Source of the DNA: Chryseobacterium gleum
Lineage (GTDB): Bacteria; Bacteroidota; Bacteroidia; Flavobacteriales_D; Crocinitomicaceae
Direction of reading: 5' to 3'
Assembly (NCBI GenBank): GCA_945897755.1
Contig: CAMDGH010000019.1
Span: forward strand, 1-37,360
Length of the DNA: 37,360 nt
Positions 1 to 37,360 of the stretch are shown piece by piece (within the stretch, counting starts at the first letter, position 1; each line of letters begins with the position of its first letter). The notes under the pieces are model-generated. The model was not told the DNA's origin. It searched no databases and was given only the letters and a program-made list of their open reading frames with translations. The position numbers and the translations under genes were made by a program.

Positions 1-1
1 A

Positions 2-262
2 GATCCAAACCTCAGTGATCGAATTAGTGAACTGCGCACAACAACTAATGTGGATGCCAGCAATGTTGTTGCGTATGTATACGCAGATATGATGTTTGAA
101 GATTTATTATTCCGACGCGGTGATGAATTCAAAGAAATATTAAGTTCGCGTAACGCGCAAGGAAATAGGTATGTCGTTAGTTGCACCAATGTGATAATAA
201 AAAACCCCAAAGCAGAAGGCAATCTAAATTATTATTTATTTGATTTGTGGAACAAGAAATAA
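2..262 (+). CDS. C-terminal fragment of an unidentified protein (truncated by window start)
   Basis: Frame is open from the first bases (DPNLSDRISELRTTTNVDASNVV...DLWNKK*); the listed GTG start at 50 is probably internal. Confidence 0.6.
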   Translation, partial: DPNLSDRISELRTTTNVDASNVVAYVYADMMFEDLLFRRGDEFKEILSSRNAQGNRYVVSCTNVIIKNPKAEGNLNYYLFDLWNKK

Positions 263-340
263 GATAGATTTAAATCATTAATGATAACTAAACGATCTCT
301 CAATTACCTACATTTGTTAAAAAAAAAAATGTATCTAAAA

Positions 341-1834
341 ATGAGAAACTTATTATTTTTTTGGATTTTTATACTTGCACAAGTAGGTCTTTATGCACAA
401 ACTCAAGGAATCGCCTATACCGCTGTTGGCAAGGGTGTTGCTACTACTTTTTTGACAGATTACCAATGTTTAGGGATTAATACATCCGCGTTGGGTTGGG
501 GTTCAGGTTATGAAAAAAAAAGAGTAACAATGGGGTCTAGCGAATTTGCTTTTGGTATGTATTCAGATGTATTAACGAGTAAAAAACTAAAGAATTTCTC
601 AAATGCTATTTGGTCTTCTCTAAAAGGGGATACTGCAACAGCATTTGATTGGAATAAACAACGCTCAGCAGTTGCTGATTACGCAACATCAGGAGTGTCT
701 TTATTTGCAGATTATAATTGGGGCGGCATTTCATATCAAGGAAAATTATTGGGTGGTATAGCGTTTAATGTCCACGAAAACTATCAGTTTTATTCTAAGT
801 TAAATCAAAAAACAACAGATATTATAATCAATGGAAAGTTAGCTTCTTTGTTTGATTCGCTTACGATTAACATGAATGGTGTTGATGTAAAAGTTGCTAA
901 TACAGGAAGTTTATCCACAGATTCAATGAAAGCAGTTGTTTCAGGATCAATGTCTGTCCCTTTAAATTTAAGTACTTTACTAAATGGCACTTCGATTAAG
1001 ATGATCTGGAATCGATCTTACAACTTAGGGTATGGTCGCAGAGTATTTGCTATAGATGATGTTATTGAATTGTATGCTGGTATTGGTGGGCGTTTGATAA
1101 AGTCAATGGCAATGTTTGAGCTGGATGCTTCACCAACCGGCTTATCCATGTTTTCTTCTTTATCATCTATTTTTAAAATTGATTATCCAAGTGTTTTAAA
1201 TAATGGTCTTAATTTAAAAGACTACTCTGGGGGTATTCCTCCTGCTGTTGGAAGTGGCTACGGCTTAGATTTTTCTGTAAGTGCTTTTTTACTAGGTAAA
1301 TTCCGAGTGGCTATGGCGGTTAATAATTTAGGTTCTGTGACATATGACCGGAATGTTTATGGTGTTAAAGACACGCTAGTTAGTGCGATCAAAATTGATG
1401 GTATAAATGATTTAAATTTAACCAGGTCGATTAATCAATTATTAAATAATGGAGGTTTATTGACTTTAAAAGGAACTGAAAAACACACATTGGTAAATGC
1501 GTCTTCTTTTAGATTGGGAGGCAGTTTTCATTACAAACAACAATTAGGGATTGGGTTCGATTTAGTCGCTCCATTCAATAGTGATAATCCTGGGAACATT
1601 AAAAACGCCGTCATTTCAGTTGGTGGAGACATTCGGATTCTAAAATGTGTTCAATTAAGTGCTGGATTTTACGGTGGAGGTATTTACCGTTCTAATTTTC
1701 CAATGGGAATAAATTTTATTTTAAAAGATGGAAGTTATGAATTTGGAGTTTCTTCAAGGGATATTCTCACTTTTTTCAAAACAGATACACATAGTCTTTC
1801 CTTTGCATTTGGCTTCGCACGATTCCGTTTTTAG
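341..1834 (+). CDS. Secreted/outer-membrane conserved protein, DUF5723-like
   Basis: Signal peptide MRNLLFFWIFILAQVGLYAQ starting at ATG 341 (ORF track start 281 lies upstream of a poly-A tract); beta-rich Bacteroidota OM protein character. Confidence 0.7.
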   Translation: MRNLLFFWIFILAQVGLYAQTQGIAYTAVGKGVATTFLTDYQCLGINTSALGWGSGYEKKRVTMGSSEFAFGMYSDVLTSKKLKNFSNAIWSSLKGDTATAFDWNKQRSAVADYATSGVSLFADYNWGGISYQGKLLGGIAFNVHENYQFYSKLNQKTTDIIINGKLASLFDSLTINMNGVDVKVANTGSLSTDSMKAVVSGSMSVPLNLSTLLNGTSIKMIWNRSYNLGYGRRVFAIDDVIELYAGIGGRLIKSMAMFELDASPTGLSMFSSLSSIFKIDYPSVLNNGLNLKDYSGGIPPAVGSGYGLDFSVSAFLLGKFRVAMAVNNLGSVTYDRNVYGVKDTLVSAIKIDGINDLNLTRSINQLLNNGGLLTLKGTEKHTLVNASSFRLGGSFHYKQQLGIGFDLVAPFNSDNPGNIKNAVISVGGDIRILKCVQLSAGFYGGGIYRSNFPMGINFILKDGSYEFGVSSRDILTFFKTDTHSLSFAFGFARFRF

Positions 1835-1899
1835 TTTTTATTGCTGATGAACTATGCTAAGAAGCTCTTTTTCTGCTCTTTTTTTCTTTCTTTTGTAAT

Positions 1900-2793
1900 A
1901 TGAATCCATCAAATACAGTTCGATTAAATAAGTTTATTGCTGAAAGTGGTATTTGTTCTCGAAGAGAAGCAGATAAAGAGATTGAAAAAGGGGCTGTCAT
2001 GATTAATGGCAAACGCGCAGTAGTTGGAGATGTCGTAAGGCCACGTGATAAGGTGACTGTAAATGGCCATAAACTAGAACCATTGATGGACGAAGAGCGG
2101 GTTTACATTGCTTTTAATAAACCAATAGGAGTAACCTGTACAACAGAAGCTACTACTCCAGACAATATCATTAAATACGTAAATCACAGCACACGTATTT
2201 TCAACATTGGACGTTTAGACAAGGATTCTCAGGGTCTTATTTTTTTAACCAATGATGGAGATATCGTAAATAAAATCCTACGTGCAGAAAATGCACATGA
2301 AAAAGAATACATTGTAACCGTTGACAAACCTGTTACCGCTGATTTTATATTGAAAATGTCTCGTGGCGTACCTGTTTTAGGTCTTGTCACTAAAAAATGC
2401 AAGGTGGTTCAGCTTAGTCCTTTTTCATTTCAAATCACCTTAATTCAAGGATTAAATCGTCAAATAAGACGTATGTGCGAATATTTTAACTACGAAGTAA
2501 AGAAGTTAGAGCGTTCACGCATTATGAATGTTAGCTTGAAAGGCATACCATTGGGAGAATGGCGTGATTTAACAGATCAAGAACTGGATCATATTTTCCT
2601 GATGATTGAAAAGTCTAGCTCTGAAACGAACAAGGTGAAAGTCGTTTCGAAGTCAAAAAACAAGATTCCACCAGCCGCAAAACCAGTATTGAAGCCTCGG
2701 TCTTCGGGAAGTAAACCAAGTCTTTTCGGAAAGTCAAAACCGAAAAATAATTCTGGCAGTCGGGGAGCATCTAAAACAAAAGGAAAACATTGA
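1900..2793 (+). CDS. rluF: 23S rRNA pseudouridine synthase, RluF type, with basic C-terminal tail
   Basis: S4 domain ([31 protein letters not shown]), catalytic [30 protein letters not shown] motif. Confidence 0.9.
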
Positions 2794-2824
2794 TGCTGAA
2801 GGATTGTATGGAGTGAAATGTTTA

Positions 2825-3475
2825 TTACGCTAATTTATTCAATTCTGTTTTCTGTATTAATTCTCTCAATTCATTTAATATCAATGCTGTTGCACCCCAA
2901 ATTTTATTTTTTTTAATTTGAAAACAAGGAACATTAAGCTTCACTAATTTATTTTCGCTCGTAATTTTCATTTCACTAATTACGTCTTCTGCAAGTAATT
3001 CATTGAGTGTGATTGTAAAAACAGATGCTACTTCACGAACATCTATATTATATTTAGGTATTCGAGGATAAATAAAAACAAAAGGTTCCACTAAAAAACC
3101 GCTTACTGGAATATATACAGGACTTAATTTTCCAAGGCAAAAGTTTAGAGATAGAACCACCCCAATTTCTTCAAAACATTCTCTAATGGCTGTGTGCTGT
3201 AAATCAATATCGATAGCATCTTTTTTACCTCCCGGAAAACTGATTTGACCACTGTGTTTTCCATCGTATTCTGAACGCTGAATAAGGATGCATTTGTATT
3301 CTTGTTCTCGTTCGGCTTTGAATAGTATAATTGCAACAGCTGATTCTTTGTATTCTGTTAAATTCTTGATTACCTCACTGGTAATGGGTCTATGTAAAGG
3401 AGATAATTGCTTATGGGCTTTTTCGCCGGGTAAATGATGTTTTATATTGTATTTTAATTGCGCTATAAAGGACAT
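2825..3475 (-). CDS. NUDIX hydrolase, CoA pyrophosphatase-like
   Basis: NUDIX box: GGKKDAIDIDLQHTAIRECFEEIGV. Confidence 0.88.
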   Translation of the reverse strand: MSFIAQLKYNIKHHLPGEKAHKQLSPLHRPITSEVIKNLTEYKESAVAIILFKAEREQEYKCILIQRSEYDGKHSGQISFPGGKKDAIDIDLQHTAIRECFEEIGVVLSLNFCLGKLSPVYIPVSGFLVEPFVFIYPRIPKYNIDVREVASVFTITLNELLAEDVISEMKITSENKLVKLNVPCFQIKKNKIWGATALILNELRELIQKTELNKLA

Positions 3476-3543
3476 AAATCAAAGATAGCAAGAATGGATC
3501 AAAATTCAATAGAGGTAAAACTAAGAAACATAAAAATTCATCG

Positions 3544-3551
3544 TACATTTG
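3544..3551 (+). promoter_or_regulatory. Candidate Bacteroidota -7 element TACATTTG upstream of trhO
   Basis: Matches TAnnTTTG consensus, ~30 nt upstream of the ATG; no clear -33 TTTG seen. Confidence 0.35.
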
Positions 3552-3580
3552 GCAGACTTTAATTAATTAAATAACATAGC

Positions 3581-4639
3581 ATGCAACTGTGGAACACGTT
3601 AAATAAAGAGGAATTAGTGAAACAATTAAACGAGAGTAGATTTCAGTTTGTAACTGTTTCATTTTATCAATATGCCCTCATTGAGAATCCTTCTTTATTT
3701 CGAGATCATTTATTTTTACACTGGTCTGAATTAAATATTGTAGGTCGAGTTTATGTTGCCCTTGAAGGTATTAATGCTCAACTATCTGTCCCTACCTTAT
3801 ATTTTGATCGATTTCGAACAGAATTAAATCAAATTTCTTTTTTGGAGAACATACGCTTAAATATTGCGGTAGAAGAAGGCGGTATTCAATATCCTTTTTT
3901 AAAGTTGAAAATAAAAGTGCGTGACAAGATTTTGTCAGATGGTTTAAATGACGAAACGTTTGATGTGCGAGATAAAGGAATCCACTTAAATGCGGAGGAG
4001 TTTAATAAATTAACAAATGACCCTAATACGATATTGATTGATTTTAGAAATCACTATGAGAGTGAGGTGGGATATTTCAAAGGAGCGATTAGGCCAGATG
4101 TTGATACTTTTAGAGATTCGCTTCCTTTTATTGAAGCCAATTACCTTAAAGGAAATGAAGATAAAAATATCGTGATGTATTGCACAGGAGGCATTCGTTG
4201 TGAAAAGGCTTCAGCTTTATACAAACACAAGGGGTTTAAACATGTTCATCAATTAGAAGGTGGAATCATAAAGTATTCAAATGATTGCAAGGAATTAGGT
4301 ATTGAAAATAAGTTTATTGGTAAAAACTTTGTTTTTGATGAACGTAGGGGTGAACGAATCAGTGAAGATGTTGTTGCTAAATGTCATCAATGTGGTAATC
4401 CTTGTGATTTACACACTAATTGCTTTAATGACGGTTGTCATTTATTGTTTATCCAGTGTGAATCTTGTAAATTGTTACTAGACAATTGTTGTTCCATTGC
4501 TTGTCAAGATTTAATTCAATTGCCATTGGAAAAACAAAAGGAATTAAGGAAATCGAATATGGTTAGTAATAAGATTTTCAAAAAAGGAAGGTCTGAGAAA
4601 TTGGTTTATAAAAATGAATCTAATTATAGCGATTTATAA
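3581..4639 (+). CDS. trhO: tRNA uridine(34) hydroxylase (rhodanese family, YceA/TrhO)
   Basis: Rhodanese core with active-site CTGGIRCEKASALYK and C-terminal Cys-rich segment CHQCGNPCDLHTNC. Confidence 0.9.
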   Translation: MQLWNTLNKEELVKQLNESRFQFVTVSFYQYALIENPSLFRDHLFLHWSELNIVGRVYVALEGINAQLSVPTLYFDRFRTELNQISFLENIRLNIAVEEGGIQYPFLKLKIKVRDKILSDGLNDETFDVRDKGIHLNAEEFNKLTNDPNTILIDFRNHYESEVGYFKGAIRPDVDTFRDSLPFIEANYLKGNEDKNIVMYCTGGIRCEKASALYKHKGFKHVHQLEGGIIKYSNDCKELGIENKFIGKNFVFDERRGERISEDVVAKCHQCGNPCDLHTNCFNDGCHLLFIQCESCKLLLDNCCSIACQDLIQLPLEKQKELRKSNMVSNKIFKKGRSEKLVYKNESNYSDL

Positions 4640-4651
4640 AAATAATGTGAT

Positions 4652-5524
4652 ATGATTTTAGGGATAGATTGGAACGTAACTTCTGAGTTGATTGAAGGTC
4701 AGCCAACTCCAAATAAGTATGGGTTGTTATTTGTAACGGGTTTAATAATAAGTTTTTTTGTAATGAAACGGATTTTTAAACGAGAGTGTATTGATGAAAA
4801 GATATTAGACAAATTACTAATGTATGTTGTGATTGCCACGATTATAGGTGCGCGTTTTGGACATGTGTTTTTTTACGGACCTTATTTTGATAAATTTGAT
4901 TCGATGGGCAACTTACTTGAAAAAGGCTACTTTTCTCATCCTATTGACATGTTTAAAGTATGGGAAGGCGGTTTAGCTTCTCATGGAGCTGCAATTGCAA
5001 TATTGATTGCACTGTTTATGTTCTCTAAAAAAGTGAGTGAAAAGCCGATGATCTGGATATTAGATCGTATTGGAATTTGTGTCGCAATTGCTGCTTGTTG
5101 TATCCGCCTAGGTAACCTAGTCAATCACGAAATCATTGGAGTTCCAACAGATTTACCTTGGGGCTTTCGATTTAATCAAGAAGGATATGAGTATATGGTG
5201 AATGGTGAGCATGTATTTCGACATCCGGCACAATTATATGAGGCTATTTCTTATTTCTTTTTGTTTTTGGTGTTGTTCTTTATGTATTGGAAAACAGAGT
5301 TTCGCAATAAGCCCGGTTTACTTTTTGGAGTATTTATGGTTGCTCTTTGGACAATTCGATTTTTTATTGAGTTTATTAAGGTCGGACAAACAGAACGAGA
5401 TGGTTTCTGGTTGTTGAATACGGGGCAATTATTAAGTATTCCACTTATTTGTATTGGTATCTTCTTTTTGTATAATGCCACTAAAAAAAGTAACATAAAT
5501 TCTGAAGGTAAAATTAGCATATGA
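4652..5524 (+). CDS. lgt: Prolipoprotein diacylglyceryl transferase
   Basis: Multi-TM; GARFGHVFFYGPYF, GGLASHGAAIAI, RLGNLVNHEIIG, HPAQLYEA motifs. Confidence 0.95.
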   Translation: MILGIDWNVTSELIEGQPTPNKYGLLFVTGLIISFFVMKRIFKRECIDEKILDKLLMYVVIATIIGARFGHVFFYGPYFDKFDSMGNLLEKGYFSHPIDMFKVWEGGLASHGAAIAILIALFMFSKKVSEKPMIWILDRIGICVAIAACCIRLGNLVNHEIIGVPTDLPWGFRFNQEGYEYMVNGEHVFRHPAQLYEAISYFFLFLVLFFMYWKTEFRNKPGLLFGVFMVALWTIRFFIEFIKVGQTERDGFWLLNTGQLLSIPLICIGIFFLYNATKKSNINSEGKISI

Positions 5525-6834
5525 AAACAAAAACATTAAAAAAGAATAAAGTAAATGTTGTAACACTTGGTTGTTCTAAGAATACGTTTGATTCTGAAGT
5601 GTTAATGGCGCAATTAAAAGCAAATAAATTTGATGTAGAGCATGAGTCTATGTCTGATGATGCTGAGATTGTCATTATCAATACGTGTGGATTTATTGAC
5701 AATGCAAAGCAAGAGTCTATCGATACAATTTTGCGTTATGCACAGGCAAAGAATGATGGTGAAGTGGATAAAGTTTATGTTACAGGATGTCTTTCAGAGC
5801 GCTATAGAGCAGATTTAGAAAAAGAAATACCGGAGGTAGATGCTTTTTTTGGAACGCGCGAATTACCCCGCTTGTTAAAAACGTTAAAAGCAGATTATAA
5901 GCTAGAATTGGTAGGTGAACGCTTGTTGACAACTCCTTCGCATTATGCTTATTTTAAAATTGCAGAAGGCTGTGATAGACCTTGTTCTTTTTGTGCAATT
6001 CCTTTGATGAGAGGAAAACATGTATCAACACCAATCGAAGATTTGATTAAGTCAGCGAAAAGTTTGGCAGCGAAAGGAGTTAAAGAGTTGATATTAATTG
6101 CGCAAGACTTAACCTATTACGGATTAGATATTTATAAAAAAAGAGCTTTAGCAGATCTGATCTCTCAATTATCTGATGTTGAAGGAATTGAATGGATTCG
6201 ATTACACTATGCTTTTCCATCCGGATTTCCGATGGATGTATTAGATGTGATGAATGAGAAATCAAATGTAAATTTTTACTTGGATATTCCGCTACAACAC
6301 GGCTCAACAAAAATTTTAGAGTCGATGCGCAGGGGGATTACACGAGAAAAAACGGAACTTTTAGTGGAAGATATCCGTGCTAAAGTCCCTAATATAGCAA
6401 TTCGAACAACACTAATCGTTGGTTATCCTGGAGAAACAAAGGCTGAGTTTCAAGAAATGTATGATTTTGTTGAAAAAATGCGTTTTGATCGCTTAGGGGT
6501 TTTTACATATTCTCACGAGGAAAATACTCACGCGTATGCTTTAAAAGACGATGTGACAGATAAAACAAAACGCAAACGAGCAGACACCATTATGGAACTG
6601 CAGTCAGGGATAAGTCATGAGTTAAATCAAGCTAAAATAGGGAAAACCTTTAAGGTTTTGTTTGACCGCGTTGAAGGAGACTATTTTATTGGAAGAACAG
6701 AATTTGACTCCCCTGAGGTTGACAATGAAGTATTAGTGAAAAAAGAGGGAGATGTTTTTGTGCGTATTGGTGATTTTGCATCGGTTCAAATTACAAGTGC
6801 AGATCACTATGATTTGTATGGAAAGTTAGTTTGA
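5521..6834 (+). CDS. rimO: Ribosomal protein S12 methylthiotransferase
   Basis: NVVTLGCSKNTFDSEVL; radical SAM CDRPCSFCAIP; C-terminal TRAM domain; ATGA overlap with lgt. Confidence 0.95.
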   Translation: MKTKTLKKNKVNVVTLGCSKNTFDSEVLMAQLKANKFDVEHESMSDDAEIVIINTCGFIDNAKQESIDTILRYAQAKNDGEVDKVYVTGCLSERYRADLEKEIPEVDAFFGTRELPRLLKTLKADYKLELVGERLLTTPSHYAYFKIAEGCDRPCSFCAIPLMRGKHVSTPIEDLIKSAKSLAAKGVKELILIAQDLTYYGLDIYKKRALADLISQLSDVEGIEWIRLHYAFPSGFPMDVLDVMNEKSNVNFYLDIPLQHGSTKILESMRRGITREKTELLVEDIRAKVPNIAIRTTLIVGYPGETKAEFQEMYDFVEKMRFDRLGVFTYSHEENTHAYALKDDVTDKTKRKRADTIMELQSGISHELNQAKIGKTFKVLFDRVEGDYFIGRTEFDSPEVDNEVLVKKEGDVFVRIGDFASVQITSADHYDLYGKLV

Positions 6835-6878
6835 GTTAAGGTTTAATTTTCTTTACTAGGAAAACAAAGCACGAATTC

Positions 6879-7781
6879 TTAACTCATGTTTCGGGGGTGA
6901 TGGTTAAGTATCGCCTCTCTTACAAAGCGCTGGTCAAGGTGGGTGTATATTTCTGTTGTTGTAATCGACTCGTGACCTAGCATTTCTTGAATAGCCCTTA
7001 AGTTTGCTCCTCCTTCGAGAAGGTGAGTTGCAAATGAGTGCCTAAATGTATGGGGACTAACTTGTTTTTTCAATCCTGTTTTTTGAGTAAGCTCTTTGAT
7101 AATTGTGAATATCATAACGCGTGTTAGCTTTACTCCTCTTCGATTCAAGAAAACAATGTTTTCATTTCCCGGTTTTATCGCCTGAAAATTTCGGGTTTGT
7201 TCAAGGTATTTATTTAGTTCTTTTTCAACACTGGGACTACTCGGCACAAGTCGCTCTTTATTCCCTTTACCGATTACTCGAATAAATCCTTCATCTAAGT
7301 ACAAATCTGAGAAACGAAGGTTTACAAGTTCGCTTACTCGGAGACCACAGCTGTAAAGTGTCTCGAGGATGGCTAGGTTGCGTTGCCCTTCTTTTTTGCT
7401 GAAGTCAATTGCCTCCATGAGCGCATCTATTTCGTCGAGTGAGAGCACTTCAGGTAGTTTTGATCCGATTTGAGGCATTTCGATAGATTCACTTGGGTCA
7501 ATGTCAAGCTCGTTTTCTAGGATTAGAAATAGAAAAAACTGCTTTATGCCTGAAATGATACGCGCTTGAGATCGAGCGGAAATACCAAGTTCAGTTAAGC
7601 TAAAAAGAAGGTCTTTTATGTTTGAACTCTTCACTTCCTTAGGAGAAACACTTATGGCTTTACAGAAATCAATCAATTTAATAACGTCTCGATGATATGC
7701 ATCAATTGAGTTTTCACTCAGTCCTTTTTCTAGTTTGAGGTAAGCTGTAAAATTTCTAAGGAATACGCCCCATTGATTCAT
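6879..7781 (-). CDS. xerD: Site-specific tyrosine recombinase XerD-like
   Basis: Tyrosine recombinase residues: ...YSCGLRVSELVNL, SPHTFRHSFATHLLEGGANLRAIQEMLGHESITTTEIYTHL. Confidence 0.92.
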   Translation of the reverse strand: MNQWGVFLRNFTAYLKLEKGLSENSIDAYHRDVIKLIDFCKAISVSPKEVKSSNIKDLLFSLTELGISARSQARIISGIKQFFLFLILENELDIDPSESIEMPQIGSKLPEVLSLDEIDALMEAIDFSKKEGQRNLAILETLYSCGLRVSELVNLRFSDLYLDEGFIRVIGKGNKERLVPSSPSVEKELNKYLEQTRNFQAIKPGNENIVFLNRRGVKLTRVMIFTIIKELTQKTGLKKQVSPHTFRHSFATHLLEGGANLRAIQEMLGHESITTTEIYTHLDQRFVREAILNHHPRNMS

Positions 7782-7889
7782 GCAACTAATTTAATGATTT
7801 TAGTATATGTATACCTATTTTACCCCAATAAAAGGATTTGGATTCACATTTAGATGATTATACCAAACAGATCTACAATACAGTCCAAT

Positions 7890-9224
7890 CTACTTGTTCT
7901 TTTTCATCAATATATCTTCATAGATGACTTTTAGTTGGGTTGCAATTTCGAGAAACGAAGGTCTTTCAGCTACTTCTCTTTTAGTGCATTTTTCTTTTAA
8001 CTTTTGCAGTGCGTAAAGCACGTTTTTAGGCGCTATCTCGATCCTGACAAGTATATCTTCAGTTAAGCAACCAAAGGCGCTCACATCTAATTTTTCGATG
8101 TTTTCTGACTGTCGGTTGTTTTGGTTGTAGAAAGAGGCGGCTCCAAAATCCCCCAAGTAAATATCTCCTTGAGGGTTATACAGTATATTGTGTGCATATA
8201 AATCGCCGTGTAAAATTCCTTTGGAATGAAGATGAATGGAAGCATCAGCACATTTAATTAAGATCGATATACCTTCAGTTAGTGTAAATTGTGTTTTATA
8301 GTCAAATGTGTCCCTTGTGCATGTTGAGTAGCTAGGAGGGTTACCTAAGTTTTTAAAATTAGGCGGAATTAACTCCATTACAATCCCCTCTTTTTGTTGG
8401 GGGTGTTGTTTTAAAATTCCTTTTAGTGGAATGATGTTATTGTGGTATCCAGTTGAAATGCAAGTGTTAAGTTCATCAACGGGAAGTCCATCACTTGTTA
8501 CTTCTCCTTTAAATACTTTTATTGCTACTGATTTATTTTTTGTGATCCAATGCGCTTGATAGATGATTCCGGAGGCGCCTTCTCCAAGCGTTTTTTCAAT
8601 GATAAATTCATCCCAAGCAATTAAGGGCAGGTTATTTTTAATTTCTCTAATGTCAGAACATGGATTTCCTGAAAAAGCAAGCCACGCTAATTTAGGGAGA
8701 GAGAGAAGCCAATCGGGCAGTTTGGATAATTTATTTGCTGAAATACGAAGTAGTTCCAGGTTCTCACATTGTTTCATTGATTCAGGAAGATATTCAATCC
8801 TGTTTCCTGCGAGTCCACATTTTTGAAGCAAAACGGCATTCCCAATTGAAATCGGCAAATGCTTTATTTCATTGTCTGTAAGGATAAGCCACTGTAATTT
8901 TAAAGGAAATGAATTTTCAGGTATTAGATTGATTTTGTTTGATTTAAAAGCGATCATTGTAAGTGAGCTACATTTACTGAGTTGACTTGGAAATTCCTTG
9001 AATTTATTAAAGGAGAAAAATACGATTTTTAATTTTGTAAGTAAATACATATCTTCAGGCAACTCATCAATCAAGTTGTTGGATAAATCAAGCAATTCTA
9101 ACGTTTCATGTAGGGTGAATATCTCTCTCGGAAATTCGGTTAATTCTTCCGAGATTTTTAGTTGTTTATTTCCAATCAGTTTTCCATCCTTGAGTTCTTG
9201 AAGGGTTTGCATTTTGATTTTCAT
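7890..9224 (-). CDS. Leucine-rich-repeat protein kinase (LRR + Ser/Thr-type kinase domain)
   Basis: About 6-7 LRRs (LELLDLSNNLIDELPEDMYLLTKL...); kinase motifs LGEGASGIIYQA, VAIKVF, HGDLYAHNILY, LGDFGAAS. Confidence 0.85.
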   Translation of the reverse strand: MKIKMQTLQELKDGKLIGNKQLKISEELTEFPREIFTLHETLELLDLSNNLIDELPEDMYLLTKLKIVFFSFNKFKEFPSQLSKCSSLTMIAFKSNKINLIPENSFPLKLQWLILTDNEIKHLPISIGNAVLLQKCGLAGNRIEYLPESMKQCENLELLRISANKLSKLPDWLLSLPKLAWLAFSGNPCSDIREIKNNLPLIAWDEFIIEKTLGEGASGIIYQAHWITKNKSVAIKVFKGEVTSDGLPVDELNTCISTGYHNNIIPLKGILKQHPQQKEGIVMELIPPNFKNLGNPPSYSTCTRDTFDYKTQFTLTEGISILIKCADASIHLHSKGILHGDLYAHNILYNPQGDIYLGDFGAASFYNQNNRQSENIEKLDVSAFGCLTEDILVRIEIAPKNVLYALQKLKEKCTKREVAERPSFLEIATQLKVIYEDILMKKNK

Positions 9225-9571
9225 AAAAAAAGTCAGTAAATTATGTGTGTTTTAAGACTGTAAAAATACATAATTTAAAAACAGTAAAAAAATACGCATC
9301 TTATTTTATAATAATTATTTAATAATCATAACTTTAGATACATCTAACTAAAGTATAAATTAGCTTTAAAAATCAGTTTGTTATGCAATTTACATTCTTT
9401 TGAATTTACTTAATTATATAATTTAACTTATAGTAATTAAAGTATTGCTTAACAAGTATTTAAAGATGTTTTATTTCCTTTTTCTTGTTTAGGGGATTAG
9501 CTAAAAAGAATTCTTGCTAATTACATAGGATTACTTATATTTAGTGATTAAATCTAACAAACTATAAAAAA

Positions 9572-11014
9572 ATGATTCGAGGGCTTTCTGCTATAGTGAT
9601 TACCTTTGGCTTTGTTTTAACCCTAAAAGCCCAAGACTTAGTTCATGATACTGCTTTTTCAAGGCCTGATTTTGCTAAAGTAGGCGGCTTGGTGTCCTAT
9701 TTTTTTTGGGAGGAGGATTCATCCCATATGATTAAGCGTAAGGGAATCGCAAAACCTTTTCTTCAAAATTACAACATTCAATTTAACGACACAAATCAAC
9801 TTACAGGTTCGCTATCTTTGACAAACTTAAAAAAATCAATCGCATCTGTAGCTCACGAACTACCTATCTCTAAGCATACGTTTTCTTTATCAATTCATGA
9901 TTCTTCATCATCTAAGCATATTAAATTTCGCTTAAAACGAACCTTAGCTGATGTTGTTTCCGTAATTTGTTATCGAAAGTATGCTGGTGTTTGGAGATCT
10001 GAATCACTTAAAAAGGTTCTTTATTTTAATATATATAAAAATGGGAGTTCAGTTTTTTCACACTCATCTGATTCGGTCTATTTAAATATACATGATAAAG
10101 GTTTTTCGGTGAGAAATGTGCATCACGTTTTTTCATATTTAAACGACACCAATAATGTAATTGATCAGCGTGTTTTTTCTTATACTGGAGAAGACGTTAC
10201 AATGCAATTTGGCAGCCATCTTAAACCTTCTCCAAAGCGCATCATGTTATTCGTTAATGGATATAGGGGGATTAAAGCTGAACGAGACGAAACAGATCAC
10301 CTCATCACTTTAAAAGACCGATATCATTATTGGTATAAAATTGACAATCGGTTTATAACTATTTTAAAACCAAATAGTTATTTTTACATTGATGCGAGCA
10401 TGAGCTTAAATACTACAACGCATCGATCATCATTTAATATAGCGATAAGCTTTCTCCGGTCTCGATTTATTTTAAACAAAAAAAAAGCGCATGATCGTTT
10501 CACATCATTAAACACAGAATCTAATGCTTCTGGTTTTGCTTATCGAAAAAAACAAGGCGCGATTGGCGCTCAAGTATTATTGGCGACCTTATGCAATATG
10601 GCTTTATGTGAAGGGGTAATGGATACGATTGATTTCGCAAGCCATAGTATGGGATATGCATACTCGCTTGGGATGATCGAAGCATTGAAAGGGAAAGTCG
10701 TTTTTGGAAAGATGTATATACTAGCTCCTGAGAATGCTTGTTCTGATGGATTTGACTGGTCGTTATTTGAAGAGGTGTGGCAATATGGTAGTAATTTAGA
10801 CCAAGCTAAACCAGATGCATTGTGGGAGCAAGACGGAATAGCTCCTCAATGTCAGGTTAAAGGATTAGAGAATGATCTTTTAAAGCATCGGGGCAGGGCT
10901 TTTATACCTGCTGATTGGAAAAAAAAGAATTTTATTGATAGTCACATGTTGGATAATTTTGATTGGATTTTTCAATGTATCAAGAAAGGGGAACCAGGAT
11001 ATATTGGCAGGTAA
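9572..11014 (+). CDS. Secreted putative alpha/beta-hydrolase (lipase-like)
   Basis: Signal peptide MIRGLSAIVITFGFVLTLKAQ; LFVNGYRG strand; nucleophile-elbow-like SHSMGYAYSLG; downstream Asp/Glu and His candidates (ILAPENA, DSHMLDNF). Confidence 0.5.
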   Translation: MIRGLSAIVITFGFVLTLKAQDLVHDTAFSRPDFAKVGGLVSYFFWEEDSSHMIKRKGIAKPFLQNYNIQFNDTNQLTGSLSLTNLKKSIASVAHELPISKHTFSLSIHDSSSSKHIKFRLKRTLADVVSVICYRKYAGVWRSESLKKVLYFNIYKNGSSVFSHSSDSVYLNIHDKGFSVRNVHHVFSYLNDTNNVIDQRVFSYTGEDVTMQFGSHLKPSPKRIMLFVNGYRGIKAERDETDHLITLKDRYHYWYKIDNRFITILKPNSYFYIDASMSLNTTTHRSSFNIAISFLRSRFILNKKKAHDRFTSLNTESNASGFAYRKKQGAIGAQVLLATLCNMALCEGVMDTIDFASHSMGYAYSLGMIEALKGKVVFGKMYILAPENACSDGFDWSLFEEVWQYGSNLDQAKPDALWEQDGIAPQCQVKGLENDLLKHRGRAFIPADWKKKNFIDSHMLDNFDWIFQCIKKGEPGYIGR

Positions 11015-11171
11015 GGCATATTTACAACGAAGGGCTTAACATTGCTATTAAAAACAACAGGATTAAAAGTTAAAAAAGCTTACCCCCCCTTCTTTCACTC
11101 GGCCTAAAATAATTTAAAGTATCATTTGACGATTAATAATGTAGAAAGAATAAAAATCTCCTAGCTAAAAT

Positions 11172-11690
11172 TTAAATTATAATATTTGTTTCTTGTTGTT
11201 TTAGCGCATTAATAAATTGAGTTAATTCGCCTTGTTTTTGTGAACCAATAAATATTTTTCTTCCATCTTTAAGAATCAACTGAAGCCCAAAACCACCGCT
11301 AACATTATAAGCACGATTATTTTTCCTCCCTTTATAACCCCATCCTCCATATTCTGACAATGGATCACATGACCTAACTTCATAATGATCTATTTCCGTC
11401 CATTCTACCTTCAATGTTTTGAGAACAAACGGAGGGAATCTAACACTTACGCCTTCTTCATTAATAAAAGTGATTAATTTCATCGTTAGCGTGAGGTACG
11501 TTATAAATAGTGTAAATAAAATAATCACCCACGATCTTCCTTGCTTAAAAATTGATGATAAAATAGATTGGTGATGCAGTTTCGCAAATTCAACCATCGG
11601 AGAAAAAATAGTGTATAGTGATAAAACAGTAATAGGTAAGGTAATTAAAACGATATATGTAAATCGTTGCTTTTCTCTAAATACATTCAC
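11172..11690 (-). CDS. Hypothetical membrane protein (two N-terminal TM segments)
   Basis: Intact ORF, hydrophobic N-terminal half followed by soluble PH-like tail (character only). Confidence 0.55.
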   Translation of the reverse strand: MNVFREKQRFTYIVLITLPITVLSLYTIFSPMVEFAKLHHQSILSSIFKQGRSWVIILFTLFITYLTLTMKLITFINEEGVSVRFPPFVLKTLKVEWTEIDHYEVRSCDPLSEYGGWGYKGRKNNRAYNVSGGFGLQLILKDGRKIFIGSQKQGELTQFINALKQQETNIII

Positions 11691-11737
11691 TCCGATTATA
11701 ATTTAAATGAGTTCAAATTTAACAAAAAAAACCACCT

Positions 11738-12445
11738 CTAAAAAACACTACTGAACGATTCCTGTTCTAAAAAATAAGCCCAAAATTGAGGTGCAGGAAC
11801 ATTAATCGTTATTTGTTCTTTCGTAAAAGGATGTTTAAATGAAAGATGATGTGCATGAAGAAACAATGTGTCAATTCCAAAATGATTAATAAACATGTGA
11901 TTATGATGCCTATTTCCGTGTTTAGGATCTCCAATAATAGGATGACTCATTTTGTTAGCATGAATGCGAAGCTGGTGCATTCTTCCTGTTGAAGGGGTAA
12001 ATTCGACAATGCTATAACGAGAACTTGGATAAGGATCTACCGGTATAGGAAGAACGATGTGTTTTACCAATTTAAAATGGGTGAAAGCATCCTTATAAGT
12101 TCCGCGATCATTTTTCACAGGAGTATCAATTGAACCTTCTAAAGGGGTGTGACCTCTCAGGAGAGCAATGTATTTTTTAATTATTTCGTTTGTTTGAAAT
12201 AAGTGTTGAAAGACAGCAACATTTTCTTTTTTTTTTGCACACATGATGAGCCCCGATGTTTTACGATCTAACCGATGCAGAGGGTATACTTTAGAATGCA
12301 TTTTCTCCACTTGTTCAACCAGGGAATCCTCCTTAATATTTCTTGCGTAATGAGAATGATGGACAAGTAAATTCGAATCTTTATTAATTATCAGTAAATA
12401 AGCGTCTTCATAAACGATTTGCATCTTATAAAATTTGAAGAACAA
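11738..12445 (-). CDS. truC: RluA-family pseudouridine synthase, TruC-like (tRNA U65)
   Basis: HRLDRKTSGLIMCAKK catalytic motif, GRMHQLRIHANKMSHPIIGDPKHGN; no S4 domain, truC-like length. Confidence 0.8.
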   Translation of the reverse strand: MFFKFYKMQIVYEDAYLLIINKDSNLLVHHSHYARNIKEDSLVEQVEKMHSKVYPLHRLDRKTSGLIMCAKKKENVAVFQHLFQTNEIIKKYIALLRGHTPLEGSIDTPVKNDRGTYKDAFTHFKLVKHIVLPIPVDPYPSSRYSIVEFTPSTGRMHQLRIHANKMSHPIIGDPKHGNRHHNHMFINHFGIDTLFLHAHHLSFKHPFTKEQITINVPAPQFWAYFLEQESFSSVF

Positions 12446-12523
12446 AGAACGTTATAAATTTCAACATGTCAATTCTAAGCTATTTCTACTGATTTATGTT
12501 AAATATTTTTTAATTTTACGTTA

Positions 12524-14392
12524 ATGATTTCTTTAAAAAAGACATTAATAGACATTTTAAAACTTCTTTTCTTTTGGATTTTATTATTCGATTTTGGAAG
12601 AGTGTTATTTACTATTCATAATATAGGTAAATTTACTGAGGTCAGTTTTAGTGAATGGATACTTGTTTTTGTCTTTTCATTTCGTCTAGATTTAGCAACT
12701 GCTGCAGCGTTAAGTGCTCCATTACTCCTGGTTATGGCGATCAATTTTATCGTCTCCGGAAAATGGTCAAAACCCACTTTCTTATCCCTTCTCGGATTAG
12801 AAGTAGCTATTTTCAGCTTGATTCATTGCGGAGAAATAAATGCGTATACCGAATGGAATCATAAATTGACAACACGTGTATTTATGCATTTAGCAAATCC
12901 TGATGAAGTCTTTAAAACTGCTGGTTATGGCATGATTTTTTGGTTTATTTTTTACGTGCTCATAGAATGCACGGCAGCTTTTTTCCTAATCCGTATTCTT
13001 TTTATGGGCGAACGCTTAAAAAACGATATGACATTAGTGAAACGTATTTTCACAGGAGTGCTATTATGCCTCGTTGTTTTAGCTCAATTTTTTTTAATGC
13101 TTCGTGGTGGAATTCAACAAATTCCTTTAAATATTGATTCTGCGTACTATTCACGAAATCATCTCGTGAATGACTTATCCGTTAATTCACTTTATTTTTT
13201 CGGAAAAAGCTACCTGCTATATAACCGATCTGAAATAGATGAATTCATGCCAAAAATAGATACAGAGGAGGCTGAATCAATTGTTTCAGAAATGTACAAT
13301 TACCCTAAAAAGCATACTAATTATATTTTCAAAAATAAAAAACCAAATATTGTATTTGTCGTTTTAGAAGGATGGTCCTCTAATGCAATCGGTTGTTTAA
13401 GTGAAACTAAAAATAGTACGCCTAGCTTCGATAAACTAGCTTCTGAAGGACTTTTGTTTACTTCTATTTATGCTTGTGCTAGTACTTCTGAAATTGGAAA
13501 TTCAAGTATTTTTAGTGGTTATCCTGCTTTGCCAGAGATATCAATTTCTAAGCATCCAGAAAAACACAGAAAGATTCACACAATAAATCAAGTATTGAAG
13601 GGGTATTCGTCTAATTATCTTTTTAGTGGTGATTTAAAGTATGGTAATATTGGAGGGTATTTTATGGATCATGGCTTTGACCACGTATTAGATGAAGCAA
13701 TTTTCCCATCGCATTTGCCTCGAGGCATATTAAATTATTATGACAAAGATTTATACGACTTGTTTCTGAAGAAAATAAACAAGACAAAACAACCCTTTTT
13801 ACATTGTGCTTTTACCGGAAGTACGCATGCACCTTTTGATCAACCGAAACTAAATAAACCTTTATTTACAGGTGAAGAGTGTGATTATATGAATTCATTA
13901 GCTTATTCAGATCATTGTTTAGGTTCATTTATAGAAAACTGTAAAAAACAATCCTGGTTTAAAAATACAATTTTTGTTTTTGTTGCAGATCATGGTCACC
14001 CAAGCCCAGGACTGCCTAATCCGAGCGCGAATATTTTTTTTAGAATTCCTTTTTTGATTTGGGGGGCTCCATTAAAAGACGCATTTAAAGGAAATAGGTA
14101 TGGTAAAATTGGTTCACAAGCAGACATTGCAGCAACATTAATGTACCAGCTAGATAAAGATATTACAAAATTTCCTTGGAGTAAGGACTTACTGAATCCT
14201 AAATCACCCGAATTTGCATTACACTCAATTATCAGAGGTTATGGATGGGTATCTGACAAAGGGAATATGATCTATCAAATGGACACCAAATCTCAGCTAG
14301 AAAATACTTATTCGCCTAAGGATAGAGAGCCAGAATTAAAAAAATGCAATGCTTTTTTAACCCAGTTTTACAAAGAATTTAAATCACTCTAA
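12524..14392 (+). CDS. LTA synthase-like membrane sulfatase/phosphotransferase
   Basis: N-terminal TM helices; IVFVVLEGWSSNAIGCL...TPSFDKLASEGLLF; FVADHGHPSPG. Confidence 0.85.
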   Translation: MISLKKTLIDILKLLFFWILLFDFGRVLFTIHNIGKFTEVSFSEWILVFVFSFRLDLATAAALSAPLLLVMAINFIVSGKWSKPTFLSLLGLEVAIFSLIHCGEINAYTEWNHKLTTRVFMHLANPDEVFKTAGYGMIFWFIFYVLIECTAAFFLIRILFMGERLKNDMTLVKRIFTGVLLCLVVLAQFFLMLRGGIQQIPLNIDSAYYSRNHLVNDLSVNSLYFFGKSYLLYNRSEIDEFMPKIDTEEAESIVSEMYNYPKKHTNYIFKNKKPNIVFVVLEGWSSNAIGCLSETKNSTPSFDKLASEGLLFTSIYACASTSEIGNSSIFSGYPALPEISISKHPEKHRKIHTINQVLKGYSSNYLFSGDLKYGNIGGYFMDHGFDHVLDEAIFPSHLPRGILNYYDKDLYDLFLKKINKTKQPFLHCAFTGSTHAPFDQPKLNKPLFTGEECDYMNSLAYSDHCLGSFIENCKKQSWFKNTIFVFVADHGHPSPGLPNPSANIFFRIPFLIWGAPLKDAFKGNRYGKIGSQADIAATLMYQLDKDITKFPWSKDLLNPKSPEFALHSIIRGYGWVSDKGNMIYQMDTKSQLENTYSPKDREPELKKCNAFLTQFYKEFKSL

Positions 14393-14412
14393 AAGAATTA
14401 AACAGTAAACAT

Positions 14413-14462
14413 AAAAACACTAAATCTTTTTTTTAGAATTGGAATTTATTTTTAGTGTTTTT
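14413..14462. terminator. Candidate bidirectional terminator between convergent genes
   Basis: Inverted arms aaaaacactaaa ... tttagtgttttt with flanking A/T tracts. Confidence 0.6.
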
Positions 14463-15570
14463 AAAAGCGCTCAATCACCCTTCCCTCATGAGTAAAATAC
14501 CTCCCCATTGCATGACCCGTCATACATGAGTGCACAGGAAGAATATAGATGATATCTCCAAGTACATATTGATTTATTCGCTCAGAAGGCACTGTAACAA
14601 TTCCGTGTTCCTGAGATAAACTTGAAACGAACATATCCAATATTGGTTCCCCCCATATTTTACCCCTTTCACTTAGTGAATTAGAGCTAGGATTTTCTAC
14701 TACAAGCCCCCAAACAATACCTTTTCCTAGGAATTCTAAACGGTCTTTCGCAAAATGGATACCTCCACCATATACGACTATTTCATTTTTTTCAGGATGA
14801 ATAGCAACGATTGGGCAAGCCATCGCGAGCGCTATTTGATCAATTGTATTTGAACTGATTACATATTGGGTAAGGTCGTAAAAAACAAAGTTTCCTGGTC
14901 GAATTTCATCAATTCCCTTAAAATCATGCGAAACACTACAACTGGGAGTATCACCTAACGAAATTATAAGCTGAGGAAAATCCTTAACAAAATGGTTTTT
15001 GAGCTTATTCATTAAATCCCTTGACTCCTGATCAACTTGCCTTATCGCTTCATTACTCTTACATTTATAAGTATGACCAGCATGTCCAAGAAAGCCTTTA
15101 AATTTAAGTTTAGTTGATTTAGTAGCAGCTAGATTAATTTCCTCCATTAATTCAAATGAATCAGGGTTAAGGCCTGTCCGATGATAACCAACATCAATTT
15201 TCAAGAAATAATGAATATTACTCCTTAAATTTTTAGCTAAAAAATCAACGGTATCAATAGATTCGATAATGAGATTTAATTGAATTTTGGCAGCCAGTGC
15301 ATTAATTGTGTCAATTTCTAAAACATTAACCGGAAACGCAACCGTGATATCATTCCATTCAGATGCAAAATACTCAGCCATTTCAAGTGAAGAAACAGTA
15401 ATTTTAGTGACCCCTTCATTCTTAAACCAAGATCCAATTTCTAAGGATTGATGTGTTTTAAAATGTGGACGAAAAATACAATTGTTTTCCCTTGCTTTCT
15501 CCGCCATTAAATGAATATTGAGCTTACATCGGTATTCATCTATAAAAAGAGTAGGCTTTTGGATTTTCAT
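14461..15570 (-). CDS. DSD1-family PLP-dependent enzyme (D-threonine aldolase / D-serine dehydratase-like)
   Basis: Alanine racemase N-like fold with PLP Lys motif FRPHFKTHQS; C-terminal metal-site-like HSCMTGH. Confidence 0.8.
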   Translation of the reverse strand: MKIQKPTLFIDEYRCKLNIHLMAEKARENNCIFRPHFKTHQSLEIGSWFKNEGVTKITVSSLEMAEYFASEWNDITVAFPVNVLEIDTINALAAKIQLNLIIESIDTVDFLAKNLRSNIHYFLKIDVGYHRTGLNPDSFELMEEINLAATKSTKLKFKGFLGHAGHTYKCKSNEAIRQVDQESRDLMNKLKNHFVKDFPQLIISLGDTPSCSVSHDFKGIDEIRPGNFVFYDLTQYVISSNTIDQIALAMACPIVAIHPEKNEIVVYGGGIHFAKDRLEFLGKGIVWGLVVENPSSNSLSERGKIWGEPILDMFVSSLSQEHGIVTVPSERINQYVLGDIIYILPVHSCMTGHAMGRYFTHEGRVIERF

Positions 15571-15747
15571 ATGTATGTGAATTTAATTTTAAGTAAAAAA
15601 AAACAAAAAGTTCTCCACTACCCTATTTGTAATTAATTGTTAACCGTGTATTAATTAAACGCGCTAAATGGTTTAACAATATATTAATTTAATAGTGTGC
15701 CTTTACAACAAAGTTAAAATTAATTTAGTTTTGATTTTTAAATAATT

Positions 15748-17277
15748 ATGAAAAAAAAAACAATAAATAAAATTGAGATAAGACACCTTTTGCTAAGCGA
15801 TTATGAATCGTTAAAAGACGCCATGATTAGCTCGTACGAAGATATGGAGAATTCATATTGGAAGGAGAAACACATAAAATCACTTATAACTATTTTTCCA
15901 GAGGGTCAATTTGTTGTTTTAGTTGATGGATTGGTGGTAGGTTGTGCGCTATCTATTATCTTAGCGAATGAAAAAGCAGAGGGAAATCATACTTATTTAG
16001 AAATCACTAATAATTACACTTTTACAACACACACTGATTTAGGAAATACCTTATACGGTATTGATGTGTTTATTTCACCTAATTTTAGGGGGCTAAGACT
16101 TGGACGAAGATTATACGATGTTCGAAAGGAACTGTGTGAAAAATTAAATCTTAAAGGGATCATTTTTGGGGGTCGTATTCCAAATTACAGTTCTTATTCA
16201 GCTAAATTAAGTCCGAGAGAATACATTGATAAAGTCCGATTAAAAGAAATTTTTGACCCCGTTTTAACCTTTCAATTAAGCAATGATTTTCATGTTTTAA
16301 AACTAATGACAGGTTATCTCGCTAACGATAAAAAATCGAAGGAATATGCTACATTATTAGCCTGGAATAACATTTATTATCGAAGTGAAGAACACATGTT
16401 TTCCAGCATAAAAAAAACTGTGCGCTTAGGACTTGTTCAATGGCAAATGCGCCAAATGAATCATATTTCAGTTCTTTTTGAACAAATGGAATATTTTGTG
16501 GATGCTGTATCTGATTACAGTTGTGATTTTTGTTTATTTCCAGAGTTTTTTAATGCCCCATTAATGGCGAAATACAATACGCTTCCAGAATCAGAAGCAA
16601 TTAGAGAACTTGCAAAGTATACGGAGGAAATTAAACTTAAATTTCAAGAATTTGCTATTTCCTACAACATAAATATCATTACTGGAAGCATGCCCTTATT
16701 AGAGGATAATCATTTGTTTAATGTCGGTTATCTATGTAGAAGAGACGGTTCTATTGAAGAATTTAGAAAAATTCACATTACCCCGAGTGAATCAAATGCC
16801 TGGGGTATGATAGGCGGTAATGAGTTAAACATATTTGAAACAGACTGCGGAAAAATTGGGATTTTAATTTGTTACGACTCCGAATTCCCTGAATTAAGTC
16901 GTTTATTAGCTGACCAAGGAATGAAAATACTCTTTGTTCCTTTTCTTACCGACACACAAAATGGATTTCATCGCGTGAAACGTTGCGCTCAAGCTAGAGC
17001 CATCGAAAATGAGTGTTACGTAGCTATAGCTGGAAGTGTTGGGAATTTACCTAAAGTAAGTAACATGGATATTCAATTTGCTCAATCGGCAGTGTATACT
17101 CCATGTGATTTTGCTTTTCCAACAAACGGAATTAAAGCTGAGGCAACGCCAAATACGGAAATGATTCTGATTTGTGATGTTGATTTAGAGTTATTACACG
17201 AATTACACAACTACGGAAGTGTCACAAACTTAAAAGATCGAAGAAAAGACCTTTATCGTTTAGAAAAAATAGAGTAA
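15748..17277 (+). CDS. Bifunctional GNAT N-acetyltransferase / carbon-nitrogen hydrolase
   Basis: N-terminal GNAT (FRGLRLGRRLYDVRKELCEKLN); C-terminal nitrilase E-K-C triad contexts LFPEFFNAP, EFRKIHITPSE, GILICYDSEFPE. Confidence 0.88.
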   Translation: MKKKTINKIEIRHLLLSDYESLKDAMISSYEDMENSYWKEKHIKSLITIFPEGQFVVLVDGLVVGCALSIILANEKAEGNHTYLEITNNYTFTTHTDLGNTLYGIDVFISPNFRGLRLGRRLYDVRKELCEKLNLKGIIFGGRIPNYSSYSAKLSPREYIDKVRLKEIFDPVLTFQLSNDFHVLKLMTGYLANDKKSKEYATLLAWNNIYYRSEEHMFSSIKKTVRLGLVQWQMRQMNHISVLFEQMEYFVDAVSDYSCDFCLFPEFFNAPLMAKYNTLPESEAIRELAKYTEEIKLKFQEFAISYNINIITGSMPLLEDNHLFNVGYLCRRDGSIEEFRKIHITPSESNAWGMIGGNELNIFETDCGKIGILICYDSEFPELSRLLADQGMKILFVPFLTDTQNGFHRVKRCAQARAIENECYVAIAGSVGNLPKVSNMDIQFAQSAVYTPCDFAFPTNGIKAEATPNTEMILICDVDLELLHELHNYGSVTNLKDRRKDLYRLEKIE

Positions 17278-17317
17278 GCCATCACTCCTTACTCATAAGA
17301 AATTTATTTACAATTAC

Positions 17318-20300
17318 TTAATCTAATAAGGAAAGTAAATCTTCTTGTTTTAATGATTTTAAAATAGAAGTATCTGTTTGAATGAGATCATCAGCTAAAG
17401 TTCGTTTCGATTGCTGTAAATCCATGATTTTCTCTTCAATAGTACCCGGACAGATTAATCTTACCGCAACAACATGTTTTTCTTGACCAATACGATAACA
17501 ACGGTCTATCGCTTGATTTTCGACTGCAGGATTCCACCAAGGATCTATGATGTACACGTAGTCTGCTTGAGTTAAATTAAGCCCTGTACCTCCTGCTTTT
17601 AAACTGATTAGAAAAACTCTGATTTTATCGTCTTCTTGAAACTCTTCTACGATTGTTTTTCTTTTTGTGGACTTCCCTGTCAAATATGCGTAACCAATTT
17701 CATGTTTATCTAATTGAGATTTAACAAGGTCTAGCATTCCAACAAACTGACTAAAAACTAAAATTTTGTGATCATCTTTCTTTTCAAGTATTTCTGCAAG
17801 TAAAACATCAATCTTTGCTGATTCATCACCATAAAACTCCTCTTCTTTGAGTAAAGCAGGTGAGTCACATATTTGCCTTAATTTTGTAAGCGCAGCTAAA
17901 ACAAACATACTATCTGTGTTTTTCTTTTCTGACTTAGAAGCATTTAAATAATCACGCATTTCTTTTTTATATGCTTCGTAAACCTTTTTTTGTGAATCAC
18001 CCATTTCACAATAAAGGATCATTTCTGTTTTGTCAGGTAATTCTTTCGCAACTTGAGCTTTAGTTCTTCTCAATATAAAAGGATTAACCTTACGCTGAAG
18101 TTCCTTCGCTCTTACAGCATCTTTAAATTTATCAATTGGAGTCGAATACTCATCTTTAAAGTGTTGCTTAGATCCTAATAAACCAGGACAAGCAAAAGAG
18201 AGTTGAGCAAACAAATCAAATGTATTGTTTTCAATTGGTGTACCTGTCATCACGATTCTATTTCGCGCTTTTAGTAAGCGAACAGCTTTGTAGCGTTGTG
18301 AATCTGGGTTTTTTATCGCTTGAGATTCATCCAATACAATATAATTGAATTTAAATTCCTTGATGTGCTGAATATCAGACATCAAGGTGCCATACGATGT
18401 TAGTACGACCTCAAAATCATCTAGTTTTTCTGTTGTTCGTTCTCTACCAGAACCATAAATAGTGGTTACTTTCAATGATGGAGCAAACTTTTCAAGTTCA
18501 TGTTGCCAATTAAAAATTAAAGAAGTCGGCAACACAACTAAGTTTGTTTGATTTTTATGCTTTTTGCGTTGAATTAGAAAAAAAGCAATCATTTGAATGG
18601 TTTTTCCTAAGCCCATATCATCAGCCAGACATCCCCCAAAATTGTAATCATCCAAGAAATTTAACCAATTTAATCCTTCTTTTTGATAATCACGTAAGTT
18701 TGCGTTTAGTTCTTTTGGAATAGTAATTTTTTCAATTTCTTTAAATGAGGTTAAGCGATTTTTTAATAACGTTAATTCATCCGAAATCTCCTTATTAAGG
18801 AATGCTCCATCAAACGCCTCCTCAATAAACGAAAAATTCACTTTTGAAGTACGAATGGTTTCTTTATTTAAATCACCCGTACGAAAGTATTTTTCAAAGC
18901 GTTCTATCCATTCGTTCGGAAGCAATCCATTTGATCCATCAGCCAATGTTACATATCGCAACTTATTTTTTACTGCTTTTTGTAATTGTTTTAATGAAAC
19001 ATGTTGTCCGCCATACTCTAACTGGACAGAAGTTTCAAACCAATCAATTCCGCTACTTACTTTTACAGCTACTTTCGCTTTATTAGGATTTAAATTATTG
19101 TTCTTAATCGAATTAAATCCAAGAATTGTATACCCCAATGATTTCCATGTTTCATAGGCATCTAGAAACCAACCTTCGTCTAAAAAAGCTCGTTTTGGCA
19201 GATAATAAAAGGATTGTCCATATTGCTCTTCAAAATGAGGGTGCTGTCTTAATAGTACGCTGATAAAGTGATCTTCTAATTTTAAATCACGATCTTGAAT
19301 AAATACTTCGCCTTGATCATCAATGCATTCTATTTGTTTGTGAGTTAAAATTGGGATTTCAATTTCATTGTATTTCAAAACAGGTGTAAGTAAAATGAAA
19401 TCGTCCGACTCTGATATATAGATTATGTGCTCCTTTTTATTACTTAATAGCGCGGTTTTTTTTTGTACTATACTTGCTTTCTTAATAAAAGAATATTCAA
19501 TTTTAATCGTTTTTTCTAATGTATCAATTACTTCATTTTTAAATGTTTCAAATCCAGATTCGTGAACAATTATTTTTCCTCCTTGAGTATTAAAGAAGTT
19601 GAATAATTTAATAATTTGAGGAGATTTGATGAGATAATACACTTCATTTTCTGCAATAAAAAACTTTAATTTTAACTTATACTGGCTTACCGGAATGTAT
19701 TTCCCTTCAATTCTAAGTTGTGGCTTAATTTCATAAAACTCCTCCTCTTTACTTACTTTTAAAAAGAACTCAATTTCGGAATTCTTTAACTGAATCTGTT
19801 TAATCGATTTTACATTTATATTATCTGAAATTCGCTTGTCGTGCATATAAAAAACCCAATTCATCGGATTTTCCACCAGCAACTGAAGCGCATTTAAATC
19901 TTCTTCAATTGTCGTGGATCGATAGGACTCTTCCAATCGATTTGCAGCTACTAAAAAACGAACTTCTGATAAATCGGTTGTTTGCATCAATAAATCTTGC
20001 ACACTGCAATTATTAATAGGGTTTTTAATGCCTCCACCTATTTTAGTTGCTGCTTCTGAAACGGATAATTCTAATTCTGAATTGTAATTATCAATACCCA
20101 AAACAATAAAACGAGTATTGTGGATTAAAAGTTCTTTTTTCTTAAATGAATCAAATGAAGGGGGAATAAGTACGTTTTTTATTATATTATTTGTGGAATT
20201 CGCATTAAGTTTAATTAGTCCTTTTACTTTTGGTTTAACTTCTATGTTTCCGTATTTTTCTTTTACTATTTCAAAATAACGATCTAGGTCAACCACATTT

Positions 20301-21040
20301 TCCATTCCATATAATTGAGCTTCTTTTTGTATGCTTTTCTTATAAAAAGTTTGGTCAAAAAAAATACGTAAGTGATCCGTATTGATAATATGATAAAGTA
20401 CTCTAACCTGATGATCACACATCTTTTTCTTTGGTTTGTTGCACTTACAAAACAAACTCAATTCCTTATTAAGATGATTGAAACTGACGCATACTGGACT
20501 TCTTGATTCCGATGGATAATAAGAGATTTCAGCATAATTTGACCGAACAGACTCTTCTTCAAAATAATAATTTCGAGAATTTATAATTGGATTTGTTGCA
20601 TGTTGCTGAATCCATCTATAATCTATTTTTTCGAAATCAACCCCTGAAACAGTATATTCAAATAAGTCAAAGACGGGTTGTGCAGCGATATCGGAACTTA
20701 TGATTCCCCCTGTATGTTCATCAATCGTCTCAAATAACGATAACTGATTATCGTTATTCTGAATTCTAAGGAGTTCATCTGCCTGTATTAAAACCAATAC
20801 AATGTGTTTACAGATTCCAGAAAATGAATATGGACAAGTACAAACGGCAGTCTCAACTTTAACTGGATTGTATAAAATATCAACCTTGTATACGGAAGTG
20901 CCTTTCACTTCTGCTTTTATGTGAGATTCTTTAACATTCAAGGATATTACTTCAGAATCAAGAGACCTTTCCCTTATAATACTAGTACTATTTAGTGCAA
21001 CAAATGTTTTAAATGCTTTGAATTGTAAATCTAAACTCAT
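17318..21040 (-). CDS. SNF2-family DEAD/DEAH helicase with SWIM zinc-finger N-terminus
   Basis: Walker [12 protein letters not shown], Walker B [10 protein letters not shown], motif V/[42 protein letters not shown]; SWIM-like [13 protein letters not shown]. Confidence 0.93.
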   Translation of the reverse strand: [1240 protein letters not shown]

Positions 21041-21247
21041 TTTAGTATTATTACAGATTCTTCAAAAGTAGCAAAAAGATAATAATTAAAGGGTCAATCT
21101 AGATTATTTCGGTTTTTGGGGATTACATTCAAATACCCTAAATTAATTATGGCTTCCGAACTATTCGGCTAAGGTAAGAATACATTTTATCGTTGGGTAA
21201 AAACTTAAAATAACGAGAAGTAAGCCAAAAAGGTGTTCCCTTCCTCT

Positions 21248-23317
21248 CTATTTTTTTTCAAGTCCTCCCATCAAAAATCTTTTATACACATCCACATTCG
21301 GTTCATACCCTATCGCCTCCGATAAATCATTCCCTGCAGCGTCTATCATCACATAAAGCGGTTGAGAAAGTTGACCATAATGTGTCACCTGATAGTCTGA
21401 CCATTTATTCCCTACTGTTTTTATCATGCCTTGAATCGCTTTTGAATACCTCCACTGAGATTTAGGCAAATTCTGACGATCATCTACATACAATGAAACA
21501 AGAACAACCTTATCTTTTAATATCGGATGCACAGCTTCATTTAACCAAATGGTGGACTCTGTTCGACGACAATTAGGACAATTATGCCCTGTAAAATCCA
21601 ATAACAAAGGCTTGTCTTCTAATTTCGCATAGGCCTTTGCTTTGTCTAAATCGTGAAAAGTCAACAAACTACCATCCGCAACTTCATGCATAAATGGTCT
21701 AAATTTTTTAAAATTTTCACTTTCATTCTGAATTTCACTCCCATTGTTACCTTTTACAAAGCGAAAGTCATCTTCACTATGCGTTAATGGCGGAGCAACC
21801 CCATCAATTAACCTCAACGGTGCACCCCACATGCCTGGCAATAAATAAACAGCAAAAATAAGTGCAGTTAAAGCAAACATAAATCGTGTAACAGATAAGC
21901 GCTCTACATTCGAATCATGCGCGAATTTAAGTTTACCCAACAAATATAAACCAATGATGAAAAAGAGTACTACCCAAATCGCTACAAATACTTCACGTGT
22001 CAAGATGCCCCAATGATAGGCTAAATCAACTCCGGATAAAAATTTCAATGCTAAAGCCAACTCCAATAAACCCAATACCACTTTCACAGAATTTAACCAA
22101 CCTCCTGACTGTGGCAAACTATTCAGCCAACCTGGGAAAATGGCAAACAATGTAAATGGAAGAGCTAATGCAACCGCAAATCCACCCATACCAATCGCTG
22201 GAGCCAATAAGGCACCATCTGCAGCGGATTCAACTAATAAAGTTCCTATAATTGGACCTGTACACGAGAAGGAAACCAAACTCAAGGTAAACGCCATAAA
22301 AAAGATACCGATAAGTCCTCCTTTGTCTGCATTTCCATCGGCTTTATTCACCCAAGAATTAGGCATACGAATTTCAAATGCACCCAAAAAAGAAATAGCA
22401 AAAAAGATGAATATTCCGAAGAAAATCAAGTTCATCCAAACATTTGTAGATAAATCATTCAACCCTGTAGGCCCCAACAAAGCAGTAATTACTAATCCTA
22501 AACTCACATAAATCACAATAATAGAAACGCCATACAATAAAGCATTCAATATACCTTTTACCCTAGTTTTAGAGCGCTTTGTGAAAAACGTAACTGTCAT
22601 TGGAATCATTGGAAACACACACGGTGTCAACAAGGCGATTAAACCTCCACCAAAACCTTTGAAGAAAACAATCCAAAGAGATTCTTTTGATTTTGAACTT
22701 TTTACTTTCGTTTTTTTATCTACAATTTTAACTTTTCCAGCTTCTTTTGAAATAACATCCGTTTTAGCAACATCTAGTTCTTCTGTTTTTTCTATTAAAG
22801 AATCTTTATTTGCTAATATCTCTTTTGCGTTAACTACTGGGGAATACCCTACTGCTTTTAGGGATCCTTCTTGTTCTGTAGGCATTAAACATTGTATGGC
22901 ACATAACTGGAAATTATAACTAAACTTTATATCAACAGGCTGATTACTCAAAAACTCAATCTCTTGTTTGTAAACTACCGAATTTTCGATGTATAAAGAA
23001 GTACCCAGATCATCTTTATGGGTAATCGCTTTCTTCCCTTCTAGCAATGAACCTACTGTTTTGTATAATTTTGAGTCTTTAAAAACAATACTAGTTGGAA
23101 TACCCGTAAAACTCGCTTTTTCAGGAATATGATGAATCGAGTATATATGCCAATCTTTTACAATGTTAGCCTTCGCAACTACGTAAGCATGAGACCCATC
23201 TTTTTTTTCCAAACTAAAACTCCAGTTAATATAATCAGAAAAACTTTCAGCTGGCTGAGCATAAGAAAAGAACGAAAGCATTGAAAAGAACACAAAAGAA
23301 AATAAACAGTGTTTCAT
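21248..23317 (-). CDS. dsbD: Thiol:disulfide interchange protein DsbD-like
   Basis: Signal peptide, N-terminal DsbD domain with CAIQC, TM core LLTPCVFPMIPMT, C-terminal thioredoxin domain with CPNC. Confidence 0.88.
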   Translation of the reverse strand: MKHCLFSFVFFSMLSFFSYAQPAESFSDYINWSFSLEKKDGSHAYVVAKANIVKDWHIYSIHHIPEKASFTGIPTSIVFKDSKLYKTVGSLLEGKKAITHKDDLGTSLYIENSVVYKQEIEFLSNQPVDIKFSYNFQLCAIQCLMPTEQEGSLKAVGYSPVVNAKEILANKDSLIEKTEELDVAKTDVISKEAGKVKIVDKKTKVKSSKSKESLWIVFFKGFGGGLIALLTPCVFPMIPMTVTFFTKRSKTRVKGILNALLYGVSIIVIYVSLGLVITALLGPTGLNDLSTNVWMNLIFFGIFIFFAISFLGAFEIRMPNSWVNKADGNADKGGLIGIFFMAFTLSLVSFSCTGPIIGTLLVESAADGALLAPAIGMGGFAVALALPFTLFAIFPGWLNSLPQSGGWLNSVKVVLGLLELALALKFLSGVDLAYHWGILTREVFVAIWVVLFFIIGLYLLGKLKFAHDSNVERLSVTRFMFALTALIFAVYLLPGMWGAPLRLIDGVAPPLTHSEDDFRFVKGNNGSEIQNESENFKKFRPFMHEVADGSLLTFHDLDKAKAYAKLEDKPLLLDFTGHNCPNCRRTESTIWLNEAVHPILKDKVVLVSLYVDDRQNLPKSQWRYSKAIQGMIKTVGNKWSDYQVTHYGQLSQPLYVMIDAAGNDLSEAIGYEPNVDVYKRFLMGGLEKK

Positions 23318-23337
23318 ATTTTATATTTTAAACAAAA

Positions 23338-23359
23338 AATCCGTCTTTAAAAACGGATT
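23338..23359 (-). terminator. Rho-independent terminator downstream of 23387..23665(-)
   Basis: On minus strand AATCCGTttttaaagACGGATT followed by T-tract. Confidence 0.65.
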
Positions 23360-23386
23360 AATTATATATTTAAATTGTTATTGTTA

Positions 23387-23665
23387 TTAAAACTTCACTT
23401 CAATAATACGGGAAATTGGAATCCAAACGCCACCTTTTAAACAAATGTATTTTGCCCCTGTTGCCCAAATAGTAGTTTCAACTCGCTTAGGGCCCTCATC
23501 ATCATAAAAATAGATGCTCACTTTAGAATGATACCCATTCCCTAAACGGGTCGCTTGTTCTAATTGATGTCTTAAATCTTCATGCTGTTCAAGTTCAACT
23601 TCATTGTGAAAAGTTAACCCAGAAACAGCCTCTTTTTCGATCGATTTATATACTGAAAGCTCCAT
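23387..23665 (-). CDS. Conserved-looking small protein of unknown function
   Basis: Intact ORF; ATG at 23665 (MELSVYKSIEKEA...) more plausible than the ORF-track start at 23698; own terminator. Confidence 0.6.
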   Translation of the reverse strand: MELSVYKSIEKEAVSGLTFHNEVELEQHEDLRHQLEQATRLGNGYHSKVSIYFYDDEGPKRVETTIWATGAKYICLKGGVWIPISRIIEVKF

Positions 23666-23795
23666 GACTATTAAATTAATATTACCTAAATTAAGCATTA
23701 TAACTTAATTATCCAAATGATAATACACTAATACTTATTAACAAATCTAATCAAAAACTAAATTAATTACAAGCTAAACGAAATTAAATAGTAAA

Positions 23796-25046
23796 TTACT
23801 CACTAATTTCAATTGATAAAATTTGATTAAACCCCTTTGAAGCGTTAGCGATCCGAGAAATTCGATATCCAACACACCAAATAATTTCGTTTCCAGAAAA
23901 TACCACGAGACAATCTTCTTTTTGTTGATAAGACGCCTTAGCATCTGACAAAATATCAGAAATAAGTTTAGATCCTTTCATCCCTATTGGTTTCATTCGA
24001 TCTCCAGTCTTCCACTTCCTAACAAATGGTTCCCCCATCATTTTATCAGCATCAAAGTAAGCTTTCCTTTTATGGAATTCATTGGGTAAAATAGATTCTA
24101 AACGCACACATATTTTCGGTGTAGGTTTATTTATATTCATTTCAACAATTGAAAAAAAAGCGATCTCACGACAAAATACATGATTTAAAGTCTTTATTAG
24201 TTTGCCTTTTTGAGAATATCTGATTTTTTTTAATTTAAAAAACACATCGATCGGATAAGCGAGTAAACGCATCAACTCAACGCCTTGCTCATCCGACAAA
24301 ACATCAAAATCGCTAAACTGAATTTGTTTCTCAGTCCTAACCTTATCAAAAATAGGGGATACACTCAAAGTGATCGCTTTTATTTCAGATTGAAAAACAG
24401 CTATTAAAATTTGAACCGATTTTTTTAACGAAGGAACTTGTGCCTCAACAAAAGGAATGAAATTATTTCGCAGCTTATTTCTTGTGTACTTGTTAAACGC
24501 ATTTGAAGAATCCTCTCTCCAAGACACCTTATTCTCTATTGCGTATTCAATAATATCTGTTTTAGAATACTGCAATAAAGGCCTTATAAATTGACCGTTC
24601 CGCTGAAGCATACAAGCCATACCCATTATACCAGACTTTCGAGCAAGATGTTGAAAAAATGTTTCAATTTGATCATCTAAATGATGAGCAAGAACTAAAA
24701 CCGCACTTTCGTCTTTTTCTAAAAAGGAATTAAACCAACTGTATCGAAAATCCCTAGCGGATTCCTGCAAATTTGATCTCTCTTTTTTCAACACCGAATT
24801 AAAATCGATTCTATTAACTGATATCGGAATATTCAAGTCAAAACACAAAGCACTTAAAAATGCTTCATCTTCTTGACTTTCCAAACCCCTCAAAGAATAA
24901 TTTACGTGAAGTACCTCAAAACAAACACCCATTCGATGCAACAAATGAATTAATACGGTAGAATCCACTCCCCCGCTTGCAGCAAGAAACACTTTTGACT
25001 TCTTTAAATCAGACCATGATAGCTGAAATGCTTCTTGACTAATCAA
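23796..25046 (-). CDS. tilS: tRNA(Ile)-lysidine synthase
   Basis: PP-loop AASGGVDSTVLIHLLHRMG; LAHHLDDQIETFFQHLARKSG; abuts pabB. Confidence 0.92.
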   Translation of the reverse strand: MISQEAFQLSWSDLKKSKVFLAASGGVDSTVLIHLLHRMGVCFEVLHVNYSLRGLESQEDEAFLSALCFDLNIPISVNRIDFNSVLKKERSNLQESARDFRYSWFNSFLEKDESAVLVLAHHLDDQIETFFQHLARKSGIMGMACMLQRNGQFIRPLLQYSKTDIIEYAIENKVSWREDSSNAFNKYTRNKLRNNFIPFVEAQVPSLKKSVQILIAVFQSEIKAITLSVSPIFDKVRTEKQIQFSDFDVLSDEQGVELMRLLAYPIDVFFKLKKIRYSQKGKLIKTLNHVFCREIAFFSIVEMNINKPTPKICVRLESILPNEFHKRKAYFDADKMMGEPFVRKWKTGDRMKPIGMKGSKLISDILSDAKASYQQKEDCLVVFSGNEIIWCVGYRISRIANASKGFNQILSIEISE

Positions 25047-26222
25047 TTAAAAAGAGATTAAACGATTTAACTTTACAAAACATTCTTCGTATTCTTTTTC
25101 AGGATTTGAAGCGATAGTGATCGCACTTCCAACTGAGCATGTCATTATTTTACTTGCTTTGGTATACACAATTGTTCGAATAACAACGTTAAAGTCAAAA
25201 TCACCATTCGGCTCTATCAGACCAATTGAGCCGGAGAAAATACCTCGCTTAAACGACTCAAATGAATCGATCAGCTTCATCACACTTACCTTTGGCGCGC
25301 CTGTCATAGACCCCATTGGAAAAAGCGCTTTGAGTAATTCTGCAACTGTTTTGTCCTCATCTATTTCACAAGAAACAGTAGAAATCAAGTGATGTAATGT
25401 TTTGAACGTATTTAAAACACACAACTCATCCACCCTTACTGATTTCTTCTCTGCAATCTTAGCTAAATCATTTCTAACTAAATCAACAATCATTATATTC
25501 TCAGAAATCTCCTTAGGATCATTCAATAACTTATCACGCAAAAAAGCATCCTCTTCTTTAGACTCCCCCCGCCTAATCGTTCCTTTAATTGGTTGCGAGA
25601 TCAATAGCGAATCTTTCCGTTGAATAAAACGCTCGGGACTCATGCAAAAAACCTCGACACCATCTACCTGAATGTAAACAGACTGGGGAGATTCAGTATG
25701 AGCGTATAAGTCATTAAAAAATGAAGGACTTTCTATCAAATCGATGTCTTTTGCCGTAAAATTTTGACAAAAATTTAGTTCATAGCAATTTCCACGTTGA
25801 ATTTCGTGTTGGATTTTTAAAACACGTCCTATATAATCAAACTTATTAATATCCGGAATAAACTGTAGTTTTACATCCTCATTTTTAGATGGGAAAAACC
25901 AGGAAGTAGCAAAATCAAACACTTCAGGACTTAAAACTCCTTTTTCAAATAAAAGTTCACCCGACTCAGACAAACGGATTACATAACTCGGAGTCCAACA
26001 TATCAATTCAGGAAAAAAATGAGGATCAAAATGCCTTGATTCCAAAGCTTCAATGTGATTTTTTAAATCATATGAAATGGCAGTAACGATGTATGAACCT
26101 TTATTACTTTCAGTGTATTGATCCAATTCAGAAAAACCTGTTTTTTGAGAGAATCTAAATATGGAATCAAAACCCAATAATAAGGTTGATTTATTTTTAA
26201 AATAAGCGATTGTATCGAACAT
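25047..26222 (-). CDS. pabB: Aminodeoxychorismate/anthranilate synthase component I family (PabB-like)
   Basis: QPIKGTIRRG, IMIVDLVRNDL, FPMGSMTGAPKVSVMKLID chorismate-binding motifs. Confidence 0.87.
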   Translation of the reverse strand: MFDTIAYFKNKSTLLLGFDSIFRFSQKTGFSELDQYTESNKGSYIVTAISYDLKNHIEALESRHFDPHFFPELICWTPSYVIRLSESGELLFEKGVLSPEVFDFATSWFFPSKNEDVKLQFIPDINKFDYIGRVLKIQHEIQRGNCYELNFCQNFTAKDIDLIESPSFFNDLYAHTESPQSVYIQVDGVEVFCMSPERFIQRKDSLLISQPIKGTIRRGESKEEDAFLRDKLLNDPKEISENIMIVDLVRNDLAKIAEKKSVRVDELCVLNTFKTLHHLISTVSCEIDEDKTVAELLKALFPMGSMTGAPKVSVMKLIDSFESFKRGIFSGSIGLIEPNGDFDFNVVIRTIVYTKASKIMTCSVGSAITIASNPEKEYEECFVKLNRLISF

Positions 26223-26234
26223 ATGAAACTAAAA

Positions 26235-26263
26235 ATCCGTTTCCAATGATATTGAAAACGGAT
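26235..26263 (-). terminator. Rho-independent terminator downstream of the DUF1573 gene
   Basis: Minus strand ATCCGTTTtcaatatcattggAAACGGAT then TTTTT. Confidence 0.65.
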
Positions 26264-26284
26264 AATGTATTCTTAATTTAGAAA

Positions 26285-26725
26285 TTAATTTTTAGGACCA
26301 ACGTTATTTACAGGTGACTCTACTTCTGGTTGAGGACCTACCATACCTTTAATTCGAATCACTTTTGTAGGTTCATTTAAAGCATTAGACATAATTGTTA
26401 CGCTTTTGGTAATTGGACCCGGTCTTTTAGTGTCATACGTTACCGTAATAGACCCCTTCGCACCAGGAGCAATTGGTTCTTTCGAATAAGTTGGAACAGT
26501 ACAACCACAAGACCCTTTTGCATCTGAAATCAATAAAGGTGCATTCCCTGTATTTGTGAATTCAAAACTACAAGTACCATCTGCAGCATATTTTATATTT
26601 CCATAATCGTGCTCTTCATTTTTGAATTCAATTTTAGGACCATTTTCTATTAATTGAGAAAAAGATAAAAAATTAAAAAACAAAGTCATAAAAAGAAGCG
26701 TAACTAATGCAGTATTTTTTTTCAT
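26285..26725 (-). CDS. Secreted DUF1573 domain protein
   Basis: FKNEEHDYGNIKYAADGTCSFEFTNTGNAPLLISDAKGSCGCTVPTYSKEPIAPGAKGSITVTYD. Confidence 0.92.
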   Translation of the reverse strand: MKKNTALVTLLFMTLFFNFLSFSQLIENGPKIEFKNEEHDYGNIKYAADGTCSFEFTNTGNAPLLISDAKGSCGCTVPTYSKEPIAPGAKGSITVTYDTKRPGPITKSVTIMSNALNEPTKVIRIKGMVGPQPEVESPVNNVGPKN

Positions 26726-26802
26726 AAAAAAAAGGTTAAATTATAATCATATCAAATTTACAACATAAAACGAAATACCCAAAAAAAAAGTCTTTTTTAA
26801 TG

Positions 26803-27348
26803 TTAATTTTTCTTAAACAAAAACGAATCGTAAGTACACTCTAAATGAGCTAACCGTTTTGAAATCCCCTCCTTCAATTCTAGATTCAATTTGGGATACT
26901 CACTAAATAAAAGCGTATAATACTTCCTTACCCTCACCGTATCATTCAAATAAAGATCCGTAGTTGATCCTGCATTAAGCAATACGTTACCACGTCCTTT
27001 AAACTTAGGGTATTTTACCAACAATGTGTCCATCCAAGAAACAGCAAAAGTATATTGTTTCTCTTGAATGTATAATTGATTTACTTTATCCAAATAATAA
27101 GGCGTAATTGAATCATTCGGATGGTTTTTATAAAAAACTACATATTGCTGAATTAAACGTTGCACCAAAGGAGAAGAAACATTTGTTGACTCATTTCGCA
27201 TAAGCGCATCATAATTTGACTTTAACGAATCTTCCGTTTGAGAAATCAAATCCTTTAATGTGTTTCCATTACGAAACTCTTTTTTAACATACATATCCGA
27301 ACAAGCACAAAGGGATACAGCAAGCAAGGTGTAAAAAAAAAGATTCAT
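26803..27348 (-). CDS. Hypothetical lipoprotein, TPR-like helical
   Basis: Lipobox-like LLAVSLCACSD; start overlaps end of def gene. Confidence 0.65.
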   Translation of the reverse strand: MNLFFYTLLAVSLCACSDMYVKKEFRNGNTLKDLISQTEDSLKSNYDALMRNESTNVSSPLVQRLIQQYVVFYKNHPNDSITPYYLDKVNQLYIQEKQYTFAVSWMDTLLVKYPKFKGRGNVLLNAGSTTDLYLNDTVRVRKYYTLLFSEYPKLNLELKEGISKRLAHLECTYDSFLFKKN

Positions 27349-27935
27349 TTGATTCTTTTTAACAAGGGAAACTTCATTCTATAATCAACCAAAACATTTC
27401 CTTTAGAGATATTTGTCAATTTTTTTGAAAGTAATTTAATTTTCAAAATTGATAAATGATCAGTAAATAAAACACCTTCAATATGATCGTACTCGTGCTG
27501 AATAATACGTGCCGCAAAACCATTAAAAACAACTCTTTCATGAAAATCGAAATGCTCATCGTAATATGAAATGGTAATCGTTTCCTTTCGAAAAACCTCT
27601 TCTCTGATTTTAGGAATACTCAAACAACCCTCATTAAAACCCCATTCCTTTCCAGATTCTTCATGAATAATGGGATTAATAAATGTTTTTTTAAAATCCT
27701 CAAGTCCTTCAGCTCTTGGATCAGGATCTTCTTCATCAATAAATGGAGAACCATCAACAATAAACAACCGGATAGACTTACCAATTTGAGGAGCTGCTAG
27801 TCCAACACCTTGAGCATTATACATTGTTTCAAACATATTTTCAATCAACACATTCAATTCAGGGAAATCATTCTCTACAACTACAGCAATTTTTTTTAAG
27901 ACAGAATCGCCGTACGCAACGATAGGTAATATCAT
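27345..27935 (-). CDS. def: Peptide deformylase
   Basis: QGVGLAAPQIG, EGCLSIP, IQHEYDHIEGVLF motifs. Confidence 0.95.
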   Translation of the reverse strand: MILPIVAYGDSVLKKIAVVVENDFPELNVLIENMFETMYNAQGVGLAAPQIGKSIRLFIVDGSPFIDEEDPDPRAEGLEDFKKTFINPIIHEESGKEWGFNEGCLSIPKIREEVFRKETITISYYDEHFDFHERVVFNGFAARIIQHEYDHIEGVLFTDHLSILKIKLLSKKLTNISKGNVLVDYRMKFPLLKRIK

Positions 27936-27991
27936 AAATTAGGTTTATAATCAGAATACAAAATTAATAAAGAATCGGTATCAAAAGTAAA

Positions 27992-28408
27992 TCACATTCC
28001 TTTTGATTGCATATAAGATTGTAAAATAATGGTTGCACTCACTTCGTCAATTAACGACTTATCCTTTCTCTTTATTTTTTTCAAACCAGACATGTAAAGA
28101 GCATCAACGGCCATTTTGGATGTAAAACGTTCATCATACAAGACTATTTCAACAGAAGAAAACTCTTTTTTTAAAACTTCTGATAAAATAATCACATTTT
28201 GAGTTATGTGAGAATCCTCGTTATTTAATCGCTTGGGAAGTCCTAAAACAATCACACCTATATTTTTATCCAAAACAATTTGTTTTAAAACATCAATCAA
28301 ACGAGTACTTTCAATAGACATCAACCCGGAAGAAATGATGTTAAAATCATCTGTTATCGCAAGGCCACATCGTTTTAATCCAAAATCAATACCTAATAAT
28401 CTTTTCAT
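27992..28408 (-). CDS. ruvX: Holliday junction resolvase-like / pre-16S rRNA nuclease YqgF
   Basis: LGIDFGLKRCGLAITD, VLGLPKRLNNEDS, YDERFTSKMA. Confidence 0.93.
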   Translation of the reverse strand: MKRLLGIDFGLKRCGLAITDDFNIISSGLMSIESTRLIDVLKQIVLDKNIGVIVLGLPKRLNNEDSHITQNVIILSEVLKKEFSSVEIVLYDERFTSKMAVDALYMSGLKKIKRKDKSLIDEVSATIILQSYMQSKGM

Positions 28409-28491
28409 ACTTTAAAAGTATACAATTTGCCAATTCAAAAAACAATTATTACTTTCATAAAAGATTTTTTAACAAAGACAGAACTGGAAAA

Positions 28492-29301
28492 ATGAAATCA
28501 ACCATTGAAAATGCCTGGGAAGACCGATCTCTTCTTAAAGAAAAAAAAACAATTGAAGCAATCGAACACGTAATTGATGAACTTGACAAAGGCGTAATTA
28601 GAGTAGCTGAAATGAACGATTCAGGAATATGGATAATCAATGACTGGGTAAAAAAAGCCGTTATCTTATATTTTCCAATCCGAAAAATGGAAACAATACA
28701 ACTTGGACCATTTGAATTCCATGATAAAATGAAATTAAAAAAAGGATATGAAAATCTTGGTGTAAGGGTAGTTCCTCATGCAATTGCTCGTTACGGATCT
28801 TATTTAGCATCAAATGTGATATTAATGCCTTCATACGTAAACATTGGCGCCTACATCGATGAAGGGACGATGGTTGATACTTGGGCAACCGTTGGGTCTT
28901 GTGCTCAAATTGGGAAAAACGTTCACTTAAGCGGTGGTGTAGGAATTGGAGGTGTATTAGAGCCGGTTCAAGCATCCCCTGTAATTATTGAAGACAATGC
29001 ATTCATTGGATCTAGATGCATCATTGTTGAAGGTGTTCGAGTTGGAAAAGAAGCTGTGCTTGGAGCAAATGTAGTACTTACAAAAACAACTAAAATAATT
29101 GATGTTTCAAATGCACAACCGATTGAATCTTGCGGATACATTCCTGAAAGAAGCGTCGTTATACCTGGGACTTACACGAAAAAATTTAACGCAGGTGAAT
29201 TTCAAGTACCTTGTGCACTAATTATTGGCAAAAGAAAAGAAAGTACTGATTTAAAAACTTCTTTAAATGAAGCATTAAGAGATCATAATGTTGCTGTTTG
29301 A
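28492..29301 (+). CDS. dapD: 2,3,4,5-tetrahydropyridine-2,6-dicarboxylate N-succinyltransferase
   Basis: Left-handed beta-helix hexapeptide repeats; VNIGAYIDEGTMVDTWATVGSCAQIGKNVHLSGGVGIGGVLEP. Confidence 0.95.
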   Translation: MKSTIENAWEDRSLLKEKKTIEAIEHVIDELDKGVIRVAEMNDSGIWIINDWVKKAVILYFPIRKMETIQLGPFEFHDKMKLKKGYENLGVRVVPHAIARYGSYLASNVILMPSYVNIGAYIDEGTMVDTWATVGSCAQIGKNVHLSGGVGIGGVLEPVQASPVIIEDNAFIGSRCIIVEGVRVGKEAVLGANVVLTKTTKIIDVSNAQPIESCGYIPERSVVIPGTYTKKFNAGEFQVPCALIIGKRKESTDLKTSLNEALRDHNVAV

Positions 29302-29412
29302 CAAACTCAAAACATAAAAATAAGAAAATAAGGAAAAAAAAATAATCTAAAAAAATTGATTATTTAAGCAAAACTTTTACTTTTATAAGTTAAATAATAT
29401 AAATCTATCTAC

Positions 29413-32400
29413 ATGAAATTAAAATTTACATTTTCAATAATTATTTTTTTGTTTAGTTTTAGTACCATTTCATTTGCACAAAAAGAATCTTTTAAGTGTG
29501 GGCATCCTGAAATGCAACAAAAACTTTGGGGCTTACATCCTGAAATGAAGCTGGAATACGAAAAAATATTTCTAGAATCAAAATCGAATTACACCTACTC
29601 TAAAAAGAGAAATAAATTTATTATTCCTATTGTTTTCCACATAATTCATCAAAATGGTGATGAAAATATTTCTGATCAACAAATTAAAGACCAAGTTAGA
29701 ATCCTAAATTTAGACTTTTTAAAGCTTAATCCAGATACTGCAAATATCGATCCGGCTTATAACGATATAATTGCAAATTGTAATTTTGAATTCAGATTAG
29801 CTACAATTGATAACCTAGGAAAAAAAACTAATGGAATAGATCGAATTTACTCTCATTTAACAAATAATGGAAGTGATGCTTCAAAATTAAATCAATGGGA
29901 TCGTTCTAAATATTTAAATGTTTGGGTGGTAAAAACAATTGGTAAAGAAGGCGTTGCCGGTTATGCTTATTTTCCAGCTGGTGTAAATGGATATAATTAT
30001 GCATTTGACGGAATTATTATAAAACACGAATACATTGGAAGCATTGGAACCTCCTCTCCTTATTCCTCTCGAGCACTGACTCATGAAATAGGGCATTACC
30101 TCGGATTACACCATACCTGGGGAGATGGTAATAACCCTGGGGTTGCGTGTGGAGATGATTTTGTAGATGATACTCCAACTACAAAAGGATATACGGTTTC
30201 TGGAACTCCATTTACTGCAAAAGTAAACAATCCTCAAACTTGTTCAAGAGATACTATTACTTACACCATGTTACTAGATAGTGTAAAATTAAATTCAGGA
30301 AATACCGACAAAACACCTATTTCAACAACCAGTGTAAATTTCAAATTAAATTCACTCAAAGCAGAAAATCTGACTCCCAATTCATTGATGTCAAAAATAT
30401 TTGCATTTGGAAATTGGCCAATTGGAGGAATAAATGGTGATACAACATCTCAAAACAACAATGGGGTAATTGACACAACTAAATACTATGAAATAGGATT
30501 TTCTCCTAAACAAATGAATATGCTTAACCTAGAAAGCATGTCTTTTTTATTAAGTAGAAATAATTCAGGGATTAAAAATATTTCAATCAGAAATAACAAA
30601 GACAAGTATTCATCGAGTATCCCATTTACGTTTACTTCTGTTCCAACTGCAATTATAAACACTGGTTTCTCATATGACACCGTAAAATGTATAAATTCAT
30701 CAAATCCTAAACCAATTAAAGCTACTGAATTTACAAATGGTGGCTACTTCAAGTCCTCAACAGTTAAATTCATTGACACTCTTTCTGGTGAAGTAGATAT
30801 TACTAAAATCAGTAATGGAACTTATAGTATTTCCTATATTATACCTGCAACAAGTTTGAGTGCCAAAACTACAAAAACAGTAAAACTAATAGTTGACTTC
30901 CAAGCATCAGCTTCATTAACTTATGCTAAAAGCATTGCTTGTAACTCAGGTTACAATCATCCAACGGTTAACATTCAAGGAGGAAGCTTTTTTGGTTCAA
31001 GTGATCTATCATTGGATGTAAATTCAGGTACAATAAATTTAAACAACTCTAAACCTGGCACTTACAATATCACTTACACTGCTAAAGGCGGAAATTGCGA
31101 TAATACATCTTCGGTATTTGAATTGAGAATAACGGAAAAGAATAATTCAAACATTGCCCACAAAGACGATACAATTTGTAAGGGAAATAGTACATATATC
31201 CCTAAACCTAAAAACACTGAAAATTTTGCAAAAGGAGGTAAATATATCGCCGCAAAAACAGGTGTCATCATAAATAGTGCTACAGGAGAAATTAATTTAA
31301 CTGCATCCAGTGTTGGAAAACACGATATTTATTACACAATTGACGCTACAGATTGCAGCACCAAGAAAATAGATACATTTTCCATTCTAATTAAAGCCGC
31401 AATAGCTAGAACATTTTCATATCCTAAAACTATCAATTGTATTCAAACTGGACCAAACGCAAATTTAAATGACACATTGAAGCCAATTACCTCATTTAAA
31501 TTAAAAGATAGCTACACATTTTCTGCTCCATCAGGTTTAGTTTTTACTGATATTACTAAAGGATACATCGATTTAAAAAACAGCATAGATAGTGTTTACA
31601 CACTAACTTTAATTGTTAAGGATTCAAACAGATGTGAAGTAAATCTGAAAACAGATGTGCAAATCATTTCTGAATCACAAAAGCCAATCACAAAATTCTC
31701 ATATGCAGCTGACTTATGCGGAAATAAAACAGGTGTTCTTCCAGTTCTTGAGTCTAAATTTGTAAAATCAGGTACTTTTTCAGCATCTAACAAGATGATT
31801 ATTAATCAAATTACGGGGGAGCTCGACTTAAAAAAATATAATTTTGACACTGTGTATGGAGAGAAAAAATTTGCTGTATACTACACAGTTAATACAGAAT
31901 GTAATACAATTAAAACATCGAAAGATACTGCCTACCTTACCATTACTTCTCCAACATCAATATCATTATCGAATTCTATATTCGCTAATAAAGACTCAAT
32001 ATCATTAAAAGTAATTGGCTATGGCACCTCAAAAAACCTACTGTTTGGAACATTTACATCAAATCCTTCACTGACAATTGATAACAAGGGAAACATTAAG
32101 CTTTATAAAGCTAATCCTGGAACATACACCGTAAATTACATATTGCCCGAAGCTAAAAAATGTACAAATACGAACATACCTATTACATTGACCGTAATTC
32201 AACCAAGTGTAATAAATTTAAAAAACGATATTCGTTTTGTTTCTGACGAAGCAAATACGATCAACGTAAATCTTACTTTAGATTCAAAAAAATATTCAGA
32301 CCTTAGAAAAAATGATTCACTTATCTTTAGAATATATGGTTGGAACTCCGAAGATTTCAATGGATTTCTTGGATTAGACTCATTGAAAATAAAAATAAAA

Positions 32401-33795
32401 AGTTCTTCAATCGACAACATTGAGAATTACATGGAATACGCATATCAATCTAAAATGTTTACAAAGGGACAGCAAAACAGAATGACAAACAGTCTCCTAA
32501 GTAGCATAAGTAATAGAAACAATCTATGGAAAGATGAGAATCTGATTGAAACTGGAACAAAAGATGAAGACACATCTACGAAAGCTCCTAAAGTTGCTTT
32601 TACTAGCGTAATTAATAAAGGTGATTTTTCAAATATGTCTAAAATGATTTGTATTGGTCAATCAATCAAATTTATTGATCAATCATGGGAGCCAACAAAT
32701 TCATCAGTTGAAAGAACATGGATATTTGAAGATGGAGTTCCTTCTTCATCAAATGAGAATAATCCTATTGTAACATATTCGACCGCTGGTAAGAAAAAAG
32801 CTACACTTATTATAAAAAACAGTAAGGGTACTGATTCATTAACAATAAACGACGTAGTCACTGTGTATGATAATTCGGGTTCAACTGTCGGACCAATTGA
32901 ATTTGATTTCGAAGGTGCGACTCCTGAAAATTGGGTTATTCAAAATGAATTGTCTAATTACGCGAAATTTTCAATTGTAAATAATACAAGTTATAACAAG
33001 GGGTCAAATTGCTATAAATTGAACAATTACAAAAGTTTAATCGATGTAAAACCATACGAGGAAGACTACTTCTATTATGAAAGATTAAACGGAGCAAAAG
33101 ATGCTTTAACTACAAATCAGATGGATTTATCTACATCATCAAATGTTACATTAAGTTTTGACTATTCTTTTGCTTCAGACGCATTTGATGAATTACGAAT
33201 GACTGATAAATTAAATGTTTACTCTTCCAAAAATTGCGGTGAAGATTGGACATTATTAAAAACAATCGGAAGTTCTAAAAACATTTCTGCAGAAAAGTAT
33301 GCCCCTGTTAAAGGCACTGACTATACGCTTATAACAGCAGGAAATTTTAATGGTATAGACTTTAAACCTTCTGTTTTAAATCAATGGAAAAGTATCTCTA
33401 TCCCATTAACTATCGGTAAAACAGATACTAAAACGAGATTTAAATTAGAGTTTACTGCATCATCAACTTCAAATAACTTATACATTGATAATTTAAATAT
33501 CAATGGTGTTCTTGGAATTAATGAAAGTCCATTGACAGCAATGGATATATCGATTTACCCTAACCCAAGTAATGGAAATCAAAAAATAACAGTTAGCTAC
33601 ACCGCAAACAATGAGCCTGTGACTATATCTCTTCTCGACTTAGATGGGAAATTAATTTCGAGCAACACAAATAGTACAACAAATGGAATAGTTCAGCATT
33701 CAATTGATTTGAATCAATCGTTAACAAATGGATGTTATTTCGTGACGATATCGCAAGGTAAGTTCTCAACGACAAGAAAATTAATTATACTATAA
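29413..33795 (+). CDS. Secreted M43 (pappalysin-like) zinc metalloprotease with inserted domains, PKD-like domain and T9SS type A sorting signal
   Basis: Signal peptide; HEIGHYLGLHHTWGDG (residues 224-); late Met-turn-like IENYMEYAYQSKMFTKGQQNRM; PKD-like IKFIDQSWEPTNSSVERTWIFEDG; C-terminal ISIYPNPSNG...CYFVTISQGKFSTTRKLIIL. Confidence 0.9.
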   Translation: MKLKFTFSIIIFLFSFSTISFAQKESFKCGHPEMQQKLWGLHPEMKLEYEKIFLESKSNYTYSKKRNKFIIPIVFHIIHQNGDENISDQQIKDQVRILNLDFLKLNPDTANIDPAYNDIIANCNFEFRLATIDNLGKKTNGIDRIYSHLTNNGSDASKLNQWDRSKYLNVWVVKTIGKEGVAGYAYFPAGVNGYNYAFDGIIIKHEYIGSIGTSSPYSSRALTHEIGHYLGLHHTWGDGNNPGVACGDDFVDDTPTTKGYTVSGTPFTAKVNNPQTCSRDTITYTMLLDSVKLNSGNTDKTPISTTSVNFKLNSLKAENLTPNSLMSKIFAFGNWPIGGINGDTTSQNNNGVIDTTKYYEIGFSPKQMNMLNLESMSFLLSRNNSGIKNISIRNNKDKYSSSIPFTFTSVPTAIINTGFSYDTVKCINSSNPKPIKATEFTNGGYFKSSTVKFIDTLSGEVDITKISNGTYSISYIIPATSLSAKTTKTVKLIVDFQASASLTYAKSIACNSGYNHPTVNIQGGSFFGSSDLSLDVNSGTINLNNSKPGTYNITYTAKGGNCDNTSSVFELRITEKNNSNIAHKDDTICKGNSTYIPKPKNTENFAKGGKYIAAKTGVIINSATGEINLTASSVGKHDIYYTIDATDCSTKKIDTFSILIKAAIARTFSYPKTINCIQTGPNANLNDTLKPITSFKLKDSYTFSAPSGLVFTDITKGYIDLKNSIDSVYTLTLIVKDSNRCEVNLKTDVQIISESQKPITKFSYAADLCGNKTGVLPVLESKFVKSGTFSASNKMIINQITGELDLKKYNFDTVYGEKKFAVYYTVNTECNTIKTSKDTAYLTITSPTSISLSNSIFANKDSISLKVIGYGTSKNLLFGTFTSNPSLTIDNKGNIKLYKANPGTYTVNYILPEAKKCTNTNIPITLTVIQPSVINLKNDIRFVSDEANTINVNLTLDSKKYSDLRKNDSLIFRIYGWNSEDFNGFLGLDSLKIKIKSSSIDNIENYMEYAYQSKMFTKGQQNRMTNSLLSSISNRNNLWKDENLIETGTKDEDTSTKAPKVAFTSVINKGDFSNMSKMICIGQSIKFIDQSWEPTNSSVERTWIFEDGVPSSSNENNPIVTYSTAGKKKATLIIKNSKGTDSLTINDVVTVYDNSGSTVGPIEFDFEGATPENWVIQNELSNYAKFSIVNNTSYNKGSNCYKLNNYKSLIDVKPYEEDYFYYERLNGAKDALTTNQMDLSTSSNVTLSFDYSFASDAFDELRMTDKLNVYSSKNCGEDWTLLKTIGSSKNISAEKYAPVKGTDYTLITAGNFNGIDFKPSVLNQWKSISIPLTIGKTDTKTRFKLEFTASSTSNNLYIDNLNINGVLGINESPLTAMDISIYPNPSNGNQKITVSYTANNEPVTISLLDLDGKLISSNTNSTTNGIVQHSIDLNQSLTNGCYFVTISQGKFSTTRKLIIL
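30667..32206 (+). repeat. Six tandem degenerate Ig-like modules inside the M43 ORF (protein-level repeats, ~85 aa)
   Basis: Recurring core G-x-[IV]-[DNK]-[IL]-x(3-6)-[GS]-x-Y-x-[IVL]-x-Y: GEVDITKISNGTYSISYI, GTINLNNSKPGTYNITYT, GEINLTASSVGKHDIYYT, GYIDLKNSIDSVYTLTLI, GELDLKKYNFDTVYGEKKFAVYYT, GNIKLYKANPGTYTVNYI. Confidence 0.75.
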
Positions 33796-33858
33796 GTGTA
33801 CTAAAACACTTTGAACTATAAAAAGATTGCTTTATTGAGAGTACTTAAAAATCTAATT

Positions 33859-33899
33859 AAAAAGGGTGTGAAAGACAATGGTTTTTTACACCTTTTTTT
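33859..33899 (+). terminator. Rho-independent terminator of the M43 protease gene
   Basis: aaaagggtgtgaaa ... ttttttacaccttttttt imperfect stem with T-tract. Confidence 0.65.
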
Positions 33900-33912
33900 G
33901 TGTCTTAAATCA

Positions 33913-33936
33913 GGTCTAATGGATATTTATTAGACC
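33913..33936. repeat. Short perfect inverted repeat GGTCTAAT-ggatattt-ATTAGACC
   Basis: 8-bp perfect arms, 8-nt spacer, no T-tract. Confidence 0.5.
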
Positions 33937-34116
33937 AACAACTAGATATTAAATTTGATTCTTGATATAAAAAAAACAGTTTACAAGACCATTAAATCTG
34001 CAGGGAATTAATGCTTTAGTCGTTTTTTTTCGTTTATCCAAGATAACTCTTATTAGATAATAAGACCGTAACAAAAGAGCAGTAATATAATCTACCATGA
34101 TTTTAGCATAAAAAAA

Positions 34117-34153
34117 AGCGATTAATTAAAAAGATATTTTTCAACTAATCGCT
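34117..34153 (-). terminator. Candidate minus-strand terminator
   Basis: AGCGATTA ... TAATCGCT arms; minus strand ends in TTTTTTT; lies ~290 bp beyond 34442..35206(-). Confidence 0.45.
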
Positions 34154-34289
34154 TAAGAAAATCCTTGAAAAAAAGTGAAACTTTTAGCACACTAAAATAA
34201 CATGAGTATCTTTTTTTATAAGCTAATTTTAAACGAATAATTACTCAACAGTAGAGGAAAACTCTACATTGGTTAATACTCCGTGTACT

Positions 34290-34439
34290 GATACTGTCAT
34301 AGGTAATAATATTACTTCCAACAAAGGTAAAAATAATAATCGATCTTATTATCTAACCCAATGAGAACTAAAAGGTCCAGAAGAAAGAAACAAATGGGTA
34401 TCTCAAGGTTCATTTACAGAACAAGATAGATATTATTAA
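34290..34439 (+). pseudogene. Relic of a paralog of the 36446..36772 lipoprotein
   Basis: Translation RSYYLTQ*ELKGPEERNKWVSQGSFTEQDRYY* aligns with RAFYWYLMSISEEKRKEWISSTFTEQEKDNF; 16-nt exact block catttacagaacaaga (34411-34426 vs 36660-36675). Confidence 0.6.
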
Positions 34440-34441
34440 TC

Positions 34442-35206
34442 TCAATTGATTTTTCTTATAAAAAATGATGAGAATCTTTTCCAAACCCCTATTTTCTTTT
34501 TCTTGTAATTTTGAGGTCTTTCAGGAGGATCGATGATGCTAATTATTCCATCCATACCGTTGCGACCACTTTCAAATTCTTTTTCTTCAGTTTTTAAAAT
34601 GATGCCTTTATCAATCGTAATAATAATGTCTTTTTTCAATTTACGATTCGCATCATATAATGCCCTTTTAGACCCGTCCTTGCGATCAAGAATATCTACA
34701 TAACTATATCCCCATGGATAATATATACTAGGAATGGCAGGAATAAAAATCTCACCCGTAAACCAATCTGCAAAAACCTTTGATTCTTGATAATAATACC
34801 TCATCCAATTATTGTCAGTTAGTTTTCTACCTAAATTACAAGGATCTGACCAATTAAATTCAAATAAATAACTTACCGCTTTGGATTGACTATTTCGTAT
34901 AAACTCATCTTCCAAATTAGGTAACTCAAAATTTAAATCGGTTAAAAATAATTTACCATCTATAATGTCCCATTCACTGCTGTGTGGTTTATTTAATTTC
35001 TGATAAGGCGATTGTTTTCCTATATAAATCTTATCCAGATTGTATGATATGAAATTAATCAGTGACCTAAGATTATCTGTTCTTAGTATTGTTTTAGACT
35101 TTTTTGGACTAAGATTTATGGGGTCGGAGGATACTAAATAACGTAATCCGTTGAGGTGAATAAAATCCTCATTATCTATTTTTAACCATATGATTTGTCT
35201 TGACAT
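34442..35206 (-). CDS. Orphan hypothetical protein (no signal peptide seen)
   Basis: Intact 254-aa ORF with non-repetitive, protein-like composition; no family recognised. Confidence 0.6.
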   Translation of the reverse strand: MSRQIIWLKIDNEDFIHLNGLRYLVSSDPINLSPKKSKTILRTDNLRSLINFISYNLDKIYIGKQSPYQKLNKPHSSEWDIIDGKLFLTDLNFELPNLEDEFIRNSQSKAVSYLFEFNWSDPCNLGRKLTDNNWMRYYYQESKVFADWFTGEIFIPAIPSIYYPWGYSYVDILDRKDGSKRALYDANRKLKKDIIITIDKGIILKTEEKEFESGRNGMDGIISIIDPPERPQNYKKKKIGVWKRFSSFFIRKIN

Positions 35207-35274
35207 ATATTGAAATTACAATAAATTTTTGGGGTTATTTAATTTTGGGCATTCGTTCATAAACAAAGAGTGAT

Positions 35275-35775
35275 CTAGTTCCGCGGATATAAATAAACTT
35301 TTCCGTGTACAGTGATATGTGAAATATTTTTATTTTTATTGTATATTACTTCTTTAAATTCCCCATTTTTTAAGTTAACTGAGATAAGTACTTTTTCTTT
35401 ATTGGAATTGATTTTAATACGTACCTCATCCCTTTTTCTTCGGATTCGTTTTATATCGTAAAAGTGTTTATCTCCATAATCATTGTAAACTGAAACTGTC
35501 TTCTCCTCAAAGTTGAAGAAGTAGTATAGTTTTTCATCATTATTACCATTATCCTCACGCCAAACAACTCTCATCTTTTTAAAATCTACTTTATAGGGAC
35601 ATGAAAAGGTATCAGAATTTCGGAAAGATATTGCAAACCCCTCTTTTTTGGCTTCAGATATATTAATTTTTTTATCCTTTAATTGCCAATCCATTTTACG
35701 ATAGTTGTTTTGAGTTTGCGAAAATCCTAAAAAAGAAGTGATTAAGATTACAAATAATAATTTGATTGATTTCAT
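35275..35775 (-). CDS. Small secreted hypothetical protein
   Basis: ATG at 35775 gives signal peptide MKSIKLLFVILITSFLGFSQ; ORF-track start at 35823 is upstream. Confidence 0.6.
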   Translation of the reverse strand: MKSIKLLFVILITSFLGFSQTQNNYRKMDWQLKDKKINISEAKKEGFAISFRNSDTFSCPYKVDFKKMRVVWREDNGNNDEKLYYFFNFEEKTVSVYNDYGDKHFYDIKRIRRKRDEVRIKINSNKEKVLISVNLKNGEFKEVIYNKNKNISHITVHGKVYLYPRN

Positions 35776-35779
35776 AGTT

Positions 35780-36278
35780 TTAAAATTTACTAGTCTCATA
35801 TACATCTCCACAAACACTAACATCTGACATATTTATTGCTTCAAAATACTCCGTATATTTAAAAATATGATTATTCAAATCAACAAATATACTAACGGAC
35901 TTATCATATTCTTTAATTTTAAAAACTAATACATTATTTTTAATACTTACCTTTGAGAAATTGTATGTATATACCATATTCCAGTTTTGTACTAAGGTGA
36001 TTTTTTTATTTTCAATGTCAAAAAAGTAAAAAAACTGATAGTTAGTCGTACCTGAATTCATATACATATGCAAACCACACAGAGATTTTTTGATATTAAC
36101 TTTTTCCTTATATACATAAAATAACTTGGTTGACTAAATGACATTTCGAAACCTTCTTTTTTTGCTTCATTAATATCAATTATTTCATCTGCAATCGGCT
36201 ATTCAAAAAGAGACTTTTTTGCGAATAACTTGCTTGTGCTAAACTCAACGAATAAAATAAAATTAGTGCGTATTTCAT
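35780..36278 (-). pseudogene. Frameshifted tandem paralog of 35275..35775
   Basis: ATG at 36278 gives MKYALILFYSLSLAQASYSQKS; then in another frame DEIIDINEAKKEGFEMSF (vs DKKINISEAKKEGFAISF); then in a third frame KVNIKK...NYQFFYFFDIENKKITLV (vs KVDFKK...EKLYYFFNFEEKTVSV). Confidence 0.7.
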
Positions 36279-36445
36279 TTAGTTTAATTTATTAAACAAA
36301 TATAACTTTTTTCTTTTTTATACATTTTTTTCTTTCTGCAAAAAATTAACCTTGACAGCATAATAAAAGTAATATTAAATCAACATATAATTTACAAAAA
36401 AATGTAACTTATTGCTAAATAATTGTTTTAATAAAAAACAACGAA

Positions 36446-36772
36446 ATGAAAGTCTTAATCTTTATAATTTCAGTTCTAGTCTTAATCGGTTGTAATCCAC
36501 CTAAAAGAATAATTAACAATCAAGATATAATATTTGAAAAATTAGAAATTGTTATTGCAGACAGTACCAAAGAACCAGGTTACGATCCTGCTCAAAGAGC
36601 GTTTTATTGGTATCTCATGTCAATATCAGAGGAAAAACGTAAAGAATGGATTAGTTCCACATTTACAGAACAAGAAAAAGATAATTTTTTAAATAAAATA
36701 GATTCATTACATATGGATATTCAACTTCCAGATCCATCAAATTCAACAATACCTGATACTCTAAAAAAATAG
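36446..36772 (+). CDS. Small hypothetical lipoprotein
   Basis: Lipobox MKVLIFIISVLVLIGCNPP; intact 108-aa ORF. Confidence 0.6.
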   Translation: MKVLIFIISVLVLIGCNPPKRIINNQDIIFEKLEIVIADSTKEPGYDPAQRAFYWYLMSISEEKRKEWISSTFTEQEKDNFLNKIDSLHMDIQLPDPSNSTIPDTLKK

Positions 36773-36972
36773 TAATGTGAGAAAATAATCTTCGCAGTGT
36801 TCTGTCTGAAAATGGAGTCTATTGTATGGATACCAAAAACAATACACTCATCAAGATAATAAAATGCAAATATTTTCGTTTGATATATAAGTATAACGAA
36901 TCGAATTATTCGAAGGTTGGGTTAATAGAAATATTAAAACGATTTATGAATATAAACTATATAAAATCAAAC

Positions 36973-37242
36973 ACTATGAAAACTTTAATTTTTATCTTAT
37001 CTTCAACACTATTGGTTAGTTGTTCAGTTCAAAAAGAATTAACGTATGTTAAACAAACTCCTATCACCAATAATTCTCCCAATCATTCATCGTAGAAATC
37101 TAGAGATTTAGAAGAACAACGCGAATTGGCCGATGAAATGGATTCTTGGTCCTGTGAGGAAATTGAGGAATACAAAAGAGATTATGTTTTTTCTGAAATA
37201 AACATATTTTTAAAAAATGGTGATACCTTAAAATATAAGTAG
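36973..37242 (+). pseudogene. Small lipoprotein ORF interrupted by an in-frame TAG
   Basis: Lipobox MKTLIFILSSTLLVSCSVQ from about 36976; TAG at 37093-37095; frame then stays open: KSRDLEEQRELADEMDSWSCEEIEEYKRDYVFSEINIFLKNGDTLKYK followed by TAG TAG TAG. Confidence 0.5.
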
Positions 37243-37360
37243 TAGTAGTATTATACTTTTACACCATGATCTCGTAACTCACCACCAAATTGTGAAGTAA
37301 CGTTTATTACTTTACAAAAGTATTTATTGGGACAATAACCATTACCTCCCTATTCTGAAA

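What the first reader, a model, noticed from the sequence alone, without database searches (positions are those of the whole stretch)
30082..32484. M43 metalloprotease catalytic domain apparently split by a ~720-residue insertion between zinc motif and Met-turn
The zinc motif HEIGHYLGLHH is at residues 224-234. The only convincing Met-turn plus following helix, IENYMEYAYQSKMFTKGQQNRM...NRNNLW, is at residues ~1003-1040. In characterised M43 enzymes such as ulilysin the two are separated by about 60 residues. Here the distance is ~780, in one uninterrupted ORF. If the domain folds from its two halves, the intervening segment is extruded as an accessory lobe next to the active-site cleft, which could gate substrates or act as a built-in inhibitor or adhesin. 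This architecture is unusual and may be undescribed.
Basis: partly seen in the sequence, partly recalled or inferred. Interest (0 to 1): 0.72.

Follow-up and report, generated by a model that had tools for sequence, protein, structure and literature searches.

The report
Protease active-site domain split by nested inserts
A secreted bacterial zinc protease has its catalytic domain interrupted by a binding-type domain that is itself interrupted by six immunoglobulin-like repeats, and relatives carry different inserts at the same place, which suggests an exchangeable substrate-docking module beside the active site.

Summary
ORF 29413-33795 (1460 aa) has one zinc motif (224-234) and one Met-turn (1003-1009), 781 residues apart. 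A profile of insert-free M43s from the same genome matches in two complementary pieces, 71-275 and 997-1049.

The insert has two levels. An about 200-aa jelly-roll-like 'middle domain' (282-412 plus about 933-1000) sits in the zinc-to-Met-turn loop; six Ig-like repeats (418-932) sit inside it.

Many Bacteroidota M43s (about 910-960 aa) carry the middle domain alone in the same loop. Some carry two copies; one distant lineage has other repeats in another loop of it. Same-locus orthologues carry 1 middle domain, 2 middle domains, or 1 plus 6-8 Ig repeats.

Protease core and insert have conflicting phylogenies, so the insert seems to have been exchanged in place as a cassette. The cysteine pair bridging the split is lost jointly, never singly.

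Best reading: a T9SS-exported M43 peptidase with a discontinuous catalytic domain and a docking (exosite) module on the cleft rim. Architecture well supported by sequence; packing and function inferred. No published description found.

The parts
29413..33795 (+). whole ORF: T9SS-exported M43 peptidase, 1460 aa
29413..29478 (+). signal peptide (residues 1-22, approximate)
   Evidence: read from sequence: hydrophobic N-terminus ending FAQ; not run through a predictor
29479..29610 (+). prosegment with Cys29-Gly30 (window 29497-29502), the cysteine-switch motif
   Evidence: sequence; cysteine-glycine switch described for mirolysin in PMC6949598
29611..30255 (+). M43 catalytic domain, N-terminal part (residues 67-281)
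   Evidence: AF2 plus Foldseek to mirolysin and ulilysin
30082..30114 (+). zinc-binding motif HEIGHYLGLHH (224-234)
30148..30150 (+). Cys246, equivalent of mirolysin Cys243 (partner Cys277 at 30241-30243); both kept in all proteins compared
30199..30201 (+). Ser263, where relatives have Cys (mirolysin Cys262); lost together with its partner at residue 1012
30256..30648 (+). middle domain, first part (residues 282-412)
30664..32208 (+). six Ig-like repeats inside the middle domain (418-498, 501-579, 580-663, 667-757, 760-849, 848-932)
   Evidence: repeat profile (built in part from these repeats), every unit E about 1e-20 or better
32209..32412 (+). middle domain, second part (residues about 933-1000)
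32413..32559 (+). M43 catalytic domain, C-terminal part with Met-turn (Met1007) and C-terminal helix (residues 1001-1049)
   Evidence: helices in AF2 models
32446..32448 (+). Gln1012, where relatives have Cys (mirolysin Cys291)
32641..32865 (+). PKD domain (1077-1151)
   Evidence: Pfam PF18911 E 2.6e-8
33103..33501 (+). Reelin-subrepeat-like beta domain (1231-1363), weak, below cut-off
   Evidence: E 5.4e-5
33553..33789 (+). T9SS C-terminal sorting domain (1381-1459)
28492..29301 (+). dapD (tetrahydrodipicolinate N-succinyltransferase), syntenic neighbour that marks the orthologous locus

Best explanation
This is a pappalysin-family (M43) zinc endopeptidase exported by the type IX system. Its catalytic domain is discontinuous: residues about 67-281 and 1001-1049 fold together as one metzincin domain. 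The loop between the third zinc ligand and the Met-turn, which in PAPP-A extends the lower lip of the active-site cleft, holds an extra jelly-roll-like binding domain. A loop of that domain in turn holds a rod of six Ig-like repeats. The likely mechanism is an exosite: the jelly roll sits beside the cleft and binds a macromolecular substrate or surface, and the Ig rod extends or re-orients that contact. The insert has been exchanged between species as a cassette while the protease around it was kept, so the same protease is re-targeted. Shown: the two-part M43 match, the nested boundaries, the size series, the synteny, and the conflict between core and insert trees. Inferred: that the two halves pack together, the place of the insert on the cleft rim, binding, and re-targeting.
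For: Two complementary M43 matches. Insert-free paralogue and single-insert orthologues that match in adjoining pieces. Middle-domain profile matches the window in two pieces around the repeats. The middle domain is an autonomous module elsewhere, at the N- or C-terminus of other secreted proteins. Its predicted fold (pLDDT about 80-94 over most of the domain) resembles gingipain K1/K3 adhesin domains and CBMs. The Cys pair that is disulfide-bonded in mirolysin (Cys262-Cys291, PMC6949598) spans the insert and is present in 36 distinct proteins, lost in both positions in 2, never in one. Zinc ligands, catalytic Glu, Met-turn and Tyr are conserved in all aligned relatives. Cassette exchange: the core rejects a clade of Ig-carrying proteins (p_AU 1.6e-49) while the middle domain unites them (91/90) and rejects the core's grouping (p 0.0077); G011 is mostly 60-96% identical to an insert-poor orthologue over the core but mostly 24-44% across the middle domain. 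Precedent for an inserted domain as exosite: fibronectin-like domain of MMP-2/-9 (PMC7771667).
Against: AF2 gave low confidence for the Met-turn (<50) and did not model the repeats, so packing of the two halves is not shown structurally. CBM- and adhesin-like folds are common beta sandwiches and the Foldseek matches to them are weak (TM to target about 0.4-0.5). The conserved S1' aspartate of pappalysins (mirolysin Asp289, PMC6949598) lies in a two-residue gap here, so substrate preference cannot be carried over from known members. No binding or activity data exist.
Confidence: 0.6

Rival explanations
1. The insert is a spacer or surface tether: Ig-like repeats hold the protease away from the cell or give bulk, with no role in substrate choice.
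For: The same type of repeat is common in surface proteins of the order (177 of 399 genomes), and one array-wide match lies in a non-protease surface protein.
Against: A tether would be expected between catalytic domain and C-terminal anchor, not inside the catalytic domain. The middle domain is kept at exactly this loop across many Bacteroidota, with or without repeats.
Confidence: 0.2
2. The insert gates or inhibits the active site and is removed or moved to activate the enzyme.
For: Its entry point is on the cleft's lower side by homology to PAPP-A's ZnM loop (PMC9579167).
Against: The normal Cys-Gly prosegment switch is kept, so a second latency device is not needed. The Cys pair bridging the insert is kept in most relatives, so excision would leave chains joined by disulfide only. 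No conserved cysteine or histidine that could block the zinc is among the invariant columns of the middle domain.
Confidence: 0.1
3. The segment after residue 1001 is not part of the catalytic domain; the enzyme is a pseudo-protease or uses another Met-turn.
For: AF2 did not place the Met-turn confidently.
Against: No other Met-turn motif lies between 235 and 1000. The second HMM match has i-E 1.9e-11. Zinc ligands, Glu, Met-turn and C-terminal helix are conserved across the subfamily. Cysteines on the two sides are lost jointly.
Confidence: 0.03
4. No cassette exchange: the insert's conflicting tree reflects convergent change of the middle domain after independent insertions of repeats, or one old insertion with losses.
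For: The middle-domain tree rests on 149 columns and its Ig clade has support 91/90, not starred; the window protein is a long branch.
Against: Same insertion point and a homologous first repeat (Y-D-T-[IV]-K-C) in all Ig types (sequences). In G011 identity drops and recovers near the domain borders.
Confidence: 0.25

Closest known systems
Mirolysin and ulilysin (unicellular pappalysins, M43)
   Same: Prosegment with Cys-Gly switch (shown for mirolysin), HExxHxxGxxH-type motif, Met-turn with Tyr two residues on, first of two disulfides, about 33-36% identity over the N-half
   Different: Short zinc-to-Met-turn loop (mirolysin His234 to Met284, 50 residues) and no inserted domain; the S1' aspartate (Asp289) is absent from the window protein and its close relatives by alignment
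PAPP-A / PAPP-A2
   Same: Same family; PAPP-A has domains inserted in the catalytic domain (LNR1-2, above the cleft) and a named ZnM loop at the site used here (PMC9579167)
   Different: LNRs lie on the other side of the cleft; the ZnM loop is 63 residues without a domain; no nesting
Cytophagalysin (CPL1)
   Same: Bacterial pappalysin of Bacteroidota with many Ig-like domains (PMC11674741)
   Different: All eight Ig-like domains follow the catalytic domain in line; the catalytic domain itself (67-329) is uninterrupted
MMP-2/MMP-9 with fibronectin-like domain in the catalytic domain
   Same: Metzincin with inserted substrate-binding domain acting as exosite (PMC7771667)
   Different: Other family, other insertion site (before the zinc helix; own knowledge), other module, no second level
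Gingipain K1/K3 cleaved-adhesin domains and CBM jelly rolls
   Same: Predicted fold of the middle domain
   Different: No sequence match in Pfam, NCBIfam or PDB; placed inside a catalytic domain rather than after it

Membership tests
Peptidase family M43 (pappalysin) | Pfam Peptidase_M43 above cut-off | tested here: met
   67.4 bits against cut-off 23, two stretches
Peptidase family M43 (pappalysin) | HExxHxxGxxH zinc motif plus Met-turn and following Tyr | tested here: met
   224-234 and NYMEY 1005-1009
Peptidase family M43 (pappalysin) | two catalytic-domain disulfides (mirolysin C243-C271, C262-C291); typical of the solved members, not an exclusive criterion | tested here: inconclusive
   first pair present (Cys246, Cys277), second pair replaced by Ser263/Gln1012; most relatives with the same architecture keep both
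Peptidase family M43 (pappalysin) | conserved S1' aspartate (mirolysin Asp289) | tested here: inconclusive
   falls in a two-residue alignment gap in this protein and most relatives; paper calls it strongly conserved
Peptidase family M43 (pappalysin) | cysteine-switch Cys-Gly in a short prosegment | tested here: met
   Cys29-Gly30; switch function not tested
Peptidase family M43 (pappalysin) | proteolytic activity | not testable with these tools
   no assay
T9SS cargo (type A) | Por_Secre_tail C-terminal domain and T9SS in the genome | tested here: met
   TIGR04183 47.4 bits against 23; SprA 2375 bits
Nested domain insertion A1-B1-C-B2-A2 | inserted domain B is itself interrupted by C, with A and B contiguous in relatives | tested here: met
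   A contiguous in the 717-aa paralogue, B contiguous in 933-939-aa orthologues
Jelly-roll / CBM-like or cleaved-adhesin domain (middle domain) | fold similarity | tested here: inconclusive
   Foldseek E 1.7e-4 to 4itc and about 1e-3 to several CBMs, TM to target 0.4-0.5
Jelly-roll / CBM-like or cleaved-adhesin domain (middle domain) | ligand binding | not testable with these tools
   no assay

The most novel reading that the evidence does not exclude
A natural cassette system inside a protease active-site domain: in one lineage of Bacteroidota, a binding module next to the M43 cleft is exchanged between species by recombination at the conserved dapD-linked locus (one jelly roll, two jelly rolls, or a jelly roll carrying 6-8 Ig repeats), re-targeting an otherwise constant protease.
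Probability: 0.35. Interest if true: 0.78.

Novelty: new variant of a known kind. Interest (0 to 1): 0.6.

Why it matters
The zinc-to-Met-turn segment of metzincins is usually a short structural loop. This subfamily shows that it can host inserts of up to about 870 residues while the catalytic motif set is kept, and that the hosted domain can host again. Annotation that looks for one contiguous M43 match misses the second half. The graded natural series (0, 1, 2 middle domains; 1 plus 6 or 8 Ig repeats) is a ready test of how inserted exosites set protease specificity, and the core-versus-insert conflict makes swapping of such modules testable.

Tried and rejected
Pfam, NCBIfam and PDB sequence searches for the middle domain: nothing above cut-off. 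AF2 of the window protein (residues 24-1064, 26 sequences): pLDDT 51, repeats unmodelled because the Ig-carrying orthologues were not among the loci allowed for folding; it does not decide packing. Foldseek alignments to mirolysin and ulilysin cover about 184-253 columns, so they do not test the split either. Idea that the repeats are special to this enzyme: rejected, they are common in the order; the best match outside the genus, G110, is a surface protein, not an M43. Idea that base composition marks the insert as recent foreign DNA: not seen, GC 0.32 for the array against 0.31 for the gene and 0.33 for the window. Idea that relatives without a HExGHxx[GN]xxH hit were dead enzymes: rejected, those inspected have Asp or Ser in place of the motif glycine, as mirolysin has Asp (PMC6949598). 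L141 looked like a single-cysteine exception but is not of this architecture (zinc-to-Met-turn distance 114, middle-domain match far downstream). Literature searches for inserts in the M43 zinc-to-Met-turn segment found none.
Full report
WHAT WAS CHECKED. The ORF at 29413-33795 (+) is a single open frame of 1460 aa. Pfam gives Peptidase_M43 (67.4 bits, cut-off 23, two stretches, the better at 158-290), a PKD domain (1077-1151), a weak Reelin-like beta domain and a T9SS sorting tail (1381-1459) (NCBIfam). The zinc motif is at 224-234, the only Met-turn at 1003-1009, 781 residues on.

IS IT ONE CATALYTIC DOMAIN IN TWO PIECES? Yes at the sequence level. A profile from four M43 paralogues of the same genome whose zinc motif and Met-turn are 56-74 residues apart matches the window protein twice: 71-275 to profile 4-220 and 997-1049 to profile 223-276. 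The two matches are complementary. In the closest paralogue (717 aa, G000:C2) the sequence runs CGDD..DTP..SC..C-TSGEIENVENYMEYAYC, and the query's residues 9-262 and 997-1455 align to it in adjoining pieces. The insert enters after Cys277, the equivalent of mirolysin Cys271, and leaves just before the Met-turn. In mirolysin the disulfides are C243-C271 and C262-C291 (PMC6949598). The second one joins the two sides of the split. Among 38 distinct relatives of this architecture, 36 keep both cysteines, two (the window protein and L078) lack both, none lacks one (Fisher p 0.0014, not corrected for kinship). This is what is expected if the two segments touch.

WHAT THE INSERT IS. Orthologues of 933-939 aa (G003, G006, G008, G009) match the query at about 1-419 and 945-1460 in adjoining pieces. 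What they carry between the Cys277 equivalent and the Met-turn is a domain of about 200 aa, called here the middle domain. A profile of it (A1) matches the window in two pieces: 283-426 (profile 6-151) and 923-998 (profile 124-200). Between them lie six repeats of about 85 aa, 418-932, each with E about 1e-20 or better to a common repeat profile, built in part from them. So the architecture is A1-B1-C-B2-A2: M43, middle domain, Ig-like array, middle domain, M43. Nested insertion as such is a known pattern, up to six levels in cyanobacterial RNA polymerase (PMC13114784). The passages read there did not mention a protease of this kind.

The middle domain has no Pfam, NCBIfam or PDB sequence match above cut-off. 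It was modelled within the 938-aa orthologue as an all-beta domain, pLDDT about 80-94 over most of it. Foldseek finds mirolysin and ulilysin for the catalytic part, then the gingipain K1 and K3 adhesin domains (E 1.7e-4 and 4.7e-4) and many carbohydrate-binding jelly rolls. It is an autonomous module: it stands at the N-terminus of Pedobacter and other proteins and at the C-terminus of DUF5689 proteins. The Ig-like repeats are ordinary repeats of surface proteins in this order; 177 of 399 genomes match the array.

HOW WIDE IS IT? A scan of 84,980 species genomes found 75 loci with the middle domain. About thirty encode M43 proteins with a single middle domain at the same loop, with zinc-to-Met-turn distances of 254-287 where both motifs are held, in Flavobacteriales and other Bacteroidota. 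Two tandem middle domains occur in three genomes of the window's genus and separately in L095 (distances 428-461); in a tree of copies the genus copies and the L095/L093 copies do not pair up, which fits separate origins, although that tree is poorly resolved. L082 (Flavobacteriales UBA7690, distance 740) has a different repeat array inserted in a different loop of the middle domain, near profile position 190 instead of about 131-135. So the middle domain has been extended at least twice by repeats and probably twice by duplication.

CASSETTE EXCHANGE. Nine of the twelve other genomes of the genus have dapD next to the gene, as in the window; in the other three the contig stretch held did not show it. 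The gene is thus at one orthologous place. On the core (zinc half plus Met-turn to C-terminus, 711 columns) the six Ig-carrying proteins are not one clade, and forcing them together is rejected (p_AU 1.6e-49). On the middle domain (149 columns) they are one clade (91/90), and forcing the core's grouping is rejected (p 0.0077). G011, an eight-repeat protein, is 68-75% identical to the insert-poor orthologues on both sides but 37-46% in the middle domain, where it is as near or nearer to Ig-type proteins; the profile along the gene drops and recovers around the domain borders. The simplest reading is in-place exchange of the insert by recombination. Independent insertion with convergence, or old insertion with losses, is not excluded.

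MECHANISM. Shown by sequence: complete catalytic motif set, cysteine-switch motif, T9SS tail and a T9SS in the genome (SprA). Inferred: the zinc-to-Met-turn segment of PAPP-A extends the lower part of the cleft by about 20 A (PMC9579167), so a domain here should sit beside the cleft. A binding-type domain at that place most likely acts as an exosite, as the fibronectin-like domain inserted in the MMP-2/-9 catalytic domain does (PMC7771667). The Ig array would extend the reach. The pappalysin S1' aspartate (Asp289 of mirolysin) falls in a two-residue gap, so preference for Lys/Arg in P1' should not be assumed.

LIMITS. AF2 was run with 25-26 sequences only; the Met-turn had pLDDT below 50, the repeats were not modelled, and no coordinates or PAE were available, so the packing of the two halves and the place of the insert are not shown in three dimensions. 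No ligand, substrate or activity is known. The library held open-access papers only; absence of a description there is weak evidence.

VERDICT. Real, correctly observed, and richer than reported: a nested insertion in a metzincin catalytic domain, member of an apparently undescribed Bacteroidota M43 subfamily with an expandable insert. New variant of a known kind.

Noticed in passing
L082 (Flavobacteriales UBA7690, 12567 bases held), ORF of 1404 aa: Independent second case: a different Ig-like repeat array inserted in another loop of the middle domain of an M43 (zinc-to-Met-turn distance 740).
   Followed up: partly
L095 and L093 (uncultured Bacteroidetes); L032, L035, L037 (genus of the window): M43 proteins with two middle domains in tandem between zinc motif and Met-turn, apparently duplicated more than once.
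   Followed up: partly
L098, L100, L101, L108 (Pedobacter), residues about 24-215 of 1741-1926 aa; L103, L115 C-terminus of DUF5689-type proteins: The same middle domain, unnamed in Pfam, occurs as a terminal module in other secreted proteins, including a nuclease-like one (L112).
   Followed up: partly
window 30199-30201 and 32446-32448; L078: Paired loss of the disulfide that would bridge the insert, in two separate lineages.
   Followed up: yes
window 32425-32460 against mirolysin Asp289: The S1' aspartate called strongly conserved across pappalysins appears absent in this subfamily, also in the insert-free 717-aa paralogue, so specificity probably differs.
   Followed up: partly
window 17318-21040 (-): 1240-aa SWIM/SNF2 helicase, ordinary.
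   Followed up: no
window 281-1834 (+), 9572-11014 (+), 34442-35206 (-), 35275-35823 (-): Four ORFs of 517, 480, 254 and 182 aa without a Pfam match; the first looks like an outer-membrane beta-barrel protein by eye.
   Followed up: no
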